A stretch of DNA of 64,000 nt from an uncultured Paracoccaceae bacterium (GTDB lineage Bacteria; Pseudomonadota; Alphaproteobacteria; Rhodobacterales; Rhodobacteraceae): contig CANLVP010000003.1 in NCBI GenBank assembly GCA_947494675.1, positions 169,791 to 233,790 on the forward strand, written 5' to 3'. A program made the position numbers and the translations under genes. The notes below the pieces were generated by a model. It was not told where the DNA came from. It searched no databases and saw nothing but the letters and a program-made list of their open reading frames with translations. Position 1 is the stretch's first letter, and each line of letters begins with the position of its first letter. Below are positions 1-64,000 of the stretch, piece by piece.

Positions 1-528
1 GTCGGCAGGCGACATCTCGGCGGCGACGATCAGCAGACGCTCTGTCGCCAAAGCGTCCGCCATGGCGTCAACGTCGCGGCCAAACCAGATGTTTTCGCGC
101 AGGTCGGGCTCGGGTGTCGATGAATTCACATCATCAGGCCACAGCAGGTTGCCTGTCACAGTGACAGCCTCTTGCAGCGGCGGGCTGTCTTTCGCCTCAA
201 GCGGCAGCAGGCCTTTGTCCAGCAGCACGACCCGTCCACCCAGATCAAGCGCCGTGATCACCCGGTAGCCGGTGCCAGCGGCCGTGCCAGACGTCAGCAC
301 GTGCAGCTCTGTCGGGCCAGTCATGCCAAGGGCGGTGACGGCGCGGTATTCATCACTGGCTTCTGTTGGCGCATCCGGCAGGGCGACAGGATCGCCCGCC
401 ATACGCGCGTCGATGTCGGCCAAGACATCCTCTTTCCACGTCAGACGGTCCAGCTGCCAGAAGCCCAGCCACAACAGGACCGCGCAGCCCGCCAGCGTCA
501 GCAGCAATGGAAAGATGATCTTGCGCAA
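1..528 (-). CDS. SURF1 family cytochrome oxidase assembly protein (3' end cut by window)
   Basis: SURF1 proteins are inner-membrane factors needed to assemble aa3-type cytochrome c oxidase, acting around heme a insertion. The reverse-strand reading starts with a positively charged tip, then one hydrophobic segment running into the family signature LGFWQLDR, followed by a periplasmic domain with the YRVITAL-like strand. About 176 residues are present; the C-terminal part and second membrane helix lie outside the left edge. I chose a TTG at 526-528 because an AAGGGG stretch lies about 8 bases upstream and no suitable ATG exists nearby. It is the last gene of the ctaC-ctaB-ctaG-ctaE cluster, separated from ctaE by a terminator, so it may have its own promoter. 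Confidence 0.85.
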   Translation of the reverse strand, partial: MRKIIFPLLLTLAGCAVLLWLGFWQLDRLTWKEDVLADIDARMAGDPVALPDAPTEASDEYRAVTALGMTGPTELHVLTSGTAAGTGYRVITALDLGGRVVLLDKGLLPLEAKDSPPLQEAVTVTGNLLWPDDVNSSTPEPDLRENIWFGRDVDAMADALATERLLIVAAEMSPAD

Positions 529-604
529 GGTCCGCCCCTTTGTTCGCCCGCGTCTATAGCCGCGATGACGGGCGGGGTGAACCCCGCCTGCCCCCGCTAA
601 AGCA

Positions 605-635
605 CATAAAAAGGGCGGCCCTGATGGACCGCCCT
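605..635 (-). terminator. Rho-independent terminator after ctaE
   Basis: On the minus strand a 10-bp stem (agggcggtcc paired with ggccgccct, one G-U pair, loop atca) is followed by TTTTTAT. It lies about 40 bases past the ctaE stop codon and before the SURF1 gene. Confidence 0.75.
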
Positions 636-675
636 CAAATCTTTTGGGTAGGCCGGGGTTTACCCCGGCGCGGCC

Positions 676-1476
676 TTAGCCGCCCCAGATGTAGACCGCC
701 AGGAACAGGAACAGCCAGACCACATCCACGAAGTGCCAGTACCATGCAGCGGCCTCAAAACCGACGTGCTTTTCTGGGGTAAAGTGGCCCTTGTAGACGC
801 GGATCAGGCAGACCAGCAAAAAGATCGTGCCGATCACCACGTGGAAACCGTGGAAGCCTGTCGCCATGAAGAAGTTTGCGCCATAGATATTGCCCGCAAA
901 CCCAAAGGCGGCGTGGCTGTATTCATAGACCTGGAACACAGTGAAGAGCACACCCAGAGCCACGGCGAGGATCAGACCCCACTTCATGTCTTCGCGGTTG
1001 TTCTCATGCACCAGCGCGTGGTGTGCCCATGTGGCGGCTGCACCCGAACACAGCAGGATCAGCGTGTTGATCAGCGGCAGGTGCCACGGGTCAAACGTCT
1101 CAATCCCGGCGGGTGGCCAGACGCCATCAACCGCAGGGCTTTGCGGGCCCATGGGATACATGGCGTGCTTGAAGAAGCTCCAGAACCATGCGGCAAAGAA
1201 CATCACTTCGGACATGATGAAGAAGATAAAGCCGTAGCGCAGACCGATCCGCACGACGGGTGTGTGATCACCCACCTGGCTTTCAGTCACAACCTCGGAC
1301 CACCATGCGAACATCGTATAAAGCACACCTGCCAGACCGATCAGGAACAGGTAAGGGCCGCTACCGTGCATCCAGAGCACAGCGCCAAAGAGCATTGCAA
1401 ACCCGCCCAGCGCGCCAATCAGCGGCCAGATAGAGGGGTTCAGAATGTGATAATCGTGGTTCTTTTCGTGGGCCAT
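676..1476 (-). CDS. ctaE: Cytochrome c oxidase subunit III
   Basis: Subunit III of the aa3-type heme-copper oxidase, a core inner-membrane subunit that stabilises the proton-pumping complex. The 266-residue product opens with a [13 protein letters not shown] N-terminus, has about seven hydrophobic helices, and ends with [19 protein letters not shown], the typical subunit III C-terminus. Length equals the family norm. The start ATG at 1476 lies in the intergenic gap after ctaG (stop at 1508). The gene order ctaC-ctaB-small ORF-ctaG-ctaE is the usual one in Paracoccus and Rhodobacter relatives. Subunit I (ctaD) is not in this window, as is common in this group. Confidence 0.97.
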
Positions 1477-1507
1477 TGGCTTTGTTCCCTGCGGCTTGGT
1501 CTTCGGT

Positions 1508-2104
1508 TCAGTCTATGGCGACTGGCGTTTCGTTTGTCAAAGTCACCTGCGCGATTTCGTCTTCGGGCAGGTCGATTTCGTAGAATGTGTAGGACAGCGT
1601 GATGGTGTGAACATATTGCCCTTCGCGGTCGTCAACGATCGCGGGATCGATGAAAAAGCTGACCGGCATCATCACGGTTTCACCCGGTTGCAGCACCTGT
1701 TCGGTGAAGCAAAAACAGGCGATCTTGTCAAAGAACGCGCCCGCCTCGTAGGGGGTCACATTGTAAGAAGCCTGCCCTGCGACCGGGCGGTCGGTGGGGT
1801 TATGCGCCTCGTAAAAGGCAAGGCCCGTGGCACCGATCTGGATCTCCATCTCGCGCACTTCGGGGGTAAAGGTCCACGGCATCCCGCGCTCAAGCGAGGC
1901 GTCAAAGCGGACCTTGATCGTTTGATCCAACACCACGTCCGACCCGGCCTCGGCCACATTGGTGGCACCACCAAAGCCGGTCACACGGCAGAACCAGTCA
2001 TAAAACGGCACCGACGCCCAAGCGAGGCCACCCATCAGCACCACAACGGTGATGGTCTGCGCCAGCGTGCGCTTGGGGCCTTGCAGATTGGGGAACAGCG
2101 TCAT
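1508..2104 (-). CDS. ctaG: Cytochrome c oxidase assembly protein CtaG (Cox11 type)
   Basis: Cox11-type proteins deliver copper to the CuB site of oxidase subunit I. The 198-residue product has one N-terminal membrane helix (about residues 14-34) and a periplasmic immunoglobulin-like domain. The copper-binding CFCF motif is visible in the stretch [14 protein letters not shown], followed by the conserved PVSFFIDP segment. Its ATG overlaps the end of the small upstream gene by four bases, so the two are probably translationally coupled. Product length and the conserved [14 protein letters not shown] segment fit the family well. Confidence 0.96.
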
Positions 2105-2301
2105 TGATCGCCCTCTTGCGGGATCAATGCAGGGCGGGCGACATGGTCGAATTTTTCAAACTGCTGCGCCTCGCCCAATTGCAGCACCTTGACCACGGTC
2201 AGGCCAAAGACGATGGCGACAAAACCGATCAGCAAAAGGCCCACGCCAGAATTCCGGCCGCGGCGGCGTTCATGCAGTTCGTGTTCCACCTTGATCGCCA
2301 T
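2101..2301 (-). CDS. Small membrane protein of the oxidase cluster (CoxF-like)
   Basis: A 66-residue protein lies between ctaB and ctaG with overlaps on both sides. The ctaB stop and this ATG share bases as TGATG, and its own stop overlaps the ctaG start. A charged N-terminus rich in His, Glu and Arg precedes one membrane helix (about residues 21-40) and a short polar tail. Small single-helix proteins at this position in Rhodobacterales are often labelled CoxF and are thought to help oxidase assembly; that role is inferred here from position only. A GTG one codon upstream (2304) is possible, but the ATG fits coupling better. Confidence 0.8.
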   Translation of the reverse strand: MAIKVEHELHERRRGRNSGVGLLLIGFVAIVFGLTVVKVLQLGEAQQFEKFDHVARPALIPQEGDQ

Positions 2302-3227
2302 CACAGCACCCCGCCCGTACGCAGCACCGCGTCGATCAGCAGGGCGACAAAATGGGCAAAGAGGTAATAGAGCGAGACCTTGAAGGTCTTTATTTCAACC
2401 TTGTGGCTGTCGGCTGTGCTGGCCGCATCGTCCCGCTTCCAGATGTCATAGGCCCCTTTGAGGAACCAGGCGTTCATCACCACGGCGGTGGCCAGATAGA
2501 CCGGCCCGCCGATGGAGGTAAAGCCAAGGCCAAGTGCCACGGGCACCAGCAGCAGCGTGTAGATCAGGATGTGGTTGCGGGTGCTGCGGCGACCGTGGGT
2601 TTCGGTCAGCATCGGCACGCCTGCATCGCCGTAATCGGTTTTCACAAAAAGCGCGAGCGCCCAGAAGTGCGGCGGCGTCCACATGAAGATCAGCGCAAAC
2701 ATCAGCACGCTTTCGACCGATACGCCGCCCGTGGCCACGGCCCAGCCCACCATCGGGGGGAAGGCACCAGCCGCACCGCCGATGACGATGTTTTGCGGCG
2801 TGCTCCGCTTGAGCCACATGGAATAGACAACGGCGTAGAAAAAGATCGTAAAGGCCAGCAGGCCAGCAGCGACCCAATTGGTGGCAAGCGCCAGCAACAC
2901 TACCGAAAAGCCAGACAGAGCGAGGCCGATGCCCAAGGCTTCACCCGGTTGCACGCGGCCATCGGGGATCGGGCGCTTGGCGGTGCGCTTCATCTTGGCG
3001 TCGATATCGGCGTCCCACCACATGTTCAGCGCGCCAGAGGCCCCTGCCCCGACCGCAATGCACAGGATGCCGACAAAGCCGATGAAGGGATGCACGGGCA
3101 CCGGGGCGACCAGCAGGCCCACAAGCGCCGTGAACACCACCAGCGACATCACGCGCGGCTTCAGCAGGGCAAAGTAATCGCCCATGCCAGCCTCGTGTGG
3201 TGTGTCGTGCAAGGTTGCGTCGGTCAT
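2301..3227 (-). CDS. ctaB: Protoheme IX farnesyltransferase (heme O synthase)
   Basis: A UbiA-family integral membrane prenyltransferase that adds a farnesyl group to heme B to make heme O, the precursor of heme A for the oxidase. The product has about nine hydrophobic segments and two Asp-rich motifs: [19 protein letters not shown] and the later [18 protein letters not shown] placed the start at the ATG at 3227 (308 residues), because an AGAGG ribosome site sits just upstream. An upstream extension to 3260 would add 11 residues of unlikely sequence. It lies between ctaC and the CoxF-like gene on the same strand. Confidence 0.96.
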
Positions 3228-3242
3228 GATGCCTCTGGGTGT

Positions 3243-3261
3243 GGTGGGCAGATTGCCCACC
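3243..3261. repeat. REP-like 8-3-8 hairpin between ctaC and ctaB
   Basis: A perfect inverted repeat, GGTGGGCA and TGCCCACC around a 3-base loop, fills most of the gap between the ctaC stop and the ctaB start. No T-run follows, so it is not a clear terminator. It may be a REP-type intergenic element or an mRNA processing hairpin. Confidence 0.6.
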
Positions 3262-3266
3262 CTACG

Positions 3267-4094
3267 TTAGACGGGGTTTTCGATTTTCGCCGCTTCCAGC
3301 CACTCGTCGTAAACCTCTTGGCTGACGACTTTGACGGTGATCGGCATATAGGCGTGATCTTTGCCGCAAAGCTCTGAACACTGGCCAAAGTAGATGCCTT
3401 CTTTGTCAGCCTCAAACCACAGCTGCGCCAGACGACCGGGCACAGCGTCCTGCTTTACGCCAAAGGCCGGGATGGTCCAGGAGTGGATCACATCGCCGCC
3501 GGTCACGGTCATCACAACGGTTTTGCCAACGGGCACGACAACTGCCGTATCAGTGGCCAAACGGTAGAGCGATTCATCGTAACCGAAGTCTTCCAGCTCG
3601 CCTTCACCGATCATGAAGCTTTCGAATGCCACACCATCATCGACATATTCATAGCCCCAGTACCATTGGTAGCCGGTAACCTTGATGTTGATGTCGCCTT
3701 CGGGAATTTCTTGCTGATCAAACAGGATCGGCAGCGACACCGCGCCGATAAAGACAAGGATCACCACAGGCACGATGGTCCATGCCACTTCCAAGGTGGA
3801 ATGGTGGGTGAAGGTCGCAGGCGTCGGGTTGGCCTTGCGGTTGAACTTCAGCATCACCCAGACCAGCAGGCCGGTCACAAACAGCGTGATCGCGGTGATG
3901 ATCGCCAGCAGCAGGTTGTCCAGCCAGATGATGTCGCGCATCAAATCCGTCGCAGGTTCCTGAAAACCGGTCAGGCCGGGGATCGGCGCGCCGTGCACCT
4001 CAAGTTCCTGATTAACCTCTTGGGCAGAGGCGGCACCTGCCAGCATCATCCCGGCCGAAGCCCAAATAGCAGTCGCAAAAGAGGTCAGTCGCAT
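3267..4094 (-). CDS. ctaC: Cytochrome c oxidase subunit II
   Basis: Subunit II receives electrons from cytochrome c through the binuclear CuA centre. The 275-residue protein begins with a signal peptide ending GAASAQ, then two membrane helices (LLLAIITAITLF and IVPVVILVFIGAV), the aromatic GYQWYWGYEY patch, and the CuA motif CSELCGKDHAYM (C-x3-C-x3-H-x2-M). I chose the ATG at 4094, with AGGA upstream and an immediate signal peptide. A longer reading to 4184 would put 30 unlikely residues before the signal. It is the first gene of the minus-strand cluster and diverges from tldD; the cluster promoter is expected in the 4095-4268 gap. Confidence 0.97.
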   Translation of the reverse strand: MRLTSFATAIWASAGMMLAGAASAQEVNQELEVHGAPIPGLTGFQEPATDLMRDIIWLDNLLLAIITAITLFVTGLLVWVMLKFNRKANPTPATFTHHSTLEVAWTIVPVVILVFIGAVSLPILFDQQEIPEGDINIKVTGYQWYWGYEYVDDGVAFESFMIGEGELEDFGYDESLYRLATDTAVVVPVGKTVVMTVTGGDVIHSWTIPAFGVKQDAVPGRLAQLWFEADKEGIYFGQCSELCGKDHAYMPITVKVVSQEVYDEWLEAAKIENPV

Positions 4095-4268
4095 GGTTTT
4101 TCCTGTCTGTCTTGTCGCGCGAAGCCGCGCAGTCCCGGGCACCGTCAAACGGAATCCCGTTGTATCCTGTCCGGTCTGTCCCATATCCTGATGAACAACT
4201 CAAGAACCGCAATTGCGGCAAAGGGCCGCTTTTTGCGCTTTTGCCCGTATTAATCTTAAGGAACCGTG

Positions 4269-5686
<1,418 letters not shown>

Positions 5687-5690
<4 letters not shown>

Positions 5691-6142
5691 TCCGCACGGT
5701 GCCGGTTGGTGACAGCAAGCTGCGGGACCGCGCCTTGATTTGCGGTTCTATCGTGGCAATCGTCGGCCCCTTTCTGATCGGCTTGCCCATCGCGATGTTC
5801 GGGGCTGAGAGGTCCTCATCATTTGCAAACTTTGTCGGCTTTGCCTTGGTGCTTTCCCCCATTTTCAGCATTCCTACTGTGCTGGTGGCAGGTCTATGGG
5901 CCGAACGGGCACTGCGGAGCGGATTTACCGGTCCCGTGGTCGCAGTTGTCAGCGGCTGTGCCGTTGGTGCATGTTTTGGTGCGGCGGGCACGACGTTATT
6001 GAGCTTCGGTTCACCTAACTATCCGAAAGCGATTGTCGGTTTCGCGCAATTTTTTGGCGCCGCAGGGGCTCTCTGGGGTCTGGCCCATTGGCTCGGCGTC
6101 CGGGTCTTTGTGCCAGAGGCCGTCGAGAGGCCGACATCATGA
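5687..6142 (+). CDS. Small integral membrane protein, function unknown
   Basis: I do not recognise a family. The protein has about four hydrophobic helices (starting near ALICGSIVAIVGPFLIG, FALVLSPIFSIPTVLVAG, VVAVVSGCAVGACFGAAG and a last segment around AAGALWGLAHW). The start is uncertain. A TTG at 5687 overlaps the tldD stop as TTGA, which suggests coupling; a GTG at 5699 would shorten it by four residues. Its TGA stop overlaps the ATG of the following acetyltransferase gene, so the three genes probably form one transcript. Confidence 0.7.
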
Positions 6143-6630
6143 CACCGCGCCTGTTCACCACTGATGAAATCCCCGCCCTCGCCCGTCTTTGGCACGACGG
6201 CTGGCACGATGCGCATGCCGCCCACGTTCCGGCTGCGCTGGTTGCGGATCGCACATTGGACAGTTTCGCAGCACGCCTTCCCGACATGATCGACCGGACC
6301 CGGGTGGTGGGTCCCACAGGCGCGCCGTTGGGGATTTGTGCGATCCATGGCGAAGAGATTGATCAGCTCTTTGTGGCCCCGGCTGCCCAGGGCACAGGAG
6401 CAGCCGCGACTTTGCTGGCAGATGCGGAAGCGCGGGTTGCGACGAGCGGTACAAAGCGGGCGCATCTGTTCTGCATACCCCAGAACGCGCGCGCCATCGC
6501 ATTCTACACCCGGCAAGGCTGGATCGATTCTGGGCTGCATGATGTGCCTTTGCCCGCGACCGCCGCGATTCCGGCTTTGACAGTCATTCGATTCGAAAAA
6601 CCCCTAGGCGGTCCTGGGCGGCTGAAATAA
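6139..6630 (+). CDS. GNAT family N-acetyltransferase
   Basis: A 163-residue protein with the GNAT fold: the acetyl-CoA binding strand-loop-helix is seen in LFVAPAAQGTGAAATLL (the Q/RxxGxG/A pattern), and the late AIAFYTRQGW segment is typical of motif B. The substrate cannot be told from sequence. Its ATG overlaps the upstream stop (ATGA), so it is likely co-translated with the membrane protein before it. The downstream gap to dprA (120 bases) has a C-rich and G-rich hairpin but no convincing T-run. Confidence 0.9.
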   Translation: MTPRLFTTDEIPALARLWHDGWHDAHAAHVPAALVADRTLDSFAARLPDMIDRTRVVGPTGAPLGICAIHGEEIDQLFVAPAAQGTGAAATLLADAEARVATSGTKRAHLFCIPQNARAIAFYTRQGWIDSGLHDVPLPATAAIPALTVIRFEKPLGGPGRLK

Positions 6631-6750
6631 TCTCCCTCAGGTTGCAACCCCGCAATCTGACCCCCCCAAAATAGCGGGGGACCGATTTACGCCTCATTAA
6701 CCACTTCACTTCTAATCTGAACCAAGCAACAGGACGAGGACGAGGTTAAC

Positions 6751-7875
6751 GTGGCGCCAGAGACTTCCGCTCACCCCACCCTCACCCCCCCCCAGGAGGA
6801 CGATGGCTTTGACCGTCTTCGCCTGTTGCGTTCACGCCGGGTTGGCCCTGCGACGTTTCGCAGGCTGATCGCCGAACATGGCACGGCGCGCGCTGCACTG
6901 GCCGCGCTGCCGGAGGTCGCAAAAGCGGCCGGCGTGACAGATTACAAGATCTGCCCTGAAGGGGTGATCACCGCCGAATTGAACGCTGGCCGTGCTGCAG
7001 GCGCGCGGCTGCTCCACGACACAGACCCGGCCTATCCAGCCGATTTGCGTAAGATTGACGATCGTCCTCCGATGCTTTGGTGCCTTGGCAAGTCCTCCCT
7101 CTTGTCGCGACACATGATTGCTTTGGTAGGTGCGCGAAATGCGTCCTCGCTTGGCACACGTATGACCAAGCAACTGGCCAATGAGCTGGCCGAGGCCGGG
7201 TTTGTCGTGGTCTCTGGCCTCGCCCGTGGGGTTGATGCGGCTGCGCACACAGCGGCACTGACCGGCGGCACAATTGCTGTCCAAGCGGGCGGGGTCGACG
7301 TTATCTACCCCGCCGAAAACACCGATCTGGCCCATGACATCGCCAAGACCGGGCTGCGCCTGACCGAAATGCCGATGGGGCTGCAACCGCAGGCCCGGCA
7401 TTTTCCCGCGCGCAACCGGATCATCGCGGGCCTGTCGCGCGCGGTGGTGGTGGTTGAGGCGGCGGCAAAATCCGGCAGTCTGATCACCGCGCGCAATGCG
7501 CTGGATATGCACCGCGATGTGCTGGCCGTGCCAGGCCATCCCTTTGATGCACGCGCGGGCGGCTGCAACATGTTGATCCGCGATGGCGCATTGCTGGTGC
7601 GGTCCGCCGCTGACGTGATCGAGGCTTTGGGCGATCCGGTGGCCCCGGAACTGCCGCTGGCCGAACCTGCAAAACCCGCGCCGCGCCCCTTGCGCGATGT
7701 CGCGGCCCTACATGACAAGATCCTGTCGCGGCTTGGCCCCTCGCCCATGGCAGAGGAACAGTTGATCCGCGATCTGTCCGTCGCGCCCACACATGTGGCC
7801 CCGGCGCTGGTTGATCTGGAGCTTCAGGGCAAGATCGCGCGCCAGGCTGGCGGGCTCTTGGCGCGGGTTGTGTGA
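6751..7875 (+). CDS. dprA: DNA processing protein DprA
   Basis: DprA protects incoming single-stranded DNA and loads RecA during natural transformation. In Rhodobacterales it is also needed by gene transfer agent recipients. The 374-residue product has an N-terminal helical region, the Rossmann-like DprA core with GARNASSLGTR, VVSGLARGVDAAAH, FPARNRIIAGLS and VPGHPFDARAGGCNMLI, and a C-terminal winged helix (from about residue 310). The GTG start at 6751 follows a GAGG site. A TTAACCA half-site near 6693 could be part of a CtrA-type control element, but no second half is present at the right spacing. Confidence 0.96.
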   Translation: MAPETSAHPTLTPPQEDDGFDRLRLLRSRRVGPATFRRLIAEHGTARAALAALPEVAKAAGVTDYKICPEGVITAELNAGRAAGARLLHDTDPAYPADLRKIDDRPPMLWCLGKSSLLSRHMIALVGARNASSLGTRMTKQLANELAEAGFVVVSGLARGVDAAAHTAALTGGTIAVQAGGVDVIYPAENTDLAHDIAKTGLRLTEMPMGLQPQARHFPARNRIIAGLSRAVVVVEAAAKSGSLITARNALDMHRDVLAVPGHPFDARAGGCNMLIRDGALLVRSAADVIEALGDPVAPELPLAEPAKPAPRPLRDVAALHDKILSRLGPSPMAEEQLIRDLSVAPTHVAPALVDLELQGKIARQAGGLLARVV

Positions 7876-8037
7876 CCCAAAGGCACAATTCTGCGACCGC
7901 ACCGCCTATTTTTCCCCGCGAATTCGGACTTGTGATCAGGTTTCTGGCGCAAGACAGAATGCCTCCATTGACAAGCCCGCAACCGACCCCACATGTTGCG
8001 CGGCCTAAGACCAACCCGTTTCCAACGAAAGATTCTC

Positions 8038-10629
8038 ATGCCCGTTGTCGTCGTCGAATCCCCAGCTAAGGCTAAGACAATCAACAAATATTTGGGGTCC
8101 GACTATACGGTTTTGGCATCCTACGGTCACGTCCGCGACCTGCCCCCGAAAGACGGATCCGTGCAGCCCGACGACGATTTCGCCATGACATGGCAGGTCG
8201 CCAGCGACAGCAAAAAGCACATCAAGGCGATCGTTGACGCGCTCAAAGAGGACCCCGAACTGATCCTCGCGACCGACCCCGACCGCGAAGGTGAGGCGAT
8301 CAGCTGGCACCTGTGGGAAGAATTGTCCAACAAGCGCGGGCTGAAGATCACCAAGGCCGACCGCGTGGTGTTCAACGCGATCACCAAGTCCGCCGTGACC
8401 GAGGCGATGAAGAACCCGCGTCAGGTCGATCAGCCCTTGGTTGACGCCTATCTGGCCCGTCGCGCGCTGGATTATCTGGTGGGCTTTAACCTCTCGCCTG
8501 TGCTTTGGCGCAAGCTGCCCGGTTCCCGCTCTGCTGGCCGCGTGCAATCTGTGACGCTCCGCCTGATCGTTGAGCGCGAGATGGAGATTGAGGCGTTCCG
8601 CGCGCAGGAATACTGGTCTGTAAAGGCGCAGCTAAACTCCGCCCGTGGGCAAGCGTTTGAGGCGCGGCTGACCGTGCTCGCAGGCGAAAAGCTCGACAAG
8701 TTCAGCCTTGAGAACGAAACGCAGGCCGAATTGGCCGTGCAAGCCATCACCAGCCGCGATCTGACCGTGCAGCGGGTTGAGGCGAAACCCGGCACGCGCA
8801 ACCCTTCCCCACCCTTCATGACCTCGACCCTGCAGCAAGAGGCGAGCCGCAAGTTCGGCTTTGGCGCGCGACAGACCATGTCCGTGGCCCAGCGCCTCTA
8901 TGAGGCCGGGCTGATCACCTACATGCGGACCGACGGCATCGACATGGCGCCCGAGGCCGTAACCGCCGCCCGCGACGCCATTGGCACGCGCTATGGCAAG
9001 GATTACGTGCCGGCCGAGGCGCGGGTTTACAAAAACAAAGCCAAGAACGCGCAAGAGGCGCACGAATGTGTGCGCCCCACCGACATGGCTGTCAGCGCCG
9101 AAGAGGCCAAGATCGCCGATGCAGATCAGCGCAAGCTTTATGATCTGATCTGGAAACGCACACTGGCCAGCCAAATGGCCGCCGCCCGTCTGGAACGCAC
9201 CACCGCCGACATCGGCAGCGCCGATGGGCAGGTCATGCTCCGCGCCACCGGTCAGGTGATGATGTTCGACGGCTTCCTGCGCGTCTATGAAGAAGGCCGC
9301 GACGATGATGTGGTTGATGACGACGACAAGCGTCTGCCGCAACTGGCCGAAGGTGAGAAAGCCGAGAAGAAAGGTGTCACGCCCGAACAGCACTTTACCC
9401 AGCCCCCGCCCCGCTACACCGAGGCCACGCTGGTCAAGAAGATGGAAGAGCTGGGCATCGGGCGGCCATCCACCTACGCCAGCATCGTCACCACCATTCA
9501 GGATCGTGGCTATGTGGAAAAGGAAAAGAACCGCCTGATCCCGCAGGACAAGGGCCGTCTCGTCACGGTGTTCCTGATCAACTACTTCCGCAAATACGTG
9601 GGCTATGACTTTACGGCGGGGCTTGAGGATCAGCTTGATCAGGTCAGCGCGGGTGATGCGGACTATAAGAAGGTGTTGCACCAATTCTGGTCGGATTTCT
9701 CCGCCGCGATTGCCGAAACCGCTGATCTGCGCATCGGTGAGGTGCTGGACAAGATCAACGAGGTGCTTGAGCCGCATCTCTTCCCACCGCTCGAAGACGG
9801 CGGCGATCCGCGCCTTTGCCCCAACTGCAATATCGGGCGGCTGTCGATGCGCACTGCACGCTCTGGCGGGGCCTTCATCGGCTGCTCGAACTACCCCGAG
9901 TGCCGCTATACCCGTCCCTTTGGCCCGCCCGATCCTGAGGCCGAAGCCTCTGCCATCCCGCCCGAAGGCAAATTGCTGGGGCAAGATGCAGGCGACGACA
10001 TCCGCGTCTTCAAGGGCCGCTTTGGCCCCTATGTGCAGCGCGGTGAGGTCACAGAGGACAACAAGAAACCACCCCGCCAAGGTGTGCCCAAGGAATGGGA
10101 GCCCGAAGAGATCGGCCTGCCCCAGGCGCTTCGCCTACTGGAACTGCCGCGTCTTCTTGGCCCCCACCCCGAGGATGGCATCAACGTCTGGGCCAATATC
10201 GGGCGTTATGGCCCCTACCTTAAACATGCGGACACCACCTCTGACAGGGGCGGCACCAATGCCAACCTCGAAGGGATCGAGGATGTCTGGACCGTGGGCA
10301 TGAACCACGCCGTGCAGCTTTTGGCGGAAAAAGTCGCGAGCCGCGGTGGCCGTGGCCGTGCCGCCAAACCGATCCGCGAGCTGGGCGAACACCCAGAGGC
10401 AGGCGGCCCGGTCGCGATCTATGACGGCAAATACGGGCCCTATGTAAAGTGGGAAAAGATCAACGCCACGATCCCCGATACGATTGAACATGCCGATCTG
10501 ACCATGGCACAGGCGGTCGACCTGATTGATGAGCGCGCGGCGAAGTCCGGCAAGAAGGTCACCAAAAAGAAAAAGCCTGCGGCGAAAAAGAAGGCACCGG
10601 CCAAAAAGAAAGCGGCGGCGAAGAAATAA
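8038..10629 (+). CDS. topA: DNA topoisomerase I
   Basis: A type IA topoisomerase that relaxes negative supercoils. The 863-residue protein starts with the Toprim domain (VVVESPAKAKTINKYLG) and has the catalytic tyrosine at Tyr295 in LITYMRTDG. One C4 zinc finger begins LCPNCNIG near residue 600, followed by two or three topoisomerase C-terminal repeats (FGPYVQRGE, YGPYLKH, YGPYVKWE). The tail is a lysine and alanine-rich stretch of about 25 residues, often seen in alphaproteobacterial TopA and probably used for DNA binding. I chose the ATG at 8038, where the Toprim strand begins at once; a longer reading to 7993 adds an unlikely leader. dprA-topA is a common neighbour pair. Confidence 0.97.
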   Translation: MPVVVVESPAKAKTINKYLGSDYTVLASYGHVRDLPPKDGSVQPDDDFAMTWQVASDSKKHIKAIVDALKEDPELILATDPDREGEAISWHLWEELSNKRGLKITKADRVVFNAITKSAVTEAMKNPRQVDQPLVDAYLARRALDYLVGFNLSPVLWRKLPGSRSAGRVQSVTLRLIVEREMEIEAFRAQEYWSVKAQLNSARGQAFEARLTVLAGEKLDKFSLENETQAELAVQAITSRDLTVQRVEAKPGTRNPSPPFMTSTLQQEASRKFGFGARQTMSVAQRLYEAGLITYMRTDGIDMAPEAVTAARDAIGTRYGKDYVPAEARVYKNKAKNAQEAHECVRPTDMAVSAEEAKIADADQRKLYDLIWKRTLASQMAAARLERTTADIGSADGQVMLRATGQVMMFDGFLRVYEEGRDDDVVDDDDKRLPQLAEGEKAEKKGVTPEQHFTQPPPRYTEATLVKKMEELGIGRPSTYASIVTTIQDRGYVEKEKNRLIPQDKGRLVTVFLINYFRKYVGYDFTAGLEDQLDQVSAGDADYKKVLHQFWSDFSAAIAETADLRIGEVLDKINEVLEPHLFPPLEDGGDPRLCPNCNIGRLSMRTARSGGAFIGCSNYPECRYTRPFGPPDPEAEASAIPPEGKLLGQDAGDDIRVFKGRFGPYVQRGEVTEDNKKPPRQGVPKEWEPEEIGLPQALRLLELPRLLGPHPEDGINVWANIGRYGPYLKHADTTSDRGGTNANLEGIEDVWTVGMNHAVQLLAEKVASRGGRGRAAKPIRELGEHPEAGGPVAIYDGKYGPYVKWEKINATIPDTIEHADLTMAQAVDLIDERAAKSGKKVTKKKKPAAKKKAPAKKKAAAKK

Positions 10630-10762
10630 TCGCCGCATTTGCACCGCATCGCGGGTCCTTTTGTGCTTGCAGCATTGGTGCGTGCCGCAGCGCGGCAAAA
10701 ACGTTGACTTCCCATAGGTCATTCGTCAGACATTGACGCGTTATGACTTGGGGGAGATCGCA

Positions 10763-11479
10763 ATGAAGAAAATCTATCCATCCGCAGCTGCGGCGCTTGA
10801 TGGTCTGCTGCATGACGGCATGTTCATCGCCGCTGGCGGTTTTGGCCTTTGCGGCATTCCAGAGCTTTTGCTCGACGCCATCAAGGAGGCAGGCACCAAA
10901 GACCTGACCTTCGCGTCCAACAACGCAGGCGTCGACGACTTTGGCATCGGCATCCTGTTGCAAACCCGGCAGGTCAAAAAGATGATCAGCTCTTACGTGG
11001 GTGAAAACGCGGAATTCATGCGTCAGTATCTTTCGGGCGAGCTTGAGCTTGAGTTCAACCCCCAAGGCACGTTGGCCGAGCGTATGCGCGCGGGCGGCTG
11101 CGGCATCCCCGGCTTTTACACCAAGACAGGCGTGGGCACCGTGATTGCCGAGGGCAAGGAACACAAAGACTTCCCCACCGGCAAAGACGGCGCGCCCGAG
11201 ACCTACATCATGGAGAACGGCATCTTTGCCGATCTGGCCATCGTAAAGGCGTGGAAGGCGGACGAGAGCGGTAACCTCGTGTTCCGCAAAACCGCGCGGA
11301 ACTTTAACCCCCCTGCGGCCATGTGCGGCAAGACCTGTGTGGTTGAGGTCGAAGAGATCGTGCCGCTAGGCAGTCTGGAGCCTGATAATATCCACTTGCC
11401 CGGCATTTACGTGCACCGGATCATTCAGGGCGAGCACGAGAAACGCATCGAACAACGCACCGTCCGGGAGAAAGCATAA
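10763..11479 (+). CDS. scoA: 3-oxoacid CoA-transferase subunit A
   Basis: Alpha subunit of succinyl-CoA:3-ketoacid CoA-transferase, which activates acetoacetate using succinyl-CoA. The 238-residue protein carries the subunit A signature region [18 protein letters not shown] near the N-terminus and the SNNAG block. A GGGGGAG ribosome site precedes the ATG at 10763. Its stop codon overlaps the scoB start (TAATG), which favours equal synthesis of the two subunits. The exact acyl substrate (acetoacetate or a relative) is inferred from the close match to the ScoA family. Confidence 0.95.
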
Positions 11480-12099
11480 TGTGGGATCGTAACCAGATGG
11501 CCGAACGGGCCGCGCAGGAACTCGAAGACGGCATGTATGTGAACCTTGGCATCGGCATCCCGACGCTGGTGGCCAACTATGTTGGTGACAAGGACATTAC
11601 CCTTCAGTCCGAGAACGGCATGTTGGGCATGGGCCCCTTCCCGTTTGAAGGGGAAGAAGACGCGGACCTGATTAATGCAGGCAAGCAGACGATCACCGAG
11701 CTGCGCCGGACCTCTTACTTTGACAGTGCCACCAGCTTTGGCATGATCCGCGGCGGCAAGATCGCAGCGGCGATCCTTGGCGCGATGGAAGTTGATGAAA
11801 AGGGCGATCTGGCGAACTGGATGATCCCCGGCAAGCTGGTCAAGGGCATGGGCGGCGCGATGGATCTGGTCGCAGGCGTGGGCCGCGTGATCGTTGTGAT
11901 GGACCACACCAACAAGCACGGCGACAGCAAACTGCTCAAGGCCTGCACCCTGCCCCTGACGGGTCAAGGCGTCGTGGACCGGATCATCACCAACCTTGGT
12001 GTGCTGGATGTGGTGCCCGGCGGGTTGAAAATCGTGGAAACCGCCGACGGCGTCACGGAAGAAGGGCTGCGCGCGGCAACCGAGGCGACAATCGTCTAA
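11479..12099 (+). CDS. scoB: 3-oxoacid CoA-transferase subunit B
   Basis: Beta subunit of the same CoA-transferase. The catalytic glutamate that forms the enzyme-CoA thioester is Glu45 in the motif QSENGMLGMG. The 206-residue length is normal for the family. It overlaps scoA by one base and is followed at once by a strong terminator, so scoAB forms a two-gene operon. The gap before scoA (10630-10762) has a TTGACT element near 10704, which could be a -35 box, but no clear -10 was fixed. Confidence 0.95.
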   Translation: MWDRNQMAERAAQELEDGMYVNLGIGIPTLVANYVGDKDITLQSENGMLGMGPFPFEGEEDADLINAGKQTITELRRTSYFDSATSFGMIRGGKIAAAILGAMEVDEKGDLANWMIPGKLVKGMGGAMDLVAGVGRVIVVMDHTNKHGDSKLLKACTLPLTGQGVVDRIITNLGVLDVVPGGLKIVETADGVTEEGLRAATEATIV

Positions 12100-12121
12100 G
12101 CCCCTTCTCTATGAGCAAAGC

Positions 12122-12157
12122 AAAAGGCGCAGCGATTGATCGCTGCGCCTTTTTTGC
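12122..12157. terminator. Bidirectional Rho-independent terminator
   Basis: A 14-bp perfect stem (aaaggcgcagcgat paired with atcgctgcgccttt) has an A-run on its left and seven Ts on its right. It can therefore stop both scoAB from the left and the lytic transglycosylase gene from the right. Confidence 0.9.
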
Positions 12158-12171
12158 ATTTCAGGGTGTGT

Positions 12172-12981
12172 CTACTGGCTGTTGACCGCAAAGACGCAGC
12201 CATCGCTGACCAATTGCGGCGGTGTGCGGCAAAGCCCCTTGGCCACGTTGAACGCCGCCAGCACCTTTGGCACGTAGGCGCGGGTTTCAGGGAATGGCGG
12301 CACGCCTTCATGGTCGCGCACCGATCCTTCGCCTGCATTATATCCGGCCAGCACCAGTATGGGGTCGCCGTCAAAGTGCTTCATCAACCAGGACAGATAG
12401 GCGACGCCGCCTTTGATGTTCTGGCTGGGGTCGCTGCGGTCGGTCACGCCAAAGCGTTCGGCGGTCGCAGGCATCAATTGCATCAGACCATGCGCGCCTG
12501 CGGTGCTTGTGGCATCCGATTTGCCCGCACTTTCAATTGCGATGAGCGCCAGCACCAATGCGGGCGAGACATCTTTGCCCACAGTCTCGCGCAGGATATC
12601 CATCCCATGGGCCTGTGCGATGCCTTGTAAGGTCTGTAGCCGCGGCGCGGGCACACCTTTGCCCGCAGGGGCCGCGTTCATCGCCAAGAGCGCTTGTTCC
12701 AGCCGCCCCGGCCCGCTGTCATTGAGATCGGGTGAGACATCTTGCCAGAACCATTCCAGCCCTGTCAGCTTTGGCGCGGCTGCCACGGGCGGCACCGGGG
12801 CCAATGTCGCGGGCGCGGCCGTTGGATCAACCTGCACGGTGATCCGATTGCCTGCATTGCCTGACGGCACTGTCACGCGCTTAAAGGTAAAGTCCGGTTG
12901 GAGCCGCGTATCTTCCGCGAATACGGGATTCGCGCACATTAAAAGGGCCAAAGCCCTAACGCTTCGTTTAATCGCCTGCAT
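12172..12981 (-). CDS. Lytic transglycosylase (SLT domain), exported
   Basis: A periplasmic peptidoglycan-cleaving enzyme of the soluble lytic transglycosylase type. The 269-residue protein begins with a signal peptide (cleavage near PVFAE), has a Pro/Ala-rich linker, and then the SLT domain. The catalytic glutamate lies in ALIAIESAGKSD, followed by GAHGLMQLMPATA and LAGYNAGEGSV. The ATG at 12981 is preferred over a TTG five codons upstream, because GAGGCGG lies upstream and the signal peptide starts well. It sits beside the tad locus; such enzymes often open the wall for pili, but that link is only positional here. Confidence 0.92.
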   Translation of the reverse strand: MQAIKRSVRALALLMCANPVFAEDTRLQPDFTFKRVTVPSGNAGNRITVQVDPTAAPATLAPVPPVAAAPKLTGLEWFWQDVSPDLNDSGPGRLEQALLAMNAAPAGKGVPAPRLQTLQGIAQAHGMDILRETVGKDVSPALVLALIAIESAGKSDATSTAGAHGLMQLMPATAERFGVTDRSDPSQNIKGGVAYLSWLMKHFDGDPILVLAGYNAGEGSVRDHEGVPPFPETRAYVPKVLAAFNVAKGLCRTPPQLVSDGCVFAVNSQ

Positions 12982-13332
12982 TTTTGTCCGCCTCAACGGT
13001 TTTTATTGCCCACAGACTCGCAGATTCAGATCGTATAAACCACGAATTGTGAAACAATGGGCCAAATCAGGCGCCATTCGCAGCAAACCGGCAACGCCCA
13101 AACCCCACCATTCAGAAATTATTCATTTTTATTCCGTTTAATTTCAGTGACTTATGGTTTTTTATCGGTTTTTCAGCCAACCGCCCAAAATTGCACGAAA
13201 CCAGCCCAAATCATGCCCCAATCAGAGGGCTATATGTCCTCATCCAAGACGGGGATCGGGCCAACAAGAGGCCGGTTCGAGATGATCCGCCGCGGTAAAC
13301 TGAAACGAGTAATACCCTGAGGAGGGAATAAC
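12982..13332. promoter_or_regulatory. 351-base gap carrying the divergent promoters of the transglycosylase and pilin genes
   Basis: No coding frame or RNA gene is visible. The middle part (about 13100-13180) is AT-rich for this genome. The right end carries a strong GAGGAGGG ribosome site at 13319-13326 for the first pilin. No promoter boxes could be fixed with confidence. Confidence 0.5.
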
Positions 13333-13512
13333 ATGCTTAACTTTATCAAGAACTTCCGCAACGACGAAGACGGCGCAGTCACAGTTGACTGGGTTGTGCT
13401 GACAGCTGCAATCGTGGCCCTGGGCCTGGTTGTGGGTACATCCGTTAAGGGTGGCGCAACTACTCTGGCTGCCGACGTTGGCGCTGACTTGACCGCACAG
13501 GTCACACCATAA
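13333..13512 (+). CDS. Flp/Fap type IVb pilin, copy 1
   Basis: A 59-residue prepilin, main subunit candidate of the tad pilus. A short charged leader (MLNFIKNFRNDEDG) ends at a glycine and is followed by AVTVDW and a hydrophobic helix, the layout of Flp prepilins cut after Gly by the TadV/CpaA peptidase. The usual GxxxxEY is GAVTVDW here, with Asp at mature position 5 and Trp at 6. A very strong GAGGAGGG site and a private terminator downstream suggest high expression. Copy 2 differs mainly in the leader and a few tail positions, pointing to a recent tandem duplication. Confidence 0.92.
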   Translation: MLNFIKNFRNDEDGAVTVDWVVLTAAIVALGLVVGTSVKGGATTLAADVGADLTAQVTP

Positions 13513-13535
13513 TCTTCGTCTTCTGACGATGATTG

Positions 13536-13568
13536 GGCCGCACCATTATGTGGTGCGGCCTTTTTTTT
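13536..13568 (+). terminator. Strong terminator after pilin 1
   Basis: A perfect 10-bp GC-rich stem (ggccgcacca with tggtgcggcc, 5-base loop) is followed by eight Ts. It lies 24 bases after the pilin stop codon. Confidence 0.93.
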
Positions 13569-13675
13569 GGCCTGACGCTGCTGTCAGGCGCGCCCCTGCC
13601 CGGACGTCTGCCAATTATCCAGACAAAGTTCCTGCGCTTGTGGCGTTACACGATACGCAAAAAAGGAGCTCTGTC

Positions 13676-13855
13676 ATGCGGCAGTTTTTCAAAACCTTTC
13701 GGAACGACGAAGACGGCGCAGTCACAGTTGACTGGGTTGTTCTGACCGCGGCCATCGTGGCGCTGGGTCTTGTCGTCGGCACATCCGTGCGCGGCGGTAC
13801 AACAACCCTCGCTGCTGACCTTGGTGCAGATATGACGGCAATGGTCACACCCTAA
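13676..13855 (+). CDS. Flp/Fap type IVb pilin, copy 2
   Basis: A second 59-residue prepilin. It shares the leader end FRNDEDG and the whole first half of the mature helix (AVTVDWVVLTAAIVALGLVV) with copy 1; differences are in the first seven residues and a handful of tail positions. AAAAGGAG stands upstream of the ATG. It has its own terminator, so it is probably transcribed alone as well as by read-through. The pair may give pilus heterogeneity, or one copy may be the major subunit. Confidence 0.92.
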   Translation: MRQFFKTFRNDEDGAVTVDWVVLTAAIVALGLVVGTSVRGGTTTLAADLGADMTAMVTP

Positions 13856-13872
13856 TCCGTCCTGAACGACGT

Positions 13873-13901
13873 AAAAGCCGCGCTATCACAGCGCGGCTTT
13901 T
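13873..13901 (+). terminator. Terminator after pilin 2
   Basis: A 12-bp perfect stem (aaaagccgcgct with agcgcggctttt, loop of five) lies 17 bases past the pilin 2 stop. The right arm supplies a short T-run. Confidence 0.85.
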
Positions 13902-14017
13902 GCTATGTGCGGATCGCTAAAATCCGCTGGAAATTCGCCAAAATGCCGGGTGTGTGCCACGAACGGGCCGCATTCACCATTTACCAATACGTTGAGTGTA
14001 ACCAAGTGAGGCCCGCT

Positions 14018-14197
14018 ATGTGGCAGAAATTCAAACAGTTCCGCGCTGACCAAGATGGCGCAATCTCCGTCGACTGGGTCGTGCTGACCGCTGGCATCAT
14101 GTTGTTTGCCGGCGTTGTTGCCACACTCGTCAAAGACGGTGCCATCGATGGCGGTGATGACATCGGTAACCAAGTGGCGGCCATGGCGACGCCGTAA
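14018..14197 (+). CDS. Flp/Fap type IVb pilin-like protein, copy 3 (diverged)
   Basis: A third 59-residue prepilin, clearly related but diverged: leader MWQKFKQFRADQDG, then AISVDWVVLTAGIM. The peptidase-site glycine and the VDW motif are kept, while the tail is more acidic (GGDDIG). Identical length and shared ATP/VTP C-terminus tie the three copies together. A GAGG site lies upstream. Unlike copies 1 and 2 it has no terminator before the next gene, so it may be made with cpaB and could be a minor pilin. Confidence 0.88.
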   Translation: MWQKFKQFRADQDGAISVDWVVLTAGIMLFAGVVATLVKDGAIDGGDDIGNQVAAMATP

Positions 14198-14274
14198 GGC
14201 TGCTGTGACCGAAAATTTAACGATTCAACACAAGCACGGGTAATCCGGCTGTATTAAAGAAACGAGGTACGACA

Positions 14275-15141
14275 ATGCGCGCAGTATTTGGACTGGTATT
14301 GGTTCTAGGCATGGGGCTCGCGGGTTTCGCGGTCTACATGGTCAAGGGCTACATGACCGATCAGGAAGCCGCGTTGATCGCAGAGCGTCAGCGCGCGCAG
14401 GCATCCGTCGCAACCGTTGACGTCTATGCCGTCAACCGCGATGTGGCTTATGGCGAAGAGTTGACAGCCGACGATGTGACGCTGGTCAAATACGCCGCTG
14501 ACTTCTTGCCCGAAGGTGTCTTCAAAACCGAAGAAGAGCTTTTCCCGCAAGGTACCGAAGTGGTTCGCGCTGCAACCCGCGCCATGATCGCAAACGAACC
14601 TGTACTTATCTCTAAGGTGACGGACCCCGGAGAGATTGCAGGCATCACCCAAAGCCTTCGGCCTGGCATGCGCGCGTTTGAAATCAACATCGGTGCAACA
14701 TCTGGCGTGTCCAGCTTTGTGCGCCCCGGTGACCGCGTTGACGTCTATTGGACCGGGTCTGTTGGTGGCGGCGCTTATGGCGAACCACGCGAAATCACCC
14801 GCCGCATTCAAAACGGGGTAGAGCTGATTGCCGTGAACCAATCGACCGACCCAGAGCTTGAGAATGACGAAATCCCCCGCACCCTGACGGTGCAGGTTAG
14901 CCAGAACGACGTGTTGGGTCTGGCCCAGCTGCAGACCACCGGGTCGCTTTCGATGTCACTTGTCGGCACCGGCGACACAACCGAAGCAAGCGTGGTTGAA
15001 GTGGATCAGGCATCGCTTTTGGGATTGCAGCAATTGGCACCAGAAGCCGCACCAATCCCGCAGGCCGCGCCGCAAACCTGCACAATCCGGACCCGTCGCG
15101 GTGCTGAAGTGGTCGAAATCCCGATCCCCTGCACCAACTAA
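14275..15141 (+). CDS. cpaB: Flp pilus assembly protein CpaB (RcpC)
   Basis: A periplasmic or inner-membrane anchored protein that works with the CpaC secretin. The 288-residue product has one N-terminal hydrophobic segment (VFGLVLVLGMGLAGFAVYMV), an SAF domain from about residue 45 (AVNRDVAYGEELTADDVTL) and the RcpC domain (RPGDRVDVYWTG, the T-V-Q-V strand). A GAGG site precedes the ATG. It is followed by a strong hairpin terminator, so cpaC downstream probably has its own promoter. Confidence 0.95.
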   Translation: MRAVFGLVLVLGMGLAGFAVYMVKGYMTDQEAALIAERQRAQASVATVDVYAVNRDVAYGEELTADDVTLVKYAADFLPEGVFKTEEELFPQGTEVVRAATRAMIANEPVLISKVTDPGEIAGITQSLRPGMRAFEINIGATSGVSSFVRPGDRVDVYWTGSVGGGAYGEPREITRRIQNGVELIAVNQSTDPELENDEIPRTLTVQVSQNDVLGLAQLQTTGSLSMSLVGTGDTTEASVVEVDQASLLGLQQLAPEAAPIPQAAPQTCTIRTRRGAEVVEIPIPCTN

Positions 15142-15168
15142 CCTCGGGTTAACTTTCTCAACAATTTC

Positions 15169-15203
15169 AAGGGCGCGGCGTGGAAATACGCCGCGCCCTT
15201 TGT
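15169..15203 (+). terminator. Hairpin terminator between cpaB and cpaC
   Basis: A 12-bp perfect stem (aagggcgcggcg with cgccgcgccctt) with an 8-base loop is followed by a weak T-run (TGT). The 214-base gap up to cpaC holds nothing else recognised. Confidence 0.75.
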
Positions 15204-15355
15204 CTTGACGAATCGCCACCTGTTGCCAGTTGTCCACATAAAGGCCACCCCGCAAGGCATTGATTCTTGCAATAAATGCAGGTCCGGGGCATGGTCGCCT
15301 CAATGATGGAGAATAATCTCCACGTACGAGGCGTGATCGGAGAGGCAGGTCACTT

Positions 15356-16783
15356 ATGACATATGACAAATTTCTAAAGGCGGCTCTGACCGGCCTGACG
15401 TTGGCGTTGACCACAACACCAACGTTTGCACCAGCAGAGACGTTGCGCGTAATGCGCGGGGCACCATCAGGGGCGCTTAATGTCCCGATGAACCGTGCGG
15501 TGGTCGTCGAAAGTGACGTCCCCTTCACAGAACTCAGCATCGCCAACCCCGGCATCGCTGACATTTCATCCCTGTCGGATCGCACGATTTACGTGCTCGG
15601 CAAGGAACCAGGCCGTACCACATTGACCCTTTTGGGCGCTGATGGGCGCTTGATTACCAACGTCGATGTGCACGTCACACCCGATATCGCAGAATTCAAG
15701 GAACGCCTGCAGCAAATCCTGCCCGGCGAGAACATTGAAGTGCGCACAGCAAACAACGGCATCGTGCTTTCCGGCACCGTCAGCAGCATCGCGCGGCTGG
15801 ATCGGGCGCTGGAGCTGGCACAACGCTACGCCCCTGACCGGGTGTCCAACCTGATGAGCGTTGGCGGAACCCAGCAAGTGATGCTGAAAGTCCGCTTTGC
15901 AGAGATGCAGCGCAGCGTCAGCAAGTCGCTGTCGTCTTCCATCGGCATCCAAGGCACCGCGCTGAGCGGTGATCTGGGTCTGGCGGCTGGTACAAACAGC
16001 CTCAATAACTCCGGTTCGCTTACCAACACCTTTGGTGGGGCCGTCCCGGCGACAAACGATGCAAACGGCGCATTCCTCTTTGGTTTTAATGCCGGTGGGG
16101 TTGAGGTCGGGATGCTTCTCGAAGCGCTTGAAGCACGCGGTGTTGTCCGCACATTGGCGGAACCAAACCTCACTGCCCTCTCGGGCCAGGAGGCAAAGTT
16201 CCTTGCAGGTGGCGAATATCCTGTCCCTGTCAGCCAGACAGACGGCGCGATCAGCATCCAGTATAAGCCTTTCGGCGTGGAAATGATCTTTACCCCCCGC
16301 GTTGTGGATGGTGACATCATCAACCTGGAACTGGTGGCCGCCGTGTCATCGATCGATGCCACCAACGGGATCACGATCAACGGCTTTACCATCGACGCCT
16401 TCAAGCGCCGCGAGACATCGACCACGGTCGAGATGCGCGACGGTGAAAGCTTTGCGATTGCAGGCCTTTTGCAGGACGACTTTACCGATTTGAGCGGTCA
16501 AGTGCCTTGGGTTGGCGACATCCCAGTGCTTGGTTCACTCTTCCGGTCTGCGGAATACAGCCGCAACCAGACAGAATTGGTCATCATCGTCACACCGCAT
16601 CTGGTCACACCGACCCGTGGCGAGGCTTTGGCCCTGCCCACTGATCGTGTGCAGCCACCAAGCGAGAAGGATCTGTTCCTCTTTGGCCGCGTGGCCGCTG
16701 ATGGTGCACCTTCGACAGGTGGTGCCGGTGAAGTAGCGCGTCAGGACTTCAGCGGGTCCTACGGCTATGTACTTGACGAATAA
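15356..16783 (+). CDS. cpaC: Type II/IV secretin CpaC (RcpA)
   Basis: The outer-membrane secretin through which the Tad pilus leaves the cell. The 475-residue protein has a signal peptide (cleavage near FAPAE), an N-terminal pilus-assembly domain (the AVVVESDVPFTELSIANPGIADI block), a BON-like domain (about residues 120-165), and the C-terminal secretin domain. In that domain VPWVGDIPVLGSLFRS and ELVIIVTPHLVTP are the classic family strings. AGGCAGG stands upstream of the ATG. It begins the second transcript of the tad locus. Confidence 0.97.
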   Translation: MTYDKFLKAALTGLTLALTTTPTFAPAETLRVMRGAPSGALNVPMNRAVVVESDVPFTELSIANPGIADISSLSDRTIYVLGKEPGRTTLTLLGADGRLITNVDVHVTPDIAEFKERLQQILPGENIEVRTANNGIVLSGTVSSIARLDRALELAQRYAPDRVSNLMSVGGTQQVMLKVRFAEMQRSVSKSLSSSIGIQGTALSGDLGLAAGTNSLNNSGSLTNTFGGAVPATNDANGAFLFGFNAGGVEVGMLLEALEARGVVRTLAEPNLTALSGQEAKFLAGGEYPVPVSQTDGAISIQYKPFGVEMIFTPRVVDGDIINLELVAAVSSIDATNGITINGFTIDAFKRRETSTTVEMRDGESFAIAGLLQDDFTDLSGQVPWVGDIPVLGSLFRSAEYSRNQTELVIIVTPHLVTPTRGEALALPTDRVQPPSEKDLFLFGRVAADGAPSTGGAGEVARQDFSGSYGYVLDE

Positions 16784-16802
16784 GAGAAAAGGGAGCGACG
16801 CG

Positions 16803-17462
16803 ATGAAGTATCTTCTGACAGCGGCAGCAGCCACGGCGCTTCTTGCCGGTTGCGAAGGCACAGGCACGACCTTTGCCTCTTTCAACCAGGAAGCCGGGGC
16901 ACAGCTTGATAGCGGCGACTTTGGCAACGCCTCGATGAACAACATGCTCGTGCAAACCGGGGCCGCAGGCTACACAACGGGGCTTGCACGGCGGTTTGAC
17001 AGCGAAGTGAATGCGACGATCAACTTCGCCTTCAACTCCGCCAGCTTGGACGCATCCGCGCAGAACACGCTGCGGGCGCAGGCAGCCTGGATCAAACAGT
17101 TCCCTGAGGTGCGCTTTAAGGTCTTTGGTCATACCGATCTGGTTGGCTCTGCGGCCTATAATAAGCGTCTTGGCCTTTCACGTGCCAATGCGGCCGTGAA
17201 TTTCCTTGTCGGCCAAGGCATCAGCCGCAGCCGTCTGGAAGCGGTGGCCTCATTCGGTGAAACGCGCCCTGTGATCAACACAGCCGGTCAAAGCCGCGAA
17301 AACCGCCGCACCGTGACCGAAGTGTCGGGCTTTGTGCGCAATCACCCCACGGTTCTGAACGGCAAATACGCCGAGATCATCTTCCGCGACTACGTGCAAA
17401 GCGCGGTTGAGGCCCCTGACGCCTCGACCTTGGATGGTGGCTCAGCAGGCGGCGACGGCTAA
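16803..17462 (+). CDS. OmpA-like lipoprotein of the tad locus
   Basis: A 219-residue lipoprotein with lipobox LLAGC (Cys17 or so) and a C-terminal OmpA peptidoglycan-binding domain, seen in FKVFGHTDLVGSAAYNKRLG and SRANAAVNFLVGQGI. It lies 19 bases after cpaC with an AGGGAG site. In other Rhodobacterales tad loci an OmpA-type gene sits at the same place, and it may anchor the secretin to the wall; this is inferred from order. The start at 16803 gives the signal peptide directly. Confidence 0.9.
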   Translation: MKYLLTAAAATALLAGCEGTGTTFASFNQEAGAQLDSGDFGNASMNNMLVQTGAAGYTTGLARRFDSEVNATINFAFNSASLDASAQNTLRAQAAWIKQFPEVRFKVFGHTDLVGSAAYNKRLGLSRANAAVNFLVGQGISRSRLEAVASFGETRPVINTAGQSRENRRTVTEVSGFVRNHPTVLNGKYAEIIFRDYVQSAVEAPDASTLDGGSAGGDG

Positions 17463-17738
17463 CCCTTCCCCCTTTACAATTTGTTAACGTCCTTACGCCC
17501 GCGCCCGTCGCGGGCGTAAACATTTGTGGCCTCTGACCCATGATCGTCGCAAGATACCGCACAATTACGATCTTTTTGTCCAAATCCCGCCACGTTTCTC
17601 GGTGACAAACGCCTCATGGGACAACTCCGCCAAGTTTTTGGGTGGGTGTTGGCAGAGGAACTGGGATCGTGACGGGGCATTAACCCTTTGGCGATAACCT
17701 CCCGCTGCTTCCCTGAGAGTTAATAAGGACGCAAGGCC
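17463..17738 (+). promoter_or_regulatory. Gap before cpaE with a GC-rich hairpin and a CtrA-like site
   Basis: At 17473-17488 there is TTTA-N7-TTAAC, one base off the CtrA consensus TTAA-N7-TTAAC. At 17494-17518 a 10-bp hairpin (tacgcccgcg with cgcgggcgta) could end the cpaC-ompA transcript, although no T-run follows. A TTAACC half-site lies near 17680. These suggest a promoter for cpaE onwards, but no experimentally typical boxes were fixed. Confidence 0.4.
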
Positions 17739-18983
17739 ATGAGCAGCAACGCACAAGTAATGACAGAAGTCCCAGCAATCGTCGCCTGCACCGTCAGCAG
17801 GGATGTACAGATCTTCGATCTTTTGATCGAAGATATGGAAACCGCGCTGGGTGAAAATTGGGGTGATCTGGGATTTGCCGACGCGGTGCCGTTTCTGGCG
17901 CAGCCCGAGGCAGATGCGCTGAAATTCCTGGCCATCGCCATGGATCACGAGGATGAAGACAACCTCGACCAGATCAGCTCTGTGATTGCCGCCGCCAAGG
18001 AAAAAGGGATCAAGGTCATCTTGATCACCGAAGACGTCAGCCCCACCAGCCTGCACCAGCTGCTGCGCGAAGGTGGCGACGAATTCGTCCCCTACCCCCT
18101 GCCCGAGGATGAGCTGGCCAACGCCATCGAACGCGTGCTGACCCCACCCGAAGAAGTGCCCGTTGCACCGGAACTGCAGAACAAGCTGAAGGCGACCGGC
18201 GACCACGAAGGTGTTTTGATCGCCGTCCACGGCATGGCCGGCGGCACCGGCGCCACGACCCTGGCCGTGAATTTGGCCTGGGAACTCGCCAATATCGAAA
18301 AAGACAACCCGCCGCGCGTCTGCCTGCTGGATCTGGACCTGCAATTTGGCACCACATCCACCTATCTGGACCTGCCACGCCGCGAAACGGTGCTGGAACT
18401 CTTGTCCGACACCGAAGCGATGGACAGCGACAGCTTTATGCAGGCGCTTTTGTCCTATGAACAAAAGCTGCATGTGCTGACCTCACCCACAGACATGATC
18501 CCACTTGATCTTGTCACCGGCGAAGACATCAGCCGCGTGATTGAAGTTGCGCGCACCAACTTTGACTACGTGGTTATCGACATGCCCTCGACCATGGTCG
18601 AGTGGAGCCAGGCCGTACTGGAAGCCGCGCACGTCTACTTTGCGACGATTGAGCTGGAAATGCGCTCTGCCCAGAACACGCTGCGTCTGAAACGTGCGCT
18701 CCAGTCAGAGGATTTGCCCTTTGATAAGCTGCGTTTTGTGCTGAACCGCGCACCGGGCTTTACCGATCTGAACGGCAAGAGCCGCGTGAAACGTCTGGCC
18801 GAAAGCCTTGGCATCGCCATTGAAGTGCAGATGCCCGATGGCGGCAAGCCTGTCGCACAAACCGCCGATCACGGATCACCCTTGGGCGTCTCGATCCCCA
18901 AGAACGCGTTGCGCAAAGAAATGCTGAAGCTGGCCCAATCGGTCCACGCGGTCAATCAGGCCGAAGTCGCTGAAGCTGGATAA
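17739..18983 (+). CDS. cpaE: Pilus localisation ATPase CpaE (TadZ)
   Basis: A MinD/ParA-superfamily protein that places the Tad machine at the cell pole. The 414-residue product has an N-terminal receiver-like domain (about residues 12-130, with the strand KVILITEDVSP) and a C-terminal ATPase domain. That domain starts with the deviant Walker A GMAGGTGATTLAVNLA and has LLDLDLQFGTTSTYLDL as the switch region. It is the first gene of a tight run with cpaF (11-base gap), tadB and tadC. Confidence 0.95.
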   Translation: MSSNAQVMTEVPAIVACTVSRDVQIFDLLIEDMETALGENWGDLGFADAVPFLAQPEADALKFLAIAMDHEDEDNLDQISSVIAAAKEKGIKVILITEDVSPTSLHQLLREGGDEFVPYPLPEDELANAIERVLTPPEEVPVAPELQNKLKATGDHEGVLIAVHGMAGGTGATTLAVNLAWELANIEKDNPPRVCLLDLDLQFGTTSTYLDLPRRETVLELLSDTEAMDSDSFMQALLSYEQKLHVLTSPTDMIPLDLVTGEDISRVIEVARTNFDYVVIDMPSTMVEWSQAVLEAAHVYFATIELEMRSAQNTLRLKRALQSEDLPFDKLRFVLNRAPGFTDLNGKSRVKRLAESLGIAIEVQMPDGGKPVAQTADHGSPLGVSIPKNALRKEMLKLAQSVHAVNQAEVAEAG

Positions 18984-18994
18984 GGGTCAAACAG

Positions 18995-20431
18995 ATGTTT
19001 TCAAAGTATAAAAAACCAGGTGGTGCCGATAAGGCCGCAGCAAAACCGCAACTGGCCCCGGTGCCCGACGCCACGGCCGAAGAGCCGCGCAAATCGCTGA
19101 TGAAGGCGATGCCTGCCAAGGCCGCAGAAGCGGCCCCCATGGACAAAGAGAAAAAGCGCAAAGAGCGGATCGGTGAGATCAAGCTTGAACTGCACAAGGC
19201 GCTTTTGGATAGTCTGAACCTCGCCGCGCTTGAAAACGCGACCGAGGCTGATTTGCGCAATGAAATCAACGCAATCGCCGCAGAAACGCTGGACGATATG
19301 GGCATTGTGCTCAACCGCGAAGAACGGACACAGCTCAGCCAGGCCCTCTTTTTCGAAGTCACGGGACTTGGCCCGCTTGAGGTCTTGCTGCAGGATGATA
19401 CGGTCAACGATATTCTGGTCAACGGCCCACAGCAGATCTTTGTGGAACGCGCTGGTAAGCTCGAACTCACCGACATCACGTTTAAAGATGAAAAGCACCT
19501 GCTGCGGATCATTGATAAGATCGTGTCGGCGGTGGGTCGCCGCGTCGACGAATCCAACCCTTATGTGGATGCCCGTCTTGCGGATGGTTCGCGTTTCAAC
19601 GCCATGGTGCCCCCTATTGCGGTGGACGGCAGCCTTGTCTCTATTCGTAAGTTCAAAAAGGACAAGCTGGGCATTGATGATCTGGTCAAATTCGGTGCCT
19701 TCACCGAAGAAATGGCCGCCTATCTTCAAGCCGCGGTTGCCACACGTCTGAACGTCATCGTCTCGGGCGGTACCGGTTCTGGTAAAACGACCACGCTCAA
19801 CGCGCTGTCGTCCTTTATCGACGACGCCGAACGCATCCTGACGATTGAGGATACGGCCGAACTTCAGCTGCAACAGACCCACGTGGGCCGGATGGAAAGC
19901 CGCCCGCCAAACGTCGAAGGCAAAGGTGGCGTGTCACAGCGTGACTGTCTGAAAAACGCCCTGCGTATGCGTCCTGACCGCATTATCGTGGGTGAAACGC
20001 GTGGCGAAGAAGTTATCGACATGCTGCAGGCCATGAACACTGGCCACGACGGGTCCATGACCACGATCCACGCCAACAGCGCCCGCGATGGTGTGTCACG
20101 TCTGGAAAACATGATTGCGATGGCCGGGATTGAGATGCCAATCAAGGCGGTCCGCTCACAGATTTCAAGCGCTGTGAACCTCATCGTGCAGGCCTCGCGT
20201 CTGCAAGATGGTTCGCGCCGCATGACCTCCATCACCGAAATTACCGGGATGGAAGGCGATGTGATCTCCATGCAAGAGGTGTTCCGCTACCAGCGCGTGG
20301 GCCTGACACCTGATAACAAGATCATCGGTCACTTCACCGCCACCGGCGTGCGCTCGAACTACTCCGAACGCTTCAAGCTGTGGGGCTACGACCTGCCACC
20401 GGCAATCTTTGAACCTATGGTCGCGGAGTAA
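18995..20431 (+). CDS. cpaF: Tad pilus assembly ATPase CpaF (TadA)
   Basis: The hexameric secretion ATPase that drives pilus extension and retraction. The 478-residue protein has a Lys/Ala-rich N-terminus, the N-terminal regulatory domain ([24 protein letters not shown] is a typical block, shown here in part: [13 protein letters not shown]), Walker [16 protein letters not shown], the Asp box around [10 protein letters not shown], and Walker [10 protein letters not shown]. The His box is [14 protein letters not shown]. All hallmark residues are intact. Confidence 0.97.
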
Positions 20432-20436
20432 ACGTC

Positions 20437-21402
20437 ATGATTTCTGCCGAACCACTTATCTATATTGTTATTTTTGCTGCTGTTCTGGCGCTCGTGCAGG
20501 GTGCCTATTTGGTGATCTTCGGCAAATCCATCTCGATGAACGGCAAGGTGAACCGCCGTCTTGAGCTTTTGGAAAAAGGCGGTGGCCGCGAACAGGTGCT
20601 GGAACAACTCCGCAAGGAGATGACCCAGCATATGAAATCGCAAAGCATCCCGCTTTATTCGATTTTGGCGGCTAAGGCGCAAAAGGCCAACATTGCATTT
20701 TCCCCACCGCAGATTCTGCTGCTGATGGCGGTGGTGTCCTTTGTGGCCTTTATCGGTCTGACCGTGGCCACGGACGTCAGCATTGCGGTCCGTGCCCTGC
20801 TTGGCCCGGCGATGGGTGTGGGCGGCGTGTTCGTCTGGATCAGCTCCAAGGCCAACAAGCGTATGGCGATGATCGAAGAGCAACTGCCCGAAGCGGTTGA
20901 ACTGATGGTCCGCTCCTTACGCGTGGGTCACCCGTTTTCTTCTGCGATTTCAATTGTCTCCAAAGAGGTGGCTGACCCCTTGGGGACCGAAATGGGCGTG
21001 ATCTCGGACGAGGCGGCATATGGCCGCGACATGGGTGAAACGCTCAAAGCCATGGCCGAACGTCTTGATATGCAAGATATGCGCTTCCTCGCAGTGGCCG
21101 TGACGATCCAGCAAACCTCGGGTGGTAACCTCGCTGAGATTTTGGACGGTTTGGCCAAGGTGATCCGTGCGCGGTTCCGTCTGTTCCGCCGGGTGAAAGC
21201 CATCACCGCCGAGGCGAAATGGTCCGGCAAGCTGCTGTCCGGTTTCCCTATTCTCGCGCTGATCGGCATCAACGTTATCCAGCCCAACTACTTTGACGAA
21301 GTGATGGAGACGCCCGTCTTTATCCCTGCATGTCTTGTAGTTGCAGGCTTTCTGGTCGCAAACCTCATCGTGATGCGCGCCCTTGTAAATATCAAAGTGT
21401 AA
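20437..21402 (+). CDS. tadB: Tad inner-membrane platform protein TadB
   Basis: One of the two T2SSF-domain platform proteins that couple CpaF to pilin assembly. The 321-residue product has an N-terminal membrane helix, a pair of helices near residues 80-135, the cytoplasmic T2SSF domain (ELMVRSLRVGHPFSSAISIV and QQTSGGNLAEIL), and two C-terminal helices. It follows cpaF by five bases, which suggests tight co-translation. Confidence 0.95.
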   Translation: MISAEPLIYIVIFAAVLALVQGAYLVIFGKSISMNGKVNRRLELLEKGGGREQVLEQLRKEMTQHMKSQSIPLYSILAAKAQKANIAFSPPQILLLMAVVSFVAFIGLTVATDVSIAVRALLGPAMGVGGVFVWISSKANKRMAMIEEQLPEAVELMVRSLRVGHPFSSAISIVSKEVADPLGTEMGVISDEAAYGRDMGETLKAMAERLDMQDMRFLAVAVTIQQTSGGNLAEILDGLAKVIRARFRLFRRVKAITAEAKWSGKLLSGFPILALIGINVIQPNYFDEVMETPVFIPACLVVAGFLVANLIVMRALVNIKV

Positions 21403-21414
21403 GGTGATCCCGTT

Positions 21415-22392
21415 ATGGAAATGATCGATACAATCAATGCGATGATCACCGACATGCTTGGGCCACGTGGCCCGCTGTTGCTGGTCGGTTTCCTGGGGAT
21501 CATGATGATCCTCGTGACCTTGCCTGTGCTGCTCAAGCGCGAGGCGGATCCGCTCGACAAGCTGAAAACCAACAACCGCGGCCCGGCGAAGCCCGGCGGC
21601 AAGGCCGAAAAGCTGCGCGCGCCCACCAGCAAGGACAAGTTGGAAAAGTACTCCAACTTCCTTGAACCGCAGGATGCCGAGGAGTTCTCGGCCATCAAGC
21701 TCAAGCTGATGCAGGCGGGCTACAAAAGCGCCAATGCAGTCCGGTTCTATTATTTCTTCCAATTCACGCTGGGCATTCTTGGCCTGATCGGTGGCGGGGC
21801 TTACCTGCTGATCAAGATGCAGCAGGGCGAAGTCACCCAGCAGAACATGATGCTGATGGTCCTCGGGCCGGGCGTCGCGGGCTACATGCTGCCCAAGTAT
21901 TGGGTCACCCGTCGTCAGGCGACACGTCAGGAAAACATCACCAACGGTTTCCCCGACGCGCTCGATCTGATGCTGGTCTGTGTGGAAGCGGGTCAATCGC
22001 TTGATCAATCCATCATCCGCGTGAGCCGTGAACTGAAATCAGGTTTCCCCGAGCTCGCCGAAGAGTTTGAGATTGTGGCCCACGAGATGAAGGCCGGTAA
22101 AGCCAAGGACAGCGTGCTGCGCGATCTGTCGGAACGTGCCGGTGTGCAGGATATCTCATCCTTTGTGACCGTGTTGATCCAAAGCCAACAGTTCGGTACA
22201 TCCATCGCTGACGCGCTGCGGGTCTATGCCTCTGAAATGCGGGATAAGCGTGTGATGCGCGCCGAAGAAGCGGCCAACAAGCTGCCCACCAAGATGACAT
22301 TGGCCACTATGATGTTGACGGTGCCGCCACTTCTGCTCATCCTGATCGGACCTTCGATCTACAATATCGCCCAGAACCTGGGCGGGGGATAA
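21415..22392 (+). CDS. tadC: Tad inner-membrane platform protein TadC
   Basis: The second platform protein, forming a pair with TadB. The 325-residue protein has an N-terminal helix (LLLVGFLGIMMILVTLPV), a charged linker, two central helices, the T2SSF domain (LDLMLVCVEAGQSLDQSI, TVLIQSQQFGTSIADALR), and a C-terminal helix ending IYNIAQNLGGG. It is 12 bases after tadB and seven before tadD. Confidence 0.95.
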   Translation: MEMIDTINAMITDMLGPRGPLLLVGFLGIMMILVTLPVLLKREADPLDKLKTNNRGPAKPGGKAEKLRAPTSKDKLEKYSNFLEPQDAEEFSAIKLKLMQAGYKSANAVRFYYFFQFTLGILGLIGGGAYLLIKMQQGEVTQQNMMLMVLGPGVAGYMLPKYWVTRRQATRQENITNGFPDALDLMLVCVEAGQSLDQSIIRVSRELKSGFPELAEEFEIVAHEMKAGKAKDSVLRDLSERAGVQDISSFVTVLIQSQQFGTSIADALRVYASEMRDKRVMRAEEAANKLPTKMTLATMMLTVPPLLLILIGPSIYNIAQNLGGG

Positions 22393-22398
22393 AACCAA

Positions 22399-22962
22399 AT
22401 GCGACATTGCCGGGCGATCATCGCCATGGCCCTGACAGTCACCTTAGCCGCCTGTTCCACAGGCGGCTTTGGCGTGTCCAACGATCCCGTCGGCGCGCCG
22501 GGCGTCGCGGGCCAAAGCGATGTTGATGGCCTCATCGTCGGGCACCGCCTGATGGCCGCTGGTGAATATGAACTGGCGCTCAAATCCTACACCCGCGCTG
22601 CCGGACAACAGGGCCTAAACGTCGACACCCTCTCGGCCCTCGGCTCTGCCAACCTCAAGCTTGGGCGATTGGGCCAAGCTGAACGCCTGCTCCGCCGCGC
22701 GACCGCCGAAGCGCCGGAGTTTCCGGCCGCCTGGAACAATCTGGGCGTCATTTTGCTGGAAAAACGCGAATATCCAGAAGCAGTTGAGGTTTTCCGTCGC
22801 GCCTTTGCAACGGATAACGGCAATTCTGACCAAATTCGCGAGAACCTGGCACTTGCGCTCGCCAAACTCGAAGATCCGTATTACGATCAAACCCAACAAA
22901 ACCAGGGACCAAAACTGGTACGGCGGGGCACGGGCGACTTTGTGATCCTGACCGATCTTTGA
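22399..22962 (+). CDS. tadD: TPR lipoprotein TadD
   Basis: A tetratricopeptide lipoprotein that helps the secretin to localise or multimerise. The 187-residue protein has a signal peptide with lipobox LAAC (Cys19) and about three TPR units, seen in AAGEYELALKSYTRAAG, LGRLGQAERLLRRATAEAP and REYPEAVEVFRRAFATD. The family is recognised from the TPR content plus its place directly after tadC. The gap to tadC is seven bases. Confidence 0.9.
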   Translation: MRHCRAIIAMALTVTLAACSTGGFGVSNDPVGAPGVAGQSDVDGLIVGHRLMAAGEYELALKSYTRAAGQQGLNVDTLSALGSANLKLGRLGQAERLLRRATAEAPEFPAAWNNLGVILLEKREYPEAVEVFRRAFATDNGNSDQIRENLALALAKLEDPYYDQTQQNQGPKLVRRGTGDFVILTDL

Positions 22963-22988
22963 AGGCAGAGAGCAGTAAAGGACGCAAA

Positions 22989-23846
22989 ATGCGCCACCCA
23001 ATCGTTATGTCATCTTTGATGGCGGCCCTCGTGGCCCTTTCCGCATGCAACAAATCCGGCGACGCGCAGGTTGAACGCGCCTTGCAAGACATGGATGTTG
23101 TTGACGAAACCAACCTCAACGATGTGATGCTGACCGTGGGTGACCCGGCTGCGGCCGTGAGCTATTTCCAGGGCTCCGCCGCCAAAGAACCGCAGCGGAT
23201 TGACCTGCAGCGCGGTCTTGCCAAAAGCCTGATCCGCGCCAAGCGACCCGCCGATGCGGTTGAGGCTTGGGAAAACGTCATCGCACGCACCGACAGCAAC
23301 CATGACGACCGCGTTGAAATGGCCGATGCGCTGATCCGCACCAACCGCTGGGACGAAGCGGCGGATATGCTTAACACGATCCCGCCCACCCATGAGACGT
23401 TCAAACGTTACCGGCTCGAGGCGATGGTCGCCGACAGCAAGGAACAATGGGGCAAGGCCGACAGCTTTTATGAAACCGCCGCCGGGCTGACCACGACCCC
23501 CGCTGGCGTGCTCAACAACTGGGGCTATTCCAAGCTGACGCGCGGCGATTATAGCGGCGCGGAACGCCTGTTTACCGACACGATCCGCATGGATGGCGGC
23601 ATCTTTACCGCCAAAAACAACCTCGTTTTGGCCCGTGGCGCGCAGCGCAAATATGACCTGCCCGTGATCCCGATGACCCAGGTTGAACGGGCGCAATTGC
23701 TGCACACGCTGGCGCTGACCGCGATCAAGCAAAACGATGTCACCATCGGCAAGGGCCTTTTGCGCGAAGCCGTCGACACCCACCCGCAACATTTTGAGGA
23801 GGCCAGCCGCGCGCTCGCCGCCCTCGAAGCGAACGTGTCCAACTGA
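22989..23846 (+). CDS. Second TPR lipoprotein of the tad locus
   Basis: A 285-residue lipoprotein with lipobox ALSAC and several TPR-like repeats (AKSLIRAKRPADAVEAWENV, NRWDEAADMLNTIPP, GDYSGAERLFTDTIR). Its likely role is to support outer-membrane steps of pilus assembly together with TadD, inferred from order and domain. The ATG at 22989 is preferred over a TTG at 22959, since AAGGACG stands close upstream and the signal peptide follows at once. Confidence 0.87.
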   Translation: MRHPIVMSSLMAALVALSACNKSGDAQVERALQDMDVVDETNLNDVMLTVGDPAAAVSYFQGSAAKEPQRIDLQRGLAKSLIRAKRPADAVEAWENVIARTDSNHDDRVEMADALIRTNRWDEAADMLNTIPPTHETFKRYRLEAMVADSKEQWGKADSFYETAAGLTTTPAGVLNNWGYSKLTRGDYSGAERLFTDTIRMDGGIFTAKNNLVLARGAQRKYDLPVIPMTQVERAQLLHTLALTAIKQNDVTIGKGLLREAVDTHPQHFEEASRALAALEANVSN

Positions 23847-23850
23847 TCAG

Positions 23851-24342
23851 ATGGGTTTGACCGCTCAGGCCGCTGGCTGGTTTCTGCTGGCGGCCATTCC
23901 GTTTGGTTTGTTCAGCATTTACAGCGACTTATCGCGGATGAAGATCCCCAATCTGGCGACAGACGGGCTTGCCGCCTGCTACATCGTGCTGGGGTTCCTT
24001 GCCCTCCCCTTTGATCTCTATCTCTGGGGCTTTGCCCATTATGCGGTGATGTTGGTCGCAGGCATCGCCCTTAATGCGGCCCGGATCATGGGTGCAGGCG
24101 ATAGCAAATTCATCGCTGCCGCCGCACCCTACGTGGCCATCGCGGACCTGCGGTTGATCCTGTTTCTCTTTCCAGCGGCCTTGATCGCGGCCTTCGTCAC
24201 CCACCGATTGGCCAAGCATTCGCCCCTGCGCGCAATGGTGCCAAACTGGGCCAGCTGGGACCAGGGCAAGCGGTTCCCCATGGGTTTTCCGCTTGGCATG
24301 ACGCTGATTATCTACCTGCTGATCGTGTTTTTCACCCGCTGA
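23851..24342 (+). CDS. cpaA: Prepilin peptidase CpaA (TadV)
   Basis: An inner-membrane aspartic protease that removes the leader of the Flp pilins. The 163-residue protein has about five hydrophobic helices and both catalytic aspartates: the first in YSDLSRMKIPN and the second in the GxGD motif MGAGDSKFIAA. It lacks the N-terminal methylase domain, as is normal for the TadV class. The start ATG at 23851 lies two bases after the stop of the preceding gene. Its likely targets are the three pilins at 13.3-14.2 kb. Confidence 0.95.
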   Translation: MGLTAQAAGWFLLAAIPFGLFSIYSDLSRMKIPNLATDGLAACYIVLGFLALPFDLYLWGFAHYAVMLVAGIALNAARIMGAGDSKFIAAAAPYVAIADLRLILFLFPAALIAAFVTHRLAKHSPLRAMVPNWASWDQGKRFPMGFPLGMTLIIYLLIVFFTR

Positions 24343-24456
24343 ACGCCCCCTAAATACAGCGTTTCGTCCATGATTTCGCCATAAATCCCTGCGATTTTGA
24401 CGCCAAATCCCGCCCAATCGGACGGGACAGGTGCAACTAGTCACAGGCGATACACG

Positions 24457-25767
24457 ATGAATATGGAAACCACTGGCGTCATGGCGCCCCCCGCCCCCAA
24501 GGGCCTAGATGGTATGCGTCTGCCGGTCGCGATGATGCGCGATATCCTGATCAAGACCATGTACCGCATGAACTTCGACATGGTCTCCGACATCGCCAAA
24601 TCCGTTTGTCTGCCGATCCCCGTGACACAAGAACTCGTCGATCTGGCCCGAGGTCAACTGTTGCTCGAGGCGACAGGCACCCTGAACGCCAACAACGGAA
24701 ATGAAATGGGCTATCAGCTGACCGACGCCGGCAAAGCCCGCGCGCAAGACGCGCTACGCCAGTCGGAATATTTCGGTGCCATGCCCGTCCCGCTGTCGGT
24801 TTACCACGAACAGATTAAGCGGCAGTCAATCCGCAACATCCACATCACCAAGGATCAGCTTTTGTCGGCCATGGGCCACCTGATCCTGCCTGATGACCTG
24901 CTGGATAACCTTGGCCCCGCGGTTGGCGCTGGTCGCTCGATCCTGATGTATGGCCCACCGGGTAACGGTAAATCCTCGATTTCAAACGGTATTCGGGACG
25001 CGCTTGGCGACAAGATCTATGTGCCGCGTGCCGTCGAATACTCCGGTCAGGTGATCACCGTCTATGACCCAATCGTGCACAACGCGGCCGAAGAGGAAGA
25101 ACAAGACGCCAATTCCCTGCGCCGCACAACGGGCCGATTTGACACGCGCTATGTCCGTTGCGAACGCCCAACCGTGATCACGGGTGGTGAATTGTCGCTC
25201 GAAATGCTCGATCTGGTCTACAACCCCGTGGCACGGACTTATCAGGCACCGCTGCAAATGAAGTCGACCGGCGGCATCTTTATCGTGGACGATTTGGGCC
25301 GTCAGGCTGAACCCCCGCAAAGCCTTGTGAACCGCTGGATTGTTCCGCTGGAAGAGAACAAGGATATCCTTGCCCTGCAATCAGGTGAGAAATTCGAGGT
25401 GCCATTCGACACGCTCGTGATCTTCTCCACCAACTTCCACCCCAACGCGATCTTCGATATGGCCGCGCTGCGCCGGATTTTCTACAAGATCAAAATCGAT
25501 GGCCCCTGTCAGGCGGACTTCCTCAAGATTTTCGCCATGGTTGCCCGCAAGCGCAAAATGCCGCTGGACGAAGCGACTTTGGTGCATCTGCTCAACAACC
25601 GCTATCCCGAGATCGACAACGTCTACGCGAACTATCAGCCGATCTTTTTGATCGACCAGATGATCGCGATTTGCGAATTTGAGGGGAAGCCTTACCACAT
25701 GTCCCCCGAACTGATTGACCGCGCATGGAACAACATGTTCGTCAAGGAAGAGGACATCGTCCGCTAA
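24457..25767 (+). CDS. AAA family ATPase beside the tad locus, function unknown
   Basis: A 436-residue soluble ATPase. Walker A is GPPGNGKS at residues 166-173 and Walker B is GGIFIVDDLGRQ; a sensor-like FSTNFHPNAIFD and an arginine-finger-like LRRIFYKIKI follow. The N-terminal 130 residues have a winged-helix-like feel (LVDLARGQLLLEATG). It is not the CpaF or CpaE type. The partner is unknown; its location directly after cpaA in many Rhodobacterales loci suggests a link with pilus work or regulation, which is inference. The ATG at 24457 is preferred over an upstream non-ATG start. Confidence 0.85.
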   Translation: MNMETTGVMAPPAPKGLDGMRLPVAMMRDILIKTMYRMNFDMVSDIAKSVCLPIPVTQELVDLARGQLLLEATGTLNANNGNEMGYQLTDAGKARAQDALRQSEYFGAMPVPLSVYHEQIKRQSIRNIHITKDQLLSAMGHLILPDDLLDNLGPAVGAGRSILMYGPPGNGKSSISNGIRDALGDKIYVPRAVEYSGQVITVYDPIVHNAAEEEEQDANSLRRTTGRFDTRYVRCERPTVITGGELSLEMLDLVYNPVARTYQAPLQMKSTGGIFIVDDLGRQAEPPQSLVNRWIVPLEENKDILALQSGEKFEVPFDTLVIFSTNFHPNAIFDMAALRRIFYKIKIDGPCQADFLKIFAMVARKRKMPLDEATLVHLLNNRYPEIDNVYANYQPIFLIDQMIAICEFEGKPYHMSPELIDRAWNNMFVKEEDIVR

Positions 25768-25793
25768 TCCGGGTTAACCGGCCTTAACACTTC

Positions 25794-25848
25794 GATGCGC
25801 ATTGGTTCTGCATCAGTCGTGTATGGGTTGTGCATAGGTTCTGGCTCG
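25794..25848. repeat. Array of five degenerate 11-bp tandem repeats
   Basis: Exact 11-base steps give GATGCGCATTG, GTTCTGCATCA, GTCGTGTATGG, GTTGTGCATAG and GTTCTGGCTCG. The consensus is close to GTTCTGCATAG. The array ends 17 bases before the helicase ATG. A direct repeat GTTC-N7-GTTC is the alphaproteobacterial LexA box, and the 11-base step matches that spacing, with one mismatch at 25827-25841 (GTTG-N7-GTTC). A matching array occurs at 60005-60059. Confidence 0.7.
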
Positions 25849-25865
25849 GTCATTTTGACCGTGCG

Positions 25866-28307
25866 ATGACCCCTTTGCCCCCTCAATTCTCCGACTGGTT
25901 TTCCGCCCGTGGATGGTCGATCCATCCGCACCAGCAGGACATGTTGGACCGCGCTGATGCCCCCGCATTGTTGCTGATCGCGCCGACCGGTGGTGGGAAG
26001 ACCTTGGCCGGTTTCCTGCCAACACTGGCAGAGCTTTCGGATGGACAACACGTTGGAATCCATACGCTTTACGTCTCTCCGCTCAAGGCGCTTGCGGCTG
26101 ATATCAAACGCAACCTCCGCACGCCTGTCGATGAAATGGGCCTGCCTATCCGGATCGAGGATCGTACCGGCGACACCTCTGCCACGCAAAAGAAGCGCCA
26201 GCGCGCTGACCCGCCGCATATTTTGCTGACGACGCCGGAAAGTCTTGCGTTATTAACATCTTACGAGGATGCCCCGCGCATGTTTCGCGGGCTGCAACGG
26301 GTCATCGTCGATGAGATTCACGCCCTGCAAGAAAGCAAACGCGGCGACCAGTTGATGCTTGCCTTGGGGCGTCTGCAACGGCTCGCCCCCGGCCTGCGCC
26401 GTGTAGGTCTTTCGGCCACCGTCGAAGACCCTGCCATCATCGCTAAGTCCTTGGCATGTCACCCAGATCCCTGTGAAATCCTGCACGCCGACCCCGGCCC
26501 AGCACCCGATATTTCGATGCTGGTGACCGAGGAAAAGCCGCCGTGGTCAGGTGGTGGTGCCGCTTACGCGATCCCTGCCGTGTTGGAGCAGGTGCGCAAA
26601 CACAAAACCACGTTGATTTTTCACAACACGCGCGCGCAGGCTGAAATTTTCTTTCATAATCTGTGGCTTAGCAATACTGACGATCTGCCAATCGGGATCC
26701 ATCACGGCTCACTCAGTCGGGACCAACGCGAAAAAGTCGAAGGTGCGATGGTCCGTGGTGACCTGCGCGCCATCGTTTGCACCGGCAGCCTCGACCTTGG
26801 CATCGACTGGGGCGATGTGGACCTTGTGATCCAGATCGGTGCCCCCAAAAACGTCAAACGTCTGATCCAAAGGATCGGTCGCGCAAATCACCGCTACAAC
26901 GCGCCTTCCAAAGCCCTGTTGGTGCCCGCCAATCGCTTCGAAGTCATTGAATGTATTGCCGCTTTGGACGCCGCGATGGAAGGCGACCTTGACGGCGATC
27001 CCCCCGGCCCCGGCCCCCGCGACGTGCTGTGTCAGCACATCCTCATCAGTGCCTGCGCGGGCCCCTTCAGCGCTGATGATCTCTTCGCTGAAGTTCGCAC
27101 CGTTGGCGCCTTTGCTAATCTTACGCGTGCACAGTTCGATGAATGTCTGGAGTTCTGCGCCACCGGCGGCTACGCCCTTCGCGCCTATGATAAGTGGAAA
27201 AGGCTGAAAGAAATCAATGACATGTGGCACCTGCGCGACCCGCGCGCCACACGCAACATTAGGATGAATATCGGCACGATCCAAGACACCGACACCCTGA
27301 AGGTCCGGTTCAAAGGCAGCTTTAAGTCATTGGGCGAAATCGAAGAAGGCTTTGCCGCCTCCCTGACGCCGGGCGACACTTTCCTGATCGGTGGCCGGAT
27401 CGTGCGGTATGAATCCCTGCGCGAAATGACGGTCGAAGTATCCCGCAACGCGTCAAAAAAGCCCAAGATCGCGACCTTTATGGGGACCAAATTTGCCACC
27501 TCGACGCAGCTACAGGCGCGCATCCTGCGCATGTTTGAAACCGGCGATCTGGATAGCCTGCCCGATCACACCCGCGACTGGCTGAACCTCCAAAAAGAGG
27601 TTTCAAAACTGCCCGAGGCCAATCGTATCTTGGTTGAGAGCTTTCATCACAATGGACAGGCGCACACGGTGTTCTATGGCTTTGCGGGCCGTAACGCCAT
27701 GCAAACGCTGGGACTCTTACTCACCCAGCGTATGGAACAACTCGCGCTTAACCCCTTGGGCTTTGTCGCGACCGATTATGCCACGATGGTCTGGGGCCTT
27801 GATCCGGTCACCGATCCCACACCGCTTTTGCAACCCGATGCCCTACGCGACGGGTTTGAAACCTGGCTCCAGGGCAATGCGGTGATGAAAAAGACCTTTC
27901 GCACAGCCGCGACCATTGCCGGGTTGATTGAACGCAATCTCCCGCAGGCCCGTAAATCGGGTCGTCAAGCCACTTTCAGCTCTGACATCCTGTATGAGAC
28001 TTTGGTGAAATATGACCCTGACCACCTGATGCTCGACATTACGCGGGATGAGGCGCTGTCAGGTCTTGTCGATCTTGGCCGTATTGAAGAGATGTTGGCC
28101 CGCACAAATGGGCGTTTTGACCATGTCGTCCGTGATCATGTCACGCCACTCGCGGCACCGTTGATGCTGGAAGTTGGTCGTGTCCCGATCAAGGGCGAGG
28201 GCCGCGAATTGCTTGTGGAGCGCGAGACCCAAGCCTTGATGGAGGCGTCTGGCCTGAACCAAATCGACGTACCAAAGTCCAAACCCCAATGGCGTGTGGG
28301 ATGGTAG
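25866..28307 (+). CDS. Lhr-type DEXH helicase, ligase-associated DNA damage response
   Basis: A superfamily 2 helicase of the Lhr-core type found with PdeM and often with an ATP-dependent ligase and exonuclease in bacterial repair islands. The 813-residue protein has Walker A APTGGGKTLAG, a DEIH box in VIVDEIHALQ, motif III LSATV, and motif VI QRIGRANHR. The Lhr winged-helix and accessory domains follow through the C-terminus. The ATG at 25866 is taken over a TTG at 25830. The ligase and exonuclease genes are not in the window. It is 43 bases upstream of pdeM. Confidence 0.93.
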   Translation: MTPLPPQFSDWFSARGWSIHPHQQDMLDRADAPALLLIAPTGGGKTLAGFLPTLAELSDGQHVGIHTLYVSPLKALAADIKRNLRTPVDEMGLPIRIEDRTGDTSATQKKRQRADPPHILLTTPESLALLTSYEDAPRMFRGLQRVIVDEIHALQESKRGDQLMLALGRLQRLAPGLRRVGLSATVEDPAIIAKSLACHPDPCEILHADPGPAPDISMLVTEEKPPWSGGGAAYAIPAVLEQVRKHKTTLIFHNTRAQAEIFFHNLWLSNTDDLPIGIHHGSLSRDQREKVEGAMVRGDLRAIVCTGSLDLGIDWGDVDLVIQIGAPKNVKRLIQRIGRANHRYNAPSKALLVPANRFEVIECIAALDAAMEGDLDGDPPGPGPRDVLCQHILISACAGPFSADDLFAEVRTVGAFANLTRAQFDECLEFCATGGYALRAYDKWKRLKEINDMWHLRDPRATRNIRMNIGTIQDTDTLKVRFKGSFKSLGEIEEGFAASLTPGDTFLIGGRIVRYESLREMTVEVSRNASKKPKIATFMGTKFATSTQLQARILRMFETGDLDSLPDHTRDWLNLQKEVSKLPEANRILVESFHHNGQAHTVFYGFAGRNAMQTLGLLLTQRMEQLALNPLGFVATDYATMVWGLDPVTDPTPLLQPDALRDGFETWLQGNAVMKKTFRTAATIAGLIERNLPQARKSGRQATFSSDILYETLVKYDPDHLMLDITRDEALSGLVDLGRIEEMLARTNGRFDHVVRDHVTPLAAPLMLEVGRVPIKGEGRELLVERETQALMEASGLNQIDVPKSKPQWRVGW

Positions 28308-28350
28308 GGAAGCGATTGCTAAAGCTCAAAAAATACGGCAAGAACAGATC

Positions 28351-29010
28351 ATGAACGCGCATATCCTTACCCTCTCCGGCGTCTCCCTTCACGCCCTGCC
28401 CTCTGGCGCGCTTTGGGCACCGGATACCGGAACGCTTACCGTGTCCGACCTGCATCTGGGCAAGTCTGACCGCATCGCGCGGCGGCGCGGGATCATGCTG
28501 CCCCCTTATGAAACGCGGGCGACGCTCGACAAGTTGGACACCCTGATCGAAACCCATGAACCGCAGCGCGTTATCTGCTTAGGTGACAGTTTTGATGACA
28601 TCGACGCGGCAAATAGCCTTGATGAGGTTGAAAAAATGCAACTCGCGCGCCAGCAAGCGGGGCGGGATTGGATCTGGATCGAAGGCAATCACGACCCCGG
28701 TCCGGTCGATTTGGGTGGCCGCCATTTGAAAGAGCTGGCCTGCGGTCCTCTCACCTATCGCCACATCGCAGAGACCGACGCGACCGGCGAAATCTCGGGC
28801 CATTATCACCCAAAATGCGGTTTGCCGCGTGGGGGCAGTCGCCCGGCATTTCTGATTGACGCGGCCCGGGTCATCCTGCCCGCGTTTGGGGCCTTTACCG
28901 GCGGTTTGCGGGCAAGCCACCCGGCTTTGCAGGCCTTGATGTCAAAGGATGCGACGGCTGTTCTGACGGGCAAAAAGGCGATGCCCGTCCCCTTTGCGGC
29001 GACGCGCTAA
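28351..29010 (+). CDS. pdeM: Ligase-associated DNA damage response endonuclease PdeM
   Basis: A calcineurin-like metallophosphoesterase, named for its link with ligase-associated repair genes. The 219-residue product shows the metal-binding motifs in order: [28 protein letters not shown] and SGHYHPKCG. The ATG at 28351 matches the usual length, while a longer reading to 28294 would overlap the helicase end. It ends four bases inside the convergent folD gene. Its association with the helicase is the strongest evidence for its role. Confidence 0.93.
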
Positions 29011-29900
29011 GCGGTCAGCCCTTCGGGTTCCGCCAAGCCATTGGCGCGGCAGCAGGCGGTGACCGTATTCGCCAGAAGGCAAGCGATTGTCATAGGCCCG
29101 ACACCGCCCGGCACAGGCGTGATGGCCCCGGCAACCTCAGCACAGCTGGCGTAGTCGGCGTCGCCGACCAGCCGGGTCCCGCCTTCGGGTTTATCAATCC
29201 GGTTGATGCCGACATCGATTACGGTCGCACCCGGTTTGATCCAGTCGCCCGGCACCATCTGCGGGCGACCAACAGCAGCCACGACGATATCGGCCTGACG
29301 CACAACACCGGGCAGGTCCGCGGTGCGCGAGTGGGCGATTGTCACGGTGCAGCTGTCATTCAGCAAAAGCTGCGCCATTGGTTTGCCCACGATATTGGAC
29401 CGCCCGATCACAACCGCATTCATCCCCGAGAGTGATCCATGATGATCGCGCAGCATCATCAGGCACCCCAAAGGCGTGCAAGGCACCATGCTCTTTTGGC
29501 CCGTCCCCAAGAGCCCAACGTTCGAGATATGGAAGCCATCCACATCCTTGGCGGGGTCAATGGCGTTCAGAATCGTGTCGCCGTCGATGTGATCCGGCAC
29601 CGGCAATTGGCACAGGATGCCATGCACCGCAGGGTCGTTGTTCAGCTGCTCAATCAGCGCCAGCAGGTCCTCTTGCGAAGTCGAAACGTCCAGCTTGTGC
29701 TCAAAAGAGGCCATGCCAACTTCAAGCGTTTGCTTGCCCTTGTTGCGCACATAAACTTGGCTCGCGGGGTCCTCACCCACCAAGACAACGGCCAAACCCG
29801 GCACGATGTCATGCTCTTCCTTCAACCGCGCGACGTGGTCCGCCACCTTGCCCCGCACCGTGGCCGCAAAGGCCTTTCCGTCAATCACTGTCGCTGTCAT
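29007..29900 (-). CDS. folD: Bifunctional methylenetetrahydrofolate dehydrogenase/cyclohydrolase
   Basis: FolD interconverts 5,10-methylene-THF and 10-formyl-THF through the methenyl form, with NADP. The 297-residue protein has the catalytic lysine region YVRNKGKQ, the QLPVPDHID block, the nucleotide-binding [14 protein letters not shown] and the C-terminal [15 protein letters not shown]. The ATG at 29900 replaces a longer reading that would add 44 residues. It lies downstream of fhs, so the two one-carbon genes likely work together. A 35-bp repeated element stands directly before its start. Confidence 0.97.
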
Positions 29901-29905
29901 GGCTG

Positions 29906-29940
29906 TCTTTCTTTGGTCTATAAATATCCCCGCCGGAGGC
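29906..29940 (-). repeat. 35-bp intergenic element, copy A (before folD)
   Basis: On the coding strand it begins GCCTCCGGCGGGGATATTTA and ends with AAAGAAAGA, five bases before the folD ATG. It matches the element at 42484-42518 at 32 of 35 bases. The AAAGAAAG end could act as the ribosome site. I believe this is a dispersed element in Rhodobacterales genomes, but that is from memory. Confidence 0.6.
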
Positions 29941-29966
29941 ACATACGGGACGGCGGGTGGGGCGCA

Positions 29967-29986
29967 TTGCCCGGCATGCCGGGCAA
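29967..29986. repeat. Perfect 20-bp palindrome between fhs and folD
   Basis: The 20 bases read the same on both strands, with arms TTGCCCGGCA and TGCCGGGCAA. It begins about 20 bases past the fhs stop. No T-run follows, so it may be an mRNA-stabilising hairpin, a REP-like element or an operator. Confidence 0.55.
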
Positions 29987-30006
29987 CAGCGGCACACGTC
30001 GGGCCG

Positions 30007-31683
30007 TTAGAACAGGCCCTCGATCTGACCATCCGCGTTCAGCATGATCGCTTCGGCAGAGGGCACGCGTGGCAGGCCCGGCATGGTCATGATCTCACCG
30101 CAGATGGCGACGACGAAACCGGCACCGGCTGACAGACGCACCTCACGCACGGGCACGGCATGGCCTGTGGGCGCACCGCGCAAGGCCGGGTCGGTGGAGA
30201 ATGAGTACTGCGTTTTCGCCATGCAGACGGGCAAGTTGCCGTATCCCTGCTCTTCCCATGCTTTCAGCTGATCGCGGATCTTCTTATCTGCAATCACCTC
30301 ATCCGCGCGGTAGATGCGCTTGGCAATCGTGTCGATCTTGTCAAAGAGGCTCAGCTCATCCCCATAGATCGGGGCAAAGTTCGCCTCACCTTTGTCGGCG
30401 ATCTCGGCCACGCGGGTGGCGAGGTCCTTGGTGCCTTCAGACCCATGCGCCCAGTGCTTGCACAGGATCGCCTCGGACCCTTGGCTTTCGACAAAGGCTT
30501 TGACGGCGGCAACTTCGGCATCGGTATCGGTGACGAAGTGGTTGATCGCCACGACAACCGGCACGCCAAAGGATTTGACGTTCTCGATGTGACGCCCAAG
30601 GTTCGGGCAACCGGCCTTGACCGCTTCGACGTTTTCCGCGCCCAGATCGGCCTTGGCCACGCCGCCGTTCATCTTCATCGCGCGCACGGTGGCCACGACG
30701 ACCACGCAAGACGGCGCGATGCCTGCCTTGCGGCACTTGATGTTCATGAACTTCTCAGCACCCAGATCGGCACCAAAGCCTGCCTCGGTCACCACATAGT
30801 CCGCGATTTTCAGCGCCGTTGTGGTGGCGGTGACAGAGTTACAGCCGTGCGCGATGTTGGCAAAAGGACCGCCGTGCACAAAGGCCGGGTTATTCTCAAG
30901 CGTTTGCACAAGGTTCGGCTGCATCGCGTCTTTCAGCAGCACGGTCATCGCGCCGTCAGCCTTGATGTCGCGGCAATAAACCGGGGTGCGGTCGCGGCGG
31001 TAGGCCACGATGATATCACCCAGACGCTTTTGCAGGTCTTCGAGGTTCAGCGCGAGGCAGAGGATCGCCATAACCTCGGACGCCACGGTGATGTCAAAGC
31101 CTGCTTCGCGTGGGAAGCCGTTGGCCACACCACCCAAGCTGGCAGTGATCTGACGCAGCGCACGGTCGTTCATGTCCATCACACGACGCCAAACGACGCG
31201 GCGGATGTCGATCTCAAGCTCGTTGCCCCAGTAGATGTGGTTGTCGATCATCGCCGACAACAGGTTGTGGGCGGAAGTGATCGCGTGGAAGTCACCGGTA
31301 AAGTGCAGGTTCATGTCTTCCATTGGAACGACCTGCGCATAGCCACCGCCAGCAGCGCCACCCTTCATCCCGAAACATGGCCCAAGGGACGCCTCGCGAA
31401 TACAGATCGCGGCCTTCTTGCCAATCGCGTTCAGACCGTCGCCCAGACCAACTGTGGTTGTGGTCTTGCCTTCACCGGCAGGGGTCGGGTTGATCGCTGT
31501 CACAAGGATCAGCTTGCCGTTGTCGTTGCCCTGAACAGAGTCGATGAACGTCTGGCTGACCTTCGCCTTGTCGTGGCCATAGGGCAAAAGATCATCGCTG
31601 CCGATGCCAAGCTTGGCGCCGATTTCCTGAATCGGGCGCTTTTTGGCTTCGCGTGCGATCTCAATATCCGACTTGTATTCCAT
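30007..31683 (-). CDS. fhs: Formate-tetrahydrofolate ligase
   Basis: Makes 10-formyl-THF from formate, THF and ATP. The 558-residue protein contains the P-loop-like [18 protein letters not shown], the family block [19 protein letters not shown], and the late [18 protein letters not shown] and [14 protein letters not shown]. Full length is normal. The ATG at 31683 with AGGGTG upstream fits; a longer reading to 31752 adds a poor leader. In roseobacters folD and fhs serve methyl and formate oxidation as well as biosynthesis; which use applies here cannot be told. Confidence 0.97.
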
Positions 31684-31837
31684 TGGTGTCACCCTGTTTG
31701 GGGGGCCTTGGCCCGTCATGCGTCGAGACATGTCTAACGGGGCCGTATCCATCCTTGCACCCGGATTACGACATTTTCGACGTCAGAATCGGCGGCGCGG
31801 CCTGCGTCGGTTTCTCATAAGAAACGATGTGCGCGGA

Positions 31838-32416
31838 TCAGCCACGCCATGCGGGCTGCTCGGGGATATGCAGGCGCAGCTTTTGCCCCAGCTCCAGGAC
31901 ACCGGGGCGCTCGACCCAGGCGGTCACCCCACGCTTGCCTTTGGCCGCCGCCTTAAAGGCCTTGCCGTGGCCGGGCTTGTCCTGATCCATCTCGCGGGCG
32001 GGCAAGTTGCAGGGTCGGTTTTCCATGTTGATCGTGATCGTCGCGCCATCGGGGGCCTGCAACCGCGATGACGGCGGCACATGACTAAAGTCGGGGATGC
32101 CGCGGATCACAAGCGATGCGCCCAGCCACACAGGGTCAATCGCATCCAGATCGCAGCCCGCCGCGATCTCTGCCAGCTCTTCGGCACTTAGCACAGACAT
32201 CTGGCGCACATTGGCAATTTCGGTGCCTTCGGGATGTTGCGCAGTCACGCGCACGCAGGACGCGCGGGTGCGCCCGCCGTGCCGTCCTTCGCCCACGGGG
32301 CCGTCAAATGTCAGGGTCATCTGTTCGGTCGCCGCAGACCGGATCGAGGTGTCGTCTGCCACCGTCCCCAGCCAGACGATTTCGCCGTAGTGTTCAGTTG
32401 GGACAAGTTCGGGCAT
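31838..32416 (-). CDS. MOSC domain-containing protein
   Basis: MOSC domains occur in molybdenum cofactor sulfurases and related proteins that handle sulfur groups. The 192-residue protein has the expected conserved patches: GASLVIRGIPDFSHVPP, a cysteine in ENRPCNLPAREM, and the late KGKRGVTAWVERPG. It is a stand-alone domain and its target is unknown. No molybdenum enzyme gene is next to it. The 154-base gap to fhs holds nothing recognised. Confidence 0.85.
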   Translation of the reverse strand: MPELVPTEHYGEIVWLGTVADDTSIRSAATEQMTLTFDGPVGEGRHGGRTRASCVRVTAQHPEGTEIANVRQMSVLSAEELAEIAAGCDLDAIDPVWLGASLVIRGIPDFSHVPPSSRLQAPDGATITINMENRPCNLPAREMDQDKPGHGKAFKAAAKGKRGVTAWVERPGVLELGQKLRLHIPEQPAWRG

Positions 32417-32500
32417 TGCGACCTCCGGTGTTGCGCTTGCCTATCGGTAATGCGCATGGCCCGGAATTTCAAATCACTGATCGTGAACTCAGATGTCACG

Positions 32501-32526
32501 AAAAAGCCGCCCGGTTGGGGGCGGCT
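32501..32526 (-). terminator. Terminator after ftsH
   Basis: On the minus strand an 8-bp stem (agccgccc with gggcggct) is followed by TTTTTCG. It lies ten bases after the ftsH stop, closing the tol-pal/tilS/ftsH run. Confidence 0.88.
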
Positions 32527-32535
32527 TGATCTGAC

Positions 32536-34455
32536 TTAGGTCGAAGGTTCGGGCTCCATCCCGCTATCGGGGGATTTCGGCTTTTTCGGCTTGGTCTTTG
32601 GGATCGAGGTGATCGAGGACCCACCAGAGGGCGGCGTGTCGTCAGCGTCATCGCCACGGTTCAGCGCCTCACCTGCGATGACGCGGGTAATTTCGTTCCC
32701 GGTCAAGGTCTCATATTCCAAGAGCCCCTGCGCCAGACGTTCAAAGCCCTCTGCCTGTTCTTTCAGGATGCGCTTGGCCGTCGCATAACCTTCGTCAACA
32801 ATCTCTTTGACCTTGTCGTCGATAATCTTTTGCGTCGCGGCAGAGTGGTTGGTGCCGCCGCCATAATTGCCCAAATAGCTGCTTTGCTCATTGGCGTAGT
32901 CGACATAGCCGAGCTCTTCGGTAAAGCCGAATTGCGTCACCATCGCGCGGGCAATCTTGGAGGCTTGCTGGATGTCGGACGACGCGCCGGAGGTCACGTT
33001 TTCAGGGCCGAATGTCAGCTCTTCCGCCACGCGGCCACCCATCGCCATGGCGATCATGGATTTGTATTTGGTATAGCTGACCGACAGCTGGTCACGTTCT
33101 GGCAATGACAACACCAGACCCAGCGCACGACCGCGCGGGATGATCGTCGCCTTATGGATCGGATCATGTTGTGGCACGTTCAGGCCAACAATTGCATGGC
33201 CCGCCTCATGATAAGCGGTCAGTTTTTTCTCGTCCTCGGACATGACCATGGACCGGCGTTCGCTGCCCATCATCACTTTGTCCTTGGCGGATTCAAAGTC
33301 GATCATGGTGACAAACCGACGCCCGACACGGGCTGCCATCAGAGCGCTTTCGTTCACGAGGTTCGCCAGATCAGCACCGGAAAAGCCCGGCGTGCCGCGT
33401 GCAATGATGCGCAGGTCCACATCGGGGCCAAGCGGCACCTTGCGGGCGTGGACACCAAGAATTTTCTCGCGGCCTTTGATATCGGGGTTCGGCACCTGCA
33501 CCTGACGGTCAAACCGGCCTGGGCGCAACAGCGCAGGGTCAAGCACGTCGGGGCGGTTGGTAGCGGCCACAATAATGATGCCTTCGTTGGCTTCAAAACC
33601 GTCCATCTCAACCAGCAGCTGATTCAGCGTCTGTTCGCGTTCGTCGTTGCCGCCGCCATAGCCTGCTCCACGGGACCGGCCCACGGCGTCGATTTCATCG
33701 ATGAACACGATACAAGGCGCGTTCTTTTTGGCCTGCTCAAACATGTCGCGCACACGGGACGCACCCACACCCACGAACATCTCAACAAAGTCAGAGCCCG
33801 AAATGGTAAAGAAGGGCACACCAGCCTCGCCCGCAATCGCGCGGGCCAGAAGCGTTTTACCCGTGCCGGGAGGGCCTACCAAAAGCGCGCCCTTCGGGAT
33901 CTTGCCGCCAAGGCGGGAGAACTTCTGCGGGTTGCGCAGGAATTCAACGATCTCTTCCAGCTCTTCCTTGGCCTCATCGATGCCTGCAACCTCATCAAAG
34001 GTCACGCGGCCATGCTTTTCGGTCAGCAGCTTGGCCTTGGATTTACCAAAACCCATCGCGCCGCCTTTACCGCCGCCCTGCATCCGGTTCATGAAGTAGA
34101 TCCAGACACCGATCAGCAGCACAAAGGGCGCGAGTGCAAAGAGGAAGCTTGAGAGCGCCGATTGTTCCTGACTTTGCGCGGACACCGGAATGTCGCGCGC
34201 GATCAGTAGATCTGTCACTTCGGCATCGCCGGGTTTGATCGTCACGTAGTCGCGACCATCAGTCTTTTGGTAGCGGACTTGCTCGCCGTCCAGCGTGACT
34301 TGCGTGACGGTTCCGGCCTCAACCGATTCAACAAATTCCGAATAGCTTTGGCTATTGGTCAGCCCGTTGTTGGCCCCGCCGTTGAACAGCTGGAACAGCG
34401 CCAGCACCAACAGAAAGAGGACGACCCAAAAGACGAGATTACGTGCGTTGCCCAA
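32536..34455 (-). CDS. ftsH: ATP-dependent zinc metalloprotease FtsH
   Basis: A membrane-bound AAA protease for quality control and regulated proteolysis. The 639-residue protein has two N-terminal membrane helices (about residues 8-24 and 104-122), Walker A GPPGTGKT at 194-201, Walker [13 protein letters not shown], the SRH region, and the zinc site HEAGH at 416-420. The start is a TTG at 34455, supported by AAGGAG six bases upstream and by the usual [11 protein letters not shown]-terminus. It follows tilS with a 109-base gap, which may carry its own promoter. Confidence 0.97.
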
Positions 34456-34564
34456 AAGAGGCTCCTTTAGTAGCGGAAGATCGAGGCGGGGGGAGTCGGA
34501 CCCTCGCGTTGATCTTAAAATAGACTTTCCTAACCGATCTTCAATGCGGAAGCGTCTTGTTCAC

Positions 34565-35776
34565 CTATTTCGCAACAATTCGCGCCATCCACCCGTTATT
34601 CAATCCCGCCAAGGGGGCGGCAATAAGGCGATCATCGTGCCAAATTGCGGGGCTGGCGCGTAAGGCATGGCGCGGATGGCCTGTGCTGCGCCAATTGGAG
34701 CAGTCTGAGAGCGCATCGCCCAAAGCGCCGACCAGTAGCTCAGGCGCGTGCGGGCCGTCCAGTTCCCAGCGGCCATCCCACATATTTCTAGTTGAACAGC
34801 ACCCCGTAACGGCCTGTAATTCGCGGATTATTACGATCTGGCCTTTGGTCGCTATCAGCAGGCAGCCATGCAACGTCGCAGTTCCGCCGGACAGCGCGAC
34901 CTCAACCGCATCTTCAAGGGCAGAAAGCCTTGGTCGATAGGGGTTTCGAGCCACATCGCAAAGGCCCTCCGCAATGATCCGCAGGCGGGTCTCTTCTTCG
35001 ATCTCTGCCATCGCGTCATGGTCGAAGGCGATATAACCCGCTTCGGAAAAATCCGTGCGGATCGCGCGTGCGCGGCACTCCATGGCGCGTTGCGTTAAGG
35101 CTTCGCGGGCACGGGCCATCTGCTGGGCGGTCTTGGCAAGGGTCGCGGTGTCCAGCCCCTGTTGCCCGATCAAGCGCCGCATCTTCACCCGATCAAAGCG
35201 GGGATCATCATTGCTGGGGTCGTCAACAAAGGGGATTTTCAAAACCTGACAATAATGGCGCAGGTCTTTACGTTGCACCCCCAGCAAGGGCCGCAGGATC
35301 GTCATGTCGGGCAGCACCCGTTTGACCGCCATACCAGCGAGGCCATCGACACCAGAGCCGCGGATCAAGCGCATCAGAACGGTCTCGGCCTGATCGTCCT
35401 GGGTGTGAGCCATCAGCACATAACGGCAGGTGCCCGACCATGCACTGAGGAGGTCAAAGCGTGCTTGGCGGGCCGCGTCTTGCAGATTGCCATTCCCGTC
35501 CCAGCCCTGCCATTTCAAGGTGTTATGGCGTAATCCTAAACCACGGCATTCATCAGCGACCATGGTGGCCTCGGTGGCACTTTCGACCCGTAACCCGTGG
35601 TCCACAGTCGCGACTTTTAGCGTGACCCCATAAACGCGCGCCCAACCAGCGGCCAGATGCAGCATCGCCATGCTGTCGCCGCCACCAGAGACCGCCAATC
35701 CCACTTCCGTTGGAAAATCCGGCCCCAGCAATGCGCCCATTTCATCGGCAAAGTGCTGCGGTAGGTCTACTGACAT
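34565..35776 (-). CDS. tilS: tRNA(Ile)-lysidine synthase
   Basis: TilS changes the wobble cytidine of the CAU-anticodon isoleucine tRNA to lysidine, so that it reads AUA codons. The 403-residue protein has the PP-loop SGGGDS at residues 30-35, the N-terminal N-type ATP pyrophosphatase fold (AHTQDDQAETVLMRL), and a C-terminal region typical of the short alphaproteobacterial forms. Its ATG overlaps the cpoB stop by ten bases, so it is coupled to the tol-pal run. Order cpoB-tilS-ftsH is standard in alphaproteobacteria. Confidence 0.95.
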   Translation of the reverse strand: MSVDLPQHFADEMGALLGPDFPTEVGLAVSGGGDSMAMLHLAAGWARVYGVTLKVATVDHGLRVESATEATMVADECRGLGLRHNTLKWQGWDGNGNLQDAARQARFDLLSAWSGTCRYVLMAHTQDDQAETVLMRLIRGSGVDGLAGMAVKRVLPDMTILRPLLGVQRKDLRHYCQVLKIPFVDDPSNDDPRFDRVKMRRLIGQQGLDTATLAKTAQQMARAREALTQRAMECRARAIRTDFSEAGYIAFDHDAMAEIEEETRLRIIAEGLCDVARNPYRPRLSALEDAVEVALSGGTATLHGCLLIATKGQIVIIRELQAVTGCCSTRNMWDGRWELDGPHAPELLVGALGDALSDCSNWRSTGHPRHALRASPAIWHDDRLIAAPLAGLNNGWMARIVAK

Positions 35777-36585
35777 CCCAGGTTGGCCATGGCCGCGCGG
35801 GCCTGCGTGTCAAAGGCATTGCCGGGAAAGCGCACGCCGACCTCTGCCAGTGTCAAACAGGCGTCCTGGGTCTGGCCCAACTGACCAAGCGATGACCCAA
35901 GCTTGAACAGCGCCTCAGGTGCGGCGGGGCCGGATGCGTCGGTGGAAAAGCTCGCAAGGAAGGCACGCGCCGCACTCGTCGTCTCACCCAGACCCTCAAA
36001 CGCTTTGCCTTTCATCAGCTCCGCTTCGGCGGCTACTGGCGATCCGGGGTAGGACGTAACAAAGGTCGCAAGGAGGTCAGCGGCGCTGCGAAAGTCACCG
36101 GAGGCGAGCGCCTCCTGCGCCCGTTCAAAGTCGGCTTGTTCGCCAATGGCCAAGGCCGGGCCGCCCGTTGCCGGGGCCGGATTGGCCACAGGCACGTCGG
36201 TGCCATTGTCCACGCCGCCAAGGCTCGGTGTGTCGCCCAAAAGGCTGATGTCGCAGCCTGCTTCCAACTCGCAAAGGCGGAATTCAAGATCACCGATCCG
36301 GTTGGTGCCATCCACGGTGATGCGGTTGACGCGGAACTCAAGCTCTTCGGTTTTGGAGGTCAGGCGCTGCAATTCCGCTTCAATCGCGTTCAGGCGATCC
36401 AGCGGCGTGTTGCCTGCCGTGCTGTTCCCAGTTGCGCCTGTCGTCGAAAGCTCTGTCCGCAGGCGCTGCACATCCACATAGAGGATCGACAGTTGCTGAC
36501 GGATATCGGCCAGCGTCTGATCCTGCGCAAAAGCAGGTGGCGCGGAGAGCGCGAGACCAAGAACAAGGGCAAAACGGCTGAACAT
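35767..36585 (-). CDS. cpoB: Cell division coordinator CpoB (YbgF)
   Basis: CpoB is a periplasmic protein that links the Tol system to peptidoglycan synthesis at division. The 272-residue product has a signal peptide ending PAFAQ, an N-terminal coiled-coil region (IRQQLSILYVDVQRLRTEL), a Pro/Ala-rich linker, and C-terminal TPR units (ALASGDFRSAADLLATFV, YPGSPVAAEAELMKGKAF). It follows pal by nine bases and overlaps tilS. Confidence 0.93.
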   Translation of the reverse strand: MFSRFALVLGLALSAPPAFAQDQTLADIRQQLSILYVDVQRLRTELSTTGATGNSTAGNTPLDRLNAIEAELQRLTSKTEELEFRVNRITVDGTNRIGDLEFRLCELEAGCDISLLGDTPSLGGVDNGTDVPVANPAPATGGPALAIGEQADFERAQEALASGDFRSAADLLATFVTSYPGSPVAAEAELMKGKAFEGLGETTSAARAFLASFSTDASGPAAPEALFKLGSSLGQLGQTQDACLTLAEVGVRFPGNAFDTQARAAMANLGCQ

Positions 36586-36594
36586 GACGGGTCC

Positions 36595-37122
36595 TTAGCT
36601 AAGCGCACCGACCGAGATGATGGTCACAGCGCGGCGGTTCTTGGCATAGCACGCCTCTTCGGAACAAACCTCAATCGGGCGCTCTTTGCCGTAGCTGATC
36701 GTGCGCAACCGGGTTGATGGCACGCCCTTTGAGATCAGGTATTCGCGCACCGTGTTCGCGCGGCGGGCACCCAGTGCGAGGTTATATTCGCGGGTGCCTT
36801 GCTCATCAGCGTGGCCTTCGACAATCGCCAGATAATCGGCATTGGTTTGCAGCCATCCGGCTTGTCCGTCCAGCGTGGCTTGGCCTGCGGCGGTCAGGGT
36901 GGCGCTATCCACTTCGAACAACACGCGGTCGCCGATGGTTTGCGCAAAGAACTGCGGGCTGGATGGGTCGGACGCCCCCGTTGGCGCGTTCACGCCTGCG
37001 TTTGCGCCGTTGTTTGCCCCTGCGGTGCCATCGTTGATGCCGCCGCCAAATCGGTCGGGCCGCGTACATGCGGCCGTGCTGAGCGTCAGCAGCACCAGCA
37101 ATGCTTTGGTTGTAAATGTCAT
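36595..37122 (-). CDS. pal: Peptidoglycan-associated lipoprotein Pal
   Basis: Outer-membrane lipoprotein that binds peptidoglycan and TolB. The 175-residue product has lipobox STAAC, an Asn/Ala/Gly-rich linker, and an OmpA domain with VEGHADEQGTREYNLALG and RRANTVREYLISKG. The ATG at 37122 is chosen because the signal peptide starts there and AGGA lies upstream; a longer reading to 37287 would add 55 unlikely residues. It lies between tolB and cpoB in the standard order. Confidence 0.97.
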   Translation of the reverse strand: MTFTTKALLVLLTLSTAACTRPDRFGGGINDGTAGANNGANAGVNAPTGASDPSSPQFFAQTIGDRVLFEVDSATLTAAGQATLDGQAGWLQTNADYLAIVEGHADEQGTREYNLALGARRANTVREYLISKGVPSTRLRTISYGKERPIEVCSEEACYAKNRRAVTIISVGALS

Positions 37123-37204
37123 CTGATTATCCTGTTTTCCGCTCGTATTTTTTAGCACTCTATCACGGGTTGAAGGGCGAGGGAACGTCCCTGCGCCCCA
37201 TGTT

Positions 37205-38521
37205 TCAAGGCTGTAACGGCCCCCATGACGGGTCGGACCCGGCACCCTGCACGGGCACCGCTTTGAGGTTCCGGCCAGAGATATCAACCGAATAAAGCGT
37301 GGAGGTGCCGCCCGCCCCCTGGGTTTCGCGCATGAACATTAGTACGCGGCCATTGGGGGACCAAGTGGGCCCCTCATCAAGGAAGGACGCGGTCAACAAC
37401 CGCTCTTCGCTGCCGTCGGTGCGCATCACGCCGATATGAAAGCGGCCAGCGTTTTGTTTTGTAAAGGCAATCAGGTCGCCGCGCGGCGACCAGACGGGGG
37501 TGCCGTAACGCCCCTCACCAAAGGAAATGCGCTGCGCGTCACCACCATTGGCCGACATGATATAAAGCTGCTGGGTGCCGCTGCGGTCGCTTTCAAACAC
37601 GATGCGGCTGCCATCGGGGCTAAAGCTTGGAGCGGTTTCAATCGACGGCGCAGAAGTCAGCCGCGTATGCGCGCCGCTTGCCAGATCGGTGCGGTAAAGG
37701 TCGGTGTTGCCGCCATTGGCAAGGCTATAGATCACCTGATTGCCGTCGCGCGAGAACCGCGGACTAAAGGCCATTTCGCCCTCTGCCGTTGGCAATTGCT
37801 GGCGGCCCACGTTGGCCACGTCCAGCACGTTGATGCGCGGAAAACCGGACTCGTAAGATGTATAAAGCACCCGGTCGCCACGGGGGCTAAAGCGTGGGGC
37901 CAGCACAATCGCGCTGCTGTCAGTCAGGAATTGCAGGTTGGCACCATCGTAATCCATGATCGCCAACCGCTTTTGCCGCGCGTCCTTTGGCCCCGCCTCG
38001 GAGACAAACACAACGCGGCTGTCAAAATAGCCGCCCTCGCCCGTGATCCGGGAATAGGCGGCATCGGCCACCTTATGCGCCATGCGCCGCCAGCCCTGCA
38101 CGGTGCCTGCAAATTGCAACCCCTCGCCCAGTTCGGTGCCCGCAAAGACGTCATAGAGCCGGAACTTCACCACCAGCTGATCGCCACTGACCGCAACGGC
38201 CCCGCCGATCAGCGCTTGGGCATTGATCGCCCGCCAATCGGGGTAGGCAACCGGTGCACCAAAGGAGGCAGGTTGACTGATAAAGGCGCTTGCGGGGATT
38301 TCGCGGAACAGACCGGTGTTCGCCAGATCCTGCGCCACCAGCCGAGTGATATCTGCGGCTAGTTGTTCAGCCCCGGCCGTTTCCGCCTGAAAGCCGGGGA
38401 CCGCAAAGGGCAGCGGTTCGATCACACCGTCGGTGATCGTCAATCGCAAGGGGCCGTCTTGTGCCGCAACAGGTGCTGCCAAAAACAACGCCAGACCCAG
38501 TGCCTTCATCAATTTCAACAT
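37205..38521 (-). CDS. tolB: Tol-Pal system beta-propeller protein TolB
   Basis: Periplasmic protein that binds Pal and TolA. The 438-residue protein has a signal peptide ending PVAAQ, an N-terminal domain of about 150 residues, and a six-bladed propeller built from WD40-like units, with repeats such as [36 protein letters not shown] and [18 protein letters not shown]. The ATG at 38521 has GAGG upstream; a longer reading to 38578 is less likely. Gaps to pal (82 bases) and tolA (117 bases) hold nothing recognised. Confidence 0.97.
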
Positions 38522-38638
38522 TGCTCTATCCTCGCCCACTTGGGGTTTTCGTTCCTTTTGATGGGATCGCTGCGCCAATCAAGGGGTATTTCGCCGCATA
38601 TTCCCCCCTGCGCGACAGTTTGCCGGTGTCGCATCGCA

Positions 38639-39760
38639 TCATCGCAGGCGCATCCCAGAGGGGTCAAATGTGATCACCACCTCTTTCCATTGGTCGTATT
38701 TTTCCGCCGGAAGGTCATAACCGCCCTGCCCCTGACACCGCAGGATCGCGCGCCGCGCTGCCTGAAATGCGGTCTCCGTGGCAGAGTTATCGCCGTCCGA
38801 CGACAAAAGCCGCACATCGCCCGTCACGCGCCCGCCCTGGTCAAGGTCAAAGCCGACTTCAACCGTTACGCGCGCTGCCACCGACCCAGGATCGACGTTC
38901 CAGCACCGGTTCACCGCAACGCGGAACCCTTCACGCTCTGACCCGGTCATCGGTGGGCCTGCGGCGGCGGGGAGTTGCATGGATTCCAAGGCGGCGGCCA
39001 CGGCGGCCTCAACATCGGCTTCGGATTCCTCAAGCACATCTGCGGTTTGTGGCGGCGTTTCCTCTGCCGGGGCCTCTGCGACTTCGGGTTCAGCAGGCGC
39101 GGGCCGGTTGGGGCGCACATTGGGCCTCAACGACGTGGTAACGGCCCCGCTGGGTGCCTCGGCCTCTGTCACGATCTCGGTCGCGGCTTCCTCTGGCGCG
39201 GCGGCCTCTGCCGGTTCTTCGACCACTTCGATGGGGTCCGGGGCATCGGGCGTTGCGGTTTCCTGCACCTCATCAGCAACCGCCACATCAGGTGGCGGTG
39301 GGGCGACAGGTTCCGGGGCCACGCGGTCGGCGGGGGCTGGCACCGGTGTATCGGTAATATCCAGATCGGGGGATGCGATGTCTTGCGGCGGGGTTGGTGG
39401 TGCCGGGGCTTCGTCTACCACATCCGTCACCGGCGCAGGCGGCGCGGGCGGTTCGGGTGGCGGGGCTTCCTCAACAGGTTCGACAACCGGTTCGGGCGGG
39501 GTAATGTCGGGTGGTGGGGTGTCTTCAACCGGCGCGGGCGGCGTGTCTTCCACCAGCGGCACAACCGGTGCATTCGGGCTTTCGCTCGCGGGATCGGGGG
39601 TTGTCGCGGCCACCAATGCGGCGAACTCCTCGCCCGAGACGACAGAGACGTCCGCCACCTCAAACGGCAGGGGATCAGACTGAAACCCCCAGCCCGCCAC
39701 AAGCCAGATCACAAGGCCCACATGCCCCGCGCCAGAGATATAGGTGCCGGTGGTGGCCAT
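38639..39760 (-). CDS. tolA: TolA-like inner-membrane protein
   Basis: TolA spans the periplasm and links the TolQR motor to TolB and Pal. The 373-residue product has one N-terminal membrane helix (about residues 10-25), a long Pro, Glu, Ala and Val-rich middle (about residues 50-260) with many PPAP/PEPV repeats, and a short globular C-terminal domain starting near GFRVAVNRCWNVDPGS. The middle is of the Pro/Glu type rather than the Ala/Lys helix of E. coli TolA, as is common in alphaproteobacteria. Position between tolR and tolB fixes the call. Confidence 0.9.
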   Translation of the reverse strand: MATTGTYISGAGHVGLVIWLVAGWGFQSDPLPFEVADVSVVSGEEFAALVAATTPDPASESPNAPVVPLVEDTPPAPVEDTPPPDITPPEPVVEPVEEAPPPEPPAPPAPVTDVVDEAPAPPTPPQDIASPDLDITDTPVPAPADRVAPEPVAPPPPDVAVADEVQETATPDAPDPIEVVEEPAEAAAPEEAATEIVTEAEAPSGAVTTSLRPNVRPNRPAPAEPEVAEAPAEETPPQTADVLEESEADVEAAVAAALESMQLPAAAGPPMTGSEREGFRVAVNRCWNVDPGSVAARVTVEVGFDLDQGGRVTGDVRLLSSDGDNSATETAFQAARRAILRCQGQGGYDLPAEKYDQWKEVVITFDPSGMRLR

Positions 39761-39764
39761 CGGC

Positions 39765-40244
39765 CTAGCCGTCCTGATCCGTCAGGGTCGGCCCGCCGAT
39801 ATCCGTCACCAGACCGATGTTGTTGAAGCCAGCGGCATTGAGCGCGCCCATGACCTGCGCCACACGGTTCCAGGCGTTGGACCCGTCTGCGCGCAGGAAG
39901 ATCCGGTCGCTTTCCCGCTCTGCCGCGATGGCCTGCAGCTTTGAGACCAGCTCATCCTCGGCGGTTTCGGTGTTCTGGATCAACAGGCCGCCCTCTGCGG
40001 TGATGGTCACTGTCAGCGGCTCTTCCTGATCGGTGGGCAATGCGTTGGCAGAGGTTTCTGGCAGCTCCACCGGAACACCCACGACTGACAAGGGGGCCGC
40101 GACCATGAAGATGATCAAAAGCACCAGCATCACGTCCACAAAAGGCGTGACGTTAATCTCTGACATCGGCGCGTTGCGACGGGACCGGCGACGGCGGCGT
40201 CTGCCGCCCCCCTCATCGCCTGATTTGATGACACCAGCGCCCAC
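39765..40244 (-). CDS. tolR: TolR biopolymer transport protein (ExbD family)
   Basis: Part of the proton-driven TolQR motor. The 159-residue protein starts with an Arg-rich cytoplasmic tip (RRRRRRSRRN), then SEINVTPFVDVMLVLLIIFM, where the Asp in FVD is the conserved proton-carrying residue, and ends with a periplasmic domain. The start is a GTG at 40244, three bases after the tolQ stop; no ATG is closer to the family start. It is followed by tolA after four bases. Confidence 0.95.
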   Translation of the reverse strand: MGAGVIKSGDEGGGRRRRRRSRRNAPMSEINVTPFVDVMLVLLIIFMVAAPLSVVGVPVELPETSANALPTDQEEPLTVTITAEGGLLIQNTETAEDELVSKLQAIAAERESDRIFLRADGSNAWNRVAQVMGALNAAGFNNIGLVTDIGGPTLTDQDG

Positions 40245-40246
40245 GA

Positions 40247-40921
40247 TCAGCTATCCAGCTGGCGCGACAGGATGGTCGCGAATTCATCGGCAAAGGCCTC
40301 GTATCCGGCCACGATCCGATCCGCATCGGCACTGAGCTTGTTGTAAAATACCACCGCCGGGATCGCGGCCATAAGGCCGAGACCGGTGGCCAAAAGCGCT
40401 TCGGCGATGCCGGGGGCGACGACAGCAAGGTTGGTGTTCTGCTGCTCTGCAATTTCGATAAAGGCGTTCATGATCCCAAAGACCGTCCCGAATAGCCCGA
40501 CAAAAGGCGCGGTTGACCCGGTCGTTGCCAGCACTGGCAGGCCCTTTTGCAGTTTGCCCGCCTCTTTGGCGATGGCCACGTCCATGCTGCGGTCGATCCG
40601 TGCCTGCGCACCTGCAATCAGCGCCCCGTCCTGGCGATGCGAGCGCCGCCATTCCAACATGCCTGCGCTAAAGATCGTCTCGGACGCGCCGCGCGGCGTG
40701 TCCCCGATTTGGTCAAAGAGCTGGTCCAGCGGCTCGCCCGACCAAAAGGCGCGGTCAAAGATGTCCGCTTCGCGCCGGGCGCGGCGATATTGGATCAGCT
40801 TGTCGACGATCACCGCCCAGCACCAGACTGAGGCAACGATCAGCATGACCATCACAAGTTTCACAAGAATAGTGGCGCGGGCGAACAACGCCCACATCGT
40901 AAAATCGGTTGCTGCTTCCAT
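40247..40921 (-). CDS. tolQ: TolQ proton channel protein (ExbB family)
   Basis: The channel half of the TolQR motor that drives outer-membrane constriction. The 224-residue protein has three helices: one near the N-terminus (FARATILVKLVMVMLIVASV) and two in the C-terminal half, with the typical GLFGTVFGIMNAFIEIA and AEALLATGLGLMAAIPAVVFYN. The ATG at 40921 gives the usual length. It is the first tol gene after ybgC, with a 113-base gap that may carry a promoter. Confidence 0.96.
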   Translation of the reverse strand: MEAATDFTMWALFARATILVKLVMVMLIVASVWCWAVIVDKLIQYRRARREADIFDRAFWSGEPLDQLFDQIGDTPRGASETIFSAGMLEWRRSHRQDGALIAGAQARIDRSMDVAIAKEAGKLQKGLPVLATTGSTAPFVGLFGTVFGIMNAFIEIAEQQNTNLAVVAPGIAEALLATGLGLMAAIPAVVFYNKLSADADRIVAGYEAFADEFATILSRQLDS

Positions 40922-41034
40922 GTGCCCGCTCTGCTTTTTGGTCCGTTATCGGCCCTTGTTTGACGTCTACATAAGGCATCATGGCAGGGAAATCCATTGG
41001 CCTTGCGCAGGGCCGGTGCACATATCCGCGAGGA

Positions 41035-41421
41035 TTACCCCAGTTTTGCGCGAAGTTCCGCTGGAAGACGTGTGGGCTTGCCGTCCACGGTCATGCACAC
41101 GGCTGTCACAATGGCGCGGAAAATCACCTGTTCGCCGCGCCGGACCTCTTGGACAAAGACCCAGCGGCTTTGCCCCTTGGGCGCATGTGTGGTCACCACG
41201 GTCAGGCGATCGTCGAGCCGTGCAGGCGCAAGATAATCCGCCTCAACCCGGCGGACCACAAAGACGATGCCTTCGGCCTTCATCCGGTTCTGATCAAGCC
41301 CCATTTCCTCGACCAGTTCCGACCGCGCGCGTTCGATGTATTTGAGATAATTGGCATAATAGACGATCCCGCCCATATCGGTGTCTTCATAATAGACGCG
41401 CACAGGCAGGTGATGGGTCAT
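41035..41421 (-). CDS. ybgC: Tol-Pal associated acyl-CoA thioesterase YbgC
   Basis: A hotdog-fold thioesterase found before tolQ in many proteobacteria. The 128-residue product shows the family active-site block YYEDTDMGGIVYYANYLKY, with the catalytic Asp, and IERARSELVEEMG. Its substrate is thought to be short acyl-CoA or acyl-ACP. Its place at the head of the tol run matches other genomes. Confidence 0.95.
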   Translation of the reverse strand: MTHHLPVRVYYEDTDMGGIVYYANYLKYIERARSELVEEMGLDQNRMKAEGIVFVVRRVEADYLAPARLDDRLTVVTTHAPKGQSRWVFVQEVRRGEQVIFRAIVTAVCMTVDGKPTRLPAELRAKLG

Positions 41422-41488
41422 GATGGCTCCAGCAGGGTTGTGCTTCTACCTTGGGCAAAGAGCGCGGCCCTTGGCAAGCCGCGAAACC

Positions 41489-41833
41489 TTAAAGGTCGTG
41501 GAAGATGTGGAAACTGTTTCCGTATGGATCCGCGACAGTAAATTGCCGCATGCCCCAGGCCGTATCGGCAATTGGAGTACTGATCAGCGCACCCCGCGCC
41601 GGACAAGCCGCATGGGCCGTGTCCACATCCTCGCTGAAGATCCAGAACACGGCAGGCCGTGCGGGTGCATCGCTTTGCCGAAAGAAAATCGCGCAATCCC
41701 CGTGCGCCACGGCCCCGATATTGCCCTCGGCATCATACCATGCAATCTCAAACCCAAGGTGGTCACGGTAGTAGGCCTGCGCGGCCTTCACATCGGGCAC
41801 TGGCAGTTCAGGCGTCGGTTGGGAAAGCTGCAT
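41489..41833 (-). CDS. VOC family protein (glyoxalase/bleomycin resistance fold)
   Basis: A 114-residue one-domain VOC protein. It opens with the typical PVPDVKAAQAYYRDHLGFE pattern and ends with FTVADPYGNSFHIFHD, the expected second half of a glyoxalase-like fold. No substrate can be named. It sits 18 bases downstream of the 210-residue unknown gene, with which it is likely co-transcribed. Confidence 0.87.
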   Translation of the reverse strand: MQLSQPTPELPVPDVKAAQAYYRDHLGFEIAWYDAEGNIGAVAHGDCAIFFRQSDAPARPAVFWIFSEDVDTAHAACPARGALISTPIADTAWGMRQFTVADPYGNSFHIFHDL

Positions 41834-41851
41834 GTCGTGACCTCTTGGGTT

Positions 41852-42484
41852 TCAATGAAGCGTCGCATCCCGTTGCAACCGTGCGGCCAGCCGCAGCGCG
41901 TGGCTGGCATCTTGGGCAACAACAGGCATGACCGGATCATAGGCCGCACGCACGACATCTGCCACCTCGGGCCGCAGAACGGTCGCCCCGTTGATGGTGG
42001 CTAAAGGTGGCATCATGGCGAATGCCTGATCGGACCACAGCAGGATCGTCTGCACCGCTTGGCTGAGCGCCAGCGTATCGGCGCTGACCGCCGCAAGGTG
42101 CTCGTCGTAGCGCAAGAATACAAAGGCCGCCTTGATCGCGCCCGCCTCATCAAAGCGGAAAATCCGGTATTGGTTGGCATCCGCCGCCTGCAAGCGGCCC
42201 ACCAATGGGGCGAGGTCCGGGACAAGATCACCCAGGTGCGGCACCTCTAGCAACTCATTCCAATCCTCGCAAAAGAACACCATCAGATTGGCACCCAGTT
42301 CCGGATCAGTCTCCGCCATTTGGTGACCAGCGAGTGTCACGACAGCCTCAATCGCGCCCTTGAAGACACCGAGCGTCGCCTCATCCACACCAAAGACCAC
42401 CGGCGCAATCGCCCGCCCCCAACGCGCACACAGATATTGCCCGTCGCCCCGTGTAAACAGCGCCTCAATCTCGCTTGCGTCCAT
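41852..42484 (-). CDS. Conserved unknown protein between ruvB and ybgC
   Basis: A 210-residue soluble protein of unknown function. I see no signal peptide and no catalytic motif. It is mixed alpha/beta with acidic stretches, with segments such as NLMVFFCEDWNELLEVPHLGD that hint at a compact globular fold. The ATG at 42484 is taken, since the repeated 35-bp element ends exactly there and supplies AAAGAAAG. Its position in the ruv/tol run suggests housekeeping, but nothing more can be claimed. Confidence 0.75.
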   Translation of the reverse strand: MDASEIEALFTRGDGQYLCARWGRAIAPVVFGVDEATLGVFKGAIEAVVTLAGHQMAETDPELGANLMVFFCEDWNELLEVPHLGDLVPDLAPLVGRLQAADANQYRIFRFDEAGAIKAAFVFLRYDEHLAAVSADTLALSQAVQTILLWSDQAFAMMPPLATINGATVLRPEVADVVRAAYDPVMPVVAQDASHALRLAARLQRDATLH

Positions 42485-42518
42485 CTTTCTTTGGTTCCTA
42501 AATATCCCCGCCGGAGGC
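42484..42518 (-). repeat. 35-bp intergenic element, copy B
   Basis: On the coding strand it begins GCCTCCGGCGGGGATATTTA and ends at the first base of the ATG of the 210-residue gene. It matches copy A before folD at 32 of 35 positions; the three changes lie in the middle. It lies in the 41-base gap after ruvB. Confidence 0.6.
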
Positions 42519-42525
42519 TCCCGGC

Positions 42526-43548
42526 CTATCCACCAAACAAATCGTCTTGGCCCTTTGGCGCATCCAGCCCCAGATGCCGCCACGCCGCCGCTGCCAGCAT
42601 CCGCCCGCGTGGTGTGCGTTGGATCAACCCCTGTTGCAGCAGGTAGGGCTCAATCACGTCTTCCAGACTGTCGCGGCTTTCGGACAGGGCGGCAGATAGT
42701 GTCTCAACACCCACTGGCCCGCCACCGTAGCTTTCAGCGATGAGCCGCAGATACCGGCGGTCGGCGTTGTCCAGCCCCAGATCATCGACACCCAGCCGCG
42801 TCAGCGCCCGGTCCGCGATGGCCTGCGTGACGGTGCCATCGCCCTCAACCACCGCAAAATCCACAACCCGGCGCAACAGCCGCCCGGCAATCCGCGGCGT
42901 GCCGCGCGCACGGCGGGCAATCTCGCGTGCGCCGCCCTCAGCGGCAGGCGCCCCCATCAGGCGCGCGCCGCGCGTGACAATCTCGTGCAGTTCTTCCTGC
43001 GAATAGAATTCCAGCCTCGTGGGGATGCCAAAGCGGTCGCGCAACGGCGTCGTCAAAAGCCCCATCCGCGTCGTGGCCCCGACAAGCGTAAAGGGCTGCA
43101 ATTCAATCCGCACGGTGCGGGCTGCGGGCCCCTCACCGATCACCAGATCAAGCTCAAAATCCTCAAGCGCGGGATACAGCACCTCTTCCACCGCCGGGTT
43201 CAGACGGTGGATTTCGTCGATGAAAAGCACGTCGCGGGCTTCCAGATTGGTCAGGATCGCCGCCAGATCCCCCGCTTTGGCCAGCACGGGGCCAGAGGTC
43301 ATGCGGAAATTCACGCCCAATTCCCGCGCCATGATCTGCGCGAGCGTCGTCTTGCCCAAACCGGGTGGCCCGTGGAACAGCGTGTGATCCATCGCCTCAC
43401 CCCGTCGCCGGGCGCTTTCGATAAAGACCTTGAGGTTCGCGCGCGCATCGCGCTGCCCGATGAATTCATCCAGCGCTTGCGGACGCAAGGCGCGGTCGCC
43501 GTCTTCGGCCTGCCGTTCAGGGCGCAAAGTGGGGTCGGGTTCTGACAT
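42526..43548 (-). CDS. ruvB: Holliday junction branch migration helicase RuvB
   Basis: The AAA motor of the RuvAB complex that moves Holliday junctions. The 340-residue protein has Walker [13 protein letters not shown], Walker [13 protein letters not shown], sensor [19 protein letters not shown] and the C-terminal winged helix with [16 protein letters not shown]. Length and start are normal. It follows ruvA by nine bases and forms a single unit with ruvC and ruvA. Confidence 0.98.
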
Positions 43549-43557
43549 GGCCCCCCA

Positions 43558-44214
43558 TTACCCCTTTGGCGCAAGCAGCTTCAAGGCCGCGCGGATCAGG
43601 CCAGCGGTATCGATGTCCGGCTCTGCCCCCATCGCCTCTGCCACCGCTCCTGCGGCATCGCCGGGCGCATAGCCTAAATTGCCCAGCGCAGACAGCGCCT
43701 CTGCCTGTGCGGGATTGCCCTTGGGGGGCGCTTTGCGCGGTGCGGGGGCGGGTTCGTTGTCGATCACCTCATCACCCGTGGCCCGCGCGACGGTGCCGCC
43801 CATGGCCATCACACCGGGGGCCTTGTCTTTCAGTTCAAGGATGACCTTTTGCGCGGTCTTCGGCCCGACGCCCTTGGCCTTGGCGATGGCCGACCAATCG
43901 CCCAGCGCAATCGCACGGCTGACGCCGTCGTCACCCAATGTGCCCAAAATCGCCATGGAGGCTTTGGCCCCGATGCCCTGCACGCTCATCAAGAGCCGGT
44001 GCCATTCTTTCTCCACCAGCGTGGTGAAGCCAAAAAGCTGCAAGTTCGTCTCTTGCACCAGCAAATCAGTATAAAGCGCCACAGCCTCACCATTGCCGGG
44101 CAGCCCCGCCAACACGCGGTTGCTGACATAAACGATATAGCCGACACCGCGCACATCAATCAGCACGTGATCTGTGCTGCGGTATTCCAAACGCCCTGCG
44201 ATCCGGCCAATCAT
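43558..44214 (-). CDS. ruvA: Holliday junction DNA-binding protein RuvA
   Basis: RuvA holds the junction and loads RuvB. The 218-residue product has the N-terminal OB-fold ([28 protein letters not shown]), two helix-hairpin-helix motifs ([34 protein letters not shown]) and a C-terminal domain that binds RuvB, ending with [10 protein letters not shown]. The ATG overlaps the ruvC stop by four bases. Confidence 0.97.
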
Positions 44215-44717
44215 GCGCTGGCCTTGGCGAGTGCGTTGGCCAGCGTGCCTGCGGATTGCAAATGATGCGCGTGACAGATGGCAATCGCCAGCGCATCGGC
44301 GGCATCCGGGCCCGCGACCTTACAGCCGGGCAATTGCAACTGCACCATATGCAAGACCTGCCGCTTGTCCGCGTGGCCCACGCCCACCACGGCCTTTTTC
44401 ACCGCATTGGGCGCATATTCACCGACCCGCAAGCCAGCCTGCGCCACAGTCAGCATCGCAACACCCCGCGCCTGCCCCAGTTTGAGCGTGCCTGCGCCGT
44501 CCTTGTTCACGAAAGTCTGTTCAATGGCAGCAGCATCCGGCGCATGGGTCGTGATCACCTCTGTCAGGGCCACATGCAGGGCCAGCAGCCGATCCGACAG
44601 ATCGTCCCCCGTCCCATGACAAACACCATTGGCCACATGTGCAATCCGGCTGCCGCTGACCTCAATCAGACCCCAACCCATATTGCGCAGGCCGGGATCA
44701 ATCCCCAATACGCGCAT
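44211..44717 (-). CDS. ruvC: Crossover junction endodeoxyribonuclease RuvC
   Basis: The nuclease that resolves Holliday junctions. The 168-residue protein has the first catalytic Asp at residue 7 in [14 protein letters not shown], the Glu in [13 protein letters not shown], and the two late Asp residues in [17 protein letters not shown]. The ATG at 44717 has AGAGGA upstream; a longer reading to 44780 is unlikely. It is the first gene of the ruvC-ruvA-ruvB run. Confidence 0.97.
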
Positions 44718-44848
44718 GTCTTTCCTCTGCTCATTCTTGTTGTTGCCACAGTAATAGCACAAAACGCGAACACCCGCCAAGCGCTTTGGGTTTGACCAAG
44801 AGGGGTTTGTTGTTAGGCTCCCCTATATTTTTCATTCAGGAGCTTTTC

Positions 44849-45322
44849 ATGTCCGATCCCGCATCCATCATTACCGCTTTTCTTACCAAAAACGGCGTGC
44901 CGCAGCACACTGCCGCGCAATCCACCAACCTTGTGATGAAGCGCGGGATGATCAAGCAGCCCTTTACGGACGCCGAAATGAAGCTGCTGACGCTTGTGAT
45001 GGGATCGCCCGAGGCGCGCGGCCTGACCGGCACACCGGTTGAGACGGCTTACAAATACCAGTTGAAAAACGTCCACGTGACGGGCTTCCAAACCTCTGGC
45101 AGTGCCGGAGCACCGCCAGCCGAAAAACCCGGGTTTGGCACAAAAACCGACCCTGCGGCGCTGAAACCCGTGCTGCAGAATGCGCATGTGACGTCCTTCC
45201 AGACCCATGGCAGCGGCCAGGGCAACGTCAAGGAAACCGTCATGGACATCGCAAATGCGATCAATACCGGCCAACCCTTGCGCACGGCTGCGGCCAAGGC
45301 GGTGTCACCGGCGACACGGTGA
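44849..45322 (+). CDS. Unknown 157-residue protein with an internal repeat
   Basis: No family is recognised. The protein has no signal peptide. Two related segments, KNVHVTGFQTSGSAG (near residue 72) and QNAHVTSFQTHGSGQG (near residue 110), show an internal duplication with the core HVTxFQT-GS, each followed by a Pro/Gly or Lys-rich linker. A good AGGAG site stands upstream of the ATG at 44849. It diverges from ruvC. The first third, rich in small helices, may be the functional core. Confidence 0.75.
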   Translation: MSDPASIITAFLTKNGVPQHTAAQSTNLVMKRGMIKQPFTDAEMKLLTLVMGSPEARGLTGTPVETAYKYQLKNVHVTGFQTSGSAGAPPAEKPGFGTKTDPAALKPVLQNAHVTSFQTHGSGQGNVKETVMDIANAINTGQPLRTAAAKAVSPATR

Positions 45323-45386
45323 TGCCCGATCTGAAGACCGTTTGCGCCAATTCGTCGCTGAAAACCGACATATGCTAAGCCCTTCA

Positions 45387-45402
45387 TTAACAATGACTTA
45401 AC
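45387..45402. promoter_or_regulatory. Full-consensus CtrA box
   Basis: TTAA-CAATGAC-TTAAC matches the CtrA consensus TTAA-N7-TTAAC at every fixed base. It lies 140 bases before the DUF1127 gene. CtrA in Rhodobacterales steers motility, competence and gene transfer agent genes; binding here is inferred from sequence only. Confidence 0.65.
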
Positions 45403-45541
45403 GTCAATCGCGCCCAATAAATAGGCATTCTGAAAACGCATAGATGCCATGCAAAAATAGCTCTGGTTTTGTCAGCGCGCCGCTCCTATTTGCGGCTCAT
45501 GACATCAACGCTGCACAGCAGCAAAACGAAGGAGCACGGCA

Positions 45542-45748
45542 ATGGCCGCATTTGACACCACCCGTCCGACAGCCGTGAATGCGGCAGGTTCTATCTCTCA
45601 GTTCGCAGCTAACCTTGTTGGCACTCTGACCGCATGGAACGATGCACGCGTTACACGCAAATCCCTGTCCCAACTGAGCGCACGTGAGTTGGATGACATC
45701 GGTCTTTGCGCAGGCGATATCGAAACAGTTTCACGCCGCACGTTCTGA
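45542..45748 (+). CDS. DUF1127 (YjiS-like) small protein
   Basis: A 68-residue protein ending in the DUF1127 signature: SLSQLSARELDDIGLCAGDI, which matches the L-x2-L-x3-L-x-D-I-G-L pattern. In alphaproteobacteria these small Arg-rich proteins affect RNA turnover, phosphate metabolism and stress responses. A full CtrA box lies upstream and a strong hairpin terminator downstream, so this is a one-gene transcript. The N-terminal half is Ala and Thr-rich and variable. Confidence 0.88.
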   Translation: MAAFDTTRPTAVNAAGSISQFAANLVGTLTAWNDARVTRKSLSQLSARELDDIGLCAGDIETVSRRTF

Positions 45749-45771
45749 TCAAATCGATCAGCTATGCACTT

Positions 45772-45806
45772 GGCCGTGCCCACAGATATGTGGGGGCGGC
45801 CTTTTC
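45772..45806 (+). terminator. Terminator after the DUF1127 gene
   Basis: A 13-bp stem (ggccgtgcccaca with tgtgggggcggcc, one G-U pair, loop gata) is followed by TTTTCTTTT. It lies 23 bases past the stop. Confidence 0.9.
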
Positions 45807-45909
45807 TTTTGTGCGGCCCAGATTAGCGAAACCGCACATCAAACGCGCCAAAGGCCGCCACCCGGACGGGCGCGGCCTTCGCGAGATAGCAAAGTGCCTT
45901 GCGGCGTGA

Positions 45910-46254
45910 TTAAAGCCCGATGCTTTGCAGCACTTGCGCGACCGCCAAAGTGGCAGGGTCGGCTTGCATGATCCAGCCACCGGCTTTTTCGATCAGCGTG
46001 CCTTCGGCCAGCTTGCCCACACGTTCGGCATAGGTGGTTTCGCCCAAGGTGGCATAAATATAGCCCTTGAACAGAAACGCAGTGCCGACCATCAGGATCA
46101 AGCCACGCAGTGGGAATTTCGGGTTATAGATCCGCGGTTGTGCCTGGATCAGACCATTACCATCAACACGGTAGGTCACGCCATTTGCCATACGCTGATG
46201 GCTTTTGACAATCCGGCGAAGCCGCTTCTCGAAAGGTGCCTGAGCAATGCCCAT
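45910..46254 (-). CDS. Small membrane protein, function unknown
   Basis: A 114-residue protein with a basic N-terminus, one membrane helix around residues 50-66 (LRGLILMVGTAFLFKGYIY) and an acidic C-terminal part. No catalytic motif is visible. GGAGAG lies upstream of the ATG. I recall similar proteins in Rhodobacterales, but cannot name a family. It stands alone between the DUF1127 gene and prmA. Confidence 0.75.
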   Translation of the reverse strand: MGIAQAPFEKRLRRIVKSHQRMANGVTYRVDGNGLIQAQPRIYNPKFPLRGLILMVGTAFLFKGYIYATLGETTYAERVGKLAEGTLIEKAGGWIMQADPATLAVAQVLQSIGL

Positions 46255-46362
46255 CGTTCTCTCCAGTTAAAGCCCCCACTTCAACTATTCACGTCCAAAC
46301 ACTTTCGCCAGAGAATGTGGCAAAAGTTGGGCAAACCGCTGAAACTACGGCATTTTAACGAT

Positions 46363-47238
46363 CTAACTGGCAGATTTGACTAAAGTTAGCGTGGTCCAGT
46401 CAACAATGCTATCGCGCGCCAATTCATTGAAGCCGTAGCGTGCATAATGCGCCACAACGTCGTCGGCCTGCTCATTGAGAATCCCCGACAGAATCGCGTG
46501 ACCACCCGGTTGCATCGCCTGCGACATGTCATTGGCGATGGCGATCAACGGACCTTTGAGGATATTGGCAAAGACCAGATCATAAAGGCCGCGCTCTTTC
46601 AGGGCGGGCGCATCAAAGCCAGCGGCAACCACACAATCCACCCGGTCCGCCAATCCGTTGGCTGCGACATTGGCTACCGCGACGTCCACTGCCACCGGAT
46701 CAATATCGCTGGCAACTATCGGCGCGTCCGTCACATGGGCCGCCGCCATCGCCAGAACAGCCGTGCCGCAGCCGATGTCGGCCACTTTCGTCATGGGCAC
46801 GCCAGCCACCGCCAGCGCGTCTACCGCCTTGAGACAGCCCAAGGTCGTGCCGTGGTGCCCGGTGCCAAAGGCCATCGCCGCCTCAATCAGCAGTGGGATG
46901 CTGTCGGCGGGCACTTTGTCGGCATCATGCGCCCCGTAGACAAAGAACCGGCCCGCGGGCACCGGTGGCAATTCCCGCTGCACCTTGGCAACCCAATCCT
47001 GATCGGGGATTTCCGAGACGGTAAAATCCTTCACCCCGTGCATGGCCGCCAAGACCGCCAGCCCCGCCTGATCGGGGTTTTCGGTGAAATAGGCGCCGAC
47101 TTCCCACAGACCCGACCCGTCTTCCACCTCAAAGACGCCGATACCGGTGGGTTCAGGTACCAAAGCCTCAAGCGCTTCGGCCAGCGCATCAGCGGTGTCC
47201 TGTCCGGTCATTGTGGTCAAAGCTGTAAAGGTGGTCAT
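46363..47238 (-). CDS. prmA: Ribosomal protein L11 methyltransferase
   Basis: PrmA trimethylates ribosomal protein L11 using S-adenosylmethionine. The 291-residue product has an N-terminal substrate domain, the SAM motif VADIGCGTAVLAMAAAH, the MAFGTGHHGTTLGCL segment, and the catalytic-type DLVFANILKGPLIAIA (N-I-L-x2-P-L). A GGAGAG site precedes the ATG. All family blocks are in order, so the call is firm. Confidence 0.95.
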   Translation of the reverse strand: MTTFTALTTMTGQDTADALAEALEALVPEPTGIGVFEVEDGSGLWEVGAYFTENPDQAGLAVLAAMHGVKDFTVSEIPDQDWVAKVQRELPPVPAGRFFVYGAHDADKVPADSIPLLIEAAMAFGTGHHGTTLGCLKAVDALAVAGVPMTKVADIGCGTAVLAMAAAHVTDAPIVASDIDPVAVDVAVANVAANGLADRVDCVVAAGFDAPALKERGLYDLVFANILKGPLIAIANDMSQAMQPGGHAILSGILNEQADDVVAHYARYGFNELARDSIVDWTTLTLVKSAS

Positions 47239-47337
47239 GGGTGGCTCTCCATCAGGTTGCCCCGCGCCTATGGGTTCAGCCGCTGTTCGTCAATCATGTG
47301 ACAGCGCGCTGTTCCCAAGACCGCCGAGATCCCTGCC

Positions 47338-47805
47338 CTAGCCGCCCGGGATCGTGACTGACCCGACGATATGTGATTGGCGTAGCGGCATCGCTTTATA
47401 CATGATCTCGACGCCGGTGGTGGCGATCCCTTCGCCGGTCATCCCATCGAACTTGCCTGTGCCTGCGACGATGGTCCAAGTGTTCGCCGCGCCCTGATTG
47501 CCTGCTTTCCAACGCATGGTGAATGTATCTTCGCCCTCTCCAAAGACGCAGACGCCTTCGATGGTATTCGTGCCATCCTGCGTCCCAAAGCCACCGCCAA
47601 CGCAGCGTGCGGGGCCCTCGTCCAATGGGCCTTCGATGACTTCAAAATAGCCGCGATTGTCCTGTGTGTAGTAGACACCTTCCGGCAGCTGAAAGTACTC
47701 TTGATTGATCGGGTAGACGTTGTTGATCTCAATGCGCTCTTGCGCAGTGGCCGCACCAGTCGCCAGAACGCAGGCCACCGCGAAAATGAATGATGAAAAT
47801 TTCAT
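47338..47805 (-). CDS. Exported protein, probable small beta-barrel, function unknown
   Basis: A 155-residue protein with a signal peptide ending GAATAQ. The mature part is rich in beta strands and Gly, with a pair of cysteines (ARCVGGGFG and EGVCVFG) likely forming a disulfide. The pattern W-x-IVAGTGKFDGMTGEG recalls the allene oxide cyclase-like or lipocalin-type small barrels, which is an impression only. It is a stand-alone gene upstream of msrA, with no clear partner. Confidence 0.75.
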   Translation of the reverse strand: MKFSSFIFAVACVLATGAATAQERIEINNVYPINQEYFQLPEGVYYTQDNRGYFEVIEGPLDEGPARCVGGGFGTQDGTNTIEGVCVFGEGEDTFTMRWKAGNQGAANTWTIVAGTGKFDGMTGEGIATTGVEIMYKAMPLRQSHIVGSVTIPGG

Positions 47806-47904
47806 GTGTGATCTCCTCGCCTGCCAAGCTTAGGGGAAAATGGCAAATCTGGATATCGTTTTGACACCAATCACAGCGATCGGCAGGCGCATCAGACCGT
47901 TTCG

Positions 47905-48549
47905 TCAGACGACGCCAATCGGACAGGTCACGCCGGTGCCGCCAATCCCGCAGTAGCCATTGGGGTTCTTGGCCAAATACTGCTGGTGATAGTCTTCGGC
48001 ATAGTAATAGGCAGGCGCGTCCACGATTTCGGTTGTGATCGCGCCATATCCCGCCTCTGACAGGCGGGGCGCAAAAGCGGCCTTGCTGGCCTCTGCCGCT
48101 GCCCGTTGCGCATCCGAATAGGTGTAGATGCCGGACCGGTACTGCGTGCCGCGATCATTGCCCTGCCGCATGCCCTGGGTCGGGTCATGCCCTTCCCAGA
48201 AAACCTGCAACAAAGTCTCATAGCTGATCTTGGCGGGGTCATAGACCACGCGCACGACCTCATTGTGGCCGGTCTTACCGCTGCACACTTCTTCATAGGT
48301 GGCGTTGGGCGTGTGCCCGCCCGCATAGCCCACAGAGGTGGAATAGACGCCGTCCAGCTTCCAGAACATCCGTTCCACGCCCCAGAAACAGCCCATGCCA
48401 AACATCGCCTCTTCCATGCCTGCGGGCATGTCCTTCAGCGGGGTGTCCAGCACGAAATGCGTCGTCGCAGTGGGGTTCGGGGCATCACGTCCCGGCAGGG
48501 CCGCATCTGCATCAATCATTTCGGACTTGTCGCGGAAAAGGGAAAACAT
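47905..48549 (-). CDS. msrA: Peptide methionine-S-sulfoxide reductase MsrA
   Basis: Repairs oxidised methionine in proteins. The 214-residue product has the catalytic cysteine Cys54 in [14 protein letters not shown] and the family blocks [36 protein letters not shown] and [17 protein letters not shown]. The last of these carries the resolving Cys. The N-terminus (about 45 residues) is longer than the minimal family and could be a cytosolic extension. No msrB is adjacent. Confidence 0.96.
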
Positions 48550-48601
48550 CGGCAGCTCCTTTGGTGTGATGGCCTATATATAAGGTGGCCCGTGGCGCTT
48601 T

Positions 48602-49831
48602 CTACTCTGCCGGGGCCGCGATCACGCGATTGAGACGGGTTTCATAGCCGGGCACCGGATGGCGCGGAATCAAGAGCGCCAGCAGGAACGATACCGTGGC
48701 CATGGCGGCGGCCAGCAGGAACACGGCCCCCGGTGAAGTGAGCCAGAGATAGCCCAAGAGCGCGGGCAGAAAGACCGCCGCAATATGGTTGATCGTAAAG
48801 GCCACCGCCGCCGTGGGTGCAATGTCGCCGGGGTCTGCGATCTTTTGGAAATAGGTCTTCATCGCCAGCGCCAGCGCAAAGAACACATGGTCCAGCACAT
48901 ATAGCGCCGCCGCGATCACCACGCCCCAGCCAAAGAAATACAGACCGCCATAACACAGGAAAATTACGATCAGCCCGGCATATTCAAACAAGAGCGCCCG
49001 CTGTTCCCCAAAAAGCGTCACAATCCGCCCCATCAACGGGGCCACGACGATATTTGTCACAAGCGTGATCAGATACAGCGCTGTGACCTCATGCACCTGA
49101 AAGCCGAACTTTTCGACCATCATGAAGCCCGCAAAGACGATAAAGATCTGCCGCCGCGCCCCGGCCATGAATTGCAGTGCATAGTAAAGCCAGTAGCGAC
49201 GGCGCAGCACAAAGGTCGTCAATTGCGGATGCGGGGCCTCAAACTGCGGATAGGCGAACAGGCAGAAGATCGCGATGGCGACGGTGATCCCACCGGAGGC
49301 CATGTAGACAAAGGCGTAGGACAGGTCCAATGCCTCCCACGTGAGTACGATCAGCACATAGGCCACAAAGGTCGCCGCCGATCCTGCCGCCATCAGCCAG
49401 CCAATGACCTGCGGCGCACGGGCCTTTTCCAGCCATTGCAATTGCAGCGATTGGTTTACCGTCTCGTAGTAGTGAAACCCGATGGACGACAGCATGGTCA
49501 GCGTCAGGATGCCGCCTAGGGACGGGAAATAGGCGGTGATCGCCGTCGCCACGCCAAGCATTGCCAGCGACACAAGCCCAAGGACCTGTTCGCGGATAAA
49601 GATGATCAGCGCGATGACCCCCACCGCGAAGAACCCCGGAATCTCGCGCACCGTATGCAGCCAGCCGATGTCAGAGCCGTCGAAACCCGCCACCTCAATC
49701 ACAAAGTTATTCAGCAACGCCGACCATGTGTTGAAGGCAATGGGCATCGCCAAGGCCATCATGAACAAGAGCGTTATCGGCCTGCGCCAGAACGGCAGGC
49801 TTTGCGCGTCAGAGAGGCGAACGATTTGCAT
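48602..49831 (-). CDS. Major facilitator superfamily transporter
   Basis: A 409-residue carrier with about 12 hydrophobic helices and no signal peptide. The loop after helix 2 and the inside-facing basic residues fit MFS, but no substrate-specific motif is visible. The first segment is LFMMALAMPIAFNTWSAL. It is 18 bases downstream of the flavin monooxygenase gene, so they may be co-transcribed. The substrate is unknown. Confidence 0.85.
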   Translation of the reverse strand: MQIVRLSDAQSLPFWRRPITLLFMMALAMPIAFNTWSALLNNFVIEVAGFDGSDIGWLHTVREIPGFFAVGVIALIIFIREQVLGLVSLAMLGVATAITAYFPSLGGILTLTMLSSIGFHYYETVNQSLQLQWLEKARAPQVIGWLMAAGSAATFVAYVLIVLTWEALDLSYAFVYMASGGITVAIAIFCLFAYPQFEAPHPQLTTFVLRRRYWLYYALQFMAGARRQIFIVFAGFMMVEKFGFQVHEVTALYLITLVTNIVVAPLMGRIVTLFGEQRALLFEYAGLIVIFLCYGGLYFFGWGVVIAAALYVLDHVFFALALAMKTYFQKIADPGDIAPTAAVAFTINHIAAVFLPALLGYLWLTSPGAVFLLAAAMATVSFLLALLIPRHPVPGYETRLNRVIAAPAE

Positions 49832-49849
49832 ATGACCGCTTTACGCCCA

Positions 49850-50974
49850 TCACCGCGCAGTGGCGAGCGAAAAGGCGCGTGCGGCTTCGGCCGCGATGGC
49901 CAGCGCCTCTTGCCCTGTCGCAAAGAGTTGCCCGTTGGGCGAGGCGCGGAACGAACAGAAATATAGCCCGGGTTCCGGGGTACCAGCGCCGCTCACCTTT
50001 GGGCGCCCATTCGCATCCAAGGCCGGGCTTTCGCCGAGCAAGGGTCGCAAATCCACGTTGTAGCCTGTGGCGGCGATGATCGCGTCAAATGGCGTATCCG
50101 TTCCATCCGCAAAGCGCACAGTTGCGCTGTCCAGCATCTCAATCCCGGGTTTGACCGTGATCTGTCCTGCCATGATCGCGCCGAGGGTGCCCACGTCGAT
50201 CAACGGGATGCGCCCATCCTCGATCACCCGCGCGCCGGGGCCTTTGCCGGTCGATTGCAGCCCATAATCCTCTGGCCGCCCCACCGCCATCCGCAGGATC
50301 GGCGCGGTCAGCACGTCGGCGGCCTTGTAGCCCAGAAGCTTGCTGAGCAAACCGAAAGAAGTGATTGGCACGCCAAACAGCTCTTTAGGCAGGATGTTCA
50401 CTGGGCCGCGCTGGGATAGCGTGATCTCGACCCCCGCCTCTGCCAGATCAAGCGCGATGTCGCCGCCGGAATTGCCAAAGCCCACGACCAACACCTTTTG
50501 CCCGACGTAAGCGTCGGGATTGCGGTAATCGCTGGAATGCACAATGGGGCCGTCAAAGGTGCCCGGCCAGTCGGGCAGTTTGGGCGTGCCATTCAATCCG
50601 GTCGCGACCACGACAACATCGGCGCGATCTTCACCCGCCGTATGCGTCACGCGCCATCCGTTCTCCGCACGCGCGATCGCGGTCACAGTCACGCCAAAGC
50701 GCGGGGCCAGATCATGCGTCTTTGCATAGGCGTCAAGATAGTCGACCACCGCCTGCCGCGACGGATAGCGGCCAACGTCGTCTGGAAAGGCCAGACCCGG
50801 CAGTCCTGACCGCCCGCGCGTCGTATGCAGGCGCAGGCAATCGTAATGCCGCCGCCAGCTATCCCCCACCGTCGCAGCACGTTCCAGCAGGTCCACGGCA
50901 AAGCCCTGATCCTGCAATGCCGCGGCACTGGCCAGACCCGCAGGCCCCGCCCCGATCACAATGGCATTTGGCAT
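49850..50974 (-). CDS. Flavin-containing monooxygenase-like oxidoreductase
   Basis: A 374-residue FAD and NADPH-dependent enzyme of the flavin monooxygenase group. The FAD motif is IVIGAGPAGLASAAAL near the N-terminus, the NADPH motif is VVGFGNSGGDIALDLAEAG, and the late ATGYNVDLRPLL is typical for this group. The substrate is unknown (amine, sulfide or ketone are all possible). The ATG at 50974 has AAGGGGAACG upstream. An FNR-type box stands ten bases before that ATG, in position to block it. Confidence 0.9.
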   Translation of the reverse strand: MPNAIVIGAGPAGLASAAALQDQGFAVDLLERAATVGDSWRRHYDCLRLHTTRGRSGLPGLAFPDDVGRYPSRQAVVDYLDAYAKTHDLAPRFGVTVTAIARAENGWRVTHTAGEDRADVVVVATGLNGTPKLPDWPGTFDGPIVHSSDYRNPDAYVGQKVLVVGFGNSGGDIALDLAEAGVEITLSQRGPVNILPKELFGVPITSFGLLSKLLGYKAADVLTAPILRMAVGRPEDYGLQSTGKGPGARVIEDGRIPLIDVGTLGAIMAGQITVKPGIEMLDSATVRFADGTDTPFDAIIAATGYNVDLRPLLGESPALDANGRPKVSGAGTPEPGLYFCSFRASPNGQLFATGQEALAIAAEAARAFSLATAR

Positions 50975-50984
50975 TTCGTTCCCC

Positions 50985-50998
50985 TTGATGTGCATCAA
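50985..50998. promoter_or_regulatory. FNR/FnrL-type box between the monooxygenase and usp genes
   Basis: TTGAT-GTGC-ATCAA matches the FNR consensus TTGAT-N4-ATCAA at every fixed base. Its centre (50991.5) is 41.5 bases before the predicted usp start point near 51033, the class II activator position. For the divergent monooxygenase gene it lies at the ribosome site, where a bound protein could repress. Confidence 0.85.
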
Positions 50999-51020
50999 GG
51001 TGACGCCCCCGATGCCCGAC

Positions 51021-51026
51021 TAGAAT
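51021..51026 (+). promoter_or_regulatory. Predicted -10 element of the usp promoter
   Basis: TAGAAT (one base off TATAAT) lies 22 bases after the FNR box, giving a predicted start near 51033. The -35 region is replaced by the FNR box, as expected for a class II activated promoter. Confidence 0.55.
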
Positions 51027-51055
51027 GGGGCCATAGCAATAGGAAAGGAAAGCCG

Positions 51056-51502
51056 ATGTTTTCGAAAATCCTGATTGGTGTCGACGGGTCCGACCCCGCG
51101 CTTCACGCACTCAAGGCCGCCTGTGAACTGGCCAAGGCCTGTGACGCGGCGATCTATCTGGTCCACGTCCCCCATCCCGAAACCGTGGCCTTTGCGACCG
51201 GCGCCGTTGCGGGCTACCACGTTGCAACCACCATGCCTGACGAAAAAGCCGTGCGAGCGGCCGCCGCCAAGATCATCGCATCCGCCACGCAAGTGGTGAC
51301 AGAAGCTGGCTGCGCCGTCACCCAAAGCTTTACCAAGCGCGGCGACCCCGGGGATGAGGTGATCGCGACCGCCAAAGAGATCGGTGCCGACGTGATCGTC
51401 ACGGGCCGCCGCGGTCTGGGCAATATCGCGGGCCTGATCCTTGGCAGCACCTCACAACGGATCAGCCACCACGCCCCCTGCGCCGTTTTGACGGTGCCCT
51501 AG
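51056..51502 (+). CDS. Universal stress protein (UspA family)
   Basis: A 148-residue single-domain USP. It begins with FSKILIGVDGSDPALHAL and ends with the ATP-binding motif GRRGLGNIAGLILGST (G-x2-G-x9-G-S/T). AGGAAAGG stands upstream of the ATG. An upstream FNR box suggests it is raised when oxygen is low, as seen for usp genes of Rhodobacter relatives. Its last four bases are shared with the convergent radical SAM gene. Confidence 0.95.
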   Translation: MFSKILIGVDGSDPALHALKAACELAKACDAAIYLVHVPHPETVAFATGAVAGYHVATTMPDEKAVRAAAAKIIASATQVVTEAGCAVTQSFTKRGDPGDEVIATAKEIGADVIVTGRRGLGNIAGLILGSTSQRISHHAPCAVLTVP

Positions 51503-52440
51503 GCGCTGACCATTGTCTGGCTGAGCCGGGTCAGGTCGGGATAAAACGCAGTCGCCTCGCGCTTGGCGGCTGCATCCCAACAGCGGTCAATAAGATCAAC
51601 CATGTCAGGCGAATAGACCGTCTCGGCCAGCGCACCGCGCAGGTCGCCAAAGCTGAACTGATCGGCCAGCCCATAGGCCACCGGAAAGACCTGACCATCC
51701 GCCCCGATCACAACCGGTGATACTAATTCACCCACCTTTGGGCGCGGCTTGGCTTGCAGCAATTCGCCCGTCAAAGCATCACAAATGATCCGGCACTCGG
51801 GGTGCATCACGTCAAGCAGCTGGCTCAGCACCATGGCGCGCAGCAAGGTCTCATCCCGGGGTTCCTTGACGATGGCAGAGGTCAGCCCCCGCCCCAGTTC
51901 CGACACCGGATGAAGCTGCACATGTCCCGCACCTGCCGCCGCGACCTGGGCCACAAGGGCAGGAATATCCTCCATCCCGTCCTCACCCAGCGACACCACG
52001 GCACCGCAACGATGCCCCTTGTCAGACAGGGCCTTGAGCGTGGTCATCGCCCGATCAAAGCTCCCTTTCTTGCGCCGGATCAGGTCGTGACGCGGGGCCA
52101 GCCCATCAAAGCTGACCGAAATAAGGTCAGGCTGATGACGCTCGGCGAAATTCACGATCCGGTCCGGTTGCAGGCCATTTGTAATGACAGAGACCGCATA
52201 GCCCTGATCGCGCAGCCCTGCGCAGAGGCGATCCAGACCGAAATAGATCGTGGGTTCACCGCCCGACAGGCTCGCACTGTCGTAGCCGTCCTTGGCCATC
52301 TTTGCCGTGGCACGCAGAATATCTTCAGGCTCCAGCCCACGTGGCATCTTGGGGCTGGAGGTCGAATAGCAATGGGCACATGTGAGGTTGCACAGAAGTG
52401 TCGGGTGGATGTGCACCACCCGACGAGCCATAAGGGCCAT
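51499..52440 (-). CDS. Radical SAM protein with SPASM-like tail lacking cysteines
   Basis: A 313-residue radical S-adenosylmethionine enzyme. The iron-sulfur motif is CNLTCAHC (C-x3-C-x2-C) at residues 17-24 and the GGEP motif follows in SLSGGEPTIYF. The C-terminal block LVSPVVIGADGQVFPVAYG, then FSFGDLRGAL, has the SPASM or twitch layout (x-dG-x-v-P), but the usual cysteines are replaced by Pro or Val, so an auxiliary cluster probably cannot form there. The ATG at 52440 overlaps the stop of the upstream 105-residue gene (TGATG), so the two are coupled. The reaction is unknown; a peptide maturase working on that neighbour is one option. Confidence 0.88.
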   Translation of the reverse strand: MALMARRVVHIHPTLLCNLTCAHCYSTSSPKMPRGLEPEDILRATAKMAKDGYDSASLSGGEPTIYFGLDRLCAGLRDQGYAVSVITNGLQPDRIVNFAERHQPDLISVSFDGLAPRHDLIRRKKGSFDRAMTTLKALSDKGHRCGAVVSLGEDGMEDIPALVAQVAAAGAGHVQLHPVSELGRGLTSAIVKEPRDETLLRAMVLSQLLDVMHPECRIICDALTGELLQAKPRPKVGELVSPVVIGADGQVFPVAYGLADQFSFGDLRGALAETVYSPDMVDLIDRCWDAAAKREATAFYPDLTRLSQTMVSA

Positions 52441-52757
52441 CAGCCCAGCTCTTGGCCGACGCGGACGCGCAGGCGTTCTGGGTCAGTGATCCCGTCGATC
52501 ATGATGTCAACGTTGCGCACACGGCCCGGGACCAGTTCCATCAGGCGTTGCAGGTCAAATTTAACCAGCGGCCCCTTGAATTCAAAGTCCCAGCAGGTGC
52601 CGTATTTGCACACGTCAAAGCCGATGACCGGGAATTCGTCGTTAAAGATCGCCTTTGAGATCGCCCCAAGGCTATCGCGGCTGATCTTGTTAGACGCGAC
52701 CCGATTGGCCATCAGTTCAAGCGCTTGCTCGGTATTGAGCTTTTCAACATTTAGCAT
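52440..52757 (-). CDS. 105-residue cysteine-containing partner of the radical SAM gene
   Basis: No family is recognised. The protein has a helical N-terminal half (NTEQALELMANRVASN, RDSLGAISKAIF), then a short strand-rich patch FPVIGFDVCKYGTCWDFEF with two cysteines three residues apart, and a C-terminal half that looks alpha/beta. AGGAG stands before the ATG at 52757. The tight coupling with the radical SAM enzyme suggests either its substrate (a RiPP-like precursor) or a small helper subunit. It is rather globular for a typical precursor peptide, so the substrate idea is only tentative. Confidence 0.8.
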   Translation of the reverse strand: MLNVEKLNTEQALELMANRVASNKISRDSLGAISKAIFNDEFPVIGFDVCKYGTCWDFEFKGPLVKFDLQRLMELVPGRVRNVDIMIDGITDPERLRVRVGQELG

Positions 52758-53009
52758 TCTAAAATCTCCTTTTTTGAAATTGCCGAAATATGGCGATTTC
52801 AACCTATCAGGGTACGGCACCTCTGGCAGGTCAGGAAATCCGGAGTGTAAGCGTTTTTGGTGCGCGTCGTGAGGGAGAAGGAGGCTATGCGGGACTTACC
52901 AACCGTCTGCTACCGGTAGTCAAAGGTTGGTTTTCTAATGTTCGGTTTATCAACATCCGCCAATTGCGGATGCAATGCAGAATATTGAACGCAACAAACT
53001 GCACAAAGA
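52758..53009. other. AT-richer gap between the radical SAM pair and the DUF2927 gene
   Basis: No coding frame is supported. It starts the AT-richer patch that ends near 53.99 kb. A 10-base palindrome CTACCGGTAG lies near 52906. The promoter of the 105-residue gene is expected in its left part. Confidence 0.4.
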
Positions 53010-53840
53010 TCATTTCAGGCCGTCAGAACCACAATCGCGCTGGATTATCGCCTCGACCTTACGTTCAGTCGTCTCAATGTCATCGCCATTAATGATCATC
53101 TCATCGTAAAGCACTTGCATGATCAAGACGTCGCGATTGGGCGGATATATAAAGTTCGGCTCACCTGTTTGTTCTGGCAGAAACTCGGGGTCTGAATAGA
53201 GAGACAACAGCCCGATTGGATCCGAAATAGTTCCGAAGGTATGATATATCTCTTCAGTCAAGCACTGGGAAATATCACCATAAGGTTGGTCGGCCTTGAT
53301 CCAAACTTCTGAGTATTCCAGTCCTGCATTGGCCCAGTCGCCATTAAGAGCTAAGCACTTCACCCGGTCGTCAAGAATGAAATCACTAAATTCTGACTTG
53401 GCTTGAGACGTCTTTGTCTCCAAAATTTTCAGGGCGTTAAGGTCATCAACAATTTCAACACGAATGAAGCCTGCCCCCAACTGAGGTGTGGCATTTACGT
53501 TGACGAGTTCAACCTCCAGTCCTGATAGGTAGCTGAACCAGTTACGGATATTTCCAATGCTTAAGAAAGCAACTTCTACAACTCTGGGGTCGCTCGGAAG
53601 GAAGGCACCAATGGTCAAACTGACTGGCTGTGTGCGTTTCCGAATGGGGCGATAACAATTTGTGCCACCGATACATTCTTCGGCGTTATGGTTCATGAAA
53701 ACAAAATTCTCAGTAAACGAGGTTTCGTTATTGAGATTGAATGCTTCAATAAAGGCGCATCCTGATTCATCAAGTGTCTGAGCAGATAGGCTATGGCTAT
53801 AAACGAGCAATATGACAATCGCGCACCTTGAGATATTCAT
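53010..53840 (-). CDS. DUF2927-type exported protein in AT-rich DNA
   Basis: A 276-residue protein with a signal peptide ending SLSAQ. The middle and late regions match my memory of DUF2927, including a Glu-rich stretch CLTEEIYHTFGTISDP, which resembles a metal-dependent peptidase motif of the E-x2-H kind; this is weak. Several cysteines (CIGGTNC, CLALNG) suggest disulfides. Base use is clearly more AT-rich than in its neighbours, so it may have come by transfer. It is isolated between the radical SAM pair and priA. Confidence 0.75.
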   Translation of the reverse strand: MNISRCAIVILLVYSHSLSAQTLDESGCAFIEAFNLNNETSFTENFVFMNHNAEECIGGTNCYRPIRKRTQPVSLTIGAFLPSDPRVVEVAFLSIGNIRNWFSYLSGLEVELVNVNATPQLGAGFIRVEIVDDLNALKILETKTSQAKSEFSDFILDDRVKCLALNGDWANAGLEYSEVWIKADQPYGDISQCLTEEIYHTFGTISDPIGLLSLYSDPEFLPEQTGEPNFIYPPNRDVLIMQVLYDEMIINGDDIETTERKVEAIIQRDCGSDGLK

Positions 53841-53997
53841 ATCTGTCCCAGCTTGAACCCCGTTTACAGCACCCTAAGATCAGCTATTCACCAGACGAAG
53901 ATAGATGTCTAGGACGCACACGCCGTGCGATTGGCTGACATTGGTTGCTTTGCAGAATTAGGTCAACTTTGGGCTCTCAGCGGTCCTTCGCCGCACC

Positions 53998-56196
53998 CTA
54001 ATAAAAACTCTGCGGATCAATATCGATCGACAATCGCAAATTGCTCGGCAGTCGAAACTGTCCGGCCCAATCGGCCAGCGCTTTTTGCAAGGGCGCCGAC
54101 TTCTCGGCCTTGACCAGCAATCGCACCCGGTGCCGTCCTCTGATCCGCGCAATCGGCGCTGGTGCGGGGCCAAAGACTTGCGCCCCAATCGCGCGCAATG
54201 GGCCGTCGCGCCGTGCCATGTCTGTGCCCAGATCAAAAACCTCTTGCACATTAGGGCTGCTTAGAACGATCCCCGCCATCCGTCCGTAGGGTGGCACGCC
54301 CGCCGCCTTGCGCTCTGCCGCTTCTGCCGCCCAGAATTGTTCTTCATCGCCCGCAATGATCGCCCGGATCACCGCGTGTTCGGGCTGATAGGTCTGCATC
54401 AGCGCCTCGCCCGGTGCCTCCGCCCGGCCTGCGCGCCCGGCCACTTGGCGCATCAGTTGGAACGTCCGTTCAGCGGCACGCAAGTCCGAGCCTTGCAGCC
54501 CCAGATCGGCATCAATCACGCCAACGAGCGTCAGCTTGGGAAAGTTGTGCCCCTTCGCCACCAGTTGCGTGCCGATGATGATATCGGCCCCGCCTTCGGC
54601 AATTTCGGCGATATGCGCCTTCATCGCGCGGGCAGAGCCGTAAAGGTCACTCGACAACACAACGACCTTAGCATCGGGAAAGAGGTCTGTGACCTCCTCG
54701 CCCATACGCTCCACCCCCGGACCAACAGCTGACAACCGGTCCTCAGCCTCGCAATGGGGGCAGACGGTAGGCATCGGCTTGGTCTCGCCGCATTGGTGGC
54801 ACATCAACCGCTTGAGGAACCGGTGTTCCACCATGCGCGCATCGCAATGATCGCAGCCAATCTGGTGTCCACAGGCCCGGCATAGTGTGATCGGCGCATA
54901 GCCACGGCGGTTAAGAAAGATCAGCGATTGCTCACCCTTTTCAAGCCGCGTACGTATCGCGCCTTGTAATGTGGGCGAGACCCATTTGCCGCCCGGCAAA
55001 TCTTCGGCCCGCATGTCAATCGCGCCCATCTTGGGCATGACCGCCGGTCCAAACCGGGACGTCAGTTCTAGCCGCGCGTATTTCCCCGCCTCCACATTGG
55101 CCCAGCTTTCAAGGCTTGGCGTCGCGCTGGCCAGAACCACCTGCGCCCCGTTCAGCGAGGCGCGCAGCACCGCCATATCGCGGGCGTTATAGAGCACCCC
55201 GTCCTCTTGCTTATAGGATGTGTCGTGTTCCTCATCGACGACGATCAGCCCCAGATCGCGGTAGGGCAGAAACAGCGCAGAGCGCGCGCCAACGATCAGC
55301 TGCGCATCCCCCTGCCCCACCATGCGCCAACAGCGGCGGCGTTCGGTCGCGGTGACGCCCGAATGCCATTCCGCAGGCTTCATCCCGAACCGGGCTTCAA
55401 CCCGGTCGATGAACTCACCGGTCAAGGCGATTTCGGGCAGCAGCACCAACGCCTGCCGCCCCTTGCGCAGGCATTCCGCGACCGCCTCAAGGTAAACCTC
55501 GGTCTTGCCCGACCCGGTCACACCTTTCAGCAATGTGGTGCCATAGGTGGCCGAGCTGACAGCCTCGCGCAGCACCTTGGCCCCGGTCAGCTGGTCGGCG
55601 GTCAGCTCTTTACTGCCATAGTCAGCGTCAAGTTTTGGATAAGCGGTGTCGCGCGGCGCGTCCTCTTCGGCGACAGCCCCCAGTTTAACGAGGCCCTTGA
55701 CGACAGAGGTGCCAACCCCTGCCATCTCGGCCAGCTCTTTGAGCGTGAACGAAAGGCCGCCATAGTCGCCCAGCACCTCAAGCACTTTCGTACGTGCGCC
55801 GGTGACCCGGTCGGGTTCCTTGTCACCAAGGCGGTAAACCTTGCGCATCGACGGCGGATCACCGAGGCCCGGTGCACGCGTGGCAAGGCGCAGCATCGCT
55901 GACATCGGGGTCAGGGTATAACTGGCTGCGCGGGACAGAAACGCCATCATCTCATCACGCATCGGGGCCACGTCCAGCACCCGATAGGCCGCGCGGACCT
56001 TGGCGTAGTCCCAGTCGCCCTTGCCCGGCCCCCAGACGACGCCCATCACCTTGCGTGGCCCAAGCGGCACCTCGACAAAGGCCCCCAGAAAACAGCCGCC
56101 TTCCGGTGCTTTGTAATCCAGCACCCGATCAATCGGCTGCGTGGTCAGCACACCGATCAGGTCGCCTTCGTTGAAATGGGTCAGGGGCATGGGCAT
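53998..56196 (-). CDS. priA: Primosomal replication restart helicase PriA
   Basis: PriA rebuilds the replisome at stalled forks and D-loops. The product has the N-terminal DNA-binding region (LIGVLTTQPIDRVLDYKAP), Walker A KGVTGSGKTEVYLEAV, the DEEH box in VVDEEHDTSYKQEDG, and the zinc-binding cysteines in CRACGHQIGCDHCDAR and MCHQCGETKPMPTVCPHCEA. The C-terminal helicase half contains VAGRAGRAEAPG. The start is uncertain: ATG at 56196 gives about 732 residues, the family norm, while an ATG at 56229 would add 11. No clear ribosome site decides between them. Confidence 0.95.
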   Translation of the reverse strand: MPMPLTHFNEGDLIGVLTTQPIDRVLDYKAPEGGCFLGAFVEVPLGPRKVMGVVWGPGKGDWDYAKVRAAYRVLDVAPMRDEMMAFLSRAASYTLTPMSAMLRLATRAPGLGDPPSMRKVYRLGDKEPDRVTGARTKVLEVLGDYGGLSFTLKELAEMAGVGTSVVKGLVKLGAVAEEDAPRDTAYPKLDADYGSKELTADQLTGAKVLREAVSSATYGTTLLKGVTGSGKTEVYLEAVAECLRKGRQALVLLPEIALTGEFIDRVEARFGMKPAEWHSGVTATERRRCWRMVGQGDAQLIVGARSALFLPYRDLGLIVVDEEHDTSYKQEDGVLYNARDMAVLRASLNGAQVVLASATPSLESWANVEAGKYARLELTSRFGPAVMPKMGAIDMRAEDLPGGKWVSPTLQGAIRTRLEKGEQSLIFLNRRGYAPITLCRACGHQIGCDHCDARMVEHRFLKRLMCHQCGETKPMPTVCPHCEAEDRLSAVGPGVERMGEEVTDLFPDAKVVVLSSDLYGSARAMKAHIAEIAEGGADIIIGTQLVAKGHNFPKLTLVGVIDADLGLQGSDLRAAERTFQLMRQVAGRAGRAEAPGEALMQTYQPEHAVIRAIIAGDEEQFWAAEAAERKAAGVPPYGRMAGIVLSSPNVQEVFDLGTDMARRDGPLRAIGAQVFGPAPAPIARIRGRHRVRLLVKAEKSAPLQKALADWAGQFRLPSNLRLSIDIDPQSFY

Positions 56197-56274
56197 CCGG
56201 CTGGTGGCAGAGCAAACAGTAAATGCCATTCCAAGGGTCGCCGCAAGACGACCTGACTCGCAAACTGTGCCATA

Positions 56275-56343
56275 AGACTTTCACCGAAAGTCTGCCCCCA
56301 AATCCTCGGCGAGGATTTGCCGCCAATTTCTGTGTCAGAAATT
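56275..56343. repeat. Three 8-3-8 hairpins at an exact 25-bp period
   Basis: Perfect dyads start at 56275 (AGACTTTC and GAAAGTCT), 56300 (AAATCCTC and GAGGATTT) and 56325 (AATTTCTG and CAGAAATT). Each has a 3-base loop and is followed by a spacer close to GCCCCC. The stem sequences differ, but the architecture is identical. The array lies in the divergent gap between priA and the aldolase gene. Confidence 0.8.
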
Positions 56344-56435
56344 GCCCCACCGATGCCACACGCTCTGGGCTTTCGGACCGGCTCGTCATGCGATAAAGCC
56401 TTAGACAACATCAAACCCCTGCCCCGGAGACCCCC

Positions 56436-57089
56436 ATGAAATTTTTCGTCGACACCGCCGAAATTGACGCCATCAAAGAACTGCACGCGCTTGGCATGGT
56501 CGATGGCGTGACCACCAACCCCTCGCTCATTGCCAAATCAGGCCGCGATATCCTCGAAGTCACGCGCGAGATCTGTGACATCGTTGACGGCCCCGTCTCT
56601 GCCGAGGTTGTCGCACTCGACGCCGACACCATGCTGGCCGAAGGCCGCAAGCTTGCAAAGATCGCCGACAACATCGCCGTCAAAGTGCCGCTCACCTGGG
56701 CTGGCCTGCAAACCTGCAAGGCGCTCTCGGACGAAGGCACAATGGTCAACGTCACCCTGTGCTTCTCTGCCAATCAGGCGTTGCTCGCCGCCAAGGCCGG
56801 TGCAACCTTTATCAGCCCCTTCATCGGCCGCCTTGACGATATCAACATCGACGGGTTGGAGTTGATCGAAGATATCCGCACGATCTATGACAATTACGGC
56901 TTTGACACCCAGATCCTCGCCGCCTCAATCCGCAATGCCAACCACATGTCCGAATGTGCCAAGATCGGCGCGGATGTGGCCACCGCACCTCCGGGCGTGA
57001 TCAAGGCAATGGCGAACCACGTGCTGACCGACAAGGGCCTCGCGGGCTTTATGGCTGACGTCGAAAAGGCCGGCATCAAGATCCTGTGA
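56436..57089 (+). CDS. Transaldolase-like aldolase (Fsa/TalC group)
   Basis: A 217-residue class I aldolase of the small transaldolase or fructose-6-phosphate aldolase group. The N-terminus [16 protein letters not shown] and [15 protein letters not shown] are the family hallmark, and the Schiff-base lysine lies in [13 protein letters not shown]. In this size class sequence alone does not settle transaldolase against Fsa activity. It is the first gene of the plus-strand pair with the 178-residue unknown, whose GTG overlaps this stop. Confidence 0.93.
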
Positions 57090-57622
57090 CGGCGCCCAAG
57101 CGCGACCATAAGGGCCTCGCGCTCCGGCTCTTCAAAACCGTGGCCACGCCGCTTGATGCGGCGGGCTACATCGCCCACCCGTCCTACCCCGGACCGGGCT
57201 ACGACCCGCACAATCGTGCTTACGAGGCCTATTTCCTCTCACCGCCATCGGGGGCCCATGTGGCGCAGGTTCATCTTGCGTATTTCCCGCATGGCCCCTC
57301 CTTGCACCTGACCGCCACGCAGTTTGGCTGGCCCGAGCCGCCCGAACATTACCCGACCGACGCGGAAACCTTTTATGAGGTCACCAAGGACCTACCCACC
57401 CGCGCCATGCAATTTGGTGGCAAGCGGCATTGGCTCGGGCGCTTTCGGTCGAATTTTGTGCTGCGCTTTGACAAACGCACCGCCGCGCTCAAACGCGAAG
57501 ACGCCCTGCTGGAACAACTCCACGCGGCAACCCTGCGGATACTCGACACGCTTGTGGACGATGGAGAGGCCCTGCCACCTGCGGCCTATACTGGCCCACA
57601 TGCGGGCCCCCATTACCTTTAA
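57086..57622 (+). CDS. Unknown 178-residue protein coupled to the aldolase gene
   Basis: No family is recognised. The protein has no signal peptide. It is rich in His, Pro and aromatic residues, with segments such as [20 protein letters not shown] and a Tyr/His-rich tail ([10 protein letters not shown]). It starts with a GTG inside the aldolase stop (GTGA) and ends four bases inside the convergent decarboxylase gene. Conservation beside the aldolase should be checked. Confidence 0.75.
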
Positions 57623-59913
57623 CCCGCGGCCACGCAATCGGCGAAATGCTGCACGACGCCCTCTGCATCTTCTTCCAGCACCAGCCCGTGGATATCCGTC
57701 TCAAACCCCGGGCATTCCTTTGAAAAGGCGCGATTGAACTTCAGGTATTCCACGATCTTGCTGTTGAACACCTCACCGGGGATCAACAGCGGAATACCGG
57801 GGGGATAGGGCGTGACCAGACTGGTGGTCACACGACCCACCAGATCATCAATCGATACCCGCTCAGTCTTGCGCCCGGCAATACAGGCATAGGCATCGCG
57901 CGGTGTCATCACCGGGTCAACATCGCTGAGATAAATCTCGGTCGACAGGATCGCTACGTCGTATTTGGCATAAAGCGTATGCACCTGCTGGCACAGATCG
58001 CGCAGCCCCATGCCCTCGTACCGCCGCTGGCCCGCACAAAAGTCCGGCATGCAACGCCATAGCGGTTGGTTCTTGTCGTAGTCATCCTTGAACTGCTGCA
58101 ATTCGGTCACCAGCGAATTCCAGCGCCCCTTGGTGATGCCAATCGTGAACAGAATGAAAAAGCTGTATAGCCCGGTTTTCTCGACCACCACGCCGTGCTC
58201 AGCCAGATATTTCGTCACGATCGAGGCCGGGATGCCGGTGTCCTCAAACTTGCCATCCAGATTAAGCCCCGGCGTGATCAGCGTCGCCTTGATCGGGTCC
58301 AGCAAATTGAACCCCGGCGCCATATCGCCAAATCCATGCCATGCGTCGCTGCCATCACTGGCCTGCACCCCGTCGGCGTCGGTCTTTTTCAGCACCCAGT
58401 TGGCAGCGCTGTCCATGCCGTCCTCGACCGGCGCATCCGGCCCCCAGACCTGGAACCACCAATCGTCTTCGCCATATTCATCATCGACCTTGCGCATCGC
58501 ACGGCGAAAATCGAGCGATTCCAATATGCTCTCTTCCACCAGCGCCCGCCCGCCGGGTGGCTCCATCATCGCAGCGGCCACGTCGCAGCTGGCGATGATG
58601 CTGTATTGCGGGCTGGTCGAGGTGTGCATCAAATAGGCCTCGTTAAAGAGATGCCGGTCGAGCTTCGTGTCCTGACTGTCCTGCACCAACACATGGCTTG
58701 CCTGCGAAATTCCCGCCAGCAGCTTATGGATCGACTGGGTCGCATAGGTCACCGCATGGCGGGGCCGTTCCCGCTGGCGGCCCATCGCGTGATAGGTGCC
58801 GTAGAACGGATGGAAGGAGGCATGCGGCAGCCATGCCTCATCAAAATGCAGGTTCTCGATATGCCCATCCAGCATGTCTTTGATCACTTCGGTATTATAG
58901 AGCACACCGTCATAGGTCGATTGCGTCAGCGTCAGAATGCGGGGCGTTGTCTCGGCGGTATCGACGTCCTGCAACAGCGGATGCGAAGCCATCTTTTCGC
59001 GGATCGCCGCCATCTCAAACTCGGCCTTGGGGATCGGGCCGATAATCCCATAGTGATTGCGCGTGGGTTTCAGGAACACAGGCACAGCCCCGGTCATGAT
59101 GATGCTGTGCAGGATCGACTTGTGGCAGTTCCGGTCCACGATCACCACGTCGCCGGGGGCAACGGTGTGATGCCAGACCATCTTGTTGCTGGTGCTGGTG
59201 CCGTTGGTCACGAAAAAGCAGTGATCGGCGTTGAAAATCCGCGCCGCATTGCGTTCTGACGCACCAATCGCGCCGTTATGATCCAAGAGCTGCCCAAGCT
59301 CTTCCACCGCATTACAAACATCGGCCCGCAGCATGTTTTCACCGTAAAACTGGTGATACATTTGCCCAATCGGGCTTTTGAGAAAAGCAACGCCACCTGA
59401 ATGACCGGGGCAATGCCAGGAATAAGACCCATCCTCTGCATAGTCCAAAAGCGCCTTGAAGAACGGCGGCTGGATGCTTTCCAGATAGGCCTTGGCGTCA
59501 TGGATCAGATGGCGGGCCACAAATTCCGGCGTGTCCTCGTACATGTGAATAAAGCCATGCAGCTCGCGCAGAATATCATTGGGCAAATGGCGGCTGGTCT
59601 TGGTTTCACCGTAGATATAGATGGGCACGTCTTCGTTCTTGCGCCGCATCTCGGCGATGAAATTGCGCAGGTTGAGGACCGCGGGGTCTAGCTCCGGTCC
59701 CGGTGTGAATTCTTCGTCATCAATCGACAGTACAAAGGCGCTGGCGCGTGATTGCTGCTGGGCGAATTGCGACAGGTCCCCATAGGTCGTGGTCGCTAGC
59801 ACCTCGAACCCTTCGGCCTCAATCGCATCAGCCACAGCTCGGATCCCAAGGCCCGAGGAATTGTCGGACCGAAAGTCCTCATCAATGATCACAATGGGGA
59901 AACGAAATTTCAT
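57619..59913 (-). CDS. Orn/Lys/Arg family PLP-dependent decarboxylase
   Basis: A 764-residue fold-III-type basic amino-acid decarboxylase. It has the N-terminal wing domain of about 130 residues (FPIVIIDEDFRSDN), the large PLP domain with HCPGHSGG, FVTNGTSTSNKMV, HFDEAWLPHASFHP and the lysine-bearing SIHKLLAGISQAS, and the C-terminal domain. The length fits the inducible-type enzymes of E. coli (about 710-755). The substrate (arginine, lysine or ornithine) cannot be fixed. ATG at 59913 has GGAG upstream. A transporter partner is not adjacent. Confidence 0.93.
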   Translation of the reverse strand: MKFRFPIVIIDEDFRSDNSSGLGIRAVADAIEAEGFEVLATTTYGDLSQFAQQQSRASAFVLSIDDEEFTPGPELDPAVLNLRNFIAEMRRKNEDVPIYIYGETKTSRHLPNDILRELHGFIHMYEDTPEFVARHLIHDAKAYLESIQPPFFKALLDYAEDGSYSWHCPGHSGGVAFLKSPIGQMYHQFYGENMLRADVCNAVEELGQLLDHNGAIGASERNAARIFNADHCFFVTNGTSTSNKMVWHHTVAPGDVVIVDRNCHKSILHSIIMTGAVPVFLKPTRNHYGIIGPIPKAEFEMAAIREKMASHPLLQDVDTAETTPRILTLTQSTYDGVLYNTEVIKDMLDGHIENLHFDEAWLPHASFHPFYGTYHAMGRQRERPRHAVTYATQSIHKLLAGISQASHVLVQDSQDTKLDRHLFNEAYLMHTSTSPQYSIIASCDVAAAMMEPPGGRALVEESILESLDFRRAMRKVDDEYGEDDWWFQVWGPDAPVEDGMDSAANWVLKKTDADGVQASDGSDAWHGFGDMAPGFNLLDPIKATLITPGLNLDGKFEDTGIPASIVTKYLAEHGVVVEKTGLYSFFILFTIGITKGRWNSLVTELQQFKDDYDKNQPLWRCMPDFCAGQRRYEGMGLRDLCQQVHTLYAKYDVAILSTEIYLSDVDPVMTPRDAYACIAGRKTERVSIDDLVGRVTTSLVTPYPPGIPLLIPGEVFNSKIVEYLKFNRAFSKECPGFETDIHGLVLEEDAEGVVQHFADCVAAG

Positions 59914-60004
59914 CAAATGCTCCTACCGGGGCCGCGATAGGCGCGGGACGATGATCGGTGCCAGTGTGATGTCTTGGGCGGGGGCGTCAAGGGCGGTCGC
60001 ACAG

Positions 60005-60059
60005 CGTGCGCATGGTTTCTGTATGGGTCGTGCATCATTTCTTCATAGGTTCTGCATAG
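60005..60059. repeat. Second array of five degenerate 11-bp tandem repeats
   Basis: Exact 11-base steps give CGTGCGCATGG, TTTCTGTATGG, GTCGTGCATCA, TTTCTTCATAG and GTTCTGCATAG. The last unit equals the shared consensus. The array lies 92 bases before the decarboxylase gene and 115 before the DUF484 gene. It matches the array at 25794-25848 in unit length, phase and consensus. Confidence 0.7.
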
Positions 60060-60173
60060 TCGTTTTGGCGGATTTTGACTCAAATGCCGCACCTTGCAGC
60101 TTTCGTCGAAAAAGGGCTGACCGACCCGGTTGGTGTGATATGTTGTGACAAAACAAATCGCTTGAGCAGGTAC

Positions 60174-60881
60174 ATGACAAACACTCCCCTAATGGACGGT
60201 CACGTCCGTGATAAGATTATTGCTGACCCCGATCTTCTGCTGGACGATCAGGACATCATGAAGGCCTTGGTGGCCGCAAACGAACAATCCATGGGCGGCA
60301 ATATCGTCGATCTGCGCGGCATCGCGATGGAGCGGCTTGAGGCGCGGCTTGACCGACTGGAAGACACCCACCGCTCGGTGATTGCCGCCGCATATGAAAA
60401 CCTTGCAGGCACAAATCAGGTGCACCGCGCCGTGTTGCGCTTGCTGGATGCCACGCAATTTGAGGTGTTTTTACATGACCTTAAGGGTGATGTAGCCGAC
60501 ACCCTACGCGTTGATGTGATGAAACTGGTGCTGGAAAGCCAAGAGGCTGGTGACGATCCTGCCGTGGCCAAAATGGGCGATGTGCTGTCCGTGGCTGAAC
60601 CGGGCTATTGCGACGCCTATGTCACCCGTGGCCGCGATGTGCCTGTGCGTCAGGTCACGCTGCGACAGGTCAAACCGCAAGACCAAAAGATCTATGGCGA
60701 CAAGGCCGATTACATGCGCTCCGAGGCATGCTTGAAGCTTGATTTTGGCGCGGGCCGTTTGCCCGGCATGTTGGTGATGGGGTCCGAAGATCCGCATCTC
60801 TTCACCCCGCAGCAAGGCACTGATTTGCTGACGTTCTTTGCAGGCGTCTTTGAACGCACCATGCGCCGCTGGCTGTCCTGA
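60174..60881 (+). CDS. DUF484 family protein
   Basis: A 235-residue cytosolic protein of the DUF484 family. The N-terminal IIADPDLLLDDQDIMKAL and the GAF-like middle and late parts (LKLDFGAGRLPGMLVMGSED, LLTFFAGVFERTMRRWL) match this family, which sits before xerC in many proteobacteria. Its function is not established. The ATG at 60174 gives the usual length, and the gene is four bases upstream of xerC, so they are co-transcribed. Confidence 0.9.
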   Translation: MTNTPLMDGHVRDKIIADPDLLLDDQDIMKALVAANEQSMGGNIVDLRGIAMERLEARLDRLEDTHRSVIAAAYENLAGTNQVHRAVLRLLDATQFEVFLHDLKGDVADTLRVDVMKLVLESQEAGDDPAVAKMGDVLSVAEPGYCDAYVTRGRDVPVRQVTLRQVKPQDQKIYGDKADYMRSEACLKLDFGAGRLPGMLVMGSEDPHLFTPQQGTDLLTFFAGVFERTMRRWLS

Positions 60882-60884
60882 CCC

Positions 60885-61799
60885 GTGATCGCCCCGGCCC
60901 TCACTGACGCGCTGTCGAAATGGCTTGACCATGCACGCGCGATTGATGGCGCGGCCGAAAATACGCTCAAGGCCTATCAGGCTGATGTGCTGGGGTTTTT
61001 GGCCTTCATGGGCGAACATCACGGCGGCCAGCAAGGGCTTGGGCCGATTGCGAAAATCACCGTGAGCGACATGCGCTCATGGATGGCGCGCGCGCGTAGC
61101 GGCGGTGTCGGCGCACGCAGCCTTGCGCGGCAATTGTCGGCCGTCAAATCCTTCTACCGCTGGCTGGCAGAGCGTGAAGGCTTTGAACCCACCGCCGTCC
61201 TGTCCACCCGCGCGCCAAAGTTTCAAAAGAAGCTCCCCCGGCCGCTGGCCGAAGACGCCGCCACGGCGATGATCGAAACGGTTGAGCTGCAAGCTACCGA
61301 AGGCTGGATCGCCGCTCGCGATAGTGCTGTGGTCACAGTGCTTTACGGCTGTGGCCTGCGGATATCAGAGGCGCTCTCGCTCACTGGCAAGGACCACCCC
61401 CTGCCCGCAACCCTGCGCATCATGGGCAAGGGCGGCAAGGAACGGATCGTGCCCGTGATCGATGCGGCGCGCGACGCGGTCGCCACCTATGTCGCGCTCG
61501 CCCCGTTTGACCCGCAACCACATGAGCCGCTCTTTCGCGGTGCCCGCGGTGGCCCGCTGAACCCACGTGCTGTGCAAAAGGTGATGGAACGCGCCCGCAT
61601 GCAGCTTGGCCTGCCTGCCACCGCCACGCCGCACGCAATGCGGCACAGCTTTGCCACGCATCTGCTGACCGCTGGTGGTGATTTGCGCGCCATTCAAGAG
61701 CTTTTGGGTCACGCCTCCCTTTCCACGACGCAAGCCTATACGGCGGTCGACACCGCCCGCCTGCGCGAGGTCTATGACAAGGCCCACCCACGGGCCTGA
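60885..61799 (+). CDS. xerC: Tyrosine recombinase XerC
   Basis: XerC acts with XerD at dif to resolve chromosome dimers. The 304-residue product has the N-terminal SAM-like core-binding domain and the catalytic domain. Key residues are Arg159 in GCGLRISEAL, His250 and Arg253 in HAMRHSFATHLL, His in LGHASLSTTQ, and the nucleophile Tyr285 in TQAYTAVD. The start GTG at 60885 is four bases after the DUF484 stop. No dif site is in the window. Confidence 0.95.
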   Translation: MIAPALTDALSKWLDHARAIDGAAENTLKAYQADVLGFLAFMGEHHGGQQGLGPIAKITVSDMRSWMARARSGGVGARSLARQLSAVKSFYRWLAEREGFEPTAVLSTRAPKFQKKLPRPLAEDAATAMIETVELQATEGWIAARDSAVVTVLYGCGLRISEALSLTGKDHPLPATLRIMGKGGKERIVPVIDAARDAVATYVALAPFDPQPHEPLFRGARGGPLNPRAVQKVMERARMQLGLPATATPHAMRHSFATHLLTAGGDLRAIQELLGHASLSTTQAYTAVDTARLREVYDKAHPRA

Positions 61800-61837
61800 G
61801 GCTTGCCTTGCCCCGCAAAACCGGACATCACGCCACC

Positions 61838-62533
61838 ATGACACTTTCCCAAAAGGCCCTGCTGGTCCATTTCCTTACCGCCACGGGCGCGGTCTTTGCG
61901 ATGCTCGCGATGCTCGCCGCAGTCGACCGGGATTGGAGCCTGATGTTCCTCTGGCTGGTTGTCGCCTTTGCCGTGGATGGCATCGATGGCCCGCTTGCAC
62001 GCCGATATGACGTCAAAACCAACGCGCCAATTTTTGATGGCGTGCTGCTCGATCTGATCATCGACTATCTCACTTACGTCTTCATCCCCGCCTTTGCGCT
62101 TTACGAGGGCGGGTTGATGGACGGCTGGTCTGGCTGGGTTGCGATCATCATCATTACTTTCGCCTCGGCGCTTTACTTCGCCGACACCCGCATGAAAACA
62201 AACGACTATTCGTTCCGCGGCTTCCCGGGGTGCTGGAACATGCTGGTGCTGGTTCTTTTTGCGCTCGAACCCCATTGGGTGATCTGCCTGATCCTTGTGG
62301 CGATCTTGGCGCTGGCGATGTTCCTGCCGGTCAAATTCGTCCATCCCGTGCGCACAGCACGCTGGCGCGCCGTGACTTTGCCCATGGCCTTTGGCTGGGT
62401 GGTCTTTGCCGGATGGGCCGCCTGGGTGAATTTCGCGCCCGACAGTTGGGCGCATTGGGGGTTGATGATCACCTCGATCTATCTGGTGGGCGCAGGTGCC
62501 GCTCAGCAGATCATGTATGGGCGCGACGGCTAA
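61838..62533 (+). CDS. pcs: Phosphatidylcholine synthase
   Basis: Pcs makes phosphatidylcholine from CDP-diacylglycerol and choline in the inner membrane. The 231-residue protein has about eight helices and the CDP-alcohol phosphotransferase signature in DGIDGPLARR, followed by FDGVLLDLIIDYLTY (G-x3-D-x3-D). The length fits Pcs. This pathway is typical of alphaproteobacteria that use choline. It ends four bases inside the convergent DMT gene. Confidence 0.92.
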   Translation: MTLSQKALLVHFLTATGAVFAMLAMLAAVDRDWSLMFLWLVVAFAVDGIDGPLARRYDVKTNAPIFDGVLLDLIIDYLTYVFIPAFALYEGGLMDGWSGWVAIIIITFASALYFADTRMKTNDYSFRGFPGCWNMLVLVLFALEPHWVICLILVAILALAMFLPVKFVHPVRTARWRAVTLPMAFGWVVFAGWAAWVNFAPDSWAHWGLMITSIYLVGAGAAQQIMYGRDG

Positions 62534-63366
62534 AGCCGAGTCAGCGCCACACCCGCGACGATCAACAGCGCGGCGGTCACCTTTGTCGCTCCCATCTTTT
62601 CGCCGAAGATCAGCCAGCCGATGAGCACCGCAAAGAAGATCGACGTCTCGCGCAGCGCCGCGACAAGGGCAATGGGTGCTTGCGTCATGGCCCAGACGAC
62701 GATGCCATAAGCGGCGAGCGAGGCCGCCGCCGGGATGATCCCACGACGCCACTCTGCCACAGGTGCGCGCAAGATCACCGTCCCCTTCAGCCAGATCGCT
62801 GCGGGCACAAAAAACACAGCAGACAGCGCCAAGAGCCAGCCAACATAGACCCACGGCGCACCGGCAATGCGCGCCCCGATCCCATCCGTGAGGGTATAGC
62901 CTGCAGTCGCCGTTGCAGCCCCCAAAGCAAAGGGGATCAGCTTGCGGCTTTCCCCCGACAACAGCGCACCGCTGGCCATCGTCACGATCCCGAGCCCAAG
63001 CACCGCAACGCCGAGGTATTCGGTCACCGTCACGACATCCGACAGAAACAGCGCGCTGACGCCCAAGACAATCAGAGGGGCCGTACCGCGCGAAATCGGG
63101 TAAACCCGGCTGAGGTCGCCCTGTTCATAAGCGTAGGCCAGAAATAGCTGGTAAAACATATGGATCACGCCAGAGGCGATGAGCCACGGCCAAACCTCGG
63201 CCGACGGGAGCGGCAGCCAAACCACGAGGCCGAGGCCGATCAGCCCCTGCCAAATGGTAAAGATCATCATGGTGGTCTGCTTGTTGCCACCCGTCTTGAT
63301 GATGGCGTTCCAGCTTGCGTGCAAAAGGGCGGCGAACAGAACCGCAAGAAAAACCGTCAGCGTCAT
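62530..63366 (-). CDS. DMT family transporter (EamA domains)
   Basis: A 278-residue carrier with ten hydrophobic helices in two EamA repeats; the second repeat includes IALVAALRETSIFFAVLIGW. No motif fixes the substrate; metabolite efflux is the common theme. It overlaps the ogt gene by four bases and the pcs gene by four, so the block is very dense. Confidence 0.9.
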   Translation of the reverse strand: MTLTVFLAVLFAALLHASWNAIIKTGGNKQTTMMIFTIWQGLIGLGLVVWLPLPSAEVWPWLIASGVIHMFYQLFLAYAYEQGDLSRVYPISRGTAPLIVLGVSALFLSDVVTVTEYLGVAVLGLGIVTMASGALLSGESRKLIPFALGAATATAGYTLTDGIGARIAGAPWVYVGWLLALSAVFFVPAAIWLKGTVILRAPVAEWRRGIIPAAASLAAYGIVVWAMTQAPIALVAALRETSIFFAVLIGWLIFGEKMGATKVTAALLIVAGVALTRL

Positions 63367-63812
63367 AAGAGCAGCCCGGCTGCGCCTTCCAGTTTCAGCA
63401 ATGCGACCTTCGCCTCGATCCCGCCTGCGCCCGAATATCCGCCCAACCCATTGGCGGCGAGGACGCGGTGGCAGGGAATGAAAATCGCAATTGGGTTCGC
63501 ACCACAGGCCTGCCCAATCGCCTGCGCGGACACACCAAGCTCAGTCGCCAGATCGCCGTAGGTGCGGGTTTCACCGTAGGGAATGGCGCAGAGGGCTGCG
63601 TAGAATTGCTGCTGAAATGCTGTTCCACGTGGGGCGAGCGGCAGGGTGAATTCTTGCAACGCCCCGGCGAAATAGGCGCTCAACTCGGCCTGCGCCTGTG
63701 CGAAGAGCGGTCCCTCCGTCAGGGTCCCACCGCGCGCCCAGTTCAGCTGCGTGATCGCCCCATCGGAGGCATCGGCACTCAGCGGACCCACGGGACTGTC
63801 TTGCAAAATCAC
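63363..63812 (-). CDS. ogt: Methylated-DNA-protein cysteine methyltransferase (Ogt type)
   Basis: Repairs O6-alkylguanine by taking the alkyl group onto a cysteine and then becoming inactive. The 149-residue product has the acceptor Cys114 in IPCHRVLAANG, together with AIPYGETRTYGDLATELG before it. The start is GTG at 63812, overlapping the thioesterase stop (GTGA). The protein has the Ogt-type length and no Ada regulatory domain. Confidence 0.95.
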   Translation of the reverse strand: MILQDSPVGPLSADASDGAITQLNWARGGTLTEGPLFAQAQAELSAYFAGALQEFTLPLAPRGTAFQQQFYAALCAIPYGETRTYGDLATELGVSAQAIGQACGANPIAIFIPCHRVLAANGLGGYSGAGGIEAKVALLKLEGAAGLLL

Positions 63813-64000
63813 CGCGTGACCCCGGCCTTGTCCGTCACCACCATCATCGTCGCCTGCATGGTTGAGATCAGCGTTTCCGCCCCGCCATCCATTGCAAATG
63901 CGCGGCCTTGCGTGACCATCAGCGTCCGGCCCGCCTTGATCACTTCGCCTTCGCAGCGAAAAGTCTGGCCTTTTGCAGGGGCAAGGAAGTTGGACTTGAA
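63809..64000 (-). CDS. PaaI-type thioesterase (5' part outside window)
   Basis: The reverse strand encodes the last 63 residues of a hotdog-fold thioesterase, with segments KSNFLAPAKGQTFRCEGEV and GRTLMVTQGRAF, typical of the PaaI group. The start lies beyond the right edge. It overlaps ogt, so ogt and the DMT gene are probably downstream in the same transcript. Acyl-CoA substrate unknown. Confidence 0.8.
   Translation of the reverse strand, partial: FKSNFLAPAKGQTFRCEGEVIKAGRTLMVTQGRAFAMDGGAETLISTMQATMMVVTDKAGVTR

Follow-up and report, generated by a model that had tools for sequence, protein, structure and literature searches.

A three-hairpin array between priA and an aldolase gene is one copy of a dispersed Rhodobacteraceae repeat that elsewhere adjoins the gene of a small protein

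Why should three perfect hairpins of unlike sequence stand at an even step in the gap between two divergent genes? The question is raised by a window of 64,000 nucleotides from an uncultured Paracoccaceae bacterium (GCA_947494675.1, contig CANLVP010000003.1), in which the gap between priA and a gene for fructose-6-phosphate aldolase holds such an array. A first-pass annotation of the window had proposed that structure or helical phase is constrained while the sequence of the stems is free, and that the array may lie in the 5' leader of one of the two genes. The features of the locus are as follows.

53998..56190, minus strand: priA (primosomal protein N'), with the conserved start at 56190 rather than at 56229
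56218..56250, minus strand: conserved block, a possible priA promoter judging by conservation in the genus
56275..56344, no strand assigned: three-hairpin array, reading A-B-C on the plus strand, a solo copy without the small protein gene
56275..56293, no strand assigned: hairpin A, AGACTTTC-acc-GAAAGTCT, 8 bp with a 3-nt loop
56299..56319, no strand assigned: hairpin B, CAAATCCTC-ggc-GAGGATTTG, 9 bp with a 3-nt loop
56324..56344, no strand assigned: hairpin C, CAATTTCTG-tgt-CAGAAATTG, 9 bp with a 3-nt loop
56345..56351, plus strand: CCCCACC tail 3' of hairpin C
56370..56397, plus strand: conserved block, a possible aldolase promoter judging by conservation in the genus
56436..57089, plus strand: gene for fructose-6-phosphate aldolase or TalC-type transaldolase

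The three hairpins lie where the annotation had placed them, with arms of 8, 9 and 9 bp and centres 25 nt apart. The ninth, outer pair of hairpin A, present in most other copies, is A.G in the window copy. Hairpin B is the most conserved of the three units of the family, and its stem extends to 10 bp if the loop is taken as 1 nt; hairpin C is the most variable, with an innermost pair that is G-C here and T-A in the orthologues of two species of the same genus (G003 and G005). In general form the units read A = (C)AGACTTTC-nnn-GAAAGTCT(G), B = CAAATCCTC-nnn-GAGGATTTG and C = CAATTTCTG-nnn-CAGAAATTG. The six-base GCC spacers first described are better read as 4-nt spacers (CCCC and CCGC) between 9-bp hairpins, which makes the step 9+3+9+4 = 25. 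These hairpins are real and chance explains them poorly: thirty simulated windows, with dinucleotide steps kept by block, held a mean of 1.7 single 8-3-8 hairpins against the 5 observed, and none held a pair at a step of 25. A scan of 464 kb of the window's genome, picked independently of the repeat apart from the window itself, returned the window array and one unrelated doublet, and three simulations gave 0, 0 and 1 arrays. RNA folding of the array region gave z = -3.3 on the plus strand and -1.2 on the minus strand.

The promoter-like blocks separate the array from each gene, and it probably sits between the two promoters and outside both leaders. The longest priA frame begins at 56229, and genus-wide conservation favours the start at 56190. 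The array is present in three of six species of the genus, namely the window's genome (G000), G003 and G005; the other three (G001, G002 and G004) keep the gene pair, and no hairpin of at least 7 bp was found in the 330 nt 5' of their aldolase gene. The Rfam 15 covariance models found no match in 55900-56700 at E up to 5. We have rejected a 5' leader or riboswitch on these three grounds, and the proposed leader role for either gene is not supported; the copy in this gap is likely a tolerated passenger rather than a leader switch.

The array is one copy of a dispersed repeat. With the gap as blastn query, 4 of 61 genomes gave matches: the window's genome, G003, G005 and G036, the last of another genus. 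A covariance model (R1) built from 12 copies matched at E <= 0.001 in 39 of 295 genomes of the family, taken as one genome per genus, and in four of the six species of the window's genus, with 9 places in the window's genome (both strands merged), 19 in G005 and 16 in G003. The periodic arrangement, for which a search of other genomes had been suggested, thus does occur elsewhere. Full copies keep the order A-B-C. The stems of one array are indeed unlike each other, as had been noticed, but their sequence is not free: the same three stem types recur in fixed order. A scan for the B palindrome found at least 114 stretches, 44 of them with a second hairpin in step; the 29 named stretches among these 44 belong to Rhodobacteraceae or close kin (for example Yoonia, Loktanella, Litoreibacter, Harenicola, Rhodophyticola, a Ruegeria and a Rhodobacter), one being labelled only Alphaproteobacteria. 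Among the matches listed, the palindrome was solitary in stretches named as other phyla and in three Sulfitobacter stretches. Spread of the array by phages or plasmids was considered and rejected, as blastn found no match in phage or plasmid collections and an array was found on none of 49 viral contigs in which the B palindrome occurs.

What the copies hold in common is pairing, and the stems are under constraint to keep it. In 53 triple arrays, picked by eye from 176 matches with one strand each and three hairpins required, 1395 of 1431 stem cells (97.5%) are Watson-Crick, and 168 changes are double-sided. The covariation that the annotation had put forward as a check on structural constraint is therefore present among copies. 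The variable pairs A9, B9, C4, C7 and C9 are complementary in 48-53 of the 53 arrays; a site read by a protein as double helix would not need its pairing kept. Between the window copy and the copy at the trp locus of the same genome, two pairs of hairpin C are different, each with a compensating change. The remaining stem cells are G.T (7), A.C (9) and other (20); the outer hairpins were positioned by best pairing, which favours pairs but does not favour G.T over A.C. Structured RNA on one strand would be expected to tolerate G.U above A.C, and such an excess was not found (7 vs 9 of 1431, small numbers), which speaks against selection confined to a single RNA strand. From these sequence comparisons we infer that the constraint acts on hairpins of DNA, or on hairpins required on both strands, and not on RNA from one strand.

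On a shorter time scale, 18 orthologous arrays of G003 and G005 show 8 changes in 767 stem positions against 163 in 7082 flanking positions; without one decayed array, these become 4 of 713 and 127 of 6682 (p = 0.007). The decayed array, in G003, has one-sided changes and a 25-nt deletion. No double-sided change occurred among these 18, so that compensation is unseen on that time scale. Helical phase, the other constraint that had been proposed, is unlikely, as the distance between centres shifts (24.5 with a 2-nt loop, 22-24 in some genera) whereas a 4-nt spacer is the commonest value (44 and 39 of 53 at the two spacers).

Comparison of neighbours across genera identified the gap between trpF and trpB as a recurrent array site. 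A chain of at least two perfect hairpins (arms of at least 6) occupies this gap in 11 of 30 genomes, a survey that was hand-picked and enriched for array carriers, and a small open frame precedes the hairpins in all 11. The window's genome has gene and array there (a gap of 414 nt), whereas G001, G002 and G004 have neither (77-95 nt). The sequence of the hairpins varies by genus (G306 has five palindromes of other sequence), while the site and the perfect pairing stay constant. In six genera (G036, G116, G174, G183, G249 and G261) the small frame continues into the array; in L407, L408, L414 and L426 it reads through the hairpins, and the repeat there encodes a variable C-terminal tail.

The frame encodes a protein of about 75 residues, which occurs in 123 of the 295 family genomes, often as more than one copy; in a class-wide draw of 385 genomes it was found in five, three of them Rhodobacteraceae. 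Homologues numbered 111 with a single query and 1866 with a profile. In ten pairs tested dN was lower than dS, with ratios of about 0.05-0.47, indicating purifying selection on the gene. No Pfam domain was found in the homologues among the matches listed; Pfam, NCBIfam, PHROGs and PADLOC gave no convincing match to the partner protein, and no HUH, DDE or other catalytic signature was seen by eye in the alignment. The matches of a profile search of PDB were nearly all norovirus capsid chains (best E 0.003), a similarity that we judged to be chance and discarded. Many homologues are named N-(5'-phosphoribosyl)anthranilate isomerase, and one aspartate aminotransferase (L405 1501-1728, that is G000:C3:660597-660824, and P0001-P0162). 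A TrpF domain was not found in the small proteins scanned, and the isomerase name was probably carried over from the adjoining trpF.

Gene and hairpins are closely linked. A perfect hairpin lies within 150 nt 3' of the conserved domain in all 38 gene copies examined (the best 30 family matches and 8 genus matches), compared with 101 of 1184 control windows from the same loci; a chain of at least two hairpins follows in 33 of the 38 and in 2 of the 1184. Two further copies have hairpins, namely L506 on a Tropicibacter plasmid (two, overlapping the gene end) and L444 in G084 (one). Five relatives have none 3' of the gene: L448, the second copy of G323 in the same family; L445 in G340, of another family of the class; and L456, L507 and L508. 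These five are mostly distant, and L446 is a doubtful homologue. Hairpins thus mark a subfamily, mainly of Rhodobacteraceae. The gene is present in 38 of 39 genera with arrays and in 85 of 256 others (p = 1.9e-15), a co-occurrence that is not independent of the adjacency, since in some genera the R1 match is the gene-linked array, and genera are themselves non-independent. The sole array genus without the gene (G078) has an apparent remnant frame beside its hairpin.

A second gene copy of the window's genome, and the only copy of G004, is accompanied by another hairpin, CGATTATTCGNCGAATAATCG. With gene-linked sites included and up to three mismatches allowed, it occurs at 18 places in G000, 27 in G004, 22 in G003, 23 in G005 and 5 in G001; none was found in G002, the only species of the genus without the gene, and the reversed pattern used as control gave none in any of the six. 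This dispersal test was designed after the link between gene and hairpin had been seen, and its outcome was not firmly expected. Six of the seven copies looked at (e.g. L449-L455) are single hairpins. A strict pairing of gene and hairpin family is argued against by G005 and G003, which hold R1 arrays together with 23 and 22 CGATTATTCG places, yet have hairpins of other types beside both of their own gene copies. One G005 array (C1:687822) has a stem in common with the trp-linked hairpin of that genome.

Alternatively, the arrays may be hairpins of a generic kind that protect gene ends or act there as spacers, their perfection maintained by selection or by template switching within palindromes; the small gene would then be no more than one frequent neighbour. 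The rarity of stem substitutions relative to flanks in G003 and G005 would fit, as would the perfect hairpins of quite different sequence that other genera have at the same trpF-trpB position. It would not lead one to expect, however, that all 38 gene copies adjoin hairpins or that the hairpin linked to the second gene copy is dispersed, and the one-sided changes and deletion accumulated in the decayed G003 copy indicate that palindromes are not automatically repaired; since such changes persist, we rejected automatic repair as the sole cause. We consider generic hairpins improbable.

The placement of copies brings in two further alternatives. Among the 91 arrays for which both neighbours were called, 29 start 0-9 nt 3' of a stop codon, compared with 9.1 expected from random placement in the same gaps; the other 55 of 146 were dropped (26 lay in a called ORF and 29 at locus edges), and the gene calls at the loci come from a simple ORF caller, with some coding labels wrong. 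Several arrays of the window's genome lie inside operons, between nuoJ and nuoK, between trpF and trpB, and, within a cluster of branched-chain type, between two genes for ABC ATPases, the first of this type and the second recognized by eye, with a Shine-Dalgarno-like sequence directly 3' of the array. Further arrays of this genome follow a class-II aldolase gene or stand in convergent gaps next to lysS and phoX. Intrinsic terminators might be suspected from hairpins near stop codons, of which a number stand between convergent genes, but arrays also occur within operons, a T run was found after none of the 44 arrays examined, where the tail is C-rich, and a terminator scan had no match at the window array; this explanation is very improbable and was rejected. 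C is the commonest base (38-47%) at each of the first eight positions 3' of hairpin C across the 53 arrays.

The same positions bear on the possibility of an RNA regulon, in which the small protein would be an RNA-binding regulator and the arrays its binding sites, on its own mRNA and on others such as those of nuo, liv and trp, tuning stability or translation. Operon positions and proximity to stop codons leave this proposal some weight, and the liv array has orthologues in G000, G001, G003 and G005. PMC12306157 reports that translation is lowered by REP elements lying no more than 15 nt from a stop codon. Against a regulon stand the lack of a G.U excess in stems (small numbers), the position of the window copy in a divergent gap, presence that varies among species of one genus, and mixed orientation relative to the nearest upstream gene (C-B-A in 15 and A-B-C in 9 of the 24 scored among the 53). 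A strand-specific orientation was rejected on the last count. We regard an RNA regulon as unlikely, though less so than generic hairpins.

The explanation we favour, at a probability of about 0.58, takes the window array for a lone member of the dispersed repeat, whose hairpins are likely bound, as folded nucleic acid, by the small protein, which would spread or maintain the copies. A relative of the window copy in the same genome stands directly 3' of the gene for the protein of about 75 residues; the protein would bind such hairpins in folded form; and binding would lead to spread or maintenance of copies, as is thought for RAYT with REP elements. Both the binding and a past or present movement of copies are inferred from sequence patterns. 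It counts against this explanation that no catalytic signature by which the protein would move DNA was seen. A clean empty site with target duplication was not found; some species have syntenic places without array or gene-plus-array, with flanks too diverged to define the ends. The window by itself could not reveal a repeat tied elsewhere to a protein gene: of the first-pass interpretation, constrained structure and periodicity in other genomes hold, the leader role is not supported, and helical phase is unlikely.

The repeat is multi-copy, intergenic, hairpin-forming and biased towards gene ends, as expected of dispersed extragenic palindromes that are REP-like in the broad sense. RAYT, or TnpA-REP, is a Y1 HUH protein. 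The corresponding domain (PF01797) was found in 2 of 30 genomes (G012 and G020) and in none of the 16 array carriers among them, with a positive control in E. coli. The features in common with REP/RAYT systems, REPINs and BIMEs included, are short extragenic palindromes that are dispersed, often near stop codons, and come in doublets or clusters, a partner gene flanked by its own palindromes, and families that differ between species (for REP, partly after PMC3733652 and PMC12306157). The REP superfamilies GTAG and CGTC have a palindrome tagged at one end, as given in PMC3733652; within 8 nt of 106 array ends, GTAG, CTAC, CGTC or GACG gave 11 word matches. REP/RAYT proper was rejected because PF01797 is absent from the 16 carriers tested and the tags are rare at array ends. 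The arrays further differ in their perfect stems of 9-10 bp with loops of 2-4 nt and mostly 4-nt spacers, in having two or three different hairpins in fixed order, and in a partner of about 75 residues without a Y1 match. REP-like elements with a non-RAYT partner are thus the best reading, REP-like in organization and not a REP.

Two other systems invite comparison. BIMEs and REP arrays of E. coli occur inside operons (malE-malF) and, like the arrays here, form hairpin clusters that are intercistronic and 3'-terminal; the units here differ in being three distinct palindromes at a near-constant step, and we know of no sequence relation between the two. In type III toxin-antitoxin loci, too, a small gene lies beside tandem structured repeats. 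Here, by contrast, the repeats lie downstream, form simple hairpins whose sequences differ, and also occur dispersed at places that lack the gene.

A stronger proposal, which we put forward tentatively, is a new class of selfish or domesticated element, in which a protein of about 75 residues would recognize hairpins by their pairing and seed solo hairpins and arrays at gene ends. One to four cognate hairpins would lie 3' of its own gene, and every copy of the gene would give rise to a separate hairpin family; the one further gene copy tested (CGATTATTCGNCGAATAATCG) bears out this expectation. Among the literature matches listed, from a search that covered papers open without subscription, we found no description of such a repeat or protein in Rhodobacterales. 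If true, the proposal would provide a REP-like system without a RAYT transposase, with a partner small enough for quick study, and a natural series of protein-hairpin pairs in which to ask how pairing, rather than sequence, is recognized. It also adds elements that lie within operons (nuo, liv and trp) and can be tested for an effect on expression. The naming of a small protein without TrpF similarity as phosphoribosylanthranilate isomerase, probably by adjacency, points to widespread misannotation.

Distant relatives of the protein are found without hairpins on mobile replicons, namely an IMG/VR isolate provirus (L456), a Clavibacter plasmid (L507) and a Streptomyces plasmid (L508); the Clavibacter copy lies near a gene with a TraM domain and a MobF relaxase. 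Separately, GGTGGGCANNTTGCCCACC palindromes at 3243-3261 of the window and at 18934-18982 of L219 possibly represent another dispersed repeat of the window's genome, unlike the arrays described here.
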